Source: an uncultured Cytophagaceae bacterium (GTDB lineage Bacteria > Bacteroidota > Bacteroidia > Cytophagales > Spirosomataceae). Taken from it: a stretch of DNA of 64,000 nucleotides. The notes below the pieces were generated by a model. It had not been told where the DNA came from and searched no databases. It saw only the letters and a program-made list of their open reading frames with translations. The DNA lies in assembly GCA_903898715.1 (NCBI GenBank), contig CAIUGL010000084.1:1-64000 (forward strand), written 5' to 3'. Position numbers and translations under genes: made by a program. This document shows, piece after piece, positions 1 through 64,000 of this stretch (the stretch's first letter is position 1; every line of letters starts with the position of its first letter).

Positions 1-1650
1 ATGGAACCAGATTCCGTGCAAAGTTATACCCGCTTCATGAAAGAGCAATTGTTCGATCACGTGGATATACCGGTAACAAATTACCATATTCCTGATGGAA
101 CACTAGCCTACGATAAAATTCCAGAGTTTTGTAGAGACTACGAGGAGAAAATCGAGAAACTAGGCGGGTTTGACTTCTATTTATTAGGTATTGGTCGCAA
201 CGGACACATTGGTTTCAATGAACCAGGCTCCATCATCACCTCAAAAACGCGTTTAATGACGCTCGACATCCTAACGAAAATCGATGCAGCGATTGACTTT
301 GGTGGATTAGAAAAAGTACCCAAAAAAGCCATTACGTTAGGGATTGATAAAATCATGAACGCCAAACGTATCGTTTTGCTCGCTTGGGGAGAACATAAAG
401 CGGAAAGCGTTGCCCGGGCTGTTGAAGGACCTGTCACCTCCGAAATCCCTGCTTCCTATTTACAGCAACATCCTAACACCACTTTCATTTTAGATGAAAC
501 GGCTGCTTCCCTACTGACTCGTATAAAAACGCCTTGGGTGGTAGATTCGGTGACTTGGGATCGCAACATGATTAAAAAAGCGGTTACGCACCTGTCATTA
601 GCGCTGGGTAAGCCTGTACTCAAACTGACCACTAAAGATTATAATGAACATGGCATGTCGGAATTATTGTCCCTCTACGGCCAGTCGCACGACATTAATA
701 TTGAAGTTTTCAATTACCTGCAACACACGATTACGGGTTGGCCCGGAGGCAAACCGAATGCCGACGATACCCATCGACCGGAGCGTGCCTTTCCTGCACG
801 CAAAAAAGTCATCATTTTCAGCCCCCACCCGGACGATGACATCATCTCCATGGGTGGAACTTTTCAGCGCTTACACGATCAAGGGCACGATGTGCATGTC
901 GTTTATCAGACATCAGGAAACATCGCGGTGGCGGACGATGAAGCACTCCGATTTGCTGAATTTGTCATTGATTTCAACGAGAAATTTGAAAGCAGCAATG
1001 CCAAAGCAAATAAGATCTACAAGGAATCCGTTAAGTTTCTCAAAGGAAAACGTGACTCTGAAGTGGACATTGAATCCGTTCGCGAGATCAAAGGACTCAT
1101 TCGTCAAGGGGAAGCAAAAAATACCTGCCGCTTCGTAGGCATCAAAAAAGAGAATGCACATTTCTTAAATATGCCATTCTATGAAACGGGTACCATCCGT
1201 AAAAAACCTTTAACTGAACCTGATATTCAGTTAATTATGAATGTCATCGAGGAAATTCAGCCGCATCAAATCTACGCCGCAGGCGACTTAGCAGACCCAC
1301 ATGGAACACACAAAGTGTGCCTAGATGCTATTTTTGAGGCAATTACGCGTCTGAAACACCGGGAATACATGAAGAATTGCTGGGTTTGGTTATACAAAGG
1401 TGCTTGGGCAGAATGGGATATCGACCAAATTGAAATGGCCGTACCTATGTCACCTGACCAAGTTTTCAAGAAACGTATGGGTATTTTCAAACACCAATCC
1501 CAAAAAGATGGTGTCGTTTTCCAAGGAGAAGACTCGCGGGAATTTTGGCAACGTGCCGAAGAACGTAACCGTGGAACCGCTGAATTGTACAATAAATTAG
1601 GCCTCGCAGAATACGAGGCCATGGAGGCTTTTGTTCGCTGGCGTTTCTAA
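1..1650 (+). CDS. nagB: Glucosamine-6-phosphate deaminase fused to PIG-L/LmbE-type deacetylase domain (5' end cut by window)
   Basis: The N-terminal part matches NagB, which converts glucosamine-6-phosphate and water to fructose-6-phosphate and ammonia. The family motif is seen as GIGRNGHIGFNEPGS near residues 63-77. From about residue 268 a second domain begins with PHPDDDIISMGG, the zinc-binding signature of PIG-L/LmbE deacetylases, and a later DPHGTH supplies a further histidine. Such NagB-PIG-L fusions of roughly 640 residues are known in Bacteroidota; 549 residues are visible, so about 90 N-terminal residues lie before the window. The methionine at base 1 sits inside the conserved region before EPDS and is not the start. 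The stop directly abuts the stop of the convergent next gene. The domain calls are firm. Whether the second domain is a working deacetylase is inference; the usual HPDDE is HPDDD here. Confidence 0.9.
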   Translation: MEPDSVQSYTRFMKEQLFDHVDIPVTNYHIPDGTLAYDKIPEFCRDYEEKIEKLGGFDFYLLGIGRNGHIGFNEPGSIITSKTRLMTLDILTKIDAAIDFGGLEKVPKKAITLGIDKIMNAKRIVLLAWGEHKAESVARAVEGPVTSEIPASYLQQHPNTTFILDETAASLLTRIKTPWVVDSVTWDRNMIKKAVTHLSLALGKPVLKLTTKDYNEHGMSELLSLYGQSHDINIEVFNYLQHTITGWPGGKPNADDTHRPERAFPARKKVIIFSPHPDDDIISMGGTFQRLHDQGHDVHVVYQTSGNIAVADDEALRFAEFVIDFNEKFESSNAKANKIYKESVKFLKGKRDSEVDIESVREIKGLIRQGEAKNTCRFVGIKKENAHFLNMPFYETGTIRKKPLTEPDIQLIMNVIEEIQPHQIYAAGDLADPHGTHKVCLDAIFEAITRLKHREYMKNCWVWLYKGAWAEWDIDQIEMAVPMSPDQVFKKRMGIFKHQSQKDGVVFQGEDSREFWQRAEERNRGTAELYNKLGLAEYEAMEAFVRWRF

Positions 1651-4572
1651 CTAAGCCAGCGCCTCAAATAATATCTCGGCGGTATGCTTCGCGTGGCGTT
1701 GCGTACCGTCGTGAATTTGATGTCGGCAACTTGTCCCCGAAGCCACAATTTCCACCTCTGGCCCCTGTGCGCGCACCGTAGGGAACAACACTAATTCCCC
1801 GATTTGCATAGACAAATCATAGTGCTCTTTCTCGTATCCAAACGAACCCGCCATTCCACAACATCCCGAAGGAATCAATTGTACCTCAAAATTTGCCGGC
1901 AACGACAAGGCTTTTTTAGCAGCCACTAAAGAGCTCATAGATTTTTGTTGGCAATGTCCATGCAACTTCAACAACCGCTTATCTGCTTTAAATAACGATT
2001 TATTAATCCGCTTCGCATCTGCTTCGCTCGCGATGAATTCTTCTAACAAGAGTACATTTTTACTTAAATCTTGGGCTTTGGCTAACCAAGCATCGGAAAC
2101 TAAATCCGGATATTCATCTCGGAAGGTTAAAATTGCTGATGGCTCAATGCCTACTAATGGAATGTCTGCCGTCACAAGTGCCGACCATAACTCAACATTT
2201 GCCTGCGCTAATTTGCGTGCCTCATCGAGCATACCTTTCGACAAGAACGATCTACCCGAAATCGGATGCGCCATCGTGCGGACTTCATAGCCTAAAGCTT
2301 CAAGCAATAGCACTGCTTTCCGCCCCACTTCCGCATCGTTATAGTTGGTGAACTCATCCACAAACAAATAAACTGCTTTCTTAGCATCGATTGACTTACG
2401 CCCTTTCAGCCAAGACCAAAGCGATTGCTTAGCCAACAAAGGCATGGTACGATCTGGATGGAAGCCCACTAATCGATTCGAGATACGACGCAAAAATGGC
2501 GTACCCATCACCGCATTATATAATGCAGGAACATACGAAGCTAAGGAAGAAACGGTCGCGAAGTGACCTACTAACCAACTGCGTAAAGGCGTTCCATTTT
2601 CTTTTTGGTACTGGTAAAGAAATTCCATTTTCAGCTTGGCCACATCGACATTCGATGGGCATTCCGCTTTACAACCCTTACACGCCAAACACAAATCCAT
2701 CACCTCTTTAATCTCTTTGTGATTAAAGCGATTAGGCTGCGAAGAGTGCGTTAAAAATTCACGAAGAATATTGGCCCGAGCACGCGTGGTCTCTTTTTCA
2801 TTTCGAGTCGCCATGAACGAAGGGCACATCGTACCCCCAGAAACAGGCGTTTTCCGGCAGTCACCTGATCCGTTGCACTGCTCGGCATGTTGCAAAACAT
2901 CTTGATCTTTATATCGAAATGCTGTTTTAAACTCAGGGGTTTGTTGGCCCGCCTCATATCGCAAAAACGTATCCATCGGTGGCGTATCCACAATCTTGTT
3001 GGGATTAAATATCCCTTTCGGATCCCACCACGATTTCAACTCGCGCATTAATTGGTAATTCGCCTCACCCACCATCCACGGAATAAATTCTCCACGTAAA
3101 CGGCCATCTCCATGTTCTCCTGAGAGCGAACCTTGATATTTTTTAACCAAACGCGCAATCTCTTCCGCGATATGGCGAAACTGTTTGTGGCCTTCTTCAG
3201 TCTTTAAATTAATGATCGGGCGCAAGTGTAATTCGCCTGAACCAGCATGTGCATAGTGCACACAGTATAAATTATTGGCCGTTAAAATCTCATTAAATTC
3301 GGCAATGAACGCAGGCAGGTCATTTACATCCACCGCCGTATCTTCAATCACGGCAACCGCTTTTTCGTCACCTGGAAGATTAGAAAGCAAGCCTAAACCT
3401 GCCTTACGCAAATCCCACACCTTCTTCACATCACCTCCCGTAACATAAGGGAAATGATATCCCAAATCAGCAGCACGCATCGCTTGCTCAACTGCTTGAG
3501 CTTGTTTAGCTAAACTGTCCGCGTCATCTGCACGTAATTCAACAACTAATATTGCCCCTGGATCCCCCTCGACGAAGAACCGGTTTTGACTCTGTTCAGC
3601 ATTCGCCTTGGTACATTCTAAAATATAATGATCCATTAACTCAGAAGCGGACGGATTGAATTGTAACGCAATCAAGTTGGCCCGCAACGCCTCATCAATC
3701 GTATTAAAATGCGCGCAAACCAAACCCAAATGTGCGGGAGGCAACGGATCTACATGTAACTTAATACGTGTTGCAAAACACAGTGTACCTTCAGAACCAG
3801 CTAATAAATTACAAAAATTGAACGCAGGTTTATCGGCAATAAATGCATTGGAATTCAATAACATATCCACGGCATACCCCGTATTCCGGCGCTTAATACT
3901 TGGCTTAGGGAATTCTGATTGGATATTTTGTTGATTCGTTGGGTTACTCAACGCAGCTAGCGTCTGCGTATATATCGTATGTAAACGACTCCCTTCTGGT
4001 AATTGCTTCACCGTTTCAAACGGATCTTCTGCCTCAAAAGTCACAAAAGTACCATCGGACAAATAACCTTCCACCGCGAGTACGTGGTCACGCGTAGATC
4101 CATACACGACTGAATTAGATCCGCAGGAGTTATTTCCCAACATCCCCCCCATCATCGCCCGATTCGCGGTAGATGTTTCAGGACCAAAAAATAAACCATG
4201 CTTTTTCAACTCTACGTTCAACACATCGCGCACAACACCGGGCTCTACCCAAACATAGGATTCCTCCTTATTTACTTCCAGAATGCGATCGAAAAATTTT
4301 GAGACGTCTACGACTAATCCAGCGCCGACTACCTGACCGGCTAACGACGTACCAGCTGTACGGGGAATCAAGGGAATTTGATGCGTATCCGCAAACGAAA
4401 TCAAGGTTTGGATATCTGCTTGGGTTTCAGGAATCGCAACACCAAGCGGCATTTCACGATAAGCTGATGCATCCGTTGCATACAAGGTCCGCATGACGGT
4501 ATCTGTAAAGAGACTTCCTTGTAATTTTTCTGATAATTCTGCTAAAACAGATGCAACTTCCTGCTTGATCAT
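1651..4572 (-). CDS. FAD-linked 2-hydroxyacid dehydrogenase fused to Fe-S (GlcF/GlpC-like) domain
   Basis: This 973-residue protein joins a GlcD/Dld-type flavoprotein to an iron-sulfur electron-transfer module. The FAD-binding PCMH region lies around residues 40-200 (IPRTAGTSLAGQ near 70) and the FAD-oxidase C-terminal domain at about 270-540. A cysteine cluster CNGSGDC...GTMCPS is near 564-580, CLACKGCKAECPS near 627, and a cysteine-rich CCG motif (GCCGMAG) near 902. The architecture fits membrane-associated oxidation of D-lactate, glycolate or a related 2-hydroxyacid with electrons passed to quinone. The exact substrate cannot be read. It is the last gene of a leftward group, 12 bp after the lysoplasmalogenase gene. 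Confidence 0.88.
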   Translation of the reverse strand: MIKQEVASVLAELSEKLQGSLFTDTVMRTLYATDASAYREMPLGVAIPETQADIQTLISFADTHQIPLIPRTAGTSLAGQVVGAGLVVDVSKFFDRILEVNKEESYVWVEPGVVRDVLNVELKKHGLFFGPETSTANRAMMGGMLGNNSCGSNSVVYGSTRDHVLAVEGYLSDGTFVTFEAEDPFETVKQLPEGSRLHTIYTQTLAALSNPTNQQNIQSEFPKPSIKRRNTGYAVDMLLNSNAFIADKPAFNFCNLLAGSEGTLCFATRIKLHVDPLPPAHLGLVCAHFNTIDEALRANLIALQFNPSASELMDHYILECTKANAEQSQNRFFVEGDPGAILVVELRADDADSLAKQAQAVEQAMRAADLGYHFPYVTGGDVKKVWDLRKAGLGLLSNLPGDEKAVAVIEDTAVDVNDLPAFIAEFNEILTANNLYCVHYAHAGSGELHLRPIINLKTEEGHKQFRHIAEEIARLVKKYQGSLSGEHGDGRLRGEFIPWMVGEANYQLMRELKSWWDPKGIFNPNKIVDTPPMDTFLRYEAGQQTPEFKTAFRYKDQDVLQHAEQCNGSGDCRKTPVSGGTMCPSFMATRNEKETTRARANILREFLTHSSQPNRFNHKEIKEVMDLCLACKGCKAECPSNVDVAKLKMEFLYQYQKENGTPLRSWLVGHFATVSSLASYVPALYNAVMGTPFLRRISNRLVGFHPDRTMPLLAKQSLWSWLKGRKSIDAKKAVYLFVDEFTNYNDAEVGRKAVLLLEALGYEVRTMAHPISGRSFLSKGMLDEARKLAQANVELWSALVTADIPLVGIEPSAILTFRDEYPDLVSDAWLAKAQDLSKNVLLLEEFIASEADAKRINKSLFKADKRLLKLHGHCQQKSMSSLVAAKKALSLPANFEVQLIPSGCCGMAGSFGYEKEHYDLSMQIGELVLFPTVRAQGPEVEIVASGTSCRHQIHDGTQRHAKHTAEILFEALA

Positions 4573-4584
4573 AAGAACCCCGAA

Positions 4585-5211
4585 TTAATTCGTAAGCTGC
4601 AATTTACGTAAACGCGAGATTAGTAACAATTGTGCTAGTATATAAGTACTCATAACCAAGAATGAATTCCCCGGAATAGCATAATAAAACTTGCCTAAAG
4701 CCAATAAGCTATCAGAAATAACAAATAATAATGCGCCCCAAAAGATGACCTTATCCTTCAATTTGGCACCAAAATACAACATAGCCCCAAGTGCTATCGC
4801 ATAAACAACCACGGGAATACGCAAACCTTCAGCCACATGTGGCCATAAGAATCTTAGTAAATTCACCACATAGACCATAATTGCACCTATCGACCAATGC
4901 CAAATTTCCTTTGACCGGAGATGAAACAAGCAGATATAAGCAAATTGCATGAGTAAGAAACTCCCCAAGCCTAACTGGAAAAATAAGGGATTATCACCCG
5001 GGATAAGCAAAAAAACATCGCCCAACCAGGCAAAAAACAGAACAACTAATAATGATTTAGATTCTAGACCCACATACCCTGCTAAAAGGAGCATGAGTAA
5101 GGGTTTGGTCACATAGCGAGCTTCAGGAAAAACCCATGGTGCCAAGAGTTCAAGGACTGCATCCACATAAAATAAGCGTAAACACAAGTCCGATAGCCGC
5201 ATGTTATTCAT
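4585..5211 (-). CDS. YhhN family membrane protein, probable lysoplasmalogenase
   Basis: This 208-residue, very hydrophobic protein has about seven or eight membrane segments. The pattern TKPLLMLLL near residue 35, FFAWLGDVFLL near 60 and ALLFVISDSLLALGKF near 160 is typical of the YhhN/TMEM86 family, whose studied members hydrolyse the vinyl-ether bond of lysoplasmalogens. The acidic residues in LGDV and ISDS are the conserved ones. Its start overlaps the end of the GT2 gene by 8 bp, so the two are probably translated together; a second methionine three codons in is an alternative start. Substrate is inferred from the family only. Confidence 0.8.
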   Translation of the reverse strand: MNNMRLSDLCLRLFYVDAVLELLAPWVFPEARYVTKPLLMLLLAGYVGLESKSLLVVLFFAWLGDVFLLIPGDNPLFFQLGLGSFLLMQFAYICLFHLRSKEIWHWSIGAIMVYVVNLLRFLWPHVAEGLRIPVVVYAIALGAMLYFGAKLKDKVIFWGALLFVISDSLLALGKFYYAIPGNSFLVMSTYILAQLLLISRLRKLQLTN

Positions 5212-6160
5212 CTAGGTATTTGCCTGCACAAATTTCTTTTTCGATAATGAAATTTGGCCGACTTTTTGATTGGAAGAAGATACGCAAAATATATTCCCCA
5301 AGAACACCTATGGCCATTAATTGTATACCACCAAACAAAATAATCACAAAGAGCAAGGCTGTAAAACCTTCAATGACCTGATCAAAAAACAGTTTCTTAA
5401 CAATTACAGAAATCAAATAGATTACCGAAGAAACAATAGCAAACCCGCCCAGCGAGGTAACAAACTTGATGGGGAATTCACTAAAATTATAAATTCCATT
5501 CAGCGCTAGCTGAACCAATTTGCTAAACGAATATTTTGAATCTCCAGATGCTCGTTCTTGACGATCATACGCAATGCCAATTTGCTTAAAGCCTATCCAC
5601 GTACGCATTCCACGGATAAAACGGCTCTCTTCAGGCATTTTATTGAGGACGTTAACTACGCGCCGACTGATAAAAGAGAAATCGCCACTGTCCAACGGAA
5701 TGTCTATGTTGGCAATTTTCTTCAAAATTCGATAAAAAATAAAATAGGCAAAACGCTTATAAAATACCTCTTTACGCTTCTCACGTACAGCATAGACAAC
5801 GTCATAACCTTCTTTAAATTTGGCATAAAACGTATCTAATAACTCCGGTGGATCTTGCAAATCGCCATCCAACACAAATACTCCTTCCGACCCGCGCGCA
5901 ACCGAAAGTCCTGCCGTCAGGGCCAGTTGGTGACCATGATTACGCGACAACAAAACTACATGGAAACGTGGATCACTCAAGGCTAATTGCTGCAACATGG
6001 TGCGGGAATTATCCCGACTGCCATCATCGATTAACACAGCCTCCAAGGTGATGGGCGATTGATCCATGATTTTCACTAACCGGTCGGCCAACATCGAAAG
6101 ATTGCTCTCTTCGTTGTAGACAGGAATAACAAATGAAACTTGAGGCGTCGAATTGGGCAT
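5204..6160 (-). CDS. Family 2 glycosyltransferase (polyprenyl-phosphate sugar synthase type)
   Basis: The protein has 318 residues with an N-terminal GT-A domain: VSFVIPVYNEESN at the start, IDDGSRDNS near 45, and DGDLQDPPEL near 95, the metal- and nucleotide-sugar-binding region. Two hydrophobic segments follow at about 235-260 and 270-295. This is the layout of GtrB/DPM1-like enzymes that load a sugar onto polyprenyl phosphate at the inner membrane. The next upstream gene, 3 bp away, encodes a GT39-like integral membrane transferase that could use such a lipid-linked sugar. That pairing is inference from context. The sugar transferred is unknown. Confidence 0.88.
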   Translation of the reverse strand: MPNSTPQVSFVIPVYNEESNLSMLADRLVKIMDQSPITLEAVLIDDGSRDNSRTMLQQLALSDPRFHVVLLSRNHGHQLALTAGLSVARGSEGVFVLDGDLQDPPELLDTFYAKFKEGYDVVYAVREKRKEVFYKRFAYFIFYRILKKIANIDIPLDSGDFSFISRRVVNVLNKMPEESRFIRGMRTWIGFKQIGIAYDRQERASGDSKYSFSKLVQLALNGIYNFSEFPIKFVTSLGGFAIVSSVIYLISVIVKKLFFDQVIEGFTALLFVIILFGGIQLMAIGVLGEYILRIFFQSKSRPNFIIEKEICAGKYLDE

Positions 6161-6163
6161 AAA

Positions 6164-7753
6164 TTAATAGCGGTATTTACCTTGTTTAAAATCAAAAATC
6201 AGAACTTCTGTTCCATTTTTGCGCTTTAAAATTACGGAATCTTTTCGCAGCGTATCGATTCGCTGGATAAATTTATCTGAAGGCGATAAATACAAATTCA
6301 CTAATTGCGCATCTGCCACGCTATACGAACCTCCAGCAAGATGTTTCGAATTCAGGAAATTGATCACATGCGATGGATACAAAATGGTGTCGCCAACGGT
6401 ATATTGTGCGCGTAATTTGTCTGCAATATCAATGTATGGATTTTTAATCCGACCGGTAGATGAGGTATACTTTTGCGATTTATCTTGGTAGAGTGGTAAA
6501 AAGGCGAAGACTAAAAAATATGCTTGAATAAACACAAATAAGCCTGCGACCAAACGAATCCAAATGGGCTTTTGAAAAACATATTCCATAAAGCCTACCG
6601 AAATAAAAATTCCAAAAGGAAGCCCAAACCCGGCGTAACGAATAAAATATCCGGTCGTCGTTCCCGCATTGATGGCCGTTGCGATCAAAACCAAAATAGG
6701 AAGCAAAATCTGTAGCAATCCAAATAAATAAAAACGACGTTTTTCAGGATTGAAATCTTTCAACCAAGTATATAATCCATAGCCAAATAGAACCAGTGCA
6801 ACACCCCCGAACCGATAACCTTGTTTGGCATATAAATCATTTGTCCAAAAGAATAGATCCGACAAAATCATCACGGTACGCTTGAGCAGATTACTAAAAT
6901 TAGCAGCTTCAATCCAGCCAGGAATTGGTCCATTTGCATTCAAGTAAGCTAAATACTGAGCTCCAGCATCTGCTTGATAAGCTAAAAAGTATTGACCTGG
7001 ACCCAAAGTCATCCAACCGAGAAAGGGTATGATAATGATGAGTGCACCGATACTCAAACGCGTCCATATTTCCTTCGAGCGCAAATTCAGGAGGGCGTAA
7101 ATTCCTTGCCCAACAAGCACTAGGGCGGTTAGATAGGTAGAAAAGAGCGCTAAGATACTCGTCAATATCCAACCAGTTAAATCTTTAGATTTAATCCCTT
7201 GCTCAGATTTCGGGTAGATCAGTTTCCAATAAAAGAAGTTAGATGCCGTCGCGAAAAACATCGAAGTCGCATAATTGCGGGCTTGTTGGCTATACACCAC
7301 AAAAAACGGCTCAATCACCGCAAATGCTAGCAACGCAATTTGCCAAGTGATTTTTGGATAGATTTTTCGTGACCAAAAAAACATGAGCCATACGGTCAGC
7401 ATGTTAAAGATCACCGATATACTCCGAACAGTACCATCTCCCTTTCCAAAAATAAACGCAACCATTTTGAGTAGCATGTCATGGACAAGACTATTGCCAC
7501 TAACATCGCCGCGTGCATCCGAGTCCAACCAGGATTTAATGCCACGCGGCTCCCAAAAATCGGCAGGCGTAAAGGTCTTCCCAGGTTGCATCAGGTCGTA
7601 CATACCACCTATATTGGTATTCCCGACTGCGATCATCATGCTTTGCTTTTCGTCCCCAAATAAGCTGAATGACCCAATATGATAAATCCTCAAAACGAAT
7701 CCGAGAATCATCAGACCAAAAAATGCTGAAACAAGAATCGTTTTATTACCCAT
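6164..7753 (-). CDS. GT39-like integral membrane glycosyltransferase
   Basis: This 529-residue protein has about ten or more membrane segments. An acidic motif, SLFGDEKQS, sits in the first periplasmic loop near residue 32, as in the GT-C family (ArnT/protein mannosyltransferase type). A soluble tail follows the last membrane span near residue 430. Such enzymes take a sugar from a polyprenyl-phosphate donor and add it to an envelope acceptor. It is the first gene of a leftward group with the GT2, YhhN and FAD/Fe-S genes. A terminator of the preceding nrdA gene lies just upstream at 7777-7810. The acceptor (protein, lipid or polysaccharide) cannot be told. Confidence 0.8.
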   Translation of the reverse strand: MGNKTILVSAFFGLMILGFVLRIYHIGSFSLFGDEKQSMMIAVGNTNIGGMYDLMQPGKTFTPADFWEPRGIKSWLDSDARGDVSGNSLVHDMLLKMVAFIFGKGDGTVRSISVIFNMLTVWLMFFWSRKIYPKITWQIALLAFAVIEPFFVVYSQQARNYATSMFFATASNFFYWKLIYPKSEQGIKSKDLTGWILTSILALFSTYLTALVLVGQGIYALLNLRSKEIWTRLSIGALIIIIPFLGWMTLGPGQYFLAYQADAGAQYLAYLNANGPIPGWIEAANFSNLLKRTVMILSDLFFWTNDLYAKQGYRFGGVALVLFGYGLYTWLKDFNPEKRRFYLFGLLQILLPILVLIATAINAGTTTGYFIRYAGFGLPFGIFISVGFMEYVFQKPIWIRLVAGLFVFIQAYFLVFAFLPLYQDKSQKYTSSTGRIKNPYIDIADKLRAQYTVGDTILYPSHVINFLNSKHLAGGSYSVADAQLVNLYLSPSDKFIQRIDTLRKDSVILKRKNGTEVLIFDFKQGKYRY

Positions 7754-7776
7754 GTTTTGGTTAGCTAGTTAAACAC

Positions 7777-7810
7777 AAAAATCACTTAACTGGATAGCTA
7801 AGTGATTTTT
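7777..7810 (-). terminator. Rho-independent terminator of nrdA
   Basis: Two 12-base arms (AAAAATCACTTA at 7777-7788 and its exact complement at 7799-7810) enclose a 10-base loop. Read leftward, the stem ends in a run of Ts, 24 bp after the nrdA stop. Confidence 0.85.
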
Positions 7811-7833
7811 GACAAGTTATGCTTTCAATTTAT

Positions 7834-10281
7834 TTATGATCCACATGCTTCACATGCCTCTGGATTATCCAATGAACAGGTCATGTCAGCCTTATTTTGC
7901 GCATCGTCCGTCGTAAATGATGCAGCTGCTTGTGCTGCGTGAGAAGCATATTGCAACTCAGTCTCATTCACTTCATTTGTTTGCTCGATAGCCACATCAG
8001 CTTGCTTTTCGATGGTAAACTTGATCGCATCTGCTGCAGCTTTCGTACGTAGGTAGTACATACCCGTCTTCAAACCAAGCTTCCAGGCGTGGAAGTGCAT
8101 AGATGTTAATTTACCAAAGTTGACATCTTGAATGTGGATATTCAAACTTTGTGATTGGCAGATGTACGCGCCACGGTCTGCAGCCATCTCCAAGATTGTC
8201 TTTTGCTTGATCTCCCAAACTGTTTTGTACAGTTCTTTCAAATTTTGTGGGATTTCAGGAATACTTTGAACAGAACCATTAGCTGAGATCAATTTGTTCT
8301 TCATGGTCTCATTCCAAAGATTCAATTTGATCAAATCTTTCAACAAGTGTTTGTTGACAATCGCAAATTCACCTGACAATACGCGACGTGCGTAGATGTT
8401 TGATGTATATGGCTCGAAACACTCGTTATTTCCTAGGATCTGGCTAGTTGATGCAGTTGGCATTGGCGCAACTAACAAGGAGTTGCGTACACCGTGTTCT
8501 ACGACATCGCGACGTAAAGTTTCCCAATCCCAGTTTCCTGATGATGGTGTTACGTTCCACATATCGAATTGGAAAACACCTTTGGAGATTGGTGAACCTT
8601 CCCAAGTTGAATATGGACCTTCTACTTTCGCTAATTCCATCGATGTTTCCATCGCTGCGAAATAAATTGTTTCAAAGATATCTTTATTCAATTGTTGCGC
8701 TTCTTCTGACTCGAAAGGCATACGTAACATAATGAATACATCAGCTAAACCTTGAACCCCTAAACCGATTGGGCGGTGACGTAGGTTTGAATTACGTGCT
8801 TCAGGTACCGGGTAGTAGTTGACATCAATTACTTTATTTAAGTTACGCGTAGCTACTTTAGTTACCTCATAAAGTCGTTGGTGATCAAATGCTGGCGCAC
8901 CCGTCTCCGTTGTACGAACGAATTTAGGTAAGGCTAAGGATGCCAAGTTACATACGGCTACTTCATCTTTCGATGTGTACTCCATGATCTCCGTACATAA
9001 GTTCGAAGACTTGATTGTTCCCAAGTTCTTTTGATTAGACTTGTTGTTCGCGTGATCTTTGTACAACATATATGGTGTACCTGTCTCTGTTTGCGACTCT
9101 AATACTTTGAACCAAAGCTCTTGCGCTTTCACCACGGAACGCGCTTTACCTTCTAGTTCATACTTTGTATATAATGCTTCAAATTCGTCACCGTATACAT
9201 CAGATAAACCTGGACACTCATGTGGGCAGAATAGAGACCACTCTTCGTTGCTCTCAACACGCTTCATGAATAAATCTGGAATCCAAAGTGCATAGAACAA
9301 ATCACGCGCACGCATTTCTTCTTTTCCGTGGTTCTTTTTCAACTCTAGGAATTCGAAAACATCCGCATGCCAAGGCTCTAAATAAATCGCAAATGACCCT
9401 TTACGCTTTCCACCACCTTGGTCTACATAACGTGCTGTGTCATTAAATACACGTAACATAGGAATAATACCATTAGAAGTACCATTCGTTCCCTTAATAT
9501 AAGAGCCTGTTGCACGGATGTTATGAATACTCAATCCGATACCTCCAGCCGACTGTGAAATCTTCGCAGTTTGCTTTAAGGTATCATAGATTCCTTCGAT
9601 GGAATCATCTTGCATGGCTAGCAAGAAACAAGATGACATTTGGGGCTTCGGAGTACCTGCATTAAACAAGGTTGGCGTAGCATGTGTAAACCAACGCTCC
9701 GACAATAAATTATACGTCTCAATGGCAGCTGCGATGTCAGTTCCGTGGATACCAACAGCCACACGCATCAACATGTGTTGAGGACGCTCAGCAATTGCTC
9801 CGTCTAACTTAAGTAGGTATGATTTCTCTAGGGTTTTGAAACCGAAATAATCATAACCAAAATCCCGGTCATAAATGATCGCCTCATCTAACTCAACCGC
9901 ATTCTTTTTAATGATGTCGTAAACCTCTTTAGACAACAAGGCTGCATTTTGCCCTGTCTTTGGATCTACGTAAGTAAATAAACGTTTCATCGTCGCAGAA
10001 AACGACTTTAACGTATTCTTGTGCAGATTTGATATCGCAATACGCGCAGCTAGAATGGCATAATCTGGGTGCTTTGTTGTCAAAGACGCCGCCGTTTCAG
10101 CCGCTAAATTATCCAATTCGGTCGTTTTTACCCCGTCATACAGACCCGAGATAACCTTTCTTGCCACCTCTAAAGGCTGCACAAAAAAGGGATCCAAGCT
10201 ATAGCAAAGCTTTTCTATTCTGGCTGTGATTTTGTCAAACTTGACAGATTCGCGACGACCGTCTCTTTTAAATACGTACAT
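7834..10281 (-). CDS. nrdA: Ribonucleoside-diphosphate reductase, class I alpha subunit
   Basis: It reduces ribonucleoside diphosphates to deoxyribonucleotides together with a beta (radical) subunit. An ATP-cone domain opens the protein ([25 protein letters not shown]). Active-site residues can be followed: C218 in [10 protein letters not shown]427/C429/E431 in SSNLCTEI, and C444 in [10 protein letters not shown]. The C-terminus EACEACGS carries the CxxC pair that re-reduces the enzyme. I chose the ATG at 10281 (815 residues); a longer in-frame reading adds 22 residues that do not resemble the family. No beta-subunit gene is present within at least 7.8 kb to the left or downstream in this window, so nrdB must be elsewhere. 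A 522 bp gap lies upstream. Confidence 0.96.
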
Positions 10282-10688
10282 GTGTTTCTTATAAAATAAT
10301 ATAAATGAATACTTCGTTTGGCACCCAGTCAATCTTAGACAATACAATACCGCTTAAGAATTTTTTTCTTTTCAATTTTGGTCGCTTGAACTGCTTCAAT
10401 TTGACCTGTTGGCGGTTTTGTTTTTTTGCTTTTAGATTACCAAAAATTGAGGCACTTTTGGTTGCTTGGGCACTTGTGTAAAATTAGAAAAAATCACCTC
10501 CGCTTGCAAACTATTTTTTGGCTAAAAACTAAAGTAAAAAAGGTCATATTTAAATTACCATATATAAGTGTCCACCTGTCAAATCATTACGCCCCATGCA
10601 TCTTGGAAAAGTACTAGAAAAATATTTTAAAATAATTTTTTTGTGTGTTTAAGGTCAACGAAGTCCGAAAAATTACTTAGTAAAATAT
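10282..10688. other. Long AT-rich intergenic region upstream of nrdA
   Basis: No gene is seen here. The region must hold the nrdA promoter, but I find no CAAAnnTA box (leftward TAnnTTTG) in it. Around 10557-10571 an AT-rich stretch, ACCATATATAAGTGT, resembles half of an NrdR-type operator but matches the known consensus poorly. Confidence 0.4.
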
Positions 10689-10719
10689 TTTGGTTTTAAA
10701 TTCAAAAATGATAATTTTG
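10689..10719 (+). promoter_or_regulatory. Promoter of the L31 gene
   Basis: A TTTG at 10689-10692 is followed after 19 bp by TAATTTTG at 10712-10719, matching the Bacteroidota primary promoter pattern (TTTG, 19-21 bp, TAnnTTTG). It predicts a transcript starting near 10725, with about 80 bases of leader before the L31 start. Confidence 0.7.
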
Positions 10720-10733
10720 CAACCCGATTAAAT

Positions 10734-10788
10734 GAGACTATATCCCGTAAGTCTCTTATAGCACAAACAAACAGACGGCCGGGAATCG
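10734..10788 (+). promoter_or_regulatory. Two small hairpins in the L31 leader
   Basis: GAGACT at 10734-10739 pairs with AGTCTC at 10750-10755. AGACG near 10772 pairs with CGTCT near 10785. Both lie within the predicted untranslated leader of the ribosomal protein gene, where a feedback site would be expected. A regulatory function is only inference. Confidence 0.35.
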
Positions 10789-10803
10789 TCTACAATTAAA
10801 GAC

Positions 10804-11046
10804 ATGAAAAAAGACATCCACCCAGAATACAAAGAGGTAGTATTTCACGATTTGTCAGCTGATTACAAGTTTTTGACTCGCTCATGCGTTGCAACAACTG
10901 AAACAACTGAATTCGAAGGCGCAACATATCCAGTTTATAAGCTAGAAGTTTCTTCTCAATCACACCCTTTCTATACAGGAAAGAACGTGTTATTAGACAC
11001 GACTGGTCGCGTAGACAAGTTCAACAAGCGTTACGCAAAGAACTAA
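10804..11046 (+). CDS. rpmE2: 50S ribosomal protein L31, type B
   Basis: This 80-residue protein has the L31 pattern [11 protein letters not shown] at the start and SHPFYTGK...[13 protein letters not shown] at the end. It lacks the paired cysteines that bind zinc in the other L31 class, so it is the type B (zinc-independent) form. It stands alone, with a matching promoter about 85 bp upstream and a strong terminator 20 bp after the stop. In other bacteria type B copies can replace the zinc form under zinc shortage. No zinc-form copy is visible here. Confidence 0.95.
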
Positions 11047-11065
11047 TACTGCTAACAGCATAAAG

Positions 11066-11100
11066 AAAAGCCTCTTCCATTTTTTGGTCGAGGCTTTTTT
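11066..11100 (+). terminator. Rho-independent terminator of the L31 gene
   Basis: AAAAGCCTC at 11066-11074 pairs with GAGGCTTTT starting at 11090, followed by more Ts. The 9 bp stem lies 20 bp after the L31 stop. Confidence 0.9.
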
Positions 11101-11115
11101 CGTTTAATTTGCGCT

Positions 11116-12231
11116 ATGTGGAATTCGAGCCTACTGATCAATGATCCAATAATCGTCCAGCAATTGCTGCCACTTACGTACACACGTGAGTTGAAAGACT
11201 TATTAATTGGCATCAGCACCATCGAAACAAAATGGGAAGCGATAGCAGACCGCATACCAAGCGACTGCCATATATTAGGTTCATGTATTCCTACCGAGGA
11301 GTTAGTAGACGCACTTACGAATCTAGCCGAAGACACTTACCTAATGTGGCAAAATCAGTGGATCGCTTACCGCGCAAGTACGCAGCAACATCCGAGTGAG
11401 CTGGAGGCTAGCCAACTAGTAAAACAGCCACTTTTCGTCGCCTACCCCGAGGATTGTATTGTGGCCAACAACCATGCGTTGCGGACTGAGATACAACCCA
11501 ATAAGCCTGATTTAGCGGTTCTTGCTGAATGTGGTACGAGTTTCATCGCAGCAGAAAACTGCTACGTGGATCCCAGTGCCACGATACATGGTAGCATCAT
11601 TGATGCAAGCCAAGGTCCCGTTTATATTGGAGCTAATGTAAACGTACAAATAGGCACATTGATTCAAGGACCTGCTGCTCTTTTAGCAGGAAGTACCACC
11701 AACCTAGGAGCCAAAATTCGCCCGAATACCACCATCGGTGAAAAATGTAAAGTTGGCGGCGAAATCAGCGCATCCATCCTGTATCCTAATTCAAATAAAT
11801 CGCATGATGGATTTTTAGGAAATTCCATACTAGGTTCCTTCTGCAACTGGGGAGCAATGACGACCACGTCCAATGTACGCAATGATCTGCAAAACGTGAA
11901 CGTATATGATTATACGAAAAAAGATATGCGGCCAACGGCAGTCAAGTCATTCGGTGTGCTCATGGGTGATTTTGTCACGACAGGTATTAGCACAAAATTT
12001 AATACCGGAACGGTGGTGAGCTGCCATTGTAATATCAGTGGGACTGACTTTCTTCCTAAATTCATTCCTGCATTTACCTGGGGCGAATTTCCTAAGGTAC
12101 ACACCTATCGATTCGAAGAAGCAAAGCGAAGTGCTGAGGCATGGATAAACGCCAAAAATGAAGAAATTCCAGAAAATCTGGAATCGAACATGCAAGCGAT
12201 TTGGAAAGCGGAAGCAAAAGACCGAAATTAG
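11116..12231 (+). CDS. GlmU-like putative sugar-1-phosphate nucleotidyl/acetyltransferase (Bacteroidota type)
   Basis: This 371-residue protein has a divergent N-terminal nucleotidyltransferase-like half and, from about residue 150, a left-handed beta-helix with hexapeptide repeats (VDPSATIHGSIIDASQGPVYIGANVNVQIGTLIQGP, then LGAKIRPNTTIGEKCKVGGEIS). This is the arrangement of the Bacteroidota GlmU-like family, thought to complete UDP-N-acetylglucosamine synthesis from glucosamine-1-phosphate. The classical N-terminal motif is not obvious, so the substrate is inferred from family membership. It starts a tight rightward series; holB begins 3 bp after its stop. Confidence 0.8.
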   Translation: MWNSSLLINDPIIVQQLLPLTYTRELKDLLIGISTIETKWEAIADRIPSDCHILGSCIPTEELVDALTNLAEDTYLMWQNQWIAYRASTQQHPSELEASQLVKQPLFVAYPEDCIVANNHALRTEIQPNKPDLAVLAECGTSFIAAENCYVDPSATIHGSIIDASQGPVYIGANVNVQIGTLIQGPAALLAGSTTNLGAKIRPNTTIGEKCKVGGEISASILYPNSNKSHDGFLGNSILGSFCNWGAMTTTSNVRNDLQNVNVYDYTKKDMRPTAVKSFGVLMGDFVTTGISTKFNTGTVVSCHCNISGTDFLPKFIPAFTWGEFPKVHTYRFEEAKRSAEAWINAKNEEIPENLESNMQAIWKAEAKDRN

Positions 12232-12234
12232 AGG

Positions 12235-13365
12235 ATGCGTTTTCAGGATATTCCCGGACTTCATACGACCAAAAAACAATTGAGCCAAGCGGTGTTAACT
12301 CAACACATCGCACATGCGCAATTATTTCACGGCCCGAACGGAGGCGCACAATTAGCCATGGCACTGGCGTTTACTTCCTTTTTATTTTGCACCGACAAAC
12401 AAGGGGAAGATTCATGTGGGCAATGCCCTAGTTGCCAAAAGGTCCAGCGAGGTGTCCATCCGGATCTTGTCTTCATGTTTCCTACGGTGACAACCAAAAA
12501 AGTCAAAGAAGCCGAGTCAGATGTTTTCCTTCCTGAATGGCGAAAATTTCTATTGGATTCTCCCTACCGAACCTTACCCGAATGGCTAGGTGCCATGGGA
12601 GCGGAAGGAAACAAACAGGGAAATATCCCCGTTGAAGAAACCAGAAAATTACTCCCAAAAATAAGTCTTAAACCATTTGAGGCACCCTTCAAAGTTGTTC
12701 TCATTTGGCATCCAGAATCATTGAATTTATCGTCTGGAAATGCACTACTAAAAACGTTAGAAGAGCCACCTACATCTACCTTGTTTTTCTTAGTATGTGC
12801 TGATGCACAAAAATTATTAACAACGATTCTTTCACGTACACAACGCATTGCTATTCAGGCAGTTGACGAATCTGATTTAGCCAATTTTTTAACACAAAAA
12901 GAGGGAATCGATCTCGATCGGGCCCAAAATTTAGCCTATAGTGCTGAAGGAAATATTGCGTGGGCGCTGGAAAAAGCAAAAACAGAAAACCTGAGTACAT
13001 CCACCTGGTTTGCCGACTGGATGCGGGCAGTTTACAGTAAGAATTTAAGCAAATTAGCCACACTTGCCGATCAATATGATGCGCTTCAAAAAGAAGAGCA
13101 AAAAGGACTTCTTGAGTATGCGCTACATATTTTCAGACAGTGCCTATATCAAATTGCGGATGCCCCTAGTTTAATCAAGGCGCTCGAAAAAGAACGTGGG
13201 TTTATTACTAATTTCTCCAAAACATTGAATCGAGAGTCCATTGAACGTATCAGTGAATTACTATCGACTGCATATTATCATTTGGAAAGGAATGGTCGTG
13301 CCAAAATGATCCACCTCGACTTATCTTTGCAAATTATTCGAATCGCGAATGCAGCTAAAAAATAA
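12235..13365 (+). CDS. holB: DNA polymerase III subunit delta-prime
   Basis: This clamp-loader subunit of 376 residues helps open the sliding clamp with delta and tau/gamma. The P-loop region is degenerate (FHGPNGGAQLAMALAF near residue 39), as usual for delta-prime. A zinc-binding motif is clear: C-x8-C-x2-C-x2-C in FCTDKQGEDSCGQCPSC near 56-68. Later, NALLKTLEEPP and a serine-rich arginine-finger motif (ILSRTQRI) mark the AAA+ core. It sits between the GlmU-like gene and hemC, and its last 17 bp overlap hemC, so the genes are probably cotranscribed. Confidence 0.93.
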   Translation: MRFQDIPGLHTTKKQLSQAVLTQHIAHAQLFHGPNGGAQLAMALAFTSFLFCTDKQGEDSCGQCPSCQKVQRGVHPDLVFMFPTVTTKKVKEAESDVFLPEWRKFLLDSPYRTLPEWLGAMGAEGNKQGNIPVEETRKLLPKISLKPFEAPFKVVLIWHPESLNLSSGNALLKTLEEPPTSTLFFLVCADAQKLLTTILSRTQRIAIQAVDESDLANFLTQKEGIDLDRAQNLAYSAEGNIAWALEKAKTENLSTSTWFADWMRAVYSKNLSKLATLADQYDALQKEEQKGLLEYALHIFRQCLYQIADAPSLIKALEKERGFITNFSKTLNRESIERISELLSTAYYHLERNGRAKMIHLDLSLQIIRIANAAKK

Positions 13366-14290
13366 CATACGGATCGGCACGCGAAATTCCGCGCTAGCGC
13401 TGTGGCAAGCCCATCATATCGGTCGGCTGTTAGAGGCTGCCGGCATGACGTATGAATTAGTTGCCATCCATACCATAGGAGATAAAATTCTCGATCGTTC
13501 ACTTTCGAAAATTGGCGCAAAAGGCGTATTTACGGAAGAACTAGAAACGATGTTACGTGCTGGGGAAATTGACATTGCGCAACATTCTGCCAAAGACCTC
13601 CCCTCCACCCTAGCAGATGATCTTCCACTCATTGCATTCACGGAACGTGAGGCGGCACATGATGTGGTATTGAGTATGAACCCATCTATTCGATTAGGCC
13701 AATCAGCCCCATTACGAATTGGAACTTCCTCTACGCGAAGACGGGCATTCTTGGCCCATCAGTATCCACAGCATGTGGCGGTAGAGATGCGTGGAAATTT
13801 GCAAACGCGATTAGAAAAATTAAAAAATGGAGATTGTGATGCGATGTTGCTCGCTTACGCTGGCGTTCACCGCATGGACATGGAAGCTTATATCGTGGAA
13901 CACTTAGATATACAAGCTTATGTTCCAGCGGTGGGCCAAGGTAGTGTGGCGATTCAGTGTTCAAATCGGCTTGATTCTGAAATACGTGAAGCCATCCGAG
14001 CAGCCTGCAATCATGCAGCATCTGAATCTTGTATTGTAGCTGAACGTAGCTTGTTGGCCATGCTAGACGGCGGATGCAGCGTGCCGGTATTTGGACATGC
14101 GAAGCTTGTGGCGGGTCAGATTCACTTACATGCGGGTGTGCTTAGTTTATCCGGAGATCAAAAAATCGAATCGAGTGGTATAGGCGCTGAGCCTAAATCA
14201 GTAGGGAATCAAGTGGCAACCGAATTAATCAAGCAAGGGGCCCAACAACTATTAAAGGAAATACGCGTACAATTAGCATCGCAATCATGA
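13349..14290 (+). CDS. hemC: Hydroxymethylbilane synthase (porphobilinogen deaminase)
   Basis: The enzyme joins four porphobilinogens into hydroxymethylbilane in heme synthesis. IRIGTRNSALALWQA at the N-terminus, SAKDLPS near residue 78 (with the catalytic aspartate region LDGGC later), GTSSTRRRAFL near 129 and LDGGCSVP near 245 are present. The cysteine of GGCSVP carries the dipyrromethane cofactor. It has 313 residues, a normal length. The start overlaps holB by 17 bp and its stop overlaps the next gene by 4 bp (ATGA). The next heme enzyme, HemD, is encoded 20 kb away at 34279-35067, not in this operon. Confidence 0.96.
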   Translation: MQLKNNIRIGTRNSALALWQAHHIGRLLEAAGMTYELVAIHTIGDKILDRSLSKIGAKGVFTEELETMLRAGEIDIAQHSAKDLPSTLADDLPLIAFTEREAAHDVVLSMNPSIRLGQSAPLRIGTSSTRRRAFLAHQYPQHVAVEMRGNLQTRLEKLKNGDCDAMLLAYAGVHRMDMEAYIVEHLDIQAYVPAVGQGSVAIQCSNRLDSEIREAIRAACNHAASESCIVAERSLLAMLDGGCSVPVFGHAKLVAGQIHLHAGVLSLSGDQKIESSGIGAEPKSVGNQVATELIKQGAQQLLKEIRVQLASQS

Positions 14291-15189
14291 AAAAGACGAT
14301 TTTAATCACTGGGGCCAATGGGCTATTGGGACAGAAACTTGTTGAACTTTTAGTTCAAGAATCTACAGTAGATTTAATCGCAACAGCTAAAGGCGAAAAT
14401 CGATTGCCAAATTCAGCTGGCTATCGGTATGTTTCTTTAGACATCACAAATTCGGGAGAAGTAAATACGGTTTTTGATACCTATCAACCGCATGTGGTTA
14501 TCCATACCGCGGCTATGACCAATGTGGATACGTGCGAAACAGACCAAACAGGATGTGAATTACTCAATGTGACGGCAGTTGCCTATTTAATCGAAGCATG
14601 TCAAAAGCACAACACGTTTTTATGTCATTTATCCACCGACTTTATTTTCGATGGAGCTGATGGACCCTATACAGAAGAGGCAATACCTAACCCAATCTCT
14701 GTGTATGGTGCCAGTAAATTACGTGCAGAAAAATTACTCGAGGCTTCGTCTATCCGCTGGGCAATTGCCCGTACGGTTTTAGTATTCGGCATTGTTTCGG
14801 ATATGAGCCGGACAAATATCATTCTTTGGGTCAAAAAGTCATTAGAAGAAGGAAAGCAAATTAATGTGGTGACGGATCAATTTCGCACACCTACCCTCGC
14901 AGAAGATCTCGCCATGGGATGCTGGCTTATTGCCCATAAAGAAGCGCAAGGTATTTTCAACATCTCGGGATCAGACTTTTTAACTCCTTATGAGATGGCT
15001 ATCAAAACAGCAAATTTTTATGGTTTGCCGGTCGAACTTATCCAACAAGCAGATTCGTCAACCTTTTCGCAACCGGCAAAGCGTCCGCCTCGTACCGGAT
15101 TTATCTTAGATAAAGCACGACGGGAGTTAGGGTACCAACCGCGTACGTTTGATGATGGTATTGCGTTAATGGCTAAACAAATCCAATAA
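14287..15189 (+). CDS. RmlD-like NAD(P)-dependent sugar reductase (dTDP-4-dehydrorhamnose reductase family)
   Basis: This 300-residue Rossmann protein starts with ILITGANGLLGQKLVE, the glycine-rich NAD(P) site. It has HTAAMTNVDTCE near 78 and a catalytic YGASKLRAEK (YxxxK) near 139-148. LSTDFIFDG matches the RmlD pattern. Rhamnose-pathway partners (rmlA, rmlB, rmlC) are not nearby, so it may reduce another nucleotide sugar. It is the last gene of the rightward group and ends 3 bp before the convergent obg stop. Confidence 0.82.
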   Translation: MKKTILITGANGLLGQKLVELLVQESTVDLIATAKGENRLPNSAGYRYVSLDITNSGEVNTVFDTYQPHVVIHTAAMTNVDTCETDQTGCELLNVTAVAYLIEACQKHNTFLCHLSTDFIFDGADGPYTEEAIPNPISVYGASKLRAEKLLEASSIRWAIARTVLVFGIVSDMSRTNIILWVKKSLEEGKQINVVTDQFRTPTLAEDLAMGCWLIAHKEAQGIFNISGSDFLTPYEMAIKTANFYGLPVELIQQADSSTFSQPAKRPPRTGFILDKARRELGYQPRTFDDGIALMAKQIQ

Positions 15190-15192
15190 AAA

Positions 15193-16224
15193 TTACTCGA
15201 TGCTACTCGGAACTTGGGTAGCCACTTCTTTATTTTCTTCTTGAAGCGTTTCCCAAAGTAGGTCTTTCAATTCTTGAATTCCAGATTGAGTGATCGAGGA
15301 AATAAATACCAAAGGAAGATCTTTGGGAAGACTTTCGCGCATTTCAGGCTCCATTTCAGGGATGGATAAATCCATTTTAGAAACAACTAAAACACGACGT
15401 TTATGTAATAATTCGGGATTGAATTTAGTTAATTCGCCAACGAGAATGTCGTATTCTTTTCCCCAGTTCTCTGCATCGGAGGGAATCAGAAAACAGAGGA
15501 TAGAATTCCGTTCAATATGACGTAAAAACCTCAATCCCAATCCTTTACCTTCAGCAGCTCCTTCGATAATACCTGGAATGTCTGCGACTACAAATGATTT
15601 ATAATCGCGGTAAGCAACCACACCTAAATTAGGCACTAAGGTTGTAAATGGGTAGTCGGCAATTTCCGGCTTCGCAGCAGATAATACCGAAAGCAACGTT
15701 GACTTACCTGCATTAGGGAAACCTACCAAGCCTACGTCTGCTAGAACTTTCAATTCCATAATCACCCAGCGATCTAAACCGGCTTCACCAGGTTGTGCAT
15801 GGCGAGGTGATTGATTTGTGGATGATTTAAAATGTGTATTTCCTAAACCACCACGTCCACCAGGAACTAACAATACTTTTTGACCCTCTTCGGTTACTTC
15901 CGCTAAGAATTCGTTCGTTTCTGCATCTTTCACGATGGTTCCCAAGGGAACTTCGACAAATATATCCTCACCTTCTAAACCAGACCGACGGCCACCTTCG
16001 CCACCTTTACCATTTTCAGCAATGATGTGCTTTTGGAATTTAAGGTGTAACAAAGTCCAATGCTGGGCATTGCCCACGATGTACACATGACCACCACGAC
16101 CTCCATCACCTCCGTCAGGTCCACCTTTAGGTACGTGCTTTTCACGACGAAAATGGGATGAGCCACTTCCTCCGCGTCCAGAACGCAGATTAATTTTGAC
16201 GTAATCGATGAAATTTGAAGTCAT
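15193..16224 (-). CDS. obg: GTPase Obg (CgtA)
   Basis: A glycine-rich Obg fold fills residues 1-160 ([32 protein letters not shown]). The GTPase domain follows: G1 GFPNAGKS at 168-175, G2 FTTLVPN, G3 DIPGI and G4 SKMD in place of the usual NKxD. Obg proteins act in 50S subunit assembly and stress control. The length of 343 residues lacks a long C-terminal extension. The start codon directly follows a degenerate spacer repeat that separates it from adk. Confidence 0.95.
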
Positions 16225-16351
16225 TAGTTAGTTGTTAGTCAGTATGTAGTGGTCAGTAGCTAGTAATCAGTGGTCAGTAATCAGAAGATAGTCCGTAGGG
16301 AATGAGTCCGAAGGTTAAATAACTAACCTCTCACCTCTTACTTCTTACCTC
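16225..16351. repeat. Degenerate spacer repeat between adk and obg
   Basis: This gap is made of short near-repeats such as GTAGTGGTCAGTAGCTAG and AGTAATCAGTGGTCAGTAATC, then a pyrimidine-rich part (ACCTCTCACCTCTTACTTCTTACC, in pieces). Read leftward it runs from the adk stop to the obg start. The same family occurs at 54606-54730: 16257-16277 matches the complement of 54696-54716 at 19 of 21 positions. Confidence 0.75.
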
Positions 16352-16921
16352 TCACTTCTCAATAATAGAAAGTATCTGACCGAAAATAAATTCAATCTCT
16401 CCTACTCCATTGATACCCGTAAACTTTCCTTGGTTATCATAATAACCAGCTACCGGGGCCGTCTTTTCCATATATTCTTGCACGCGTTTACGAATCAACG
16501 ATTCGTTTTGATCATCTGGTCTACCGGATGATTTACCACGTTCTAGAAGTCTTTGGGTTAATTCTTCCTCAGCAACCTCGAGCGCAATCATTTGGGTGAT
16601 GCTCAACGAATGGCTAGCTAAAAGCGAGTCTAGCGCTTCGGCCTGCGCAACTGTGCGGGGAAAACCGTCGAATATAAATCCGGCAGCTGACTTATTCTCA
16701 TTTAATTTATTCTCAATCATGCCGATAACAACAGCGTCAGGAACCAAAATTCCTTGATCCATTAGTTTTTTGGCCTCTAATCCCAGTGTGGTGCCTGCAG
16801 AAATCTCTGCACGCAACAAATCACCTGTAGAGAGATGTATTAAACCGTATTTTTCAATGAGTTTGGCCGATTGAGTTCCTTTGCCTGCCCCTGGGGGCCC
16901 GAATAAAACTAAATTTAACAT
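16352..16921 (-). CDS. adk: Adenylate kinase
   Basis: The enzyme converts ATP and AMP to two ADP. The P-loop GPPGAGKGTQS is at residues 8-18, followed by LSTGDLLRAE (AMP site) and FDGFPRTVAQAE near 84-95. At 189 residues it is the short form; the LID region is brief (LERGKSSGRPDDQNE) without zinc cysteines. A leftward box CAAAGGTA at 16971-16978 may be its promoter, though no good upstream element is placed at the usual distance. Confidence 0.96.
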   Translation of the reverse strand: MLNLVLFGPPGAGKGTQSAKLIEKYGLIHLSTGDLLRAEISAGTTLGLEAKKLMDQGILVPDAVVIGMIENKLNENKSAAGFIFDGFPRTVAQAEALDSLLASHSLSITQMIALEVAEEELTQRLLERGKSSGRPDDQNESLIRKRVQEYMEKTAPVAGYYDNQGKFTGINGVGEIEFIFGQILSIIEK

Positions 16922-17184
16922 AATTGATGCGCGGAAAATTCCTTTGAAAGCGTAAAAATGAATAGACCCACAAAGGTAAACAAAGGATTCAGATTAACCT
17001 ATGTTCAAATAGAATTGAACTTGTGTTCATTACCTAGAAATTATATTTATGATAAATATTAAAAAAAATCTTAAAAAAATTAAAATAACAGTGTAGCATG
17101 TAAGATTTATTTCATTAATTTGGCCCTATTAAACGTCGACACAATTAGTAAATTGGTCGGCAAACACTCAAAAACACTTATTCT
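16922..17184. promoter_or_regulatory. Divergent control region between adk and susC-like gene
   Basis: This region holds an inverted repeat, GTTCAA at 17003-17008 and TTGAAC at 17015-17020, with another GTTCA at 17024-17028. A near-consensus rightward box TTAATTTG is at 17115-17122, 63 bp before the SusC start. Operator function is inference. Confidence 0.35.
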
Positions 17185-20100
17185 ATGAAAAACAATTTCT
17201 ACGTAAGCCGAGTGGTCTTTCTAATGGCGTTAATGTTATCCGTAACCTGGACAGCGTTAGCTCAAGACCGAAAAATTACGGGTTCAGTCCAAGACGCCAA
17301 GGGTGGCGGGATTCCCGGTGTATCTGTTGCAGTTAAAGGAACAACAACTGGTACGACAACAGATGGTAATGGAGCTTACTCCATTACAGTAAAATCAAAC
17401 AATGCTGAATTAGTCTTTAGTTCAGTAGGTTTCGTTTCAAAAACTTCATCCGTAGCTAATCGTTCAACGATTAACATTGTTTTGGATGAGGATGTAAGTC
17501 AATTGAGCGAGGTTGTTGTAACAGGTTACACCTCCCAACGTAAGAAAGACATTACAGGTGCGGTAGCGGTTGTAAGCGCAAAAGAACTTACAGCTGTTCC
17601 AGCAGCATCCGTAACACAAATGTTACAAGGACGTGCTTCTGGTGTTACTGTTGGTAATGATAACTCACCGGGTGGTGGAACCATGGTTCGTGTCCGTGGT
17701 TTTGGATCTACTAACAACAACTCGCCTTTATATGTAATTGACGGGGTACCTACACAAGGTACGCTAAACCAAATCAACCCAAATGATATTGAGTCAATGC
17801 AGGTATTGAAAGATGCATCTGCAGCTTCTATCTATGGTGCGCGTGCTGCAAATGGTGTTGTCATCATTACGACGAAACGTGGTGGTGAGGGCGAGCCAAA
17901 AATCAACTTTGATATGTACACAGGTACACAGCAAGTGGGTAAACTTTTGGATTTAATGAATACCAAAGAAATGGGGCAGTATTTCTATGAGTCGCAAATT
18001 GGCGCAGGAAGACCAGCAGGTACTTCTCCCTCAGCTCAATACCGTTTTGGTGCGGATGGTTCTCAGACGATTGCAGATTATATCTATCCAAACGTATATG
18101 GTGCGTTGCCTGCTAACTTCACGTATACAAATGATATTGCAGATCCTAACTTAGGTAAAACAGCCTTTAATATTACCAAGGCTAATAAAGAAGGTACTAA
18201 TTGGCAACGTGAAATTTTTGGACCCGCTAAAATCTCTAGTTATCAATTAGGTGCAACAGGTGGTTCGAAAAATGGCAAGTATGCCATTTCTGCTAGTTAC
18301 TTTGATCAAGAAGGTATCTTGAAATATACTGGCTATAAGCGTTACTCGGTACGTGCGAATACAGAATTCAAAAAAGGCGCGGTTACTTTTGGAGAGAACG
18401 TAACAGTTTCAATCGATGAGCGTGTGGGTGTTCCTTCTGGAAATAACAGTGAATCAAACCCAATCATGTTTGCAATTCGTATTCAGCCGATCATCCCCGT
18501 ATTTGATATAACAGGTGGTCCAGTAGCATTGGGTGGAACAAATACTTCATTTTTAAATGGTTTTGCAGGACCACGTGGCTCTAACTTAGGTAACGCACCT
18601 AACCCATTGGCTCGTCAGTACAGAGAGCGTGATAACCCAGTTACTTCTACGCGTATCTTTGGTAATGTATTTGCTGAAGTTGAAATCATGAAAGATTTAA
18701 AGGCTCGTACAAGCGTTGGTTTTGAATACAACAACTTCAATCAATCAGCTTTTTTCAATCGTGATATTGAGGCGGCTGAAGCACGTAATGCAAACAGTTT
18801 AACTGTTTCGAATAACTTTGATCGTGCAATTACTTGGTACAATACCTTGAATTACTCGAAGAAGATTGGAGATCATGATTTTAACGTATTAGTTGGTACA
18901 GAAGCTGTATCTACCTACGGATTTGGTTTTTCAGCACAGCGTAGTAATTTCGCCTTTGACGATTTATCATATCGTTACTTGAACAATGGTTCTGCTGCAG
19001 GTTTGACTAATGCAGGATCTGGAGCAACAATCACGGCATTGTTCTCTCAGTTCGGAAAAGCAAACTACTCATACAAAGATTTCTTATTAGCGGATTTCAC
19101 GTTACGTAGAGACGGTTCTTCTCGTTTCTCTCCAGCGTATCGTTATGGTGTGTTCCCTGCATTCTCTGTAGGTGCGCGTCTTTCTGAATTAGCTTTATTC
19201 AAGAACATCACACAACTTAATGATTTAAAAGTTCGTGCAGGATGGGGTAAAACAGGTAATCAGTTGATTCCAAACGTATACAATGCATATACATTGTTTA
19301 CACCAGATCCTAACAACAATGCCTATGACATTGGTGGTGCAGGTAATGCAATTGCCTCTGGATTTGATATTGCGCAGTTTGGTAACTCAAATGGCCGTTG
19401 GGAAACTAATACGTCAACCAACATCGGTTTAGATGCTAGTTTATTCAACAACAAATTAGATGTGGCGTTTGACTGGTACACACGTACGACTTCAGACATG
19501 CTAACACAAGTACCAATTCCAAGATCATCTGGAACAGGTAGTATTCCATTTGTAAACATTGGTGAAGTAAACAATACCGGTATTGACCTTAACGTAACAT
19601 ATAGAGATCAAATCGGCCAATTACGTTATTCAATTTCTGGACAAATTAGCCAGTACAAAAACAATGTGGTTAAGTTAAATGATGATCCAAATGCGCAAAT
19701 CTTTGGATTTACAACTCGTCTTCCAGCCATTTCAGTTACAAAAGCTGGATTACCGATCGCTAGTTTCTTTGGATACGTAGTAGAAGGCGTTCTTAAAGAT
19801 GATGCAGAAGCAGCCGCAGCAGTACAAATTCCAGGATATACACGTGCAGGTGTATTTAAATTCAAAGATGTAAACGGCGATGGAAAAATTAATGCTTCTG
19901 ATAGAACCATTATTGGTAATCCACACCCAGACTTCACCTATGGTTTAAATGTTAATTTAGGATACAAAAACTGGGATTTAACTGTGTTTGCACAAGGTGT
20001 TCAAGGAAATGAGATCTTCAACTACTTGAAGTACTGGACAGACTTTAATACGTTCCAAGGAAACCGTTCAACAGATATGTTGTACAAATCATGGAAGAAA

Positions 20101-20439
20101 CAAGGAGATGTGGCTCAATTACCTCGTCTAAATGCGAGTGATACATTTAGCCAGCAAATTTCAACGTACTTCGTTGAAGATGGTTCATACATGCGTATCA
20201 AGAACATCCAATTAACATACAACGTACCTAATACGGTATTGAAGCGAATTAAATTAAGCTCGATGCAAGTGTATGTACAAGGACAAAACTTATTGACTTT
20301 AACTAAATACAAAGGTTTAGATCCTGATATCAACATTAGAAACTCAGGAGCAGACAATCAAGATATCCACATGGGTATTGATGAGGGTGCGTTCCCTGTG
20401 GCTAAATCTTACAATGTAGGTTTAAGAGTAGGATTTTAA
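17185..20439 (+). CDS. SusC/RagA family TonB-dependent outer-membrane transporter
   Basis: This 1084-residue protein has a signal peptide ending at about residue 27 (WTALAQ). A carboxypeptidase-regulatory-like domain spans about 30-105 ([23 protein letters not shown]). A TonB-contact region [18 protein letters not shown] precedes the plug domain at 115-230, which contains [40 protein letters not shown]. A large beta-barrel ends in the aromatic VGLRVGF. It imports an oligomeric nutrient with the SusD-like lipoprotein 27 bp downstream. No glycoside hydrolase, peptidase or sigma/anti-sigma regulator is adjacent, so the substrate cannot be deduced. Confidence 0.95.
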   Translation: [1084 protein letters not shown]

Positions 20440-20466
20440 TTAACTATAATTTAAAATAGATACAAA

Positions 20467-22239
20467 ATGAAAAAGTTAATCATATTCGCATTGTTTGCGA
20501 CAGTTGGAATAAACTTTTCTTGTTCAGAGTCGTTTCTCGAGGTACAACCTCAAGGAGCAGCGTCTCTAACGTCTCTATCTAATAAAAGTGGGGTAAATGC
20601 CTTATTAATAGGCGCATATTCATTATTAGACGGAGTAGGTGCAGGAAATACAGGACGTCAATCCACCATATCAAACTATGTGTTTGGTGGAATTACATCT
20701 GGTGATGCCGTAAAAGGTACCGATGCTGGTGACCAACCAGAACAAAGTTTTATTGAGCAATTCACCTGGTTTGCGGAAAACACCTATTTTAATGGTAAAT
20801 GGCAACATACATATGATGGCGTAGCTCGTGCGAATGAGGCTATCTTATTGGCTAAAAGCCCAGATGTGAAGGACATGACTGATGCAGAGAAAACGCAAGT
20901 AATTGCAGAAGCTCGTTTCTTACGTGGCCACTACCATTTCGAAGGAAAGAAAATGTGGAACATGATTCCTTACATTGACGAGAATACATATAAGCGTGAT
21001 GATCCGAATTCAACTAAAGTAGCCAATGACAAAGATATTTGGCCAAATATTGAAGAGGATTTCAAGTTTGCTGCTGCTAACTTACCAGCTACCCAAGGTC
21101 AAAAAGGTAGAGCAACTAAATGGGCTGCCATGGCATATCTTGCAAAAACATATATGTTCCAAAAGAAATATAGTTTAGCTAAGCCTTTATTGTTAGATAT
21201 CTTACAAAACTCTGGAAAGAGACTTGTTGATTATCATGACAACTACAGAAATACGACAAACAATAATGCTGAGTCAATTTTTGAAGTTCAATTCTCTGTG
21301 AATGATGGTTCAACAGGAAATAATGGTAACGCTGGAGATAACTTAAATTGGCCATATAGTGCAGCCGCGCCGGGTCGTGGATGTTGCGGATTTTACCAGC
21401 CATCTCAAAATTTGGTAAATTCATTTAAAACCACTGCAGAAGGACTTCCAATGATTGGAAAAAACAAAGCAGGATTGGAGGATACTTACAACGAAGTTGA
21501 TTTGCCTAACGATCAGGGTGTTGCAGCTAATGCTAATTTTGTTTTAGATGTTTCTCAACCTGTAGATCCAAGATTAGATTGGACAGTTGGCCGTCGTGGA
21601 GTTAATTTCCTTGATTGGGGTAAAATGCCAGGTTTTTCTTGGATTCGTGACCAAAATTATGCGGGTCCATATACAGGTAAAAAATGGATGTATTATTTAG
21701 CTGACGAAGGAAGTTCGACACACTCAACCAGCCGTCGTTCAGTTAATAACAACTACCGTCTTCTTAAGTTATCTCATGTTATTTTATGGTTAGCTGAGAT
21801 CGAAGCTGAAGAAAATAACCTAGCGAAAGCGGAGGAATATGTTAACTTGATTCGTAACCGTGCAAAAACTAGTAAAGTTCAAGATGCATCTGTTAAAAAT
21901 GTTGTTAATCCATATCCAGCTGGCACATTTGCTGCTAACGGAAAAGATTATGCATTAAATGCAGTATACATGGAAAACCGCTTAGAATTTGCGATGGAAG
22001 GTCACCGTTTCTTCGACTTAGTTCGTTGGGGAATTGCAGAAGACTTCTTGAACAAAATGTACATTCCTAAGGAAGGTGCACCAGGTAAAGACTTAACAGG
22101 AAGGACCTACAACAAAAGAAGTTATATGATTGGAAAATCATTTACTGCTAAAAACAGATACTTCCCGCTACCAATCGATGAGATCTTAAATTCTCAAAAA
22201 GGTGGAAAGCCTACATTGAAACAAAATGACGGATATTAA
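20467..22239 (+). CDS. SusD/RagB family nutrient-binding outer-membrane lipoprotein
   Basis: It has 590 residues with a lipoprotein signal (GINFSCSES, cysteine near residue 19) and the SusD alpha-helical TPR-like fold: GAYSLLDG, RFLRGHYHFEGKKMW and, near the C-terminus, ENRLEFAMEGHRFFDLVRWG, a family hallmark. RYFPLPIDEI close to the end is also typical. It forms the lid of the SusC transporter encoded just upstream and is probably cotranscribed with it. A strong terminator follows. Confidence 0.95.
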   Translation: MKKLIIFALFATVGINFSCSESFLEVQPQGAASLTSLSNKSGVNALLIGAYSLLDGVGAGNTGRQSTISNYVFGGITSGDAVKGTDAGDQPEQSFIEQFTWFAENTYFNGKWQHTYDGVARANEAILLAKSPDVKDMTDAEKTQVIAEARFLRGHYHFEGKKMWNMIPYIDENTYKRDDPNSTKVANDKDIWPNIEEDFKFAAANLPATQGQKGRATKWAAMAYLAKTYMFQKKYSLAKPLLLDILQNSGKRLVDYHDNYRNTTNNNAESIFEVQFSVNDGSTGNNGNAGDNLNWPYSAAAPGRGCCGFYQPSQNLVNSFKTTAEGLPMIGKNKAGLEDTYNEVDLPNDQGVAANANFVLDVSQPVDPRLDWTVGRRGVNFLDWGKMPGFSWIRDQNYAGPYTGKKWMYYLADEGSSTHSTSRRSVNNNYRLLKLSHVILWLAEIEAEENNLAKAEEYVNLIRNRAKTSKVQDASVKNVVNPYPAGTFAANGKDYALNAVYMENRLEFAMEGHRFFDLVRWGIAEDFLNKMYIPKEGAPGKDLTGRTYNKRSYMIGKSFTAKNRYFPLPIDEILNSQKGGKPTLKQNDGY

Positions 22240-22255
22240 TCTATCTTGAATTTTT

Positions 22256-22290
22256 AAAAAAAGTCAGAACCTTGTGTTCTGACTTTTTTT
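22256..22290 (+). terminator. Rho-independent terminator of the susCD-like operon
   Basis: GTCAGAAC at 22263-22270 pairs with GTTCTGAC at 22276-22283 over a 5-base loop. A and T runs flank and extend the stem. Confidence 0.92.
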
Positions 22291-22316
22291 GTTTTAAGAC
22301 CTACCAACAATTCCTG

Positions 22317-22324
22317 TATATTTG
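22317..22324 (+). promoter_or_regulatory. Possible -7 box of the nitroreductase gene
   Basis: TATATTTG matches TAnnTTTG exactly, 15 bp before the ATG. A TTG upstream is 25 bp away, longer than usual, so the promoter would be weak or poorly matched. Confidence 0.45.
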
Positions 22325-22339
22325 ACAAAATTTATTCCT

Positions 22340-23065
22340 ATGCTAGCTGATTCTTTTGAAACGATTATTCAACGCCGCCGAAGTAACAGACGATTTGATC
22401 CCGCAATTGCTGTTGCGGACGAAGTCATTGAACGAAGTTTAAAGCGTGCCATTCTCTCACCGAATAGTAGCAATATGCAATTGTGGGAATTCTATTGGAT
22501 ACAAAGTCCAGAAGAAAAAGCAAAATTTCATGCCCTATGTTTAGGTCAGTCCGCAGCAAAAAATACGGCACACCTTGTTGTGTTTGTGACGAGACAAGAC
22601 CTATGGTCCCAGCGTGCTAAATGGAATTTATCTCGTATCCAGGAATCACTTCAAGGTAAAGAACCTGGAAAAATGGAGAAGCGAGGCTTGCAATATTACA
22701 GCAAATTAATGCCGCTTCTTTACCGTCAAGATCCATTTGGCCTCTTCACTGGTATTCGAAAAGCGATGTGCTTTTTCATGGGGATCCGGAAACCATTTAT
22801 GCGTTTTGGTGGAAAAGCAGACCAACGCGTTACTGTGCATAAATCATGTGCCTTAGCTGCACAAACATTTATGCTATCCATTGCTGCCGAAGGGTATGAA
22901 TCTTGTCCAATGGAAGGATTTGATGCGGTACGCGTTAAGAAAGAACTTGGATTACCTTCCGGAGCAGAAATCAACATGATTGTATCTGTTGGCAAAGGAA
23001 CCGATGAAGGTATTTGGGGAGAGCGCTTCCGACTACCTTATGAAGATGTCGTTTTTAAACGCTAA
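22340..23065 (+). CDS. Nitroreductase family protein
   Basis: The family reduces nitro groups, quinones or related compounds with NAD(P)H and FMN. ETIIQRRRSNRRFDP near the N-terminus is the typical FMN-phosphate-binding start, SPNSSNMQLWEFYWI follows, and AAEGYESCPMEGFDAVRVKKELGL near 190-215 matches the conserved C-terminal half. I use the ATG at 22340 (241 residues); a TTG 18 bp further upstream is possible but falls in the promoter box. The natural substrate is unknown. Its stop overlaps the stop of priA by 4 bp. Confidence 0.88.
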   Translation: MLADSFETIIQRRRSNRRFDPAIAVADEVIERSLKRAILSPNSSNMQLWEFYWIQSPEEKAKFHALCLGQSAAKNTAHLVVFVTRQDLWSQRAKWNLSRIQESLQGKEPGKMEKRGLQYYSKLMPLLYRQDPFGLFTGIRKAMCFFMGIRKPFMRFGGKADQRVTVHKSCALAAQTFMLSIAAEGYESCPMEGFDAVRVKKELGLPSGAEINMIVSVGKGTDEGIWGERFRLPYEDVVFKR

Positions 23066-25563
23066 AGACAATCTACATCTGGGATAACCTGAACTCCTTT
23101 AAAGAGCTTATTTGAAGGAAGTTCATCCAGACATGCTCGTAAGCTTTCTTTAAACTTAGCCAAAGAAACACCCTTCTCCAGTTTAATTAAGATTTCCATG
23201 GCATATTGATTCCGAATACGCTCAATGAGGGGTTTTTCAGGACCGAGTACCCTCCCATGCCCAAAACGCTCCTTCAATATCCCACCTAAATGCCTCGCTG
23301 CTTGATCCACCGCTTGTGCCTCCATGTGCCGAAGCGTTAATTTAATTAAACGCGAGAAAGGGGGATAATGATATCCTTCACGCTCAACAATCTCATCTGC
23401 ATATAACGCAGCATAGTCTCCACGCTGTATAAAATCAAAAAGGCGATGACTCGGTTGATTTGTTTGTACATAAACTTGACCTTGCTCATCCCGTCTTCCT
23501 GCCCGACCAGCCACTTGGGTGATTAATTGAAACGCACGCTCATGCGCCCGGAAATCAGGGAAATTAATAATTCGGTCCGCATCAAAAATGGCTACGGTAG
23601 ATAAACCCTCAAAATCGAGGCCTTTAGCTACCATTTGCGTGCCAACAAGTATATCAATGTTTCCCGATTGAATCTCGCTTAAAAGGCTATTAAATGCTGT
23701 TTTCGAGCGTGTCGTGTCTAAGTCCATCCTACCGATACGGGCATCTGGAATTAAAAGTTGTAATTCTTCCTCTAATTTCTCCGTTCCATAGCCCATCGTT
23801 TTCAATTGGGTACTTCCACAAGCACCGCAACGCGTTAATAAACCTTCGCGGTAACCACAGTAATGGCAGCGTAATTCTTGGTCTTTGGCATGGTAGGTTA
23901 AACTCACATCGCATTGATTACATTCAGCGATCCAATCACAATCCTGGCATTGGATATAGGGCGAATAGCCTCTCCTATTTTGAAATAAAAGACTCTGTTT
24001 TCCTCGTTCAAAATTTGACTGCAAAACAGAAACAAGATCTGCGGAAAAACCACCCTTCATCTGCTTCATGCGTGTCGCATATTTGGTATCTAACACACGT
24101 AGTTCAGGTAGTTGCGCTTTCCCAAATCGCTCAGACAACGTCACTAATCCATATTTACCTTGCTTCGCTTGGTAATAGGTTTCTATAGAAGGAGTCGCAG
24201 ATCCCAAAAGTACCTTAGCCCCTTGTTGGTTTGCCAGTACCATCGCTACATCACGCGCATGATAACGCGGTGCCGGATCCGTTTGTTTAAACGAAGATTC
24301 ATGCTCCTCATCGATAATGATCAGACCTAAGCGTGAAAAAGGTAAAAACACCGAAGAACGAACGCCCACTACAAAGGGATATTTTCCTTCCACAATTGAT
24401 TTCCAAACCTCAACGCGCTCGTTATCTGAAAATTTGGAATGATAAATCCCCACTTGCTCACCAAAAATCTTTTTCAAGCGCGATACGATTTGGGTCGTTA
24501 ACGCAATCTCAGGAAGCAAATACAAGACTTGGTCACCATTCGCTAATGCCTCTTGAATTAATCGTATGTATATTTCCGTCTTACCGCTACCGGTGATACC
24601 ATGTAACAATACGGTTTCTTTCGTTTGAAATTGATCTAAGATCGATTGATAAGCCTTTGTTTGTGGTTCATTTAAATCAAATGTCGCTGGGATAAAGTCA
24701 TCTTGATCTGATCCAAAACGCGAAACAATCACTTCAAAGGATTCAAAAATTCCATTTTTTAGCAGTGTCTGCAAGGAACTATCAGATAGTTCTGCCAGCG
24801 AAAAACTAGCCTTTTCTAAACCTTTCTGATTCGTTGATGGATCACGCAAAACAGGGATAAAGCGCAAATAATGAAGTAACACACTTATTTGCTTTGTCTT
24901 ATCCTCTAAACTTTTAATCAATTCGGTCAGTGCGCCTATATCCTCCCATGCTTTGCACAAGCGAATCTTACGAATTACTTTGGGCGTGTAGCGATCCTTG
25001 AGCTCGTCAAAAATCAAGACAGCACCTTTGCCAACCAATGCTTTTATGTGATGGTATGGACTTTTAACTTCGGCAACACGTGCGACCTCATCGTAGGTTA
25101 AGGCCCCTTTCGCTTGAATTGCTTCGACAATCACACGCTCCTTTTCGGTCAATTCATTGAGTTGATCGAATTCAGGATGCACTTGCACTTTTGATTGACT
25201 TGAGATTTTTAAACCTGCGGGTAACGCAACTTGAAAAACTTCTCCTGGATAGCACATATAATAATTGGCCACCCATTGAAACAAGGCAATTTGAGATGTG
25301 GTTACGAGCGGTGCATCATCCAAAATCTCCAGCAGATATTTGGCCTGATACTGCTTGGGCGGTTGGTGATGAACGGATACGATTACCGCAGTCAAGACTT
25401 TGGTACTACCAAAAGGAACTACGATTCGAAGTCCTGACTCAACAACCTGTGCCCATTGGCGCGGAACGCGGTAGGTAAAAAAACGTGGGATGGGTAAAGG
25501 GAGTAGCGCGTCAACGAAAACCGTCGATTCTTCCGATTCAAAAAGCAAATTTGATTCTCCCAT
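23062..25563 (-). CDS. priA: Primosomal protein N' (replication restart helicase PriA)
   Basis: This 3'-to-5' helicase reloads the replisome at stalled forks. The N-terminal DNA-binding part is followed by Walker A GITGSGKTEIY, Walker B DEEH in IIDEEHESSFK, and eight zinc-binding cysteines arranged CQDCDWIAECNQC...CHYCGYREGLLTRCGACG. The helicase C-terminal motif GTQMVAKGLDFEGL and AGRAGR follow. I place the start at the ATG at 25563 (833 residues) because the longer reading begins with TTG and adds 13 residues before VFVDALLPLPIPRFFTY. It is the last gene of pyk-plsC-gldD-priA. Confidence 0.94.
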   Translation of the reverse strand: MGESNLLFESEESTVFVDALLPLPIPRFFTYRVPRQWAQVVESGLRIVVPFGSTKVLTAVIVSVHHQPPKQYQAKYLLEILDDAPLVTTSQIALFQWVANYYMCYPGEVFQVALPAGLKISSQSKVQVHPEFDQLNELTEKERVIVEAIQAKGALTYDEVARVAEVKSPYHHIKALVGKGAVLIFDELKDRYTPKVIRKIRLCKAWEDIGALTELIKSLEDKTKQISVLLHYLRFIPVLRDPSTNQKGLEKASFSLAELSDSSLQTLLKNGIFESFEVIVSRFGSDQDDFIPATFDLNEPQTKAYQSILDQFQTKETVLLHGITGSGKTEIYIRLIQEALANGDQVLYLLPEIALTTQIVSRLKKIFGEQVGIYHSKFSDNERVEVWKSIVEGKYPFVVGVRSSVFLPFSRLGLIIIDEEHESSFKQTDPAPRYHARDVAMVLANQQGAKVLLGSATPSIETYYQAKQGKYGLVTLSERFGKAQLPELRVLDTKYATRMKQMKGGFSADLVSVLQSNFERGKQSLLFQNRRGYSPYIQCQDCDWIAECNQCDVSLTYHAKDQELRCHYCGYREGLLTRCGACGSTQLKTMGYGTEKLEEELQLLIPDARIGRMDLDTTRSKTAFNSLLSEIQSGNIDILVGTQMVAKGLDFEGLSTVAIFDADRIINFPDFRAHERAFQLITQVAGRAGRRDEQGQVYVQTNQPSHRLFDFIQRGDYAALYADEIVEREGYHYPPFSRLIKLTLRHMEAQAVDQAARHLGGILKERFGHGRVLGPEKPLIERIRNQYAMEILIKLEKGVSLAKFKESLRACLDELPSNKLFKGVQVIPDVDCL

Positions 25564-25603
25564 GTCAGCTACAAATAAACGCAAAGATTGGCAGTCGGCC
25601 AAG

Positions 25604-26206
25604 CTAATCTTGCCAGCGAAGTGTTTGGACTAGATGAATCGCGTCTTGTTTCAAAAATTGAATGATAGGGGCTAATGAATCATTTTGGGTGGCGGTTTTA
25701 ACATAAATCGCACCACGTAGAAAATGTTTAGAACTATCTGTCGTAAAGAATTGTAAAGAAGTGGCGACTTCACCATTTAATTCAATAAGTCCTGCTTTAC
25801 GACCATCAGTCGTCGTCATGACATAATCTTGAATGCCTGAGGCTTTCCCTTGGTGTTTATAGGCCAATGCATAAGAATCATTAATCAGTGCATTCATTTT
25901 TTTACGATCACCACCTAAAGCCTTGTACGTAATCTGAATGAACGCGTCCCAGCGTGGATAGTAAATGTAAATCCAATGTGGCTCTGCTTTCCAGATTTTC
26001 TTTTTATTTCCTATTTCTGCAGTATCAGGTATTACTTGGGCGTACTTAGAAATTTCAAACCGGTATGGATGTCCTTTTTCTACTGGCTGAAAAACAGCGG
26101 GCGGCATAACAATTCGGTTAAATCCTTTGGGGCGAGGAAGGGAGTTAGTTTGCTCTGTATTCACCTGACAAGACCAAAGAATCAAAAGAATGAGTAGATA
26201 GCGCAT
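25604..26206 (-). CDS. gldD: Gliding motility lipoprotein GldD
   Basis: This 200-residue protein has a lipoprotein signal (LLILLILWSCQVN, cysteine near residue 13). Then come PRPKGFNRIVMP, GHPYRFEISKYAQV, an aromatic WIYIYYPRWDAFIQITYKAL near 80, and VATSLQFFTTDSSKHFLRGAIYV near 150, all features of GldD. GldD is required for gliding and type IX secretion in Flavobacterium, but its biochemical role is unknown. It lies 2 bp after plsC and just before priA, far (about 2.4 kb beyond pyk) from the gldKLMN cluster. Confidence 0.88.
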   Translation of the reverse strand: MRYLLILLILWSCQVNTEQTNSLPRPKGFNRIVMPPAVFQPVEKGHPYRFEISKYAQVIPDTAEIGNKKKIWKAEPHWIYIYYPRWDAFIQITYKALGGDRKKMNALINDSYALAYKHQGKASGIQDYVMTTTDGRKAGLIELNGEVATSLQFFTTDSSKHFLRGAIYVKTATQNDSLAPIIQFLKQDAIHLVQTLRWQD

Positions 26207-26208
26207 GA

Positions 26209-26979
26209 TTACCGAGGTTGGTCTACTCCATGAAAATCCAATATTGGCTTTTGGATGATTTCAAAAACTTTCTCCCTTAATACAGGCATATCCTCTTGCG
26301 TCAAACCTTTAGTTTCAACGGGCGCATGTATAATGACTTTGATTTTCCCAGGTTTTAAAGCAAAAAAATCATCATCCATTATTTGAAAATTATTCAAAAA
26401 GGAGACAGGAAGCACGGGGACTTGTTGCTGTATGGCCATTGCGAAGGCTCCATCTTTCAATGGGCTCGACATAAATGGAAAGTTCTTTGAAATGATACCA
26501 CCCTCCGGGAATATGATAATACTACGATTGGCTTGCAGCGCTCGGATGGATTTTGACAAGGTCGCAGTTCGAGAGGCGCGGTCATTACGGTCGACTAAAA
26601 TATTCAGCCGACTATACAGATAACCAAAAAGGGGGACTTTTTTAATGGACGATTTCCCCACGAAGGAAAAATAGTTAGGCAAAATCTTGACAAATGCAGG
26701 AATATCCAAATAGGAAAAGTGATTGGAGCAGAAAACATACACCTGCTTGGGATCTAATTTTTCACTACGTTGAATCTCAAAACGCACTAATCCAAAAGCA
26801 AAGAATAGACTTGACCAAAGTCGGACTAGTTTATGCGCATAGCGTTTCGTATCCCGATGTTGGAGTAAAAGAAACATGAATGGATAAAGTGCCAAGAACC
26901 ACCCAATAAACCAAAAACCGGTCCATACAGAGTATAGACCGATTAGCGGATTTGAAATATGTGGATTCTTTTTTTTCAT
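26209..26979 (-). CDS. plsC: 1-acyl-sn-glycerol-3-phosphate acyltransferase
   Basis: It acylates lysophosphatidic acid to phosphatidic acid at the inner membrane. The catalytic HX4D motif is NHFSYLD near residue 87, and the substrate-binding FPEGG lies near 152. Hydrophobic N-terminal helices are present. I use the ATG at 26979 (256 residues), 7 bp after the pyk stop; a longer reading begins with TTG and overlaps pyk. It is cotranscribed with pyk, gldD and priA by spacing. Confidence 0.92.
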   Translation of the reverse strand: MKKKNPHISNPLIGLYSVWTGFWFIGWFLALYPFMFLLLQHRDTKRYAHKLVRLWSSLFFAFGLVRFEIQRSEKLDPKQVYVFCSNHFSYLDIPAFVKILPNYFSFVGKSSIKKVPLFGYLYSRLNILVDRNDRASRTATLSKSIRALQANRSIIIFPEGGIISKNFPFMSSPLKDGAFAMAIQQQVPVLPVSFLNNFQIMDDDFFALKPGKIKVIIHAPVETKGLTQEDMPVLREKVFEIIQKPILDFHGVDQPR

Positions 26980-26986
26980 AAACACA

Positions 26987-28456
26987 TTACTCAACGATAC
27001 CCAATTGAACCGTATTAGTTTTCTTGGTAGTATGCGCTGGAATTGATAAGGTAGTTACAAAAACATCACCTGGTGTCAGAAGCTTTTCTTGCTTTAACTT
27101 TTCTACCATGCCTTGAACCGTTTTTTCTGCACTTTCAGAGCTAGCTTCATAATAAAATACTTTCACACCCCAAAGCAAGCCCATCGTAGACATCAGTTGC
27201 TTGTTGTTTGTGAATACAAACAAGTCAGCTTTTGGTCGGTGAGCTGATAATTTAAACGCAGTCTGACCCGAGTTTGTGATGCAAAGAATAGCTTTGGCTT
27301 TTGAATCACGTGCTAGTCTACAAGCGCCTGAAATTAGGCGATCGGTTAACGTAACATTGGAGGTATTAGCCAATGCGTGATTTTTAAAATAAATCGCAGC
27401 CTCATCTCCCTTGATAATTTCTATTGCATTTTGCTGTTGTTCAACAATCTCATGGATATGTGCCATGGTTTCGACAGCCTTGATTGGGTAGGCACCTGAA
27501 GCGGATTCACCCGAAAGCATGGTAGCCGAAGCACCTTGCAATACCGCATTAGCTACGTCAGAAGTCTCAGCACGCGTAGGCACTGGATTGGTAATCATCG
27601 ACTCTAACATTTGGGTAGCGACAATCACTGGTTTTCCAGCAGCTGTACACTTCTCTACCATCACTTTTTGTAGGTATGGAACAACGGCACCATCCATTTC
27701 AACGCCTAGGTCTCCACGTGCAACCATGATTGCATCCGTCGCTTCAATGATTTCATCTAAGTTATCAATAGCCTCAGGCTTTTCGATCTTAGCAATCACG
27801 CGCGCTGTTTTGCCGTATGCCTTGATTTTATCTTTAATATCCCAAATGTCTGATGCTTTACGCACAAAAGATAAAGCAATCCAGTCCACACCATGGTCTA
27901 AACCAAAATATAAATCTTCGGTATCTTTTTCTGTTAAACATGGCAACGAAACTTTAGTACCCGGAAGGTTAATACCCTTCTTTGACTTTAAAATCCCACC
28001 ATATATAACCTCCGTAAGAACTTCTTTTTTAACCTTATCAATTGCTAATACCTTAACTTCTAGGTTGCCATCATCCATCAAAATACGCTCGCCTACATTC
28101 ACATCTAAATACATTGACGTATATGTAGTTCCGACCTTCTCCGATGTTCCCAAAAGATTTTCATCCATCGCAAAAATCAATTGCTTTCCAGCTTCTAAGG
28201 GCACTCCATTGTTTTCAACTAACTGCGTACGAATTTTTGGACCTTGTAAATCTTGAAGAATTGTCAAATTCAAACCCTTCTCTTCACTGATTGAGCGAAT
28301 GGTCTTTAAGCGTTCTAAATGATCCGCATGTGTGCCATGTGAAAAATTCAAACGAAAGATATTTACACCTGCTTCTGCTAATTGGATTAAAGATTCTCTG
28401 GATTCAGAGGCTGGGCCTACTGTGGCAACTATTTTTGTTTTGCGTTGATACGACAT
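26987..28456 (-). CDS. pyk: Pyruvate kinase
   Basis: It converts phosphoenolpyruvate and ADP to pyruvate and ATP. TKIVATVGPASES at the start, NIFRLNFSHGTHADH near 32, VIAKIEKPEAIDN near 220, the signature region ATDAIMVARGDLGVE near 240, and VATQMLESMITNPVPTRAETSDVANAV near 278 are all present. With 489 residues it is complete. It heads a leftward group leading into plsC, gldD and priA. A stop-rich 206 bp gap separates it from gldN. Confidence 0.97.
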   Translation of the reverse strand: MSYQRKTKIVATVGPASESRESLIQLAEAGVNIFRLNFSHGTHADHLERLKTIRSISEEKGLNLTILQDLQGPKIRTQLVENNGVPLEAGKQLIFAMDENLLGTSEKVGTTYTSMYLDVNVGERILMDDGNLEVKVLAIDKVKKEVLTEVIYGGILKSKKGINLPGTKVSLPCLTEKDTEDLYFGLDHGVDWIALSFVRKASDIWDIKDKIKAYGKTARVIAKIEKPEAIDNLDEIIEATDAIMVARGDLGVEMDGAVVPYLQKVMVEKCTAAGKPVIVATQMLESMITNPVPTRAETSDVANAVLQGASATMLSGESASGAYPIKAVETMAHIHEIVEQQQNAIEIIKGDEAAIYFKNHALANTSNVTLTDRLISGACRLARDSKAKAILCITNSGQTAFKLSAHRPKADLFVFTNNKQLMSTMGLLWGVKVFYYEASSESAEKTVQGMVEKLKQEKLLTPGDVFVTTLSIPAHTTKKTNTVQLGIVE

Positions 28457-28620
28457 AGATTAATTTAGTCAATTTACTCTGCAATTTACATTTTACTCAG
28501 CAAAAAATGGAATTAAATCAAGATAATACACTTGATATTTTAGAAAAAAATAAGAATAAAAACGTGATGCAGAACTAACGTTTTATTTTTTATCAAATTA
28601 ATCCAAAATCAGAAAACACA

Positions 28621-28650
28621 TAAAAAAAGGGAGCCATACATAGCTCCCTT
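28621..28650 (-). terminator. Rho-independent terminator of the gldKLMN cluster
   Basis: AAGGGAGC at 28627-28634 pairs with GCTCCCTT at 28643-28650. Read leftward the stem is followed by a run of seven Ts, 13 bp after the gldN stop. Confidence 0.9.
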
Positions 28651-28662
28651 CTTAATTACATC

Positions 28663-29565
28663 TTAGTTTTCCCAGAGATCATGCTCCATTTCTAACAACT
28701 TATATTCAAGCAATTGAGACATCATCAAACCCTCTTTTTCTCCTCCGTATAAATCAGTCAAGAATTTATTCTCTACATTACCTTTTTTGATTATACGCGC
28801 CTGAAACATCCGTAAATCAAAGGCATCAGCCATGTTTTTGTGCTGCATTTCATTTTCCGAATTGTACCAAATACAATTTGGATTGCTACGGAACAATTTG
28901 TACAAATCTTTATAACGGAATGAAGCGATCGCTTTATCAAATCCGGCTTTCGTTTTTGAAGCTGGAATAATTAGCGTGATGGATTGAATATCAAAATATA
29001 AGCGTGAACGCCGACGGTCAATCACGGCATCTTCCCGAATTTCTAAAATAGATAATTCCTTCGGAAAATAGTACGAAACAGCACCATCTGCAGGCTTTGC
29101 TTCAAATGCATCTTTCGCAGGTGCTGCGGAAGACTTCGTGCCTCCACCCCAGCCATCATCTGTTCCTGTTGCTTTCGGTGTTGTACCTTCAGCACCAAAA
29201 CCAGCTGCTTTTTCTGCATCTGAAAGCGCTGCGTCTTCTGACTGCTCTTCCATCTTCAAGTTTTCTTGAAATTGGTCGGCGGTCAACTTTGTAATCAAAG
29301 AATCATTCGTGTATGGAGTTAACACCCCAGCCTTAACCCATTCCAAAATAAACTTTGAAATCTCGTTATTTACAGAAAAGAACGGTTGGTTAATTTTTTC
29401 GTTCAAGTCCATCCGGCGCCACAAACGAGCCTTGTAATGAATGCTAGATTCATCAATAGGACGAACTGAGTTTTGGTTGCCAGGGATAGGCTTTTCTTGC
29501 GCAAGCGATTGAAAAGCAAGGCCAACACACGCACTAAACAAGATTAATTTCGATACTAATTTCAT
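28663..29565 (-). CDS. gldN: Gliding motility/type IX secretion protein GldN
   Basis: This 300-residue protein has a signal peptide ending near AFQSLAQ. The region IHYKARLWRRMDLNEKINQPFF near 42-63 and the later LYFDIQSITLIIPA, FRYKDLYKLFRSNPNCIWYNSENEMQHKNMADAFDLRMFQARIIKKG match GldN. GldN forms a periplasmic ring with the lipoprotein GldK in the type IX secretion system. A low-complexity linker rich in glycine, threonine and lysine lies around 125-155. It follows gldM by 10 bp and is the last gene of the cluster. Confidence 0.95.
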   Translation of the reverse strand: MKLVSKLILFSACVGLAFQSLAQEKPIPGNQNSVRPIDESSIHYKARLWRRMDLNEKINQPFFSVNNEISKFILEWVKAGVLTPYTNDSLITKLTADQFQENLKMEEQSEDAALSDAEKAAGFGAEGTTPKATGTDDGWGGGTKSSAAPAKDAFEAKPADGAVSYYFPKELSILEIREDAVIDRRRSRLYFDIQSITLIIPASKTKAGFDKAIASFRYKDLYKLFRSNPNCIWYNSENEMQHKNMADAFDLRMFQARIIKKGNVENKFLTDLYGGEKEGLMMSQLLEYKLLEMEHDLWEN

Positions 29566-29575
29566 GTATTTCGTA

Positions 29576-31165
29576 TTAATTCAACGGAATATTTTTCGCC
29601 ATGGTAAAAGGAATTGTTTCAACGGCACCTTTAAAGTTTTTCCGTTGGACTCCTTTAATCTCTATATAATAGCGGTCTCCTGCTTGGGCTTGAGCAGCTA
29701 ATTTGGCAATTGAACCTGAACCAGGCAATGTCACATCATCTATTTTTCGTTGGCCACGAGCCAATGCAACATAAAGCTCCGATACACGGAAATTTGCATC
29801 TTCTGGGTTAGTCGTCTTAAACGATTCATCAGCTAAAGCACGGGCATCGATGCTACGTAAACCAGAAGCACTAGCTCCACGCTTTTCATCTAACTCCCCG
29901 CCATTGCCAAACACCTTAACCTCAGGTCTTGGTACACGACGAACGCGGAATGTTTCTTTACCTAATAAAGTACCACTGTTCGCTACATTTAAAGTGATTG
30001 ACGCAGCACTTGGCACGATTGTTACTTTTCCACGCGTCTGGCCGGCGATAGCCTCGCCTCCATCCGCAGTAAATGATGGATTCCACAAGGCACCAAGACC
30101 TGGACTCGCTACACTAAGGCGGTTTGCACAGCCTAAATAAAGGGCTGGCAATGTAGCTGTTTCAATATTGTACGTTGGCTTTAGTACAAAATACTCCTTT
30201 TGGATTGTTTCTGTTTTAGGACCTGCTGGGCTCATGTAAGAAACAGATGCTGTGTACGTCTTTTTCGACATCCCATTCGCATCATATCCACCACCCGACG
30301 TTTTAAATTTGATTTGACCACGACCATCCACGACAGGAATTGATGCTCCATTGAAGCTCATCCGTGGAGTGAATCCACTCGATGTCGCTGCGATAAATAC
30401 CTCGGCTTGATAATCCATACCCGCTACAACCGTATTGGCATTGGCAGAAACTTGAGCAAAAACCTTATCAAATTTAATCTCTTTGGCTCCTACTTTTGCC
30501 GCTAGCTGTGCTAAAACATCACTTTCATAACGTCTAATCTCTGCTTGTTTCTGACTAATTGTAGCCATGGCAGCAGGAACTGGCGTCTGAGCAAAATTCA
30601 ATTCAGCGAAATCTTTGTTGGCCTGATTAGGATCCTTACTCGCAATTGGATCTGATTTACCATCTGCCGCCAAACTAGGGAATTTAGTTCCAGGATCAGC
30701 AAGACCTTCTAGTTTCTTAACATAGGCATCAAAAAGACCTACTAGCTTGTAGGCTTCACCTGATTTGTTGGCGCCAACCATCAAACTATATACTTTTTCT
30801 TCTTCTTTGGGATTTTTGATATTTCCTGTTTCAGGATCAATACCACCGCCAGTCTCCAAAACCTGTGACTTTAACGACTCCAAATGACCAACTAATGCGT
30901 CGGCTTCTTTCTTAACTTCATTCGCACGCTTCAAAATATCTGCATAAGCAGCAGGATTGGGCAAATCTTTGATTCGCTCCTCAATACCTTGAACCATTCC
31001 TTTATTCTTAGAAGCTGCAGACTGATTAGCAACCTCTAGACTTGAATTTAGAAGTGTAAATTTTTGCAATAGTGCATCGCTCACTTGCAGCGCAAGAAGA
31101 GCTGTTAACACTAAATACATCATCCCGATCATTTTCTGCCGGGGTGTTTCTTTTAAACTAGCCAT
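29576..31165 (-). CDS. gldM: Gliding motility/type IX secretion motor protein GldM
   Basis: This protein of 529 residues has a single N-terminal membrane helix (MIGMMYLVLTALLALQVSDALL) and a long periplasmic region of beta domains. ETPRQKMIGMMYLV at the N-terminus is a family hallmark. GldM couples with GldL in the inner membrane, using the proton-motive force to drive secretion and movement. It lies 27 bp after gldL and 10 bp before gldN. Confidence 0.96.
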   Translation of the reverse strand: MASLKETPRQKMIGMMYLVLTALLALQVSDALLQKFTLLNSSLEVANQSAASKNKGMVQGIEERIKDLPNPAAYADILKRANEVKKEADALVGHLESLKSQVLETGGGIDPETGNIKNPKEEEKVYSLMVGANKSGEAYKLVGLFDAYVKKLEGLADPGTKFPSLAADGKSDPIASKDPNQANKDFAELNFAQTPVPAAMATISQKQAEIRRYESDVLAQLAAKVGAKEIKFDKVFAQVSANANTVVAGMDYQAEVFIAATSSGFTPRMSFNGASIPVVDGRGQIKFKTSGGGYDANGMSKKTYTASVSYMSPAGPKTETIQKEYFVLKPTYNIETATLPALYLGCANRLSVASPGLGALWNPSFTADGGEAIAGQTRGKVTIVPSAASITLNVANSGTLLGKETFRVRRVPRPEVKVFGNGGELDEKRGASASGLRSIDARALADESFKTTNPEDANFRVSELYVALARGQRKIDDVTLPGSGSIAKLAAQAQAGDRYYIEIKGVQRKNFKGAVETIPFTMAKNIPLN

Positions 31166-31192
31166 AGTATCTGATACGTGACAAAAACGTGA

Positions 31193-31951
31193 TTACCCTT
31201 TCATTGCAGTTAACATACTTGCGTATACTTGATTCAAAGCTTGAATGTTAGCGTTTAACTTCGCTAATTCAGCTTGGAACAAAGCAGCGTCTTTCGAAGA
31301 AGCAGCAAGCTGCTCTGTCGTCGCCGTCACATTAGAATAATATCCGTTGATTGCTTTTAAATGCTTAGATGATTCTTGAATTTCTGTTTCGTAGACTGCA
31401 TTTAATGCAGCTAACTGATCACCTGCTTTTGCATATTGTTGCGCATACTTCGCAGCCTCTGTAGATGAAATCGAGATAGAACCTAACGATGTTGTCGCAT
31501 CAGCTACCGTCTTATTTAATGCACCTAAAGACTGAGATGAAGTAGTCAATGACTGAACAAATTCTTGAGTAGCACCTGTCGCTTTAGAAATTTCTTGCAA
31601 ACTGTTTGCCGTTGCCGTCAAACCTTGTAAGCTTTTTGTCAAATTAGCTACTACATCAGCACCTAAGCCTGGTTGGTTCGCTAAATCAGCTAACCCAGAA
31701 CTTGTAGAACGCGCCGCAGCTGGCTTATCTCCCATTAATTCTGGAAACACATTTTCCCAATTATATTCCTTTTCTGGCTTTGCTCTCAAATACAATACAC
31801 CAAACAAAATAAAAATGGCTGCTTCGGTGAACATGCCGACCATCAACATCTCGTTAGCACCAGTCCAGTGAACAATCTTAAATAAAGCTCCGATAATAAC
31901 AACTGCAGCACCAAAACTAGCTACGACGTTGATTGATTTTTCTAATCCCAT
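31193..31951 (-). CDS. gldL: Gliding motility/type IX secretion motor protein GldL
   Basis: This 252-residue protein has two N-terminal membrane helices (VVASFGAAVVIIGALFKIVHW and MLMVGMFTEAAIFILFGVLYL). The glutamate in the second helix (FTEAAIF, near residue 43) is the position linked to proton use. A long helical, coiled-coil-like cytoplasmic tail rich in alanine, serine and glutamine follows. It partners with GldM. The gene lies 35 bp after gldK. Confidence 0.96.
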   Translation of the reverse strand: MGLEKSINVVASFGAAVVIIGALFKIVHWTGANEMLMVGMFTEAAIFILFGVLYLRAKPEKEYNWENVFPELMGDKPAAARSTSSGLADLANQPGLGADVVANLTKSLQGLTATANSLQEISKATGATQEFVQSLTTSSQSLGALNKTVADATTSLGSISISSTEAAKYAQQYAKAGDQLAALNAVYETEIQESSKHLKAINGYYSNVTATTEQLAASSKDAALFQAELAKLNANIQALNQVYASMLTAMKG

Positions 31952-31986
31952 TGAATTAATCGATTTAATGTGTTGTAAAATGAATG

Positions 31987-33108
31987 TTATTTAACTGCTG
32001 GTCGTCCTAGGTAACGCATCATCGAGCGGAAACCAATATATGAACGTTTTTTATTTTGTAACTCGTAGGCACGTGTACCTGTCTCCAAATAATAAGCAAT
32101 ATCTTTCCAAGATCCCCCACGCGTAACTTTTCTTGGTTCATCGGCATCTTTATTAACCGTATTCAAATCCCAAGTTACCGCAGAAGCATTGTCGGCATAC
32201 GCATCTTCACACCACTCAGCCACATTGCCAGCCATGTTATATAAACCATAATCATTTGGCTCAAAGGCATTCGCAGGAGATGTATATGAATAACCATCTG
32301 CATCATAGTTTCCACGATGCGGCTTGAAATTAGCCTGCAAACAACCCACAGAGTTCGCAACGTATGGATTTCCCCAAGGATATTTAGTCGCTGCACGACC
32401 TCCACGAGCCGCCCATTCCCACTCAGATTCAGATGGAAGTTCAAAACGTGGAAGAATATATTGACCTTGTTTCTTCCGGTAGTCATTCATCATTTTTGAA
32501 CGCCATAAGCAGAAGTATTTGGATGCGTCCCAACTAACCCCTACGACAGGATAAAGATCAAACGCAGGACTTGAGAAGTAATATTCGGTCATTGGATCAC
32601 CATTGTGATAGGTGAAATCACTATTCCAAACCGTTGTATCCGGATAATATTCTGTGAAAATCTTATCCTCTCCTAAAACGGAAACAGAGTCTTTCAACAA
32701 GGCGTTTGTAAACTGACGAAATTCGTGATTCGTAATCTCTGTATCGTCCATGTAAAAGGCCGCAACAGTCACTCGCTTATTGAAACTTATACCTGAACGC
32801 GATGCATCTTCATCAGCTTGCCCCATCATAAAACTACCAGATGGAACTAAAACCATGCCATAAGGCGTAGGTTGACTCCAGCCCTTACGTGAAGCTGCAA
32901 CGATTTCTCCGTTTTCAACTCCTGGAGCCTCTTTTGCTTGCTTACCAAAGCTCAATAAACCTTTTCCTTTTGAACCTCCTTTGGAGCTACTTAACGTTTT
33001 ACCGCCAGATTTGGAATTTTTGGGGCCACCACAACTGTAAACAGCCATAGCTAACGCAATAACGGATAAACTTAAGGCGAGTTGCTTACCAACTAATTTA
33101 AAATTCAT
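31987..33108 (-). CDS. gldK: Gliding motility/type IX secretion lipoprotein GldK
   Basis: A lipoprotein signal (SVIALAMAVYSCGG, cysteine near residue 26) leads into a formylglycine-generating-enzyme-like (sulfatase-modifying factor) domain: YGMVLVPSGSFMMGQADED, MDDTEITNHEFRQF, PVVGVSWDASKYFCLWRS, LPSESEWEWAARGG, MAGNVAEWCEDAY and VTRGGSWKD. In GldK this domain is structural, not catalytic. It forms an outer-membrane-attached ring with GldN. I use the ATG at 33108 (373 residues); the in-frame GTG 6 bp upstream is an alternative. Confidence 0.96.
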   Translation of the reverse strand: MNFKLVGKQLALSLSVIALAMAVYSCGGPKNSKSGGKTLSSSKGGSKGKGLLSFGKQAKEAPGVENGEIVAASRKGWSQPTPYGMVLVPSGSFMMGQADEDASRSGISFNKRVTVAAFYMDDTEITNHEFRQFTNALLKDSVSVLGEDKIFTEYYPDTTVWNSDFTYHNGDPMTEYYFSSPAFDLYPVVGVSWDASKYFCLWRSKMMNDYRKKQGQYILPRFELPSESEWEWAARGGRAATKYPWGNPYVANSVGCLQANFKPHRGNYDADGYSYTSPANAFEPNDYGLYNMAGNVAEWCEDAYADNASAVTWDLNTVNKDADEPRKVTRGGSWKDIAYYLETGTRAYELQNKKRSYIGFRSMMRYLGRPAVK

Positions 33109-33267
33109 ATACACGAATTAATAGATCTTTGTACAAAACGATTTGAACTAACAAATATTGTATGCCATATAAATAGGCTACGGAATTAATTCAAATTCCT
33201 CAAAATTAAGGGATATTTCTGATAAAAAATACTGAAAGCCTGTTTTTTTTAAACGGATTAAAAGTGC

Positions 33268-34206
33268 CTAGTTTAGCCGAAAACGCGGCGTTTTGACTGG
33301 TGCATTCACTGTCTTGAATGTAAAACTCGGCAGATTAAATCGACAAAATACTTCATGCGTTAACAGGGCCTTAACCGGCAAATTAACGGTCGTGTAATCT
33401 ATGGCGTAACCAGCCTCAATGCGTTGCTTCCAAATATTGGCCCCAATCATACCCACAACAGCGTCATTTGACCTAAAACTACCCCCAATCCATAGTGCGT
33501 TTTGATAGACAACACGTACACCGGGCTCCACAACAATTGCATCTGAGATGGAACGAACACGCAAAAAAGGATTAAGCTCTACACTCGTAACCACAGGAAT
33601 CGTGTGCTCCGCATGCAAGGTGAATTCTTGCGCTTGATGGTAGATGTAAGCACTCATGCCCACGTGCAGTTGCTTCCACTTAACTAGGGCTCCCCCACGA
33701 AAAGTAGGTTTTGCTTGACTTACCTGTTTATCCAAAAATTCATTTAGGATGGGATCTCCTGAATCACGCACGCGAAAAGCTGCTCCATCTAAGGACTTAG
33801 TTTGTAGACCTACACCTGCGCCAACTGAAATTTGTGCTTCTCCAATGGGTAAGTGATAAGCCAGTTGAAGATTTCCCAACTGCATACCGACACCAGAAGG
33901 AGTAAGATCAGACAAATAATTCAATCCTATGCCCAGTCCAGTTGTGCCTACTGGTAAAGAGGCACTCAATAGTCGCGTACCCAAACTACCACCCCCATCT
34001 TGAGTCGTCTGATATCCCGTCCACTGATTACGTACATGTAACTGAATGTAGGTGCGATCACCTTCACCCGAATAGGCCGGATTTAGGTAGATGCGATTCT
34101 GAGTAAATAAACTTAGGTTAGGACCTAATTGGCTATATAATCGAATTTGAGGAGTAAAACATATCCCCAAAATGACCCACAAGAAAAGACGTGTACAATA
34201 GCCCAT
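33268..34206 (-). CDS. PorP/SprF family type IX secretion outer-membrane protein
   Basis: This 312-residue protein has a signal peptide and a beta-barrel pattern. YLNPAYSGEGDRTYIQLHVRNQWTGYQTTQDG near residues 40-70 is the hallmark of PorP/SprF. The rest is amphipathic strands (GIGLNYLSDLTPSGVGMQLGNLQLAYHLPIGEAQISVGAGVG). Members bind PorE/SprF-type partners or attach adhesins at the outer membrane; several paralogues per genome are common. It lies 160 bp upstream of gldK in the same direction. I chose the ATG at 34206; a TTG 12 bp upstream is less likely. Confidence 0.88.
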   Translation of the reverse strand: MGYCTRLFLWVILGICFTPQIRLYSQLGPNLSLFTQNRIYLNPAYSGEGDRTYIQLHVRNQWTGYQTTQDGGGSLGTRLLSASLPVGTTGLGIGLNYLSDLTPSGVGMQLGNLQLAYHLPIGEAQISVGAGVGLQTKSLDGAAFRVRDSGDPILNEFLDKQVSQAKPTFRGGALVKWKQLHVGMSAYIYHQAQEFTLHAEHTIPVVTSVELNPFLRVRSISDAIVVEPGVRVVYQNALWIGGSFRSNDAVVGMIGANIWKQRIEAGYAIDYTTVNLPVKALLTHEVFCRFNLPSFTFKTVNAPVKTPRFRLN

Positions 34207-34245
34207 GAATATTATCAATCCTTTTTTGACTTGACAAATCTAAGG

Positions 34246-34271
34246 AAAAAAAAAGCTCCCGATGGGAGCTT
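34246..34271 (-). terminator. Rho-independent terminator of hemD
   Basis: AAGCTCCC at 34253-34260 and GGGAGCTT at 34264-34271 enclose a three-base loop. Read leftward a run of about nine Ts follows. It separates hemD from the porP-like gene. Confidence 0.9.
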
Positions 34272-34278
34272 AACTGAT

Positions 34279-35067
34279 TTATTTATTCACTTGTTTAATA
34301 TAATATTCAAGCGCTCCAGTCATGGAAGGAGCGTTAGGCATCGGGGCCTGAATATCAATAATCAAACCTGCATCTGTAACAGCTTGTGCCGTAGTAGGAC
34401 CAAAAGCCGCAAGACGTGTATTATTCTGTTTGAAGTCTGGAAAATTCAAAAACAATGAAGTGATCCCTGAAGGGCTGTAGAATGCAATTATATCATAAAA
34501 TACATTTTCTAAATCCGACAAGTCCGCAGACACTGTTTCATACATAACAGCTTCTGTCAATTGAAAATCATTCGTGCCCATGTAATCTGGCAAATCCTTT
34601 TGGCGCTTATTTGAACAAGGAAATAAGAATTTCTCCGTCTTGTGCTTCTTGATTATTTCCAATAAATCCAATGCCGTACGTGTACCTGTAAATACCTTAC
34701 GCTTACGGATTACAATATATTTTTGAAGATAATTGGCCGTTTGCTCCGTAATACAGAAATATTTCATGTCCGCAGGAACCTCAATCTTCGCTTCCTTACA
34801 AATACGGAAAAAGTGATCAATCGCATTCCGACTTGTAAAAATAATAGCTGTATGCGTCAGAATGTCAATTTTTTGCTTGCGAAATTCTTTGTAAGCAATA
34901 CCTTGAACCTCAATAAAAGGGCGAAAATCTACCTTTACATTGTATTTACGCTCAATCTCAAAATATGGGGATTTAGCATCCGTAGGTGCCGCTTGGGTAA
35001 CCAAGATACTTTTAACTTTCTTTAACCGACTGGCATCCTGTTGGACCCCATTTGCAATTTCACTCAT
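34279..35067 (-). CDS. hemD: Uroporphyrinogen-III synthase
   Basis: The enzyme closes and flips hydroxymethylbilane to uroporphyrinogen III. Like other members it is weakly conserved; the visible pattern is KSILVTQAAPTDAKSPYFEIERKYNVKVDFRPFIEV at the start, AIIFTSRNAIDHFF near 80, and IAFYSPSGITSLFLNF...LAAFGPTTAQAVTDAGL near 195-235, typical of Bacteroidota HemD. I use the ATG at 35067 (262 residues) rather than an upstream TTG. It lies between the type IX secretion genes and DUF4271. hemC is at 13349-14290. Confidence 0.85.
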   Translation of the reverse strand: MSEIANGVQQDASRLKKVKSILVTQAAPTDAKSPYFEIERKYNVKVDFRPFIEVQGIAYKEFRKQKIDILTHTAIIFTSRNAIDHFFRICKEAKIEVPADMKYFCITEQTANYLQKYIVIRKRKVFTGTRTALDLLEIIKKHKTEKFLFPCSNKRQKDLPDYMGTNDFQLTEAVMYETVSADLSDLENVFYDIIAFYSPSGITSLFLNFPDFKQNNTRLAAFGPTTAQAVTDAGLIIDIQAPMPNAPSMTGALEYYIKQVNK

Positions 35068-35119
35068 AAGAACAATATTCAATTAATGTGCTTGAGACTA
35101 CTAATTCTCAAAATGCCTG

Positions 35120-35127
35120 CAAATATA
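35120..35127 (-). promoter_or_regulatory. Possible -7 box of hemD
   Basis: CAAATATA is the complement of TATATTTG, an exact TAnnTTTG match, 53 bp before the hemD start. The nearest upstream CAAA is only 14 bp away, shorter than usual. Confidence 0.4.
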
Positions 35128-35157
35128 CGATTTTTTTTAATCAAAAAATTATTGACC

Positions 35158-36348
35158 CTACATGTATTCTGGGAATATAAGCTCACGTAAACCAAAGACC
35201 AATACTTGGCCTTCCATCAGAACTAAATAAGCCAATAGTGATAGTTGGTTTACTTGGAATGACTTTCGAAAAACTTGAAACAAGTAAAAGGATCTAACAA
35301 TAAAATAACCTGTAATGACAAAAGATATGTATGTTAAGTTAATGGCAATCAAAGGTCCTTGGTACAATGAATACAGACTGATGCCTACAAACAACAGAGA
35401 AAAAAACTGTAGGTTAGTTTGTAAGGACTTAAAGTAGTGCGCTTCTGCAACCTGTGTTAAGCGAAACAGATTCGTAAAAAGCTTGAACATAAAGTACCGC
35501 GAAACAAACAAGATAAAACCAACAAAGACCTTTACGCCTATGAAGCCTAAGGACGCTCCGATGGATTGAAGGTTTTCCAAGGATTCGAATACTGCCTCAT
35601 TGGACTGGCCCATCAGCCGATTGTAAAAAGAAATAAAGGCTGTCAACAGACTCAGCGTCAAAATGACCCACAAATTGGGGAATGCGAATGGGCTCTTTAA
35701 GACGGCATCCTCTTTAACTTCCCAGTGAATCCAATCAGAAAACCGATAATAGGTTTGAAAATAACGCGGAAATGCGGCAAACAACGTGCCTATACATAGC
35801 ATTAAAACGATAAATGCAAATCCAAAAAATTGATAAAAAATAAATGAACCTCGTCGCTTGATGGATAGAAAGTCGGCCATAGCATCAGAGTTCACTTGAA
35901 TTTTTCGTTCAATACTAAATTCAGTTGGCAGCCCTTTTAAGTCATTGCTATAAATTGTCAATACCAGTTGCTCTTCGCCTCGGTATTTTTGTTGCATACT
36001 ATCTAGCGATAAACGCATCAATTCATCTTTGGGCAAAAAACGTTGAAAGGTACCTTGAACAAACAAATGATAATCCGCATCGGATTTAATTCGCAAAAAT
36101 CCTTTGGGATAATCTGCCGGATTTAAGGCAAGTGATTTTGATTTATAGTTAAAATGCTTGTTGGCAATATAAGGCAAAAATCCTTTGACACTAGGCTGAT
36201 AAACCATCCATTCCTTATCAAATGTATGTGTACGCTTCCATTGCGCATGTGCGTATTGCACGGCTAAACAAAAACAAACACATAAAAAAAATCTGCTGAC
36301 CTGGCCAATACGGTTCAGATAAGCAGATTTTTGAGCTAAAGGATGCAT
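35158..36348 (-). CDS. DUF4271 domain membrane protein
   Basis: This protein has 396 residues. An N-terminal signal or membrane segment (FFLCVCFCLAVQYAHAQ) and a soluble region of about 150 residues are followed by about six membrane helices from residue 175 to the end. The C-terminal membrane half matches DUF4271, a Bacteroidota family often encoded beside hemD, as here. Function is unknown. It is 13 bp from sucD and 91 bp before hemD in the same direction. Confidence 0.72.
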   Translation of the reverse strand: MHPLAQKSAYLNRIGQVSRFFLCVCFCLAVQYAHAQWKRTHTFDKEWMVYQPSVKGFLPYIANKHFNYKSKSLALNPADYPKGFLRIKSDADYHLFVQGTFQRFLPKDELMRLSLDSMQQKYRGEEQLVLTIYSNDLKGLPTEFSIERKIQVNSDAMADFLSIKRRGSFIFYQFFGFAFIVLMLCIGTLFAAFPRYFQTYYRFSDWIHWEVKEDAVLKSPFAFPNLWVILTLSLLTAFISFYNRLMGQSNEAVFESLENLQSIGASLGFIGVKVFVGFILFVSRYFMFKLFTNLFRLTQVAEAHYFKSLQTNLQFFSLLFVGISLYSLYQGPLIAINLTYISFVITGYFIVRSFYLFQVFRKSFQVNQLSLLAYLVLMEGQVLVFGLRELIFPEYM

Positions 36349-36361
36349 CCTTTTGAATTTA

Positions 36362-37240
36362 TTATTTTCCAGCTAACGCCTTAATCATTGTTTCACCAAT
36401 ATCAGCAGGAGAGTAAACTACGTGAATACCACATTCTTTCATGATCTTCATTTTTGCCTCTGCTGTATCATCAGCTCCACCAATAATCGCCCCTGCGTGA
36501 CCCATACGACGTCCTTTCGGCGCTGTTTGGCCAGCAATAAAGCCAACTACTGGTTTACGGTTACCATCTGCCTTAATCCAACGAGCTGCTTCAGCTTCCA
36601 TGCCTCCACCGATTTCGCCGATCATTACGATACCTTCAGTTTCAGGATCATTCATTAATAATTCAACTGCTTCTTTCGTTGTTGTTCCGATGATTGGATC
36701 ACCACCGATTCCAATCGCCGTTGTTTGGCCTAAACCAGCTTTGGTTAGTTGGTCTACTGCTTCATACGTCAACGTTCCTGACTTAGAAACGATACCTACA
36801 CGACCTTTTTGGAAGATAAAACCAGGCATAATACCCACTTTACACTCTTCAGCCGTCATAACTCCTGGGCAGTTTGGCCCAATTAAGCGGCAATCATGGT
36901 TTTGAATATATTCCTTCGCAACGATCATATCTTTCGTTGGAATTCCTTCTGTAATACAAATAATAACTTTAATTCCAGCGTCAGCAGCTTCCATAATGGC
37001 ATCTGCAGCAAATGCTGGGGGAACAAAAATGATTGACGTATCAGCTCCAGTCTTGCTAACTGCATCAGCTACCGTATTAAAAATTGGTTTTTCTAAATGT
37101 GTACCACCACCTTTTCCTGGGGTAACCCCTCCAACAACTTGCGTACCATATGCAATCATTTGCTCTGCATGAAAGGTACCTTCTGTTCCGGTAAATCCTT
37201 GTACTATAATTTTCGAATTCTTGTTAACTAAAACACTCAT
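36362..37240 (-). CDS. sucD: Succinate-CoA ligase (ADP-forming) alpha subunit
   Basis: This citric-acid-cycle enzyme interconverts succinyl-CoA and succinate with ATP formation. [33 protein letters not shown] at the start binds CoA. The phosphohistidine motif [13 protein letters not shown] is near 247-259, and GPNCPGVMT near 124 is conserved. 292 residues is complete. The beta subunit gene sucC is not adjacent. A promoter lies upstream and the gene is divergent from recN. Confidence 0.96.
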
Positions 37241-37278
37241 TTTGTTGGGGTTAAATAAACGTAGGCGAAAAATTTTTC

Positions 37279-37312
37279 CAAAGGTACAAAATATTGATAA
37301 AATTCATCAAAA
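37279..37312 (-). promoter_or_regulatory. Promoter of sucD
   Basis: Read leftward, TTTTTG at 37308-37313 is followed after 21 bp by TACCTTTG (plus-strand CAAAGGTA at 37279-37286). The start codon is 39 bp further on. Confidence 0.65.
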
Positions 37313-37323
37313 ACCTTTTAAGC

Positions 37324-37355
37324 TTGGAAATAAAAATCCGAACAGATTATTTTTG
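37324..37355 (+). promoter_or_regulatory. Promoter of recN
   Basis: TTG at 37324-37326 is followed after 21 bp by TATTTTTG at 37348-37355, an exact TAnnTTTG match, 27 bp before the recN ATG. It lies back to back with the sucD promoter. Confidence 0.65.
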
Positions 37356-37382
37356 TGTAAATTCGAATTCGGAATCCTTTTC

Positions 37383-39047
37383 ATGCTTAAACACCTGCAC
37401 ATTCAGAACTATGCCCTAATAGACTCAATTGATTTGAGCCTATCTGATGGCTTGAGTGTAATCACAGGTGAAACAGGTGCTGGAAAATCCATTTTACTGG
37501 GTGCCATATCGCTGCTCATGGGTGCTCGGTCTGACGGAAAATCACTCTTTAATCCAGCTAAAAAATGCATTATTGAAGGTACATTTTCAGTTGCACCATA
37601 CCCCCACATGCAGCAGATTTTCGAAGAGGAGGGAATCGACTTTGAAGAACCTTGCCTGATTAGGCGAGAGATTAACCCACTAGGAAAATCACGCACCTTC
37701 GTAAATGACAGTCCAGTGAATTTAGATTCACTTAAAAAAATAGGCCAGGAGTTGGTTGATATTCATTCCCAACAAGACACTTGGTGGCTGGCTAACGCAG
37801 ATTTTACGCTAGAATTAGTCGATAGCTTTGCTCAAAATCAAGAGGTAAAAACAGCGTACCAAAGCGCCTTTCGCACCTACTCTCAAGCCATTAAAAACCT
37901 CCATTCGCTTCAAAAGAAAGCCGCGGAGGGGACTCAGGGACTCGATTTTTTGCAATTCCAATTCCAAGAATTAGCTGACGCCAAACTAGAAATTAATGAG
38001 TACGAATCACTGCGCTCGCACGTAGAGAAAGGACAAAATGCAGAACTGATTCATGAAAGATTAGCTCAGCTTGCGAACTTGATGAGCTCTACAGACATGT
38101 CTACTGTAGAACAAATGCGTGCGGCGTTGCAACAAGCCAATGCACTAAGCAAGTATGGTGAGGATTATGCGAGTTGGAAAAATAGGTTAGAATCAATTTG
38201 GTTAGAAACCAAAGATCTGGCTAATGAGATTGAACGTGAGGCTGAAAATTTTCAATCTGACCCGAATGAATTAGCCCAATCACAACAGCGACTTGACCTA
38301 CTGAATCGACTAATTCAAAAGTATCAAGTGCGTGAAATAAGTGACTTAATTGCGTTACGCGACTCCATCGATGCACAAATTTCAGGACACGCAAATGTCG
38401 ATGAAGCGCTTGCTTTGGCCGAAAAAGAAGTAGCCTCGCGTTTAAAAATCGCCGAAAATCAAGCAGCAAAATTGCATACTAGTCGGCAAGAGGTCTACGA
38501 TACCATCACACAAAAACTGGCAGAATCACTCCATGCACTCGGAATTCCGAACGCGACATTGGCTTGGGAAATCCGTGAACAAGAATTACAGCTATCGGGT
38601 ATTGACAAAGTACAGTTGTTGTTTTCAGCAAATAAAGGATTGGCCCCGAAGCCATTTAGACAAATTGCATCGGGTGGTGAAATGAGCCGACTCATGCTTT
38701 CGATCAAACATTTATTGGCCGAAAAGCGTGCTATGCCTACACTGATACTTGATGAAATTGATACCGGCGTATCTGGTGAAATTGCGATAAAAATTGGTCA
38801 AATGTTGACGCAAATGAGTCGCTCACACCAAATTATCGCGATTACCCACCTCCCACAAATCGCTGCTGCTGGCGCGTATCATTGGTTTGTCTACAAAGAT
38901 CATGCGGGTGAAAAAACTGTATCGAGCCTACGCGAGCTTAGTGGAGAAGATCGGGTAGATGAAATCGCCAAGATGATTGGAGGAAGTAAAGGGTATCTTG
39001 AACTTAAAGAGAACGTTAGAAAACTAATTCATGCTAACCATGACTAA
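37383..39047 (+). CDS. recN: DNA repair protein RecN
   Basis: This SMC-like ATPase acts in double-strand break repair. The N-terminus MLKHLHIQNYALIDSIDLSLSDGLSVITGETGAGKSILLGAI carries Walker A. A central coiled-coil region (about 170-390) follows, then the ABC signature ASGGEMSRLMLSIKHLLA and Walker B LILDEIDTGVSGEIA. I use the ATG at 37383 (554 residues); the longer reading adds 54 unrelated residues that cover the promoter. It overlaps the following small lipoprotein gene. Confidence 0.95.
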   Translation: MLKHLHIQNYALIDSIDLSLSDGLSVITGETGAGKSILLGAISLLMGARSDGKSLFNPAKKCIIEGTFSVAPYPHMQQIFEEEGIDFEEPCLIRREINPLGKSRTFVNDSPVNLDSLKKIGQELVDIHSQQDTWWLANADFTLELVDSFAQNQEVKTAYQSAFRTYSQAIKNLHSLQKKAAEGTQGLDFLQFQFQELADAKLEINEYESLRSHVEKGQNAELIHERLAQLANLMSSTDMSTVEQMRAALQQANALSKYGEDYASWKNRLESIWLETKDLANEIEREAENFQSDPNELAQSQQRLDLLNRLIQKYQVREISDLIALRDSIDAQISGHANVDEALALAEKEVASRLKIAENQAAKLHTSRQEVYDTITQKLAESLHALGIPNATLAWEIREQELQLSGIDKVQLLFSANKGLAPKPFRQIASGGEMSRLMLSIKHLLAEKRAMPTLILDEIDTGVSGEIAIKIGQMLTQMSRSHQIIAITHLPQIAAAGAYHWFVYKDHAGEKTVSSLRELSGEDRVDEIAKMIGGSKGYLELKENVRKLIHANHD

Positions 39048-39432
39048 AAAAACATGCACTTTATTTCTCCTCATGACAGGCTTTGCTTGTTCCACTGCGG
39101 AAGAAAAATTAAGTACGGAATTGCAAGAAAAAGTACTCCAATTACACGACACATTGATGCCCAAGACGGAACGATTAGTTTCCTTGAAATCTTCTTTGGA
39201 CAGCCTATCGCGCGGAAAAGATTCTGTTCATATCAAACAATTAATTTACGCCCTAGGTAAAGCAGACCAATCCATGATGGATTGGATGCATCAATTTTCG
39301 ATAGACAGCCTTTCAAAAATGGCCGTTGGCGATAAAATTTCTTATCTCCAATCACAATATTCCGCTTTGACCAACCTAAAATCATCAACAGACTCCAGTC
39401 TACATGCCGCACAAACTTATTTATCTCGTTAG
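39040..39432 (+). CDS. Small putative lipoprotein of unknown function
   Basis: This 130-residue protein has a lysine-containing start, a short hydrophobic stretch and a cysteine (TLFLLMTGFACSTAEE), suggesting a lipoprotein. The rest is helical and rich in Ser, Asp, Leu and Gln (LVSLKSSLDSLSRGKDS, SMMDWMHQFSIDSLSKM, YLQSQYSALTNLKSSTDSSLHAAQ), possibly coiled coil. I do not recognise a functional family. The start could also be 9 bp upstream; either way it overlaps the recN end, and its 3' end overlaps the Sco gene by 29 bp. Context suggests a link with the respiratory lipoproteins that follow. Confidence 0.7.
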   Translation: MTKKTCTLFLLMTGFACSTAEEKLSTELQEKVLQLHDTLMPKTERLVSLKSSLDSLSRGKDSVHIKQLIYALGKADQSMMDWMHQFSIDSLSKMAVGDKISYLQSQYSALTNLKSSTDSSLHAAQTYLSR

Positions 39433-40024
39433 TTTCGCACTACTTGTTTGCGGTTGCTCGCAGGACAAAAAGCTCCCTTACCTAGGAAAGCACGAAACCC
39501 GGGTTGTAGATGGCAAAACAGACACACTGTATCACCAAGTACCTCCATTTAAATTTCTAAATCAGGATTCCGTTTGGGTGAGCGAAAAAGACATGGCGGG
39601 TAAAATTTACATCGCTGATTTCTTTTTTACGACCTGTCCGACGATCTGCCCGAAAATGAAAACGCAATTAGTACGTCTTTATGAACGCTATGCGGACAAT
39701 GATCAAATTCGGATTCTTTCGCATACCATCGATCCCGAATTTGATAGGCCACATGTTTTGAAACAATATGCGAATCGCCTGCAAGTTCAAGCTCCTCGCT
39801 GGAACATGGTGACGGGAGACAAGCAAGCGATTTATACCTTAGGCGAAAAAAGCTACATGGTGACTGCCCAAGAAGACAAAAATGAGGTTGGCGGATTTGT
39901 GCACAGCGGAGCTTTTATTTTAGTAGATAAGCAGCGTCATATTCGTGGCATCTATGATGGAACAAAGGAAGAGGAGGTTAATCACCTAATCGAAGATTTA
40001 GAAATCTTATTAAAAACAAACTAA
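39404..40024 (+). CDS. Sco1/SenC family copper-binding lipoprotein
   Basis: This protein has 206 residues and a lipoprotein signal (SFALLVCGCSQDK). The thioredoxin-like fold has the copper-binding CPTICP motif (CxxxCP) near residues 78-83 in FFFTTCPTICPKM, and the partner histidine in VHSGAF near 166. Sco proteins deliver copper to, or reduce the CuA site of, cytochrome c oxidase. The gene overlaps the preceding lipoprotein gene by 29 bp and is 1 bp from the cytochrome c gene. No oxidase genes are in the window. Confidence 0.93.
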   Translation: MPHKLIYLVSFALLVCGCSQDKKLPYLGKHETRVVDGKTDTLYHQVPPFKFLNQDSVWVSEKDMAGKIYIADFFFTTCPTICPKMKTQLVRLYERYADNDQIRILSHTIDPEFDRPHVLKQYANRLQVQAPRWNMVTGDKQAIYTLGEKSYMVTAQEDKNEVGGFVHSGAFILVDKQRHIRGIYDGTKEEEVNHLIEDLEILLKTN

Positions 40025-40025
40025 C

Positions 40026-40400
40026 ATGAAGTCATTTTTGCTAGCCGCGTTGGCTTTAAGTTTATTTGCTTGTCAGACCAAAGAAGAAATTCTACATGAC
40101 CAATATGTCATTGAGGGCCGAATCCAATACGAAAATAATTGTGCGAATTGCCATCAATCCAACGGCGAAGGTTTGCGAAATTTGTATCCAGCTATCTCAA
40201 AAAGCACACTTTCAGCACCTGAACTCGCTCGACTTATCAAACAAGGGCGCAAATCAGCCACAGGATATATGCCGGCCAACCCAAAATTACAGGCCATCGA
40301 CATTGCTGAAATAATCACATTTATGCGGCATGAATGGGGAAAAAATGAACAAACCTTTACGTTTGATTCGACCCGAATCGTCTTAAAAGGAATTAATTAG
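40026..40400 (+). CDS. Mono-heme c-type cytochrome lipoprotein
   Basis: This 124-residue protein has a lipoprotein signal (ALALSLFACQTK). It has one heme-binding CANCH near residues 38-42 and a probable axial methionine in ATGYMPANP near 80. The fold is a small class I cytochrome c. It would carry electrons in the periplasm and sits directly after the Sco gene, consistent with a role near a terminal oxidase. Its 3' end overlaps the convergent lptC by 8 bp. Confidence 0.9.
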   Translation: MKSFLLAALALSLFACQTKEEILHDQYVIEGRIQYENNCANCHQSNGEGLRNLYPAISKSTLSAPELARLIKQGRKSATGYMPANPKLQAIDIAEIITFMRHEWGKNEQTFTFDSTRIVLKGIN

Positions 40401-40935
40401 CAGGCAATTCGTCTACAGTAAGCACGGAATTGGTTACTTGACGCAATGAATAGGTCGAGAAATCTTGGGCTGCATCGAGGCCCACGCCATGGATAATATC
40501 CGTACGTGTTTTAATGGATACGGGCTTCGTAGTGAAAATACGTTTCTCACTAGGCAACCAGGTAAATTCATCCGTTTTGATCAATTCACCCTTCAACTGA
40601 TTATTAATCACGACGTGACCCATTAATCGATATGAATTCGTTTGGCGAAAAAAGTGAGCAGAATCTCCCCGAATCAAGGAGGTGACATTGCCTAATTTAT
40701 CATAAAACCAAAGTTTCATTTCTTTCGGATAAACTCGATCTTCTGAAGGCGTGGTAATTTGACTTTCTGTAACCATGCGAACAATGGCACGTGCAGAATC
40801 CGAATAGAGCATATCAATTCCCGAAAGCTCTGATTTAGGTCCTTTGAAAACTAGATTACGCTCCTTTTTTTCTTCACTGCATGCCAGTAAGAAAAAGGCC
40901 CAACCGAACAAAGAAATGATTCGAAGCTGGCGCAT
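40393..40935 (-). CDS. lptC: LPS export periplasmic protein LptC
   Basis: This 180-residue protein has a lipoprotein-like or membrane signal (GWAFFLLACSEEKK). The LptC pattern follows: MLYSDSARAIVRMVTESQ, YPKEMKLWFYDKLGNVTSLIRGDSAHFFRQTNSYRLMGHVVINN and ELIKTDEFTWLPSEKRIFTTKPVSIKT, a beta-jellyroll that bridges LPS across the periplasm. It lies 10 bp after the outer-membrane protein gene. Other lpt genes are not seen here. Confidence 0.87.
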   Translation of the reverse strand: MRQLRIISLFGWAFFLLACSEEKKERNLVFKGPKSELSGIDMLYSDSARAIVRMVTESQITTPSEDRVYPKEMKLWFYDKLGNVTSLIRGDSAHFFRQTNSYRLMGHVVINNQLKGELIKTDEFTWLPSEKRIFTTKPVSIKTRTDIIHGVGLDAAQDFSTYSLRQVTNSVLTVDELPAN

Positions 40936-40945
40936 GGAAACGAGA

Positions 40946-42265
40946 CTAGTTTAATTTGATTTTTTGGAACCAAGCATCCCCTAGCGTTAAGCCAATAACA
41001 ACCCGTTGATATTGTTCCTCCAAGGCGTTGTCGGCCAATAACCCTCTGCGTCCAAATTGATATGAAACGTTAACGTAATTCAAGAAATTACGCAATGGGA
41101 AGGCAAATCCACCACTGACAAATTGGTCTTTGGCGAAACGGCCATTTCCCGCAAAATCATAGGGTGTACTGGAATAACTGTAACCAATGCGGTAAGTTGT
41201 TCGCTTGAAAAAACTTGAAATAGACTCAAAATCTGGGGTATATTCCGCGCCAAAAGCAACCGTAGATGTCGTAGGTAATTTAGTCGAACGACCTAAATTG
41301 TTTTCAATGGATGTCCAATTTGTACGTGAGTAATCAACACCCACCATCCAATACGCAGGACGTTCTAAACTAATTCCAAATCGTTGGGACACGGGAATGT
41401 TTTGCTTGAATTTTGTTTCCTTCTCTAGCGTATCCGCATTAATTACATTCATACCAGTTAAATCCAAGGTGGCAAACCGACGTAAATTCGTAGCTCCTAA
41501 TTGATTCGTCAAATCAAGTGTAGCTCCCACATTTAAGAAAAGATCCTTCTTTATCAGCTGGCGATAAGCCACACCGGCTTTGAATGAAAAGTCGGAATAA
41601 CGTGTCGCGTTTTCTAATTGGATCTTATAAAATTGCCCATCCGATAAGTTTTGTGTGGATACCTGACGTGAAACTGAACCAAACAGGTAGGCAGCCTCTA
41701 TGCCGACGTACAATTCCTTCGCGATGCGTACACCATGACTCATGGTCAACTTACTTACACCACCGGTTCCTTTGTAGCCATAAATTAAACTATCTACACC
41801 CAATACATTTAGCCGACGATACGATATAGTCTCGTAGTTTACATTTGAATGTGGACGAATCCCAAAGGACATAGTCCAGCGATTCGACATGGGCAAGGTT
41901 AAATTGAAAGACTGATAATTACCCCCCAAGACTTGTTGGCGCTGGCGATAATCCTGCATATTTTTCAATTCCAAGTTAATGCCAGCCTCCAAAACCGTAT
42001 ATCGGTTACGTGCTAAGAGTGCAGGATTCATCTGATTGGAATAAATTCCGTTCGAATTTGAGATACCGATACCTCCCATCATGGAATTTGACGGGGTTTC
42101 TGACGTATACATCTCACCCATTCCAATGTAGGAAAGCGGCGAATTAACAATTGTTTGCGCTTTAGATACTTGAAAAATGCCCAATAAAAGACAAATCACG
42201 GTACAAAAAAATACTCGAAGAGCCTTTTGTGTTTGTTGGGTATAAATCAATTGCTTGTAAATCAT
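40946..42265 (-). CDS. Outer-membrane beta-barrel protein, function unknown
   Basis: This is about 439 residues with a signal peptide (FFCTVICLLLGIFQVSKAQ) then SPLSYIGMGEMYTSETPSNSMMGGIGISNSNGIYSNQMNPALLARNRYTVLEAG, like the start of FadL/OmpP1-type barrels in Bacteroidota. Repeated amphipathic strands and aromatic ends (GYSYSSTPYDFAG, FLNYVNVSYQFGRRG) support a barrel. I use the ATG at 42265; an upstream ATG at 42325 would put 20 extra residues before the signal peptide. It is followed by lptC after 10 bp, an arrangement common in the phylum. Specific ligand unknown. Confidence 0.75.
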   Translation of the reverse strand: MIYKQLIYTQQTQKALRVFFCTVICLLLGIFQVSKAQTIVNSPLSYIGMGEMYTSETPSNSMMGGIGISNSNGIYSNQMNPALLARNRYTVLEAGINLELKNMQDYRQRQQVLGGNYQSFNLTLPMSNRWTMSFGIRPHSNVNYETISYRRLNVLGVDSLIYGYKGTGGVSKLTMSHGVRIAKELYVGIEAAYLFGSVSRQVSTQNLSDGQFYKIQLENATRYSDFSFKAGVAYRQLIKKDLFLNVGATLDLTNQLGATNLRRFATLDLTGMNVINADTLEKETKFKQNIPVSQRFGISLERPAYWMVGVDYSRTNWTSIENNLGRSTKLPTTSTVAFGAEYTPDFESISSFFKRTTYRIGYSYSSTPYDFAGNGRFAKDQFVSGGFAFPLRNFLNYVNVSYQFGRRGLLADNALEEQYQRVVIGLTLGDAWFQKIKLN

Positions 42266-42344
42266 GCGGTTAAAAATCGGCTCTAGTATATAATTCAAGT
42301 CTGCAAAGGTCGTAATTTTTTTCATAATCGAGTAAGATATTAGC

Positions 42345-42352
42345 TATATTTG
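42345..42352 (+). promoter_or_regulatory. Possible -7 box of the mscS-like gene
   Basis: TATATTTG is an exact TAnnTTTG match, 24 bp before the ATG. No clear upstream TTG is at the usual distance. Confidence 0.45.
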
Positions 42353-42376
42353 AAATCATATTTTGTTTGCAGATCT

Positions 42377-43447
42377 ATGGATAGACTTCACGAATGGGTT
42401 TGGTTAGAAAATTCAGCGTTTGATTTAATCGCATTTTTCAGTGTCTTGATCTTAGGCATTATTTTCCGTCGTTTTTTTTCAAATTCATTTTCTAAAATTG
42501 TCTATCGATTCATCCCGGTGGAATCGGTATCTATTCAAGACTGCATTCAGTTGCTGCGCAAGCCGTTTGAATTGTTACTCTTCTGGGTTTTCTTATATCT
42601 GGCTTCCCAAAATTTACACATACCTCAATCTTGGCATATCGCCTCTATTGATAATTTTGGCCTATTATTTGTCCTCCAAAAAGTATTTGAAACGATCCTA
42701 ATTATTTCGATTACCTGGGTCATTATTCGCCTCATGAAAGTGGGGATTTTGGTCGCTCAGGAAAAATGGCAAGGGGTAGGCGAGAAAGCAAAACAACAGT
42801 TTATTCCCTTTTTAAACGATCTTTCGCTTGTCTTTATTATGACAGGTGCCACCTTTGTTTTGCTTGGACGTGTCTTCGAGGTAGATGTCGTAGCGTTAAT
42901 TACTGGACTTGGGTTAGGAGGTTTGGCGCTAGCTTTAGCTGCTCGGGAAACACTTGAAAACTTATTTGCCTCCTTCACGATATTCTTAGATCTCCCCTTT
43001 GTTGTGGGCGATAGCATTCAAGTGGGGACGATTTCAGGCGATATTGAAAAAATTGGATTCCGAAGTACAAGGCTGCGCGGAGTGGATGGAAATTTAATCG
43101 TGATCCCTAACCGATTACTAACCTCGCAGTCCCTGGAAAACATGACGGATCGCGAATTCCGCCGGGCCAAATACACCTTAACCTGTGACCTGGATACGAA
43201 AACGGCCCAGATTGAGTCGGCCATAGCAGCCATTGAAAAAACAATTCTTGAAGATACTTTATGTAAAAAGAAAGCACCTAAAGTGGTATTTGAGGGATTT
43301 GGATTGTACGCACTGGAAATCAGTGTAACCTACTTTGTGCAAACAAAAGACTTCGCTAAATTCCAACAAGTGAAACAAGAAATCAATTTGCGAATACTGC
43401 AAATTCTAGAGGCCAATCAAATCAAATTGGCCAGTAGCGTAAAATAA
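42377..43447 (+). CDS. MscS-family mechanosensitive ion channel
   Basis: The protein has 356 residues with about five membrane helices in the first 180 residues. The MscS pore helix and beta domain are clear: ITGLGLGGLALALAARETLENLFASFTIFLDLPFVVGDSIQVG, then GDIEKIGFRSTRLRGVDGNLIVIPNRLL. It releases osmolytes when membrane tension rises. I use the ATG at 42377; the TTG 27 bp upstream lies in the promoter box. It stands alone, divergent from the outer-membrane protein gene and convergent with leuA. Confidence 0.93.
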   Translation: MDRLHEWVWLENSAFDLIAFFSVLILGIIFRRFFSNSFSKIVYRFIPVESVSIQDCIQLLRKPFELLLFWVFLYLASQNLHIPQSWHIASIDNFGLLFVLQKVFETILIISITWVIIRLMKVGILVAQEKWQGVGEKAKQQFIPFLNDLSLVFIMTGATFVLLGRVFEVDVVALITGLGLGGLALALAARETLENLFASFTIFLDLPFVVGDSIQVGTISGDIEKIGFRSTRLRGVDGNLIVIPNRLLTSQSLENMTDREFRRAKYTLTCDLDTKTAQIESAIAAIEKTILEDTLCKKKAPKVVFEGFGLYALEISVTYFVQTKDFAKFQQVKQEINLRILQILEANQIKLASSVK

Positions 43448-43471
43448 AAAAGGGACACTAGCGCGTCCCTT
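43445..43471 (-). terminator. Rho-independent terminator of leuA
   Basis: AAGGGAC at 43450-43456 pairs with GTCCCTT at 43465-43471. The T run follows only when read leftward, so it serves leuA, 11 bp after its stop. It also lies just past the stop of the mscS-like gene. Confidence 0.85.
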
Positions 43472-43481
43472 GGATGGTTAA

Positions 43482-44621
43482 TTAACCAACTAACTCTTTT
43501 AGATCCTCATCATGAATCATTTTGCGCGCGTCAGCCATTAGTAGGAAACGTGTGTAGATTTTGTCCAATTCAGGTTTTTCAAAATCAAATCCTAATATAT
43601 TGAGGCGGTGGCGCAAGGCTGCCCGACCAGAACGAGAGGTCAATAAAATCGCCGACGAGGGAACACCTACATCCTCTGGATTCATAATTTCATAATTCTG
43701 CGCATGCTTCAAAAATCCATCTTGATGGATTCCCGATGAATGAGCAAAGGCATTAGCGCCCACAACGGCTTTGTTGGCCTGCACCGGCATGCCCATCAAA
43801 TTTGACACCAAACAACTTGTTGGGTATAAATATTTCGGGTTAATCCCAGTACTAAATCCTAAATCTTTATGGACATTTAAAATCATGGCAACTTCCTCCA
43901 GGGAAGTATTTCCAGCACGTTCGCCGATGCCGTTGATGGTCACCTCGACTTGACGAGCACCTGCCTGAATACCCGCGATGGTATTTGCCGTTGCTAATCC
44001 TAAGTCATTATGATTGTGCATGGAGATCGTAGCCTGATGGATATTATCCACATGTTCATATAAATAGGTGATGCGATCATACATCTGATTGGGCAACAAA
44101 TAACCCGTAGTATCAGGTAAATTCACAACAGTTGCACCCGCCTTAATTACCTCGGAGGTTAATTTAGCCAGGAAAGGCAAATCGGCCCGACCAGCATCTT
44201 CCGCAAAAAATTCAACATCTTCCACGAAGGATTTGGCATACTTTACAGCCCATACCCCACGCTCAATAATTTCTTCTCGAGTTGAATTAAATTTATGCTT
44301 AATGTGCACATCTGAGGCACCTATTCCCGTATGAATACGAGGTCTGCGGGCAGACTTAAGCGCTTCCACAGCTGCATCAATATCTTCTTTTTTGGCACGT
44401 GTTAACGCACAAACAGTAGGCTCAATGACAGACTCCGCAATGGCTTTTACTGAGGCAAAATCGCCAGGGGAAGAAATAGGGAAACCTGCTTCAATGATGT
44501 CAACACCCAACTTTTCGAGTTCTTTAGCCACTTCAACTTTTTCTTCTCGGTTTAATTGACAACCGGGTACTTGTTCTCCGTCGCGAAGTGTAGTATCAAA
44601 AATCTGAATGCGATTACTCAT
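43482..44621 (-). CDS. leuA: 2-isopropylmalate synthase, short form
   Basis: It condenses acetyl-CoA with 2-oxoisovalerate, the first step of leucine synthesis. FDTTLRDGEQVPGCQLNREEKVEVAKELEKLG at the start, HNHNDLGLATANTIAGIQAGARQVEVTINGIGERAGNTSLEEVAM near 200-245 (metal site HNH) and SGIHQDG near 295 are LeuA-type. At 379 residues it stops before the usual C-terminal leucine-binding domain of about 130 residues, so ordinary feedback inhibition through that domain is not expected. It lies after ilvC in direction but ilvC has its own terminator. Related homocitrate or citramalate synthases are alternatives. Confidence 0.88.
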   Translation of the reverse strand: MSNRIQIFDTTLRDGEQVPGCQLNREEKVEVAKELEKLGVDIIEAGFPISSPGDFASVKAIAESVIEPTVCALTRAKKEDIDAAVEALKSARRPRIHTGIGASDVHIKHKFNSTREEIIERGVWAVKYAKSFVEDVEFFAEDAGRADLPFLAKLTSEVIKAGATVVNLPDTTGYLLPNQMYDRITYLYEHVDNIHQATISMHNHNDLGLATANTIAGIQAGARQVEVTINGIGERAGNTSLEEVAMILNVHKDLGFSTGINPKYLYPTSCLVSNLMGMPVQANKAVVGANAFAHSSGIHQDGFLKHAQNYEIMNPEDVGVPSSAILLTSRSGRAALRHRLNILGFDFEKPELDKIYTRFLLMADARKMIHDEDLKELVG

Positions 44622-44665
44622 GGGGTTTGTGTGCTAATTAGGACGTAAAACTAAATTAATTTATA

Positions 44666-44852
44666 CTAGGAAGCAAAAATCACTAGCGCCCTCATTTAGA
44701 CTAAAAACCTATATATTTCGATAAAATGAATCAAATAAAGACTGAATATCTAAATATTAAACAAATTAAGATTAATTATCTAAAGTTGCTCAATGAATTG
44801 GAACGAAAATAGCTAAAGAAATTATTCTTTTTATCCATTTTTTTGATTTCAT
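44666..44852 (-). promoter_or_regulatory. leuA upstream region with two tiny open frames
   Basis: Between the ilvC terminator and leuA, two short leftward frames occur: 44790-44852 (20 codons, rich in Ile) and 44666-44695 (MRALVIFAS, with Leu-Val-Ile in a row). Either might be a leader peptide for attenuation, but no terminator-like hairpin lies between them and leuA. Weak. Confidence 0.25.
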
Positions 44853-44910
44853 GGATCTAAAGCTAGTGCATGTAGTAACTGGCAAAGCTGCATACAAATG
44901 AAAGTCCGAA

Positions 44911-44946
44911 CAAAAAAAAGTCGCCCAGGTATGCCTGGGCGACTTT
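44911..44946 (-). terminator. Rho-independent terminator of the ilvDBNC operon
   Basis: AAAGTCGCCCAGG at 44917-44929 pairs exactly with CCTGGGCGACTTT at 44934-44946 over a 4-base loop. Read leftward it is followed by a run of Ts, 16 bp after the ilvC stop. Confidence 0.95.
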
Positions 44947-44962
44947 ACGCATGTCTATAAAA

Positions 44963-46006
44963 TTAGTTGTTTTCAGGACGTAAGCTACGTACTGCAGCTC
45001 CCGCTCTCCACATTTCCATATCTGCCATTTCTTTCAATTCAGCATCTAATTTCACACGGTAATCTGGTTGAGAATTCAACGTGATAGAACGCTCTGCTTC
45101 TGCTTGCGTTTTCACTGAGTTATATAATTGCGCAAATACAGGCTTAGTTGCATCACGGAAAGGCTTCCACCAATCCAAAGCACCACGTTGCGCCGTTGTA
45201 GAGCAGTTGGCATACATCCAATCCATTCCATTCTCAGCCACTAATGGCATTAATGATTGTGTCAACTCCTCAACTGTTTCGTTGAAAGCTTCAGATGGGG
45301 AGTGACCATTTTCACGTAACACTTCGTATTGAGCTGCGAAAATACCTTGAATAGCACCCATCAAAGTACCACGCTCACCTGTTAAGTCAGATGTTACTTC
45401 TTTGTAGAAATCAGTTTCGAATAAGTATCCAGAACCAACACCGATCGCCATCGCGATACATTTTTCACGTGCTTTACCTGTTGCGTCTTGGTATACTGCG
45501 AACGAAGAGTTCAAACCTTTACCAGCTACGAATAAACGACGTAACGAAGTACCTGAACCTTTAGGTGCTGCTAAGAATACGTCAACATCTGCTGGAGGTA
45601 CGATACCTGTTTTTTCTTTGTATGTAATTCCAAATCCATGAGAGAAATAAAGTGACTTACCCGCCGTTAAATATTTCTTCACTGTTGGCCATAATTCGAT
45701 TTGAGCCGCATCTGAAAGTAAGTAACAAATGATCGTTCCTTTTTCCAATGCTTCTTCGATTTCAAATAAAGTCACACCCGGAACCCAACCGTCGGCAACT
45801 GCCTTATCGTACGTTTTACCTTTACGCTGACCTACAATTACATTCAGACCATTGTCTTTCATGTTTAACGCTTGACCTGGACCTTGAACGCCGTAACCAA
45901 TTACTGCGATTGTTTGATCAGCTAATACTTGTCTAGCTTTCTCTAACGGAAACTCTTCTCTTGTTACGATGTCTTCAACAACTCCACCGAAATTAATCTT
46001 TGCCAT
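44963..46006 (-). CDS. ilvC: Ketol-acid reductoisomerase
   Basis: It turns 2-acetolactate (or 2-aceto-2-hydroxybutyrate) into the dihydroxy acid using NADPH and magnesium. The nucleotide site GYGVQGPGQALNMKDNGLNVIVGQR is near 37-61. The acidic metal ligands lie in ETDFYKEVTSDLTGERGTLMGAIQG. With 347 residues it is a class I enzyme. It follows ilvN by 32 bp and ends the operon. Confidence 0.96.
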   Translation of the reverse strand: MAKINFGGVVEDIVTREEFPLEKARQVLADQTIAVIGYGVQGPGQALNMKDNGLNVIVGQRKGKTYDKAVADGWVPGVTLFEIEEALEKGTIICYLLSDAAQIELWPTVKKYLTAGKSLYFSHGFGITYKEKTGIVPPADVDVFLAAPKGSGTSLRRLFVAGKGLNSSFAVYQDATGKAREKCIAMAIGVGSGYLFETDFYKEVTSDLTGERGTLMGAIQGIFAAQYEVLRENGHSPSEAFNETVEELTQSLMPLVAENGMDWMYANCSTTAQRGALDWWKPFRDATKPVFAQLYNSVKTQAEAERSITLNSQPDYRVKLDAELKEMADMEMWRAGAAVRSLRPENN

Positions 46007-46038
46007 TTTTTTGTCTTTTAATTTATATACTATTTCGA

Positions 46039-46572
46039 TTATACTATTTCCCAGTTACCCTCAGGAAGAAACTCAACCAATCCTTTTTCCGTTTTACCTA
46101 CGGCAATACGGCCAGATTTAACATATTCTAAAATTTCCCACTTTTTCAAATAGGCATAAAATTCATTCAAATCATCTTCGGTCCCATTTTTTTCCACCAC
46201 CACATATTCCAGTCCCCAATGAACCACTTTGGCATTCCAATCTAAATTGATGGTTTTTACATCGATGGGCTCACCACCCAGCGGAGTTGCCAATTTAAAC
46301 AAGGCTACCTCATTGAAAATTATCTCATCATCCAAGTATCCGTAAACGGCCAGGACATCGGTTACTTTACGAATTTGGCGAACCAACTTCTCTACGACCT
46401 CCCGATTCTCGTTTCGGATGACAATCGTAAAGCGTGAAACGCCACGACGCTCCGTTTCAGAAACCGTCAAACTTTCAATATTCAAACGGCGACGCGTGAA
46501 AATGATGGTAATCCGATTTAATAAACCGACCGTATTGGTTGTAAAAACTGAAAGTGTATAATTTGTCAACAT
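46039..46572 (-). CDS. ilvN: Acetolactate synthase small (regulatory) subunit
   Basis: This 177-residue protein opens with an ACT domain: YTLSVFTTNTVGLLNRITIIFTRRRLNIESLTVSETERRGVSRFTIVI. The family binds valine and confers feedback inhibition on the large subunit. It lies 1 bp after ilvB. Its C-terminal half (about 85-177) is the usual second ACT-like domain. Confidence 0.94.
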   Translation of the reverse strand: MLTNYTLSVFTTNTVGLLNRITIIFTRRRLNIESLTVSETERRGVSRFTIVIRNENREVVEKLVRQIRKVTDVLAVYGYLDDEIIFNEVALFKLATPLGGEPIDVKTINLDWNAKVVHWGLEYVVVEKNGTEDDLNEFYAYLKKWEILEYVKSGRIAVGKTEKGLVEFLPEGNWEIV

Positions 46573-46573
46573 A

Positions 46574-48325
46574 TTACTCTAGCCTAACGTTGGTTACGGT
46601 ACTGCCCGCAGGCACCATTGGGAAAACATTTCCCTCCTTTTCACAAACAATTTCTAACAAATAAGGTGTTTCTGAATTCAATAAAGTATCCAAAGACTCG
46701 CTTAGCAAACTGCGATCTGATACGGTATGACCAGGTATACCAAAGCCTTTGGCAATCATAATGAAATCAGGATTTTCCAATTCAACGAATGAATAACGAC
46801 GTGCATGAAATAATTCTTGCCACTGACGAACCATCCCCAAAAAGTTATTATTCAAAATAATGATCTTCACTGGCAACTTGCTTTGGGCAATTGTACCCAA
46901 TTCCTGCAAGGTCATTTGAAATCCTCCGTCACCAATCACCGCAACCACTTCACGCTCTGGAACGGCAACTTTAGCACCGAATGCTGCCGGCAAAGCAAAA
47001 CCCATAGTTCCTGCTCCACCTGAAGTCACGACCGAATTCTGTTTCTTAAATCGGTAATACCGGTTAGTCACCATTTGATGCTGCCCTACGTCCGTGACGA
47101 TAACGGCCTCCCCTTTCGTCTTGTCAGACATCATGGCAATAGCCTCGCCCATTTTAATCTGATCCCCATCATGGAATACATCCTTCAAGGTAATCTTGGT
47201 GTATTCTTCTTTGTCGTAAGCGTCAAATTCCGCACGCCAAGCAAGGTGTTCAGCCGGTTTAATTAACGGCAACAATGCACGTAATGCGGCTTTGGCATCC
47301 CCCACAACAGGCGCATCTGCTTTAACATTTTTGTCCACTTCCGCCGGATCAATCTCAATATGAACCACTTTCGCCTGCTTCGCATACGTTGACAAATCTC
47401 CCGTAATCCGGTCGTCAAAACGCATACCAATCGCAATCAAAACGTCACATGAATTTGTCAAGACATTCGCTCCGTAGTTACCATGCATGCCTGGCCAACC
47501 CACATACATGGGGTGATCCGCATCCATCGAGGACATGCCTAAAAGCGTCGTAGCTACTGGAATGCCAGCTTTGTCGACCAACTCATTTAATTCTTTTTCA
47601 GCACCGGAAATAATAATTCCGTGACCGGCAAGAATATAAGGTTTTTTGGCACCATTAATTAGCTTGGCAGCGGCTTCTAAATGCTCGCGCTTCGGCTCAA
47701 TACGTGGTTTATATGAAATAATGGACGTACACGGTGTATATTTGAAAGGCTCGGTCATCATTTCTGACTGAGCTGTACGCGTGATATCAATTAAAACTGG
47801 ACCTGGACGGCCTGTCTCTGCAATGTAAAATGCTTTGGCAATGATCTCCGGAATTTCGTTGGGATCTACTACTTGGTAATTCCACTTCGTTACAGGCATG
47901 GAAATACCCATTAAATCACACTCTTGGAAAGCATCCGTACCTAATAAATTTCCTTTTACTTGACCTACGAGGCAAACGAGCGGCGTTGAATCCAACATCG
48001 CATCGGCGATCGGTGTAATCAAGTTGGTGGCTCCAGGACCTGAGGTCACCATACAAACACCCGCTTTATTCAGCATACGTGCGTACCCTTGTGCGGCGTG
48101 ACCAGCACCTTGTTCGTGACGAACTAAAATATGCTTTAAGCGATCTTGATAATCAAATAATGCATCGTAGGTAGGCATAATCGCACCACCTGGATAACCA
48201 AAAATAGTTGTCACCCCTTGCGCAACTAATGATTCCATAATGGCTTGCGCACCAGTCAAGAATTTTTTCTGGTCGGCCTGATTCGAATCTGCAGTCTGCG
48301 TTTGGGTTTGTCCCATGGTATTCAT
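46574..48325 (-). CDS. ilvB: Acetolactate synthase large (catalytic) subunit
   Basis: It condenses two pyruvates, or pyruvate and 2-oxobutyrate, using thiamine diphosphate. IFGYPGGAIMPTYDALFD and the catalytic glutamate in VRHEQGAGHAAQGYAR, the FAD-region GMHGNYGANVL, and the ThDP motif VIGDGGFQMTLQELGTIAQSKLPVKIIILNNNFLGMVRQWQ are seen. 583 residues is full length. It is followed 1 bp later by ilvN, its regulator. Confidence 0.97.
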   Translation of the reverse strand: MNTMGQTQTQTADSNQADQKKFLTGAQAIMESLVAQGVTTIFGYPGGAIMPTYDALFDYQDRLKHILVRHEQGAGHAAQGYARMLNKAGVCMVTSGPGATNLITPIADAMLDSTPLVCLVGQVKGNLLGTDAFQECDLMGISMPVTKWNYQVVDPNEIPEIIAKAFYIAETGRPGPVLIDITRTAQSEMMTEPFKYTPCTSIISYKPRIEPKREHLEAAAKLINGAKKPYILAGHGIIISGAEKELNELVDKAGIPVATTLLGMSSMDADHPMYVGWPGMHGNYGANVLTNSCDVLIAIGMRFDDRITGDLSTYAKQAKVVHIEIDPAEVDKNVKADAPVVGDAKAALRALLPLIKPAEHLAWRAEFDAYDKEEYTKITLKDVFHDGDQIKMGEAIAMMSDKTKGEAVIVTDVGQHQMVTNRYYRFKKQNSVVTSGGAGTMGFALPAAFGAKVAVPEREVVAVIGDGGFQMTLQELGTIAQSKLPVKIIILNNNFLGMVRQWQELFHARRYSFVELENPDFIMIAKGFGIPGHTVSDRSLLSESLDTLLNSETPYLLEIVCEKEGNVFPMVPAGSTVTNVRLE

Positions 48326-48399
48326 TTTTTTATTCTCAACTTTCTAGGAAAGGCTAATTTAAGCTATCCCATGCTAGTAAAAAAGGTAATTTTCTTTTT

Positions 48400-50076
48400 T
48401 TACAAATCCGTCACACAACCTAGGCTGGCTGAAGCAACGTTTTTAATGTACTTCCGTAACACACCTGATGTATGTGGTGAAACAATTGGCTTCCACAGTT
48501 TCCGGCGTTCAGCTAACTCTTCATCGGATACGTGCAAGATGATTTTATTGTCAACTGCATCGATCGTAATCTTATCTCCATCTTTCACCAAAGCGATGTT
48601 TCCACCTTCTTGCGCTTCAGGCGTCACGTGACCTACCACAAAGCCGTGCGTTCCTCCAGAGAAACGTCCGTCCGTAATCATGGCCACTGAATTACCTAAA
48701 CCAGCGCCCATCAGTGCGGACGTAGGCTTTAACATTTCAGGCATTCCGGGCCCACCTTTCGGTCCTTCGTTACGAATAACCACCACATGTCCTGCTTTAA
48801 TTTCTCCTTTGGATAAGAACTCCATCACATCCTCCTCGCGATCACAAACCTTCGCCAGCCCCTCAAAACGCTCCCCTTCTTTTCCTGTGATTTTTGCAAT
48901 AGCACCTTCTGTCGCTAAATTTCCATACAATACCTGGATGTGACCTGAAGATTTCAAGGCCTTTGATTTGGGGAAAATGATTTTTTGTGCATCAAAATCC
49001 AAATCTGGCGCATCCGCCAAATTCTCAGCCATTGTTTTTCCGGTTACCGTCAAACATTCGCCATGCAAATAACCTTCTTTCCACAAATATTTTAAAATCG
49101 CTGGCATACCACCGATTGCCAAAACATCCTCCATATAATATTTTCCCGAAGGCTTCAAATCAGCCATTAATGGCGTACGATCCGAAATGTCTTGAATATC
49201 TTTTAAGGTAAATTCTACCCCTGCAGAATGCGCAATAGCTAAATAATGCAACACGGCATTCGTACTTCCGCCCAAAGCCATCACTACAGTCATCGCATTC
49301 TCAAATGCATGACGCGTCATGATGTCGCGTGGACAAATGTTTTTCTCCAACAATATCTTCATCGCTGCACCGATCGCCAAACACTCCGCTTTTTTACCTT
49401 CGTGTGTCGCTGGATAAGACGAGGAATTTGGTAAAACTAAGCCCATCGCTTCCATCGAAGAAGCCATGGTATTCGCCGTATACATACCTCCACAAGCCCC
49501 TGCACCAGGAATAGAATTCCGAATCACTCCCTCATAATCTTCATCTGAAATAGTTCCGGCATATTTTTTACCTAAAGCTTCAAAAGCCGAAACGATGTCT
49601 AATTTTTCTCCTTTGTAAGATCCAGAACGAATCGTTCCTCCGTAAACCAACATCCCCGGGCGGTTCAAACGCGCAAGCGCCATCATCGCTCCTGGCATAT
49701 TTTTATCACAACCTACCACAGCAATCACGCCATCATACCATTGTGCACCCACTACATTTTCGATTGAATCAGCAATAATATCACGGGAAGGCAACGAATA
49801 GCTCATCCCCTCATTTCCGTTGGTCATTCCATCCGACACACCAATCGTGTGAAAGATCAAACCTACCATCCCATTTTCTTGAATTCCTTTTTTCACATGA
49901 ACCGATAAGCCATTCAAGTGCATATTGCATGGATTACCTTCGTAACCAGTACTTGCAATACCTATCTGCGCTTTATCCATATCCTCCGGAGTAAGTCCAA
50001 TGCCATAAAGCATTGCCTTAGCTGCAGGATTTGTCACTTCTTGTGTTAACGTTCTAGAGAATTTGTTTAACGACAT
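48400..50076 (-). CDS. ilvD: Dihydroxy-acid dehydratase
   Basis: It dehydrates dihydroxy-isovalerate and -methylvalerate to the keto acids. The iron-sulfur ligands are the cysteines in [12 protein letters not shown] near 120 and [15 protein letters not shown] near 192, with a C-terminal [20 protein letters not shown] use the ATG at 50076 (558 residues); a longer reading begins with TTG. It is the first gene of ilvDBNC, with a good promoter just upstream. Confidence 0.96.
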
Positions 50077-50098
50077 ATGAATAAATTTTTTCAAACAA

Positions 50099-50131
50099 CA
50101 AATATACGCAATCCGATTTGTTCAAGCCAAA
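50099..50131 (-). promoter_or_regulatory. Promoter of the ilvDBNC operon
   Basis: Read leftward, TTTG (plus-strand CAAA at 50128-50131) is followed after 21 bp by TATATTTG (CAAATATA at 50099-50106). The predicted transcript would start near 50092, leaving about 15 bases before the ATG, which leaves no room for an attenuator. Confidence 0.7.
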
Positions 50132-50176
50132 GGATTGCCAAACAATATATGGTCAATCAAGGAAATACAAAATAAA

Positions 50177-51925
50177 TTATTTGTTTTCCCCTACTTGTTG
50201 GCGCCACATGGCATAGTACAAACCTTTATCGGCCAACAAACTATCGTGATTCCCTGATTCGACCACTTTTCCTTTTTCCAACACATAAATGCGCGTGGCA
50301 TGCATGATGGTAGATAAGCGGTGAGCAATCAAAATTGTCAAATGCTCCGCATCCTGCGAAACTGCACGAATCGTTTCCGAAATTTCTTCTTCCGTTAAGG
50401 AATCTAAGGCAGAAGTTGCTTCGTCGAAAACCAACAAGTTTGGATTCCGTAATAAAGCCCGAGCAATACTCAAGCGTTGCTTTTCTCCTCCGGATACTTT
50501 TACGCCCCCTTCACCGATGAGCGAGTCCAAACCTTTGTCGGCGCGCGCCAATAAACTCTGACAAGCTGCTTTTTCTAACACTTCTAAACATTGAGCGTCA
50601 GTCGCATAAGGATTTACGAATAATAGATTCTCTCGAATGGATCCGGAAAACAATTGCGTATCCTGTGTTACAAAACCTATCTTTTTACGGAGTTGGTCAA
50701 AATCAATCGCATCTCCAGCCTCCCCATTATAGAAAACCTGCCCTTTTTTGGGTCTGTATAGGCCCACTAATAATTTGACCAACGTCGATTTACCGGCACC
50801 CGATGGGCCAACAAACGCGATGGTTTCCCCGCCTTTGACTTGAAAGGAAATATCAGAAAGCGCTTCTTGCGTCGCGGATTGATGTTGGAACGAAACGTGA
50901 TCAAATGTTAAGTCCTCAATGTGTGTGATAGCTTTGGGGTTCGCTGGTTTTTGTTCCCCAGGAATAGCCAAAATTTGTTCGAAATTCTGCAATGACACCT
51001 CGGCCTCGCGGAAGGTGTTGACTACATTACCAATCTCTTGCAACGGGTTAAACAGGAAGAACGAATAGATATTCAATGAGTAAAATTGGCCTATCGTAAT
51101 TTTACCTTGGTAGATTAAATAGATCAAAACTACGACCATGAGCATGCGCAGTAAATTCACGCAAGTTCCTTGTACAAAAGCCATCGAGCGCACATAACGC
51201 ACTTTTTTCAATTCAAGCTTTAGAATTTTCTCTGTCGTTGCATTTAAGTGGGCAATTTCTTGTTCGGCTAAACCTAGTGATTTCACTAGTTCGATGTTAC
51301 GTAAAGATTCTGTCGTGGAACCAGCCAAACCGGTGGATTCTTTGACAATTTCAATTTGAATGACTTTGATTTTTTTACTTAAAACGGAAGATACCCAAGC
51401 AATTAATGGACCTGTCACTAAAAACAAAGGCATGACCATCCAATGCACAGAAAATGCATAGATCGAGATGAACACGAGGGCAATCACGGATTGAAAAAGG
51501 ATGTTGATGCCCAATGTGATCAACTTTTCTACATCGGTACGTACCTTTTGCAACTTACCTAAAGTCTCCCCGGAGCGCTGATCTTCAAACGTTTCATACG
51601 GCAATTCCAACGAATGGCGGATACCGTCGGAATATAGATTAGCCCCCACCTTTTGGGTGACCGTATTAATCATATAGTCTTGAAAGTTTTTCGCGACCCG
51701 ACTCACGAACGCCACACCTACGGATGCCAAAGCCAAAGGCCAAATGGCATCTACAAATTGGCTCATCGTATGCGTGTCAGCCCGGTAAATGGCCGCTACA
51801 TCGTCAATGATTTTTCGGAAGATGTATGGATCCATCAACGAGAAAATCTGGTTGGTCGCAGCTAAACCTAGTGCGGCCATGACACGCCAGCGGTAATGAG
51901 AAAGGTAATTAAGTAATAATTTCAT
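50177..51925 (-). CDS. ABC transporter, fused membrane and ATPase domains (exporter type)
   Basis: This 582-residue half-transporter has six membrane helices in the first 310 residues and a C-terminal ATPase domain: Walker A GPSGAGKSTLVKLL near 374, Q-loop FVTQDTQLFSGS, signature VSGGEKQRLSIARALL and Walker B LLVFDEATSALD. Acts as a homodimer or with a partner to export lipids or drugs; substrate is unknown. It lies downstream of lhgO, separated by a palindromic element. Confidence 0.93.
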   Translation of the reverse strand: MKLLLNYLSHYRWRVMAALGLAATNQIFSLMDPYIFRKIIDDVAAIYRADTHTMSQFVDAIWPLALASVGVAFVSRVAKNFQDYMINTVTQKVGANLYSDGIRHSLELPYETFEDQRSGETLGKLQKVRTDVEKLITLGINILFQSVIALVFISIYAFSVHWMVMPLFLVTGPLIAWVSSVLSKKIKVIQIEIVKESTGLAGSTTESLRNIELVKSLGLAEQEIAHLNATTEKILKLELKKVRYVRSMAFVQGTCVNLLRMLMVVVLIYLIYQGKITIGQFYSLNIYSFFLFNPLQEIGNVVNTFREAEVSLQNFEQILAIPGEQKPANPKAITHIEDLTFDHVSFQHQSATQEALSDISFQVKGGETIAFVGPSGAGKSTLVKLLVGLYRPKKGQVFYNGEAGDAIDFDQLRKKIGFVTQDTQLFSGSIRENLLFVNPYATDAQCLEVLEKAACQSLLARADKGLDSLIGEGGVKVSGGEKQRLSIARALLRNPNLLVFDEATSALDSLTEEEISETIRAVSQDAEHLTILIAHRLSTIMHATRIYVLEKGKVVESGNHDSLLADKGLYYAMWRQQVGENK

Positions 51926-51949
51926 GTGGGTGACGGATCATTTTTCCAT

Positions 51950-51967
51950 GACGCGAAAACTCGCGTC
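51950..51967. repeat. Small palindrome next to the large one
   Basis: GACGCGA at 51950-51956 and TCGCGTC at 51961-51967 form a 7 bp stem with a 4-base loop, using the same GACGCGA core as the adjacent larger palindrome. Confidence 0.7.
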
Positions 51968-51972
51968 AAATT

Positions 51973-52034
51973 TGTAGAGACGCGATACCTCGCGTCTGCA
52001 TATTTTCAAAGACGCGAGGTATCGCGTCTCTACA
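51973..52034. repeat. Perfect 25 bp inverted repeat (REP-like hairpin)
   Basis: The left arm at 51973-51997 begins TGTAGAGACGCGATACCTCG and is the exact complement of the right arm at 52010-52034. The loop is 12 bases. It begins 2 bp after the lhgO stop (read leftward) and ends before the ABC transporter gene. Its CG-rich arms stand out in this AT-rich gap. It resembles dispersed palindromic elements of bacterial genomes; only one copy is in this window. Confidence 0.9.
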
Positions 52035-52036
52035 TT

Positions 52037-53239
52037 TTACTCAAACCGCACGAGCGCCATTTCGGCTACTGTCTTCCCAATTGCCAAAGAGGAAGTCGCT
52101 GCAGGGCTTGGGGCATTTAAAATATTGATAACCTTCTCATCTTGAACGATTGAGAAATCATCCAACAAACCTCCTGTGCGGTCACATGCTTGTGCACGAA
52201 CACCGGCTCCTCCTGCTACTAAATCATCGATTTGAATTTCGGGGATAAGTACCTGTAGGGCTTTGGTGAAAGCCTCTTTGGAGAAACTTCGATACATTTC
52301 ACCGAGGCCCGTTTCCCAATATTTAACAGCAACTTTCTGGAAGCCTGGCCACGTGAGGGTGTCCCAAAGTTCTTTGGCATTAATGCCTAATTTTTTGTAG
52401 CCTTCTTTTTTAAAGGCTAATACCGCGTTAGGTCCTGCCTCCACGTCACCGCGCATCATCCGGGTAAAATGTACACCTAGAAAAGGGAAGTTGGGATCTG
52501 GAACGGGATAAATCAAATTTTTAACGAGATACTCTTTGTCTTTTCTAAGCTTGAAATATTCGCCTCGGAAAGGAACAATGCGCACATCGAGCGGTTCTTT
52601 TTGGGTCCATTGCGCCACTTGATCGGAGTACAATCCGGCACAATTGATGATGAGTTTTGCTTCATAAACAGACTTTTCGGTTTCCACGATCGAAAAGGTA
52701 AGTCCTTTAGTGATATTGGTTACTTTTTCCCCTAAATGCATCTCACATCCGTTGGCTTGAATCCCTTGCGCTAATTTAACGGCGACAGCGCGGTAATCGA
52801 CAATGCCTGTTTGAGGTACAAACATACCTTCCACGCCGGTCACATGAGGCTCATATTCACGCATTTCGGCTAATGACAATTTCTTTAATCCGCCAAGTCC
52901 ATTTTCTTGACCGCGCTGAAACAACGTATCTAATTGTGGACGCTGGTCTTGGGTACTGGCAACCACTATTTTTCCGGTCAATTCGAAAGGAATTTCTTCT
53001 TTTTGGCAATACTCGATTAATTGATGGTAGCCTTCAATGCAATTTTTGGCTTTTAGTGAACCGGGTTTGTAATAGAGACCGGAATGGATTACGCCTGAAT
53101 TATTTCCCGTTTGATGCATGGAAACGGTGGCTTCTTTTTCAAAAAGCGCAATTTTCAAGCTTGGTTTTGATTCTAACAGTCGGTGTGCTGTCGCGAGACC
53201 CACAATGCCTCCGCCGACGATGATTACATCTAATGCCAT
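52037..53239 (-). CDS. lhgO: L-2-hydroxyglutarate dehydrogenase/oxidase
   Basis: This FAD enzyme oxidises L-2-hydroxyglutarate to 2-oxoglutarate. DVIIVGGGIVGLATAHRLLE binds FAD. SMHQTGNNSGVIHSGLYYKPGSLKAKNC near 40-67 is diagnostic for LhgO. A later AGGAGVRAQACDRTGGLLDDF matches the C-terminal part. With 400 residues it is complete. It stands alone at the start of a leftward pair with the ABC transporter. Confidence 0.93.
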   Translation of the reverse strand: MALDVIIVGGGIVGLATAHRLLESKPSLKIALFEKEATVSMHQTGNNSGVIHSGLYYKPGSLKAKNCIEGYHQLIEYCQKEEIPFELTGKIVVASTQDQRPQLDTLFQRGQENGLGGLKKLSLAEMREYEPHVTGVEGMFVPQTGIVDYRAVAVKLAQGIQANGCEMHLGEKVTNITKGLTFSIVETEKSVYEAKLIINCAGLYSDQVAQWTQKEPLDVRIVPFRGEYFKLRKDKEYLVKNLIYPVPDPNFPFLGVHFTRMMRGDVEAGPNAVLAFKKEGYKKLGINAKELWDTLTWPGFQKVAVKYWETGLGEMYRSFSKEAFTKALQVLIPEIQIDDLVAGGAGVRAQACDRTGGLLDDFSIVQDEKVINILNAPSPAATSSLAIGKTVAEMALVRFE

Positions 53240-53267
53240 AAGGTGGATAGGTAAAATAAATAAGCCC

Positions 53268-53300
53268 CAAAGATACGAATTCCTGCGACGGAATTATCAA
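53268..53300 (-). promoter_or_regulatory. Possible promoter of lhgO
   Basis: Read leftward, TTG (53298-53300) is followed after 22 bp by TATCTTTG (CAAAGATA at 53268-53275), 29 bp before the start codon. Confidence 0.5.
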
Positions 53301-53352
53301 TTAATTATCAAGTACTTGCTTAAATTTCAACCTCGCTTGGCTGTTTTTTTTG

Positions 53353-53360
53353 TAGCTTTG
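53353..53360 (+). promoter_or_regulatory. Possible -7 box of anmK
   Basis: TAGCTTTG matches TAnnTTTG exactly. It overlaps the left arm of the hairpin at 53355-53425, so transcription would begin within that structure. Confidence 0.4.
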
Positions 53361-53425
53361 TGCTCCCTCATTTAGCTTCGCCAAACCTCAAAGGATTGGC
53401 GAAGCTGAGGGGTTAAGCACAAAGC
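53355..53425 (+). repeat. Long imperfect inverted repeat directly before anmK
   Basis: Outer arms GCTTTGTGCT (53355-53364) and AGCACAAAGC (53416-53425) and inner arms AGCTTCGCCAA (53374-53384) and TTGGCGAAGCT (53396-53406) are each exact complements. CCCTC/GAGGG in between can pair with bulges. The element ends 1 bp before the start codon of anmK. Confidence 0.8.
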
Positions 53426-53426
53426 A

Positions 53427-54605
53427 TTGAATCCACAACTCGAAAAATTATACCGCATCGCTCAGCAACCTAGTCGCGTGATTCTAGGATTGATGTCGGG
53501 TACCTCCATGGATGGATTAGACATGGCGCTTTGTCGGTTTACCGGCCAAGGCCCTACTACAAAATGCGAACTACTTCATTTCGATTCGGTTTCCTTTGAC
53601 GAAAGCTTTAAAACTTCGATTCGTGCCGTATTTGCACAAGAAAACATACATTTTCCGAGTCTGAGTACCCTAAATGCCCAAATTGCCCGAACGCATGCGA
53701 AGATTATTCTCCAAACGCTGGAGTCGTGGCAGGTAAAACCGGAGGAAGTGGATCTGATTGCTTCGCATGGACAAACGGTGATGCACCGGCCGGACCGCAC
53801 GGGGAAATTACCTCATTCAACGTTACAAATTGGGGATGGGGACCATTTGGCACATGTAACGGGTATCATTACCCTGTCGGATTTTAGACAAAAGCATATC
53901 GCGGCTGGAGGTGAAGGTGCTCCTTTAGCCATGTTTGGTGATTATTTTTTATTCAGCCAAGCAGGTGAAGATCGCATATTATTGAACATTGGTGGCATCG
54001 GTAATTTTACCTACTTGCCAGCTGATCAAGATTCTACCCGCATACTAGTTAGTGACACGGGACCAGGAAATACGTTGCTCGATGCGTATATCAGACAACA
54101 TTTTGCTGGGATGAATTTTGACAAAGATGCCCAAATTGCTCGCTCGGGAACAATACATACTGGATTCTTGCAACATTTATTGAGTCTTCCTTTTTTCGAA
54201 GAGGCATTTCCAAAAAGCACGGGGCCTGAATATTTTAATTTGGACCGCATTAAGGAACTAGCTCCTGCCGATCTAAACCCAGCTGATTTCTTAGCGACCT
54301 TAACGCGCTTTACGGCAGAAAGTATCGCTTTGGCCATCCAACATTACACAGGATTACATCAGGCGCATATTTATGTAAGTGGTGGTGGTGCGCGGAACCC
54401 GTTGATGATGGAGCATTTGAAAAACTTAATGCCTGGATTTACGATTCAGGATTCTGCCGTTTTGGGAATTGAATCAGCGGCAAAAGAAGCAGTTTTGTTT
54501 GGCTTGTTAGCCAATGAAACCTTGATGGATCCGAATCCGGCACCTGATCGCCGACTGGGTGATTCGCCTTGGATGACGATGGGGAAGATAAGTTTACCCA
54601 ATTAA
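53427..54605 (+). CDS. anmK: Anhydro-N-acetylmuramic acid kinase
   Basis: It phosphorylates anhydro-MurNAc released from cell-wall turnover and opens the ring. VILGLMSGTSMDGLDMALCRF near residue 20 is the ATP-binding hallmark. SHGQTVMHRP near 112, GGEGAPLAMFGDYFLF, NIGGIGNFTYLP and SDTGPGNTLLDAYI also fit. At 392 residues it is complete. The best start is a TTG at 53427, because the only stop-free stretch upstream is about 18 bp and holds no ATG. A large hairpin sits immediately before it. Confidence 0.92.
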   Translation: MNPQLEKLYRIAQQPSRVILGLMSGTSMDGLDMALCRFTGQGPTTKCELLHFDSVSFDESFKTSIRAVFAQENIHFPSLSTLNAQIARTHAKIILQTLESWQVKPEEVDLIASHGQTVMHRPDRTGKLPHSTLQIGDGDHLAHVTGIITLSDFRQKHIAAGGEGAPLAMFGDYFLFSQAGEDRILLNIGGIGNFTYLPADQDSTRILVSDTGPGNTLLDAYIRQHFAGMNFDKDAQIARSGTIHTGFLQHLLSLPFFEEAFPKSTGPEYFNLDRIKELAPADLNPADFLATLTRFTAESIALAIQHYTGLHQAHIYVSGGGARNPLMMEHLKNLMPGFTIQDSAVLGIESAAKEAVLFGLLANETLMDPNPAPDRRLGDSPWMTMGKISLPN

Positions 54606-54730
54606 AATAGACGTTGGACGCTAGACGTTAGACGTTGGGATAGGGGGATGAAACATAGTACTTCGGACTTTTGACTTCGGACTAAAGTCTGGCAACTGAC
54701 CACTGATTACTGACTACTGTCAACTGATAT
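54606..54730. repeat. Degenerate spacer repeat between anmK and the pseudouridine synthase gene
   Basis: It begins with a 7-base tandem (AGACGTT, about four imperfect units at 54612-54636), then ACTTCGGACTTTTGACTTCG and CTGACCACTGATTACTGACT-type repeats. It is related to the adk-obg spacer at 16225-16351 and has the same orientation relative to transcription in both places. Confidence 0.75.
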
Positions 54731-55447
54731 ATGAAATACAAATTACAAGATTACATTCTTTTTGAAAATGACGATTTCATTGTCATTAATAAACCATCTG
54801 GGATTGCGACCTTGGATGAGCGGAAGGATGATTATGCGCCTAGTATTTTAAGAATGGCCAAAGTTTATTGGGAAGACGCGCAAGTGGGTCACCGCTTGGA
54901 TAAGGAAACGACTGGGGCTTTGGTGATTGCTAAAAACCCGGAAGCATACCGACATATTTCCATGCAATTTGAGCATCGGGAAACGGCGAAACGCTACCAC
55001 GCAGTTGTGGAGGGCATGCACGACTGGGATGGCATGTTGGTGAATTTACCCATCCTCCCCCTCAAAGATGGCAAAGTCATAATTGCACGATCAAATGGTA
55101 AACATGCGGAGACTTGGTTCCGTACGCTGAAAGTATACAAAGGGTATACCCTCGTGGAGTGTATGCCCATTACAGGCCGGATGCATCAAATCCGCATTCA
55201 CCTCACTTGTCTGCATGCCCCGATTGTCGCCGACGAAATGTATGGGGGAAAAGATGTTTACCTATCTGATTTGAAGCGCAATTTTCATCTGAAAAAGGAA
55301 ACGGAAGAACGTCCTTTAATGCGTCGAGTAGCTCTTCATGCGCACAGTTTGAGTTTCAAATTAATGGATGGAAATCCCATTACGGTCGAGGCTCCTTACC
55401 CGAAAGATTTTAATGTATTGACCAAACAGTTGGAGAAGTTTTCGTAA
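54731..55447 (+). CDS. RluA-family RNA pseudouridine synthase
   Basis: It converts uridine to pseudouridine in rRNA or tRNA. The catalytic aspartate is in VGHRLDKETTGALVIAK near residue 57. FVINKPSGIATL near 20 and GRMHQIRIHL near 148 are also conserved. 238 residues is short; no S4 domain is present. The last 46 bp, including the stop codon, are duplicated just before the tRNA-Arg gene at 57192-57237. Confidence 0.92.
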   Translation: MKYKLQDYILFENDDFIVINKPSGIATLDERKDDYAPSILRMAKVYWEDAQVGHRLDKETTGALVIAKNPEAYRHISMQFEHRETAKRYHAVVEGMHDWDGMLVNLPILPLKDGKVIIARSNGKHAETWFRTLKVYKGYTLVECMPITGRMHQIRIHLTCLHAPIVADEMYGGKDVYLSDLKRNFHLKKETEERPLMRRVALHAHSLSFKLMDGNPITVEAPYPKDFNVLTKQLEKFS

Positions 55448-55448
55448 A
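55403..55448. repeat. 46 bp direct repeat, copy 1
   Basis: It covers the 3' end and stop of the pseudouridine synthase gene (starting AAAGATTTTAATGTATTGAC). It matches copy 2 at 57192-57237 at 45 of 46 positions. Confidence 0.9.
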
Positions 55449-55475
55449 AATTCATTTTTAAAACCTGGCTTTCAA

Positions 55476-55503
55476 TTGTTGGTTTTTAATCATAGTAAAT
55501 TTG
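55476..55503 (+). promoter_or_regulatory. Probable promoter of the AT-rich membrane protein gene
   Basis: TTG at 55476-55478 is followed after 17 bp by TAAATTTG at 55496-55503, 37 bp before the ATG. Confidence 0.5.
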
Positions 55504-55540
55504 TGCGAAATTGTTCTTCTAGATTTACCAAATCTATTCT

Positions 55541-57067
55541 ATGTCTAATTTAGTGGCAAAACTAAACGCATCTATTGGCCTTTCTTACATACTCGTGGGA
55601 ACAGTCATTGGTCTTTTATTCTTTCAAATAAATCCTTACCAAGGCTGGGGCGATGATTATGCACTATATATCCATCAAGCGATAGCCATGAAAGATGGTA
55701 CGTTGAGCCAACTTTTTAGTGAGAACGCATTGATGATGTCATATTATAAATTAGGCCCAAATTTATATCCACCTGCTTATCCATTATTCCTACTTATCCC
55801 ACTTAGCCTCTTTGGAATGTCGATCATACATTTCAAAATATTCAATTTGATTATCTTTTGTGTGACACTTTTGATAATACATAAGATTCTGAAAATTCAT
55901 CATTTTTCAGAAAGCCAACGAAAATTATCGATCCTCGCGATTACGCTAAACTTTAATTTTATCGAATTTCAACAAAACTTATATTCCGATATTTTTTGTC
56001 TTTTTTCCTTGTCATTCTACTATTGGTCAATCATTAATTTCCGATTTTTAGACACAACATTTAGGTTAAGCATCAAACATTATCTGCTATTAACTACCTC
56101 ATTGGCAATATGCATTTTTTCCAAAACGGCCTATTTGACTGTAATTCCCGCCACCATGGCCGGATTTATTTTTTGTCTTTTATTCACGAATCAACCTAGA
56201 AAAATTGTACTAGTTAGGGGCTTCAGTTATTGTCTGCTGGCTGGAATACTACTTCTGATAAACACTCAGTATCCATTTAACGGAGGTAAAAATGAAATGA
56301 GTGAATTTTCGAATTATTCAATAATTGAGAGTATCAAAGGAAACTTATACAACAACTCCTCCTACATTTTACAAATTTACACGAAAGGGATATTTGAATT
56401 TCTCCATTTTTTTCAATTGGGAATACCTAAGAATTTATTGAAGTTATTGGTTGGCCTACCTTTTCTCGTGTTTTTGTTTTCGACTTCCTTCATCTATTTT
56501 AAAAAGACGTTTCAAGAAAAAAACTGGAAAGGAGTTATTGTCATTTGTTTCTCCTTCGCGCTATTTGGCCTCTATCTGATATGGCCTGGTAACCAAGGTC
56601 CTCGATTTTTCTTCCCGTTGTATTTGATCATTATCCCATGTAGTATTTATGCATTGGGACTTATTCCAATGAAGAGCTCTTTGAAAAATGGGGCGCATGT
56701 CATACTTGTATTGATGATGTCAACATTTGGAATTTTCACCTTGTATGATGATTTGGCCAATAAACAAGCTGAAATTAAATCATTTGAAGATTCAAGCATT
56801 GTGGGATCGATTGATTTCAATAATTGCATGGAGTATTTAAAAAAATGCCCACTAGATAATCGCAAATTTATTGGTTGCTCTAAAGCTAGGTTAATTCACC
56901 TATATACAGCAAAAAAGTCAATTGTAGCTAGTAATCAAAATACAGCTAATTGCCAATATTTAGTTTTACTCTCTACGGATGAATATGTAAATTCTTCAGA
57001 TCTTATCAGAGCATATTCGCTAGAAAAAAAATTCGGAGAACTTTATGTTTTAAAACGAAAATCTTAA
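55541..57067 (+). CDS. Polytopic membrane protein, GT39-like/ArnT-like glycosyltransferase candidate
   Basis: This 508-residue protein has about ten or eleven membrane segments. An early loop contains YQGWGDDYALYIHQA, with an acidic pair near residue 38 as in GT-C transferases that use lipid-linked sugars. YPPAYPLFLLIPLSLFG near 78 also fits that group (compare PPAY/PPLY motifs). The soluble C-terminal tail has several cysteines. The gene is visibly richer in A and T than its neighbours and lies alone between two copies of a 46 bp direct repeat, next to a tRNA gene, which suggests arrival by transfer. No other carbohydrate gene is in the module. The function call is moderate. Confidence 0.65.
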   Translation: MSNLVAKLNASIGLSYILVGTVIGLLFFQINPYQGWGDDYALYIHQAIAMKDGTLSQLFSENALMMSYYKLGPNLYPPAYPLFLLIPLSLFGMSIIHFKIFNLIIFCVTLLIIHKILKIHHFSESQRKLSILAITLNFNFIEFQQNLYSDIFCLFSLSFYYWSIINFRFLDTTFRLSIKHYLLLTTSLAICIFSKTAYLTVIPATMAGFIFCLLFTNQPRKIVLVRGFSYCLLAGILLLINTQYPFNGGKNEMSEFSNYSIIESIKGNLYNNSSYILQIYTKGIFEFLHFFQLGIPKNLLKLLVGLPFLVFLFSTSFIYFKKTFQEKNWKGVIVICFSFALFGLYLIWPGNQGPRFFFPLYLIIIPCSIYALGLIPMKSSLKNGAHVILVLMMSTFGIFTLYDDLANKQAEIKSFEDSSIVGSIDFNNCMEYLKKCPLDNRKFIGCSKARLIHLYTAKKSIVASNQNTANCQYLVLLSTDEYVNSSDLIRAYSLEKKFGELYVLKRKS

Positions 57068-57191
57068 TCGTATCAGAAAGGTAATCTCGTCTCAAAAGAC
57101 CCATTAAATATCACAGAGCACTTAAAATAAAATCGATTAGCGCGCTATTGAATCTATCGATTAATCCCTTTTGGATAAAATCTGGAGATTC
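57068..57191. other. AT-rich tail of the repeat-bounded module
   Basis: It has no gene. ATCGAT occurs twice (near 57132 and 57158) around a GCGCGC-containing centre. Nothing else recognisable. Confidence 0.3.
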
Positions 57192-57237
57192 AAAGATTTT
57201 AATCTATTGACCAAACAGTTGGAGAAGTTTTCGTAAA
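57192..57237. repeat. 46 bp direct repeat, copy 2
   Basis: It is nearly identical to the end of the pseudouridine synthase gene (one G/C difference). Its final TAAA belongs to a TAAATTTG box at 57234-57241, which precedes the tRNA gene. Confidence 0.9.
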
Positions 57238-57241
57238 TTTG
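57234..57241 (+). promoter_or_regulatory. -7 box of tRNA-Arg
   Basis: TAAATTTG matches TAnnTTTG exactly and ends 7 bp before the tRNA. It straddles the end of repeat copy 2. The first four bases are the TAA stop codon and following A in the ancestral gene end. Confidence 0.5.
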
Positions 57242-57248
57242 CAGCCCT

Positions 57249-57320
57249 GGCTCCGTAGTTCAATGGATAGAATGTAGGTTTCCGGTACCTAAGATGAAGG
57301 TTCGATTCCTTCCGGGGCTA
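57249..57320 (+). tRNA. tRNA-Arg (anticodon CCG)
   Basis: The acceptor stem GGCTCCG (57249-57255) pairs with CGGGGCT (57313-57319) with two G-U pairs. The D stem is GTTC/GAAT, the anticodon stem TAGGT/ACCTA (57275-57279 and 57287-57291), the loop TTCCGGT with anticodon CCG at 57282-57284, and the T arm GAAGG-TTCGATT-CCTTC. The discriminator is A at 57320. CCA is not encoded. It reads CGG codons. Confidence 0.93.
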
Positions 57321-57332
57321 CTTATAAGTATC

Positions 57333-57376
57333 ATAACCTCTTCTAAATCAATCAATTAGAAGGGGTTATTTGTTTC
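57333..57376 (+). terminator. Terminator of tRNA-Arg
   Basis: The 14-base arms 57333-57346 (ATAACCTCTTCTAA) and 57356-57369 pair with one G-U pair over a 9-base loop. A T-rich stretch (TTTGTTTCTT) follows. Confidence 0.75.
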
Positions 57377-58063
57377 TTAATCCTTTATACATCTTACAGA
57401 AAATCCAGTTCCCCTAATTGATACTGAGGCTCCTGCGACACCAACTTTAAAAACACCAACATATGAATATTTTGGGTCACTAAATTGAGAATTATCTCCT
57501 ACTGTACCTAACCAATAAGCACCTCCGATTCCACAATTCGAAATACAATATGTACCATTAGAGCCTCGACTAGTTGCTTCTGGCAATCTTAATGCTGAAA
57601 CCAAAGCGCCTTTTGAATCTTTTGAAGACCAACTACTTACCTCTTCTATCCACTCATCCTTTGTGGGCAATCTGAATCCATTTGGACATGGATTGTTAAC
57701 ACCGTTTACTCCCTGCCACAATTTATCATTTTGCGTACTTCGCCAGTCTCCGCTTGTTATAATGAAATTTCCATTGTTTGGAATATCAGAACTAGATAAG
57801 GCAATAGTAGTAGAGGAAGATCTTAATTGATGCCCATCCGAACCACGTCCCCATTGATATAAATCTCCATATGATTGAATATCATCTGAACCTCTAGCTA
57901 CCTGGGAAGCACCTAAATTCCTATCCATCCAAATGCGTCCTGTTTTGGATTTAACTTCTATGACTATAGTCGATGAATTTTGAGTTGAATTTAGTGGTTC
58001 CTCAGTTTTACAGCCAACAAAAACTATCAAGAAAAAATGGATAATAATATTTATTCGCAACAT
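57377..58063 (-). CDS. FISUMP-domain lipoprotein (Fibrobacter succinogenes major paralogous domain)
   Basis: This protein has about 228 residues and a lipoprotein signal (IIIHFFLIVFVGCKTEE). The FISUMP pattern follows: GRIWMDRNLGASQVARG, YGDLYQWGRGSDGHQ, GVNNPCPNGFRLPTKDEWIEE and GTGFSVRCIKD at the end. This C-type-lectin-like fold occurs in many cell-surface proteins of Bacteroidota and Fibrobacter; ligand unknown. I start at the internal ATG that opens the lipoprotein signal; a longer reading to 58120 has a less typical signal. Cysteines are paired. Confidence 0.82.
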   Translation of the reverse strand: MLRINIIIHFFLIVFVGCKTEEPLNSTQNSSTIVIEVKSKTGRIWMDRNLGASQVARGSDDIQSYGDLYQWGRGSDGHQLRSSSTTIALSSSDIPNNGNFIITSGDWRSTQNDKLWQGVNGVNNPCPNGFRLPTKDEWIEEVSSWSSKDSKGALVSALRLPEATSRGSNGTYCISNCGIGGAYWLGTVGDNSQFSDPKYSYVGVFKVGVAGASVSIRGTGFSVRCIKD

Positions 58064-58344
58064 CTTAATATTCACTTTAAATATTTTCTGATGATTTTTT
58101 ACAAGCAAAATACGATTCATTTAAGCCAAATTAAACCAAAATCTTCAAATTCCTAAAATTTGCCATCTACCCCTCCTTTAAGGTACTCCAGACTGCAACC
58201 CCTCCCATGACTTGGGCAGGCGGGTGTCTCCCACTGGGTCAATTCTGGCCTAGCAATTAATCATTTTTAAACATTTAACGCTATTTACATGGAAAAGGTC
58301 AACTCGACGTGTGGCTAAACGCAATTTAGTTTATTCATGACTGA
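58064..58344. other. Intergenic region with a GC-rich fragment
   Basis: No gene is seen. A GC-rich stretch at about 58165-58255 (CCCTCCCATGACTTGGGCAG, GTGTCTCCCACTGGGTC) differs from its AT-rich surroundings and may be a remnant of a mobile sequence, but I cannot name it. Confidence 0.3.
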
Positions 58345-60672
58345 TTAATTTTTCAACAACCACACATCAAAAACTTTGGAATGTTGGCGCCAATTTAAAT
58401 GAGACTCTTCGGGTTCATCAAACGATATGTCAATTTTACCATCGCGCACATACTGTGGACTCAGCTGAAACTCCTTGAACTCCCCCATGCCTTTTTGGTA
58501 GAGCGTCGGTGCAATGCGAACCCCGTCTACACGTAATAAGGCCTCTCCATAACCTGAAATCCGAATGGAGTATTTGGCGTTGGGGTCTAGATCTACATAC
58601 GATAGTTTAGGAAAATTTTGATACAACTGGGAGGATAGTCGGCGCCTACTTTTGCCATTTTCCTCCCAAAGCACATCCGTTCCATCATCCGTTCGAGTCG
58701 TCACGCGTGGACCTTTCGCAACATCGGATACGTTATCGTAAAAACTACCAACCCCCGGATTCTCCCAGTTGGCAATCACCGCGATGCGCGCCAACTGATC
58801 TTCTACTTTTGGCATTTTTTTAATTTTCTCGAACTCATCAGCTAACCACCACCGGTTATTTAGTGGGTAATCAATAAAATCCAATATGGCCCCACGTTCC
58901 GCACCACTTGCCCGATATTTCTCCACACTCGTTTGCAAACCAATGGAGGTAAATAATGCGTCGCAATACGTGATGATTTTTTGACGTATTTCTGAATTTT
59001 CCAACGCGTTATCTGCCTCATTAACCTTCGCAAGCGCCATGTCCATCGCTTGAAGCACACCTATTTCGCTCGCTTTGACTAAAATTAAATTGGCTTGTTG
59101 CTCCAGTTTTTGCTCAAGTATTTTTCGTCGTTTTATATAGGTATCGTAATAGGCACGCAACACTAGCTGTTGCCAACGCCAATTATTCTTCAACGTTGGA
59201 TGTTGCATTTCTAAATTTGTCCAGTACGCAAACGTTGTCTCAATACCGCCATTTTCCTCTACCGGACCCACCCAATTACGCTCCAAAGCCAAAATACCAT
59301 CAGCCACTTTCTCGGCAACATGATTACCAAAAAAGAATCGCGCATAGTCAACCAACACCTCGCACACATCTTTTGAAGGATTTACCGATTTTTGGCTCCA
59401 AACAACTTTGTTGACATCATCATGTACACCATCTGAATAAGCAATTGATCCATCTGTTAAATGCGCAAATCGCTGATGAATTTTCGCATAATAGACCGGC
59501 TGGGGATTCGAAACCTCCCGCCCCTCGGTGAGGGCAAATGCTTGATCCCAATTCTCCGTGGGATATTGGCAACGCACGGTATGGGTGATATCCGGGTAAT
59601 GGCGGTGCTTGTATTGTTTGGGCAGTCTAAAACGCGTAGTAGCTAGATCAGGGCTGCTAGGACCTGTGACTACGCCCACTAGCCAGTTGGGCTGATACTT
59701 TTCCAAGTATTCGTAAAAATAATTAACCTCCTCATCACTAAACCCTTGCAAAGAGACCCACATGCCAGCTGCAGGATGGGATAATTTCAATGCTGCTGCA
59801 ATTGCTTTTAAGAATGGCAACACATTTTTCGGGTGATTACTACCGGGATCTCCCCCTGGAAAAAAAACACCATCGATCTTGGGCGTTCTTTTGTAAAACT
59901 CAGCATGTTTGAGAACCTCCTGCTTAAACTTGGCTTCATCTGCTAAGTCCACAAGGGCAGGTGTCCAAACCCAATAATCGAGTCCATAATTCTGACAGAT
60001 TTGGCTTAATTTGACATTCATTTCCTCCCGCGATAATTTCATGTGAGGCCCCAGCGGACTGTCCTCCATGGGAATATTTTCAATCGCATTCGTTCCAAAA
60101 AGCGCTAAATCTCGAATGTATTGTTCGTACTGCTTCGAATCCCAAGCATCCCATGAATTCGCTGTGTTTCGGTAACCCAACTGGTGGCCACGAATCGTAT
60201 GCAGCGGTGAAACAGCCACTTCGTATTTTTTGTCCACTAAAATTTTATTCTTTGACAAATGGGCTTTGCGAAAAAACTCACCGATGGAATATAAAATACC
60301 CCTTTCGTCTCCACCTATCAGCCATAAAATAGGTCTTTTCGTACGTATGTCTATGGAGAAAGCATATCCCTCTTTGGCAAAAGCAGGCGAATTTTTAGGC
60401 AATTGGGGCAACGGTATGCCATGTAAATTTTGATCTGTTGCAAACGCCAAAGCAATCATCGGCATCGCATCGGATTGATCTTGTACGCGCAAATTTAGCT
60501 CGGTCCGCTTTTTTATCTCTTCCTGAATTAGCCTAATATAGGTTTCTCGATAAGGAGATTTTAATTCTTTCGTCACATGTATATGCGCATTTGAAAAGTC
60601 AACAAGTTGCGCTTGACTCGAAATAGCATTCGCGAACAAAACAATAAACAATGCAAGAACTAATTTTTTCAT
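58345..60672 (-). CDS. Large secreted glycosidase-like protein (alpha-glucuronidase-like fold)
   Basis: This protein of about 775 residues has a signal peptide (LVLALFIVLFANAISSQAQ). An N-terminal GH20-domain-2/alpha-glucuronidase N-terminal-like region (about 20-150) includes WLIGGDERGILYSIGEFFRKAHL. Then comes a (beta/alpha)8 barrel: IRGHQLGYRNTANSWDAW, ALFGTNAIENIPMED, YGLDYWVWTPALVDL and DGVFFPGGDPGSNHP. A long helical C-terminal half and a final beta domain follow. This layout resembles GH67/GH115-type glucuronidases, but catalytic residues cannot be assigned. I use the ATG at 60672; the longer reading has 17 extra residues before the signal. The substrate would be a plant-type glycan by family only. 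Confidence 0.6.
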   Translation of the reverse strand: MKKLVLALFIVLFANAISSQAQLVDFSNAHIHVTKELKSPYRETYIRLIQEEIKKRTELNLRVQDQSDAMPMIALAFATDQNLHGIPLPQLPKNSPAFAKEGYAFSIDIRTKRPILWLIGGDERGILYSIGEFFRKAHLSKNKILVDKKYEVAVSPLHTIRGHQLGYRNTANSWDAWDSKQYEQYIRDLALFGTNAIENIPMEDSPLGPHMKLSREEMNVKLSQICQNYGLDYWVWTPALVDLADEAKFKQEVLKHAEFYKRTPKIDGVFFPGGDPGSNHPKNVLPFLKAIAAALKLSHPAAGMWVSLQGFSDEEVNYFYEYLEKYQPNWLVGVVTGPSSPDLATTRFRLPKQYKHRHYPDITHTVRCQYPTENWDQAFALTEGREVSNPQPVYYAKIHQRFAHLTDGSIAYSDGVHDDVNKVVWSQKSVNPSKDVCEVLVDYARFFFGNHVAEKVADGILALERNWVGPVEENGGIETTFAYWTNLEMQHPTLKNNWRWQQLVLRAYYDTYIKRRKILEQKLEQQANLILVKASEIGVLQAMDMALAKVNEADNALENSEIRQKIITYCDALFTSIGLQTSVEKYRASGAERGAILDFIDYPLNNRWWLADEFEKIKKMPKVEDQLARIAVIANWENPGVGSFYDNVSDVAKGPRVTTRTDDGTDVLWEENGKSRRRLSSQLYQNFPKLSYVDLDPNAKYSIRISGYGEALLRVDGVRIAPTLYQKGMGEFKEFQLSPQYVRDGKIDISFDEPEESHLNWRQHSKVFDVWLLKN

Positions 60673-60716
60673 GTGTGCCCATGTTATGGAATTGAAAAAT
60701 TTTGTGCTAGTTGGCA

Positions 60717-60724
60717 CAAACATA
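60717..60724 (-). promoter_or_regulatory. Possible -7 box of the glucuronidase-like gene
   Basis: CAAACATA is the complement of TATGTTTG, matching TAnnTTTG, 45 bp before the start. No upstream element is correctly spaced. Confidence 0.35.
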
Positions 60725-60793
60725 TAAACCCCGCCAATATAATTTTATATTGCCAATCATTCCTGAAAAATAACATTTTAAATAAAATTTACG

Positions 60794-61657
60794 ATGAAGT
60801 TAAATCAAGAAATCATCCAACTATTTGATGAATATACACACAAGCCTTTAACTAGAGAGGTCTTTTTAAATCGATTAACCAAATTAATCGGCGGCACAGC
60901 TGCATTAAGCACGATATTGCCAGTTTTGGAGGGCAGTTATGCGGCAAGTGCGCAAGTTGCCGAAGATGATAGCGACTTACTCATTTCAACGGCGGAATTC
61001 CAGTCCCCCAACGGAATTATCAAAGGCTATTTAGCGCAACCGAAGCAGGGGAAAAAGCGCTTGGGCGCTGTTTTAGTTATCCATGAAAACAGAGGATTAA
61101 CTCCACACATTAAGGATGTAACTAGGCGAATCGCGAAGGAAGGTTTTATTGCGTTAGGGATTGACGGTTTGAGTCAGTTTGGTGGAACGCCAACCAATGA
61201 AGATGAAGGACGAACGCTGATTGGAAAATTAGATGCAAAGCAAAACATAGAAAATATGCTAAGCGGCCTGAGCTACCTTAGATCCTTGAAAAATAGTAAT
61301 CAAAAAACGGCTTGCATTGGATTCTGTTGGGGTGGAGGTGTCGTGAACGATTTGGCCGCTGCGGATCCTGCGTTAACGCTAGGCGTGCCTTATTACGGTC
61401 GGCAAATCGATGCTACACTCGTTCCTAAAATTAAAGCCAAATTAATGCTTCATTATGCAGGTTTAGATGAACGTATCAATGGAGGTATTCCAGCCTACGA
61501 AAATGCATTAAAAAGTAATCAAATTGACTATCAATTGTTTATTTACGAAGGGGCCCAGCATGCCTTTAATAATGACTCATCTCCAGCGCGCTATCAGAAA
61601 GAGCCGGCTGATTTAGCTTGGAGTAGAACAATAAGTTTTTTCAAAAAGTATTTATAA
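60794..61657 (+). CDS. Dienelactone hydrolase family alpha/beta-hydrolase
   Basis: This 287-residue protein has a first segment of about 45 residues ending in a hydrophobic stretch with a twin-lysine-free TAALSTILPVLEGSYAASAQ, perhaps an export signal or membrane anchor. The hydrolase core has AVLVIHENRGLTPHIKDVTRR, the nucleophile cysteine in GFCWGGG near 182, and the histidine in EGAQHAFNND near 257. An aspartate in HYAGLDERI (near 222) completes a triad. Members hydrolyse lactones or esters. It is divergent from the glycosidase-like gene and convergent with the amidase. Confidence 0.88.
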   Translation: MKLNQEIIQLFDEYTHKPLTREVFLNRLTKLIGGTAALSTILPVLEGSYAASAQVAEDDSDLLISTAEFQSPNGIIKGYLAQPKQGKKRLGAVLVIHENRGLTPHIKDVTRRIAKEGFIALGIDGLSQFGGTPTNEDEGRTLIGKLDAKQNIENMLSGLSYLRSLKNSNQKTACIGFCWGGGVVNDLAAADPALTLGVPYYGRQIDATLVPKIKAKLMLHYAGLDERINGGIPAYENALKSNQIDYQLFIYEGAQHAFNNDSSPARYQKEPADLAWSRTISFFKKYL

Positions 61658-61669
61658 TATGATTGTTCG

Positions 61670-63307
61670 CTAGCGGGTAAAAGCTTCCGGATGAATTTCT
61701 TCATGCTTCGTATGATCCTGGTAAAATTGCGCAATCCGCAATAGATTGCCCTCATCATACAATTTACCCACAAATGATATCCCCGTAGGTAGCTTATTTT
61801 TCACATCCAATCCTGTAGGAACGCAAACCACGGGGTGACCCGTCAAATTCGTGATGGCCGATTGATTGCCTCCTCCCCGGGATGGACAAATAATCGCGTC
61901 ATATTGTGAAATAACTGCGTCAACCTTTTGCATTAAGGTATACCGGTGCCGCTGGGCATTTATGTATTCTACTGCGGGAATAAATCGGGAAGTTCTGAAT
62001 TGATTTGGCCAGTCATTTTTCGTTTGACGGGTCAACTGATCATCGATATTTTTTCTGGTCATCTCGTCAAATTGCGCCGCACATTCTGCCCCAATAATCA
62101 CATCCATAATTTTGAACGTATATACCTTTTCATCTGGAAATTCCACCGGAATCAACGTCACCCCTTGCTGCCTCAATGCAGCCAAAGCGCGCCATTCATT
62201 CCGCGTCGTATCCTTAATCTTATCAAAATAGTTTTTGGCATACGCAATCTTCATTCCTTTCAATGAACGATTTGCCTGGTAATTGAATGGCATATTAACC
62301 GCTGCCAAATCCTTCCCATCCGTCCCATGTAGGTAATGAAAAACGATGGCCGCGTCGTTTGCCGACCGGCATATCGGGCCCACTTTATCCAACGAATAAC
62401 TTAGTGCCATGGCACCAGACCGACTAATACTTCCAAAAGTAGGTCGTAATCCCGTCGCTCCGCAAGTCGTTGCTGGCGAAACAATACTACCCCATGTCTC
62501 CGTCCCAATCGCAAATGGGACAAGTCCCGCCACTGTGGCTGAGGCTGATCCTGCAGATGAACCTGATGAACCCACATTCAAATTCCACGGATTTTTTGTT
62601 CTCCCACCAAACCAATAATCACCCATCGCTAGTGCACCCAACGTGAATTTCGCCACCAAGACAGCCCCAGATTCTTTGAGTTTGGCATATACATACGCAT
62701 CCTCCTCAATCACTTGATCTTGATAAGGTGCCGCCCCCCAAGTCGTTTTAGTTCCTTTCACCGCAAACAAATCTTTTAAGCCATACGGGATTCCATGCAA
62801 CAAGCCCCGATATTTTCCGGCAGCAATTTCTCGATCCGCTTGACGCGCTTGCGCCAAAGCAATTTCCTCCTGCAGGCTGACCACACACTGTAAGCTAGCC
62901 CCATAGGTCTTGATGCGCTCAATGAAAAATTGAGTTAATGCAACAGAGGTAATTTGTTTCGTCTTAATCAAATACGCGAGCTGATCAATCGAATAAAACG
63001 CCAACTCTGCTTTATTCGCAGGCATTGAAGCCTTCACGGTAGGCCAAACCACCGCACGCTGCGTTTCATCAAACTTCATTCCAGGCAATCTTGGATTCTG
63101 CCATAAACTTAAAGGCACCTCATTCCCCAAACTTAATCCATGCATTGCCTTGTAATTCACCACGTTATCCAACACATCTGAATACAGCGTGTCAATTTCC
63201 TGAGAAGTGAAGGTTAAATCAAACAGGCGAGAAGCGCCTTGAATGTCAGATTTTGTTTGGCCAAAGGCCACGTAGCTGAATAGTACTAAGAAGATAATTT
63301 TTTTCAT
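61670..63307 (-). CDS. Secreted amidase (amidase signature family)
   Basis: This 545-residue protein has a signal peptide (IIFLVLFSYVAFGQ). The amidase-signature catalytic set is visible: lysine in YGLKDLFAVKG near 190, and the serine-rich GSSGSSAGSASATVAGLVPFAIGTETWGSIVSPA near 245-280. In this family Ser-cisSer-Lys hydrolyses amide bonds. GatA is excluded by the signal peptide and by the absence of gatB/gatC. Natural substrate is unknown. It ends 13 bp from the convergent hydrolase. Confidence 0.88.
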   Translation of the reverse strand: MKKIIFLVLFSYVAFGQTKSDIQGASRLFDLTFTSQEIDTLYSDVLDNVVNYKAMHGLSLGNEVPLSLWQNPRLPGMKFDETQRAVVWPTVKASMPANKAELAFYSIDQLAYLIKTKQITSVALTQFFIERIKTYGASLQCVVSLQEEIALAQARQADREIAAGKYRGLLHGIPYGLKDLFAVKGTKTTWGAAPYQDQVIEEDAYVYAKLKESGAVLVAKFTLGALAMGDYWFGGRTKNPWNLNVGSSGSSAGSASATVAGLVPFAIGTETWGSIVSPATTCGATGLRPTFGSISRSGAMALSYSLDKVGPICRSANDAAIVFHYLHGTDGKDLAAVNMPFNYQANRSLKGMKIAYAKNYFDKIKDTTRNEWRALAALRQQGVTLIPVEFPDEKVYTFKIMDVIIGAECAAQFDEMTRKNIDDQLTRQTKNDWPNQFRTSRFIPAVEYINAQRHRYTLMQKVDAVISQYDAIICPSRGGGNQSAITNLTGHPVVCVPTGLDVKNKLPTGISFVGKLYDEGNLLRIAQFYQDHTKHEEIHPEAFTR

Positions 63308-63453
63308 GACAGTGAAAAGGGGATTAAAAAAGCCAACCGTGGATTTTATAACAGTGCTTCGTTGGCTAGCCTAAAATTAATTATTTATTGGTCATATCAT
63401 ACCCTGTCATACATTTTCAAATGTGTTTAACACCAGAAACCTATGTAGATACC

Positions 63454-63490
63454 AAAAAATAAAGCCCCCGCTATCCCTAGCAGAGGCTTT
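63454..63490 (-). terminator. Leftward terminator-like hairpin
   Basis: AAAGCC at 63461-63466 pairs with GGCTTT at 63485-63490, and GCTA (63470-63473) with TAGC (63478-63481), with a mismatch between. Read leftward it ends in a T-rich tail. It points to a leftward transcript coming from 63500 or beyond. Confidence 0.6.
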
Positions 63491-63577
63491 GTATAAATTT
63501 AAGGTATTAGGGTTAGGTAATCGCGTATTAAATTAGAACTAGGAATATTACTTGCTCAAAGGAACGACCTTCTCCAG

Positions 63578-63778
63578 CTAACCACAATAGGCCCTAGGCC
63601 TCATTTTGCATATTTGAACCGATTGACCATTAACTAATTTATGAGCGGACTCACTGACAAATTGCTTAGCTTTACAGCGCTTTAAAGCTTCTCCTCTGTT
63701 TTGAAATTTATACCCACGTTATTGTTGATTAGTGTATGTGTACACCATGGCTTGGTTGGCCAACAAATCACTTTTCAT
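63578..63778 (-). pseudogene. Possible broken small gene antisense to the next gene's 5' end
   Basis: Read leftward from an ATG at 63778: MKSDLLANQAMVYTYTNQQ, a TAA stop at 63719-63721, then an uninterrupted 46-codon stretch, RGYKFQNRGEALKRCKAKQF and onward to ...QICKMRPRAYCG and a TAG at 63578-63580. After the stop there is no start codon until near the end. The protein-like composition and a leftward terminator 88 bp downstream suggest a small gene damaged by a point change (CAA to TAA would do it). I do not recognise the family. The upstream part overlaps the signal-peptide region of the rightward gene at 63701, so the antisense frame may also be chance. Confidence 0.35.
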
Positions 63779-64000
63779 CAACTGCCGCAAAATCTACAGC
63801 TCTACCCGCGTGATGCTCAAAATATCGCATACATTCCCATTTCAGGGCGGATGAATGCAGGTACACCGGGCGCTATTTCGGTTAACGTCAAAAAAAATAA
63901 TTCCCCCTACTCGTATGTCAAAACCGCACTAAAAACAGCCGGGGACTTTACAATACGCATTCCTATTCGAGCTGAATTAGCCGAATACCATATAGATGTA
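63701..64000 (+). CDS. Secreted sialate O-acetylesterase-like protein, 5' end only
   Basis: The first 100 residues of a gene that runs off the window. A TTG start gives MKFIPTLLLISVCVHHGLVGQQITFHQL, a plausible signal peptide, then PQNLQLYPRDAQNIAYIPIS, SVNVKKNNSPYSYVKTALKT and FTIRIPIRAELAEYHIDV. This N-terminal beta domain resembles that of Bacteroidota SGNH/sialate O-acetylesterase-like proteins, but I base that on memory of the pattern. No ATG exists in frame upstream before the stop at 63683. Family is uncertain because the catalytic domain is not in the window. Confidence 0.5.
   Translation, partial: MKFIPTLLLISVCVHHGLVGQQITFHQLPQNLQLYPRDAQNIAYIPISGRMNAGTPGAISVNVKKNNSPYSYVKTALKTAGDFTIRIPIRAELAEYHIDV

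Follow-up and report, generated by a model that had tools for sequence, protein, structure and literature searches.

The membrane protein gene located between rlu and tRNA-Arg(CCG) was, with a probability of about 0.6, brought in by an integrase-less insertion with target duplication, whereby the right end would have been joined by homology-facilitated illegitimate recombination and selection for the tRNA promoter would have sorted the products. If so, the locus illustrates how two functionally overlapping genes 12 nt apart can take up a gene between them with no mobile element involved, their overlap ending up duplicated. The evidence comes from the window, i.e. the whole stretch of 64,000 nt analysed here (G000:C84:1-64000), and from its relatives. 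The respective genome (G000) is an 86% complete draft and is placed by sequence with the freshwater genus Aquirufa; the named relatives retrieved with its rlu gene are isolates of Aquirufa as well as MAGs under the label Cytophagaceae or Spirosoma.

The occupied locus and its empty counterpart

The rlu gene (54731 to 55447) encodes an RluA-family pseudouridine synthase of 238 aa (PF00849, E=4.6e-25), which also matches TIGR00005 (E=2.1e-53) with 181.6 bits, under the cut-off of 192.7. Its end including the stop codon forms the left copy of a 46 bp direct repeat (55403 to 55448). Further downstream TAAATTTG (55496 to 55503) represents a putative -7 box of the following gene. It is found as the identical word in G009 and G021 and fits TAnnTTTG, the -7 box consensus given for flavobacterial promoters (PMC9723704). 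A single ORF of 508 aa lies between the repeat copies (55541 to 57067), encoding a membrane protein which we refer to as the cargo. It is separated by a spacer of 124 bp (57068 to 57191) from the right repeat copy (57192 to 57237), a second rlu end that now makes up the upstream region of tRNA-Arg(CCG) (57249 to 57321). Genes, boxes and repeat copies are all on the forward strand. The insert is AT-rich, as a sequence-only reading of the window had stated: GC amounts to 32-35% at 55400-57149 versus 43-47% at 53400-55399 in windows of 500 bases.

The flank left of rlu is kept in all nine named loci compared, while beyond the tRNA one of the nine shows a match to the window, 164 bp long. This non-conserved right flank starts with a gene convergent to the tRNA (57377 to 58120), whose FISUMP / Fib_succ_major match is weak and stays under either cut-off. 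In the spacer upstream of rlu (54620 to 54730) short imperfect repeats were spotted by eye (gacgttggac..., acttcggact..., ctgactactg...).

Our genus set comprises 38 genomes. An rlu orthologue is found on a contig in 32 of them (30 loci plus G016 and G025), and six show no rlu match at E 1e-60. The tRNA starts 12 nt past the rlu stop codon in 27 of these 32 genomes, and the five Aquirufa isolate genomes (G002, G003, G004, G012 and G015) all have this empty site. With a stop-to-tRNA gap of 1801 nt the window has gained about 1.79 kb, which agrees with the insertion between two once nearly touching genes proposed by the sequence-only reading and answers its suggestion to look for the empty site in relatives. 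Extra DNA is present in the other five genomes: three carry the membrane gene of the window, one a different membrane gene and one three ORFs. Apart from G000, the gap measures 1832 nt in G009 and 2576 nt in G033; the contigs of G021 and G026 break inside the insert. All occupied sites derive from MAGs (G009, G021, G033) or drafts (G000, G026), which weighs against the preferred explanation.

In the family, 210 of 222 genomes matched, and 39 genomes of other genera were hand-picked among the matches listed. A gap of 11-25 nt occurs in eight of these 39, representing six genera. It extends to 94 nt in G152 and to 183 nt in G038, 28 of the hand-picked genomes have no such tRNA downstream within the >4 kb read, and the contig of G125 ends early. 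We take the adjacency of rlu and tRNA to be old and the state of the window to be derived. The gap of G038 harbors a near-palindrome of 163 bp (G038:C2:36465-36627; 78% to its own opposite strand). It was considered as a multi-copy element and dismissed, as it matches itself alone in G038, on both strands. A literature search for Aquirufa islands or for a hotspot with a promoter overlap of the kind described below gave nothing on this locus among the papers listed, which is no proof of novelty.

The rlu stop codon and the putative -7 box of the tRNA

In genomes with adjacent genes the rlu stop codon is TAA and opens TAnnTTTG in 25 of 35 and TAnnTTT in 34 of 35 cases. At the stop codon of non-adjacent genomes TAnnTTTG occurs in 0 of 28 and TAnnTTT in 2 of 28. 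The difference for TAnnTTT yields a Fisher p=2.7e-14, a value uncorrected for kinship with 27 of the 35 adjacent genomes coming from one genus. Judged by these words, an overlap of the stop codon with a putative -7 box is present in Aquirufa and six other genera of the family. Over the last six rlu codons, third-position entropy is 0-0.5 bit among the 27 genus genomes with adjacent genes, 0-1.4 bit among the eight adjacent genomes of other genera and 0.8-1.9 bit where the genes are not adjacent (28 genomes).

Within the window, TAAATTTG recurs at 57234 to 57241 as the putative -7 box of tRNA-Arg(CCG), its TAA being the counterpart of the ancestral rlu stop codon. The earlier identification of this TAA as the ancestral stop codon is supported by the counts from adjacent and non-adjacent genomes. 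Where the right junction of an occupied genome can be read (four genomes), TAnnTTTG always precedes the tRNA. The rlu gene left behind has lost it in 5 of 5 occupied genomes (to TAAAAATT in the window), with G026 retaining TAnnTTT.

With the rlu stop codon forming the start of the tRNA's putative -7 box, either rlu or the tRNA should suffer from any insertion that fails to bring along another rlu end or a new promoter. At E up to 1e-10, tRNA-Arg(CCG) was detected in 31 genomes, and 30 of these have one near-full-length copy. The overlap with the putative box of an apparently single-copy tRNA gene would offer a natural test of which insertion products survive. G035 has two copies (G035:C264:3518-3590 and G035:C106:36-108), one beside rlu and the other near a contig end; a relative of the G026 membrane gene is located 4 kb on from this second copy.

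Repeats, exchange of the rlu end and the proposed course of the insertion

The two repeat copies of the window are identical at 45 of 46 positions, as the sequence-only reading had noted, with a spacing of 1789. None of 20000 mononucleotide shuffles of the right flank reached this match (stop codon left unscored). A query of 73 bases across the right copy finds two matches in G000, namely the two copies (E up to 0.1). The differing base changes Val to Leu in the rlu frame; being not synonymous, it was counted against the preferred explanation. In G009 the repeat spans 61 nt, 58 of them identical, and its three differences are all synonymous in the rlu frame, which fits an rlu end that was coding until recently. 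The right match of G026 is short (11/12, reached by 5 of 20000 shuffles), and G033 has no significant duplicate at the right (770 of 20000 shuffles reach it). These two genomes indicate that duplication is not general at this site; it is clear for the window's cargo alone. A match of 24 nt to the repeat in G014:C57 lies within an unrelated-looking coding stretch and was taken as chance.

The cargo was found in 3 of 222 family genomes (G000, G009, G021), all within the genus and all beside rlu. Between G000 and G009, dS is 1.56 for rlu codons 1-200, 0.11 for the last 33 codons (206-238) and 0.27 for the cargo. The shift falls on a breakpoint near rlu nt 604, i.e. at about 55334 in the window: 99 of 185 variable columns differ between the two genomes before it and 2 of 37 after it (0 of 2000 permutations). 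G021 and G009 show a breakpoint at the same place (8 of 2000 permutations). Moreover, in rlu columns 600-660, which lie upstream of the repeat, G000 is 95% identical to G009 and 92% to G021 versus 72-78% to ten other genomes. The contrast in dS, the breakpoint and these columns together show that the cargo has been exchanged horizontally and that the last ~110 nt of rlu travelled along with it, in one direction or the other. As the last rlu codons are slow-evolving, any inference from them is weakened either way. Of eight other pairs scanned, all but G009-G014 gave 104 to 1013 of 2000 permutations. G009-G014 itself shows a mosaic signal at rlu nt 162 (22 of 2000), so exchange within rlu may be common. 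The right copy of G009 is closer to the G000 type than the diverged rlu body of G009 predicts, and both copies may therefore be module-borne, which counts against the preferred explanation.

Based on this, the preferred insertion would have proceeded as follows. In the ancestor, tRNA-Arg(CCG) would have started 12 nt past the stop codon of rlu, with the stop codon inside its putative -7 box. A membrane gene acquired horizontally and lacking its own recombinase would then have been inserted between the two, the incoming DNA bearing an rlu end as left homology arm. The left crossover would have been homologous and within rlu, whereas the right end would have been joined without homology within the recipient's own rlu end. 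The product would begin with a full-length rlu, followed by the cargo and by another rlu end, variable in length and still bearing the tRNA box, and selection would have kept only products with both rlu and the tRNA promoter intact. The sequence-only reading had left a choice between a mini-island mobilised in trans and a recombination product. Our data favour the latter, in which the left repeat would be part of a homology arm transferred with the cargo.

The right junctions of G000 and G009 are unlike in spacer and in repeat length (46 versus 61 nt), although later local replacement could also give this. Past the cargo stop codon the spacers measure 124 bp and 140 bp, respectively; they do not find each other, and no similarity was detected between them. 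Outside itself, the G000 spacer has merely two matches of 19 and 23 nt. The G009 spacer has a 32 nt match in four genomes, probably by chance in AT-rich sequence. In L087, the sole one of the four with ORFs listed, the match starts directly after an ORF of 493 aa, which we take to be SusD-like from its appearance.

These junctions bear on an unlikely alternative, namely a single ancestral insertion followed by homologous exchange of the whole locus via rlu and the tRNA, with spacers replaced locally later on. The values for G000 and G021 (dS 0.43 for rlu, 0.28 for the cargo) fit vertical descent of both genes, and right repeat plus tRNA of G000 and G009 are alike at 99 of 100 positions in the last aligned block. 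However, the spacers are unlike though dS of the cargo is only 0.27, so that a second right-hand event is needed anyway.

Rather unlikely is a small integrative element mobilised in trans, for which the 3' end of rlu would serve as attachment site and the repeats as attL and attR. The traces expected from such an element are repeats over a gene 3' end next to a tRNA, along with a host gene that stays intact and with empty sites, and PF00589 matches are present in all 11 genus genomes searched. Yet the length of the repeat varies from 46 to 61 to about 12 nt to not significant across the four occupied genomes with readable junctions, unlike spacers follow the same cargo, and three different cargos occur. 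The ORF of the insert has no Pfam match; genome-wide, where the search used the PF00589 model, the only match in the 86% complete draft G000 is a 305-aa frame on another contig. The absence of an integrase stated by the sequence-only reading is supported for the insert. Where PF00589 matches do lie near this tRNA (3 of 11 genomes), they sit on its 3' side. An integrase island is not preferred given the varying repeat boundaries and an insert without recombinase, and a mini-island moving as a unit with fixed ends is not supported. The repeat was also examined for attC-like folding; it folds no better than shuffles (z -0.30, 0.16, -0.15), so that the folding attC site of an integron gene cassette is not seen. 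Direct repeats beside a tRNA are by themselves no evidence of an integrase island.

Very improbable is a local tandem duplication of the rlu-tRNA junction that took up foreign DNA between the copies later: a lone duplication would keep both functions and G035 does possess a second tRNA-Arg(CCG) on another contig, but a duplicated end without cargo is seen in 0 of 32 genus genomes, all 27 cargo-free ones having a gap of 12.

Other cargos, known systems and the cargo protein

The insert of G026 codes for another membrane-type protein, split over two contig pieces, and that of G033 for three ORFs, one of them with a match to the porin model NF040900 (42.5 bits versus a cut-off of 150). Neither G026 nor G033 yields a match to the window's cargo, nor does C84 of G000 yield one to the G026 piece. 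We call the cargos of G000, G026 and G033 different, though the two membrane proteins may be remotely related. Other cargo at the same place, a second check suggested at the outset, is thus found in G033 and G026, and it was counted for the preferred explanation.

Relatives of the G026 gene (31-35% identity) are located ~1.4-4 kb 3' of tRNA-Arg in G026, G006, G018 and G032. Just past the tRNA of G026 (L069:1168-4155), a relative of the G026 cargo (32%) occurs alongside a glycosyltransferase (PF00534). Together with the G026 cargo they possibly place surface-sugar genes on both sides of the tRNA. Partial copies of tRNA-Arg(CCG), comprising its 3' 47-51 nt, occur in six genomes (G002:C41, G008:C144, G011:C1, G013:C6, G022:C14, G024:C85), and in G002, G011 and G024 PF00589 matches are found 3' of the tRNA at a distance of ~0.2-1 kb. 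G002, G011, G024 and the other genomes with partial copies probably contain canonical islands 3' of the same tRNA. The usual islands hence appear to use the 3' end of the tRNA, with the cargo described here on the opposite side.

A long target duplication upon insertion is described for restriction-modification genes of Helicobacter pylori (PMC1643837, PMC3154945). As far as these accounts go, the present locus is similar in that a recombinase-less gene lies between direct copies of host sequence that is single in relatives. It comprises an empty site, flanking duplicates (45/46 in G000, 58/61 in G009) and an insert without transposase or integrase; the duplicates are weak in G026 and lacking in G033. 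Unlike in Helicobacter pylori, the cargo is a membrane gene instead of a restriction-modification gene, the duplicated stretch is a gene end doubling as putative tRNA promoter, and the repeat length varies between relatives.

Homology-facilitated illegitimate recombination has been put forward to explain the type VI effector arrays of Vibrio cholerae (PMC5361080; for the process see also PMC3240628). To the extent described there, both systems share a homologous 5' anchor; a non-homologous 3' join, with the old 3' part displaced downstream, would be a further common trait. The homologous end is seen here in the contrast in dS and the breakpoint at rlu nt 604 (0 of 2000). The displaced piece, in contrast, is a gene end of 46-61 nt plus putative promoter and not an immunity gene, and no serial array is seen. 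The locus also resembles tRNA islands with a tyrosine integrase as outlined for Islander (PMC4383910), for the variable site is marked by a tRNA and the insertion leaves a restored junction. It differs from this outline by an insertion upstream of the tRNA, without integrase and without a duplicated tRNA 3' end; in G000 a single tRNA match was found (E up to 1e-10).

A further, speculative idea, which we regard as quite improbable, is that rlu end and tRNA promoter form a portable docking unit, where surface genes would be swapped singly with the rlu end as anchor, i.e. a recombinase-free cassette exchange site. If true, each arrival would leave a new promoter-bearing end before the tRNA, and the products would always be filtered by tRNA function.

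The 508-aa cargo has no Pfam, NCBIfam or PADLOC match, including PF02366 and PF13231. When 390 genomes of the order were searched with its profile, four remote homologues turned up (22-23% identity), none of them within the family; two of the four show PMT-family matches below cut-off. Structure predictions are poor (mean pLDDT 34.6 and 42.0) and unfit for a fold search, and the profile matches no solved structure at E up to 1. From these distant homologues, the cargo may well be a GT-C (PMT/ArnT-like) glycosyltransferase acting at the cell surface. A plasmid or phage origin was dismissed, as plasmid and phage collections gave no match (tblastn, E limit 1e-5). The same holds for a viral origin: viral_contigs contain no relative, and of five stretches fitting a pattern none was confirmed. 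A reading as defence genes was rejected as well, with no PADLOC match for the six proteins of inserts and flank.
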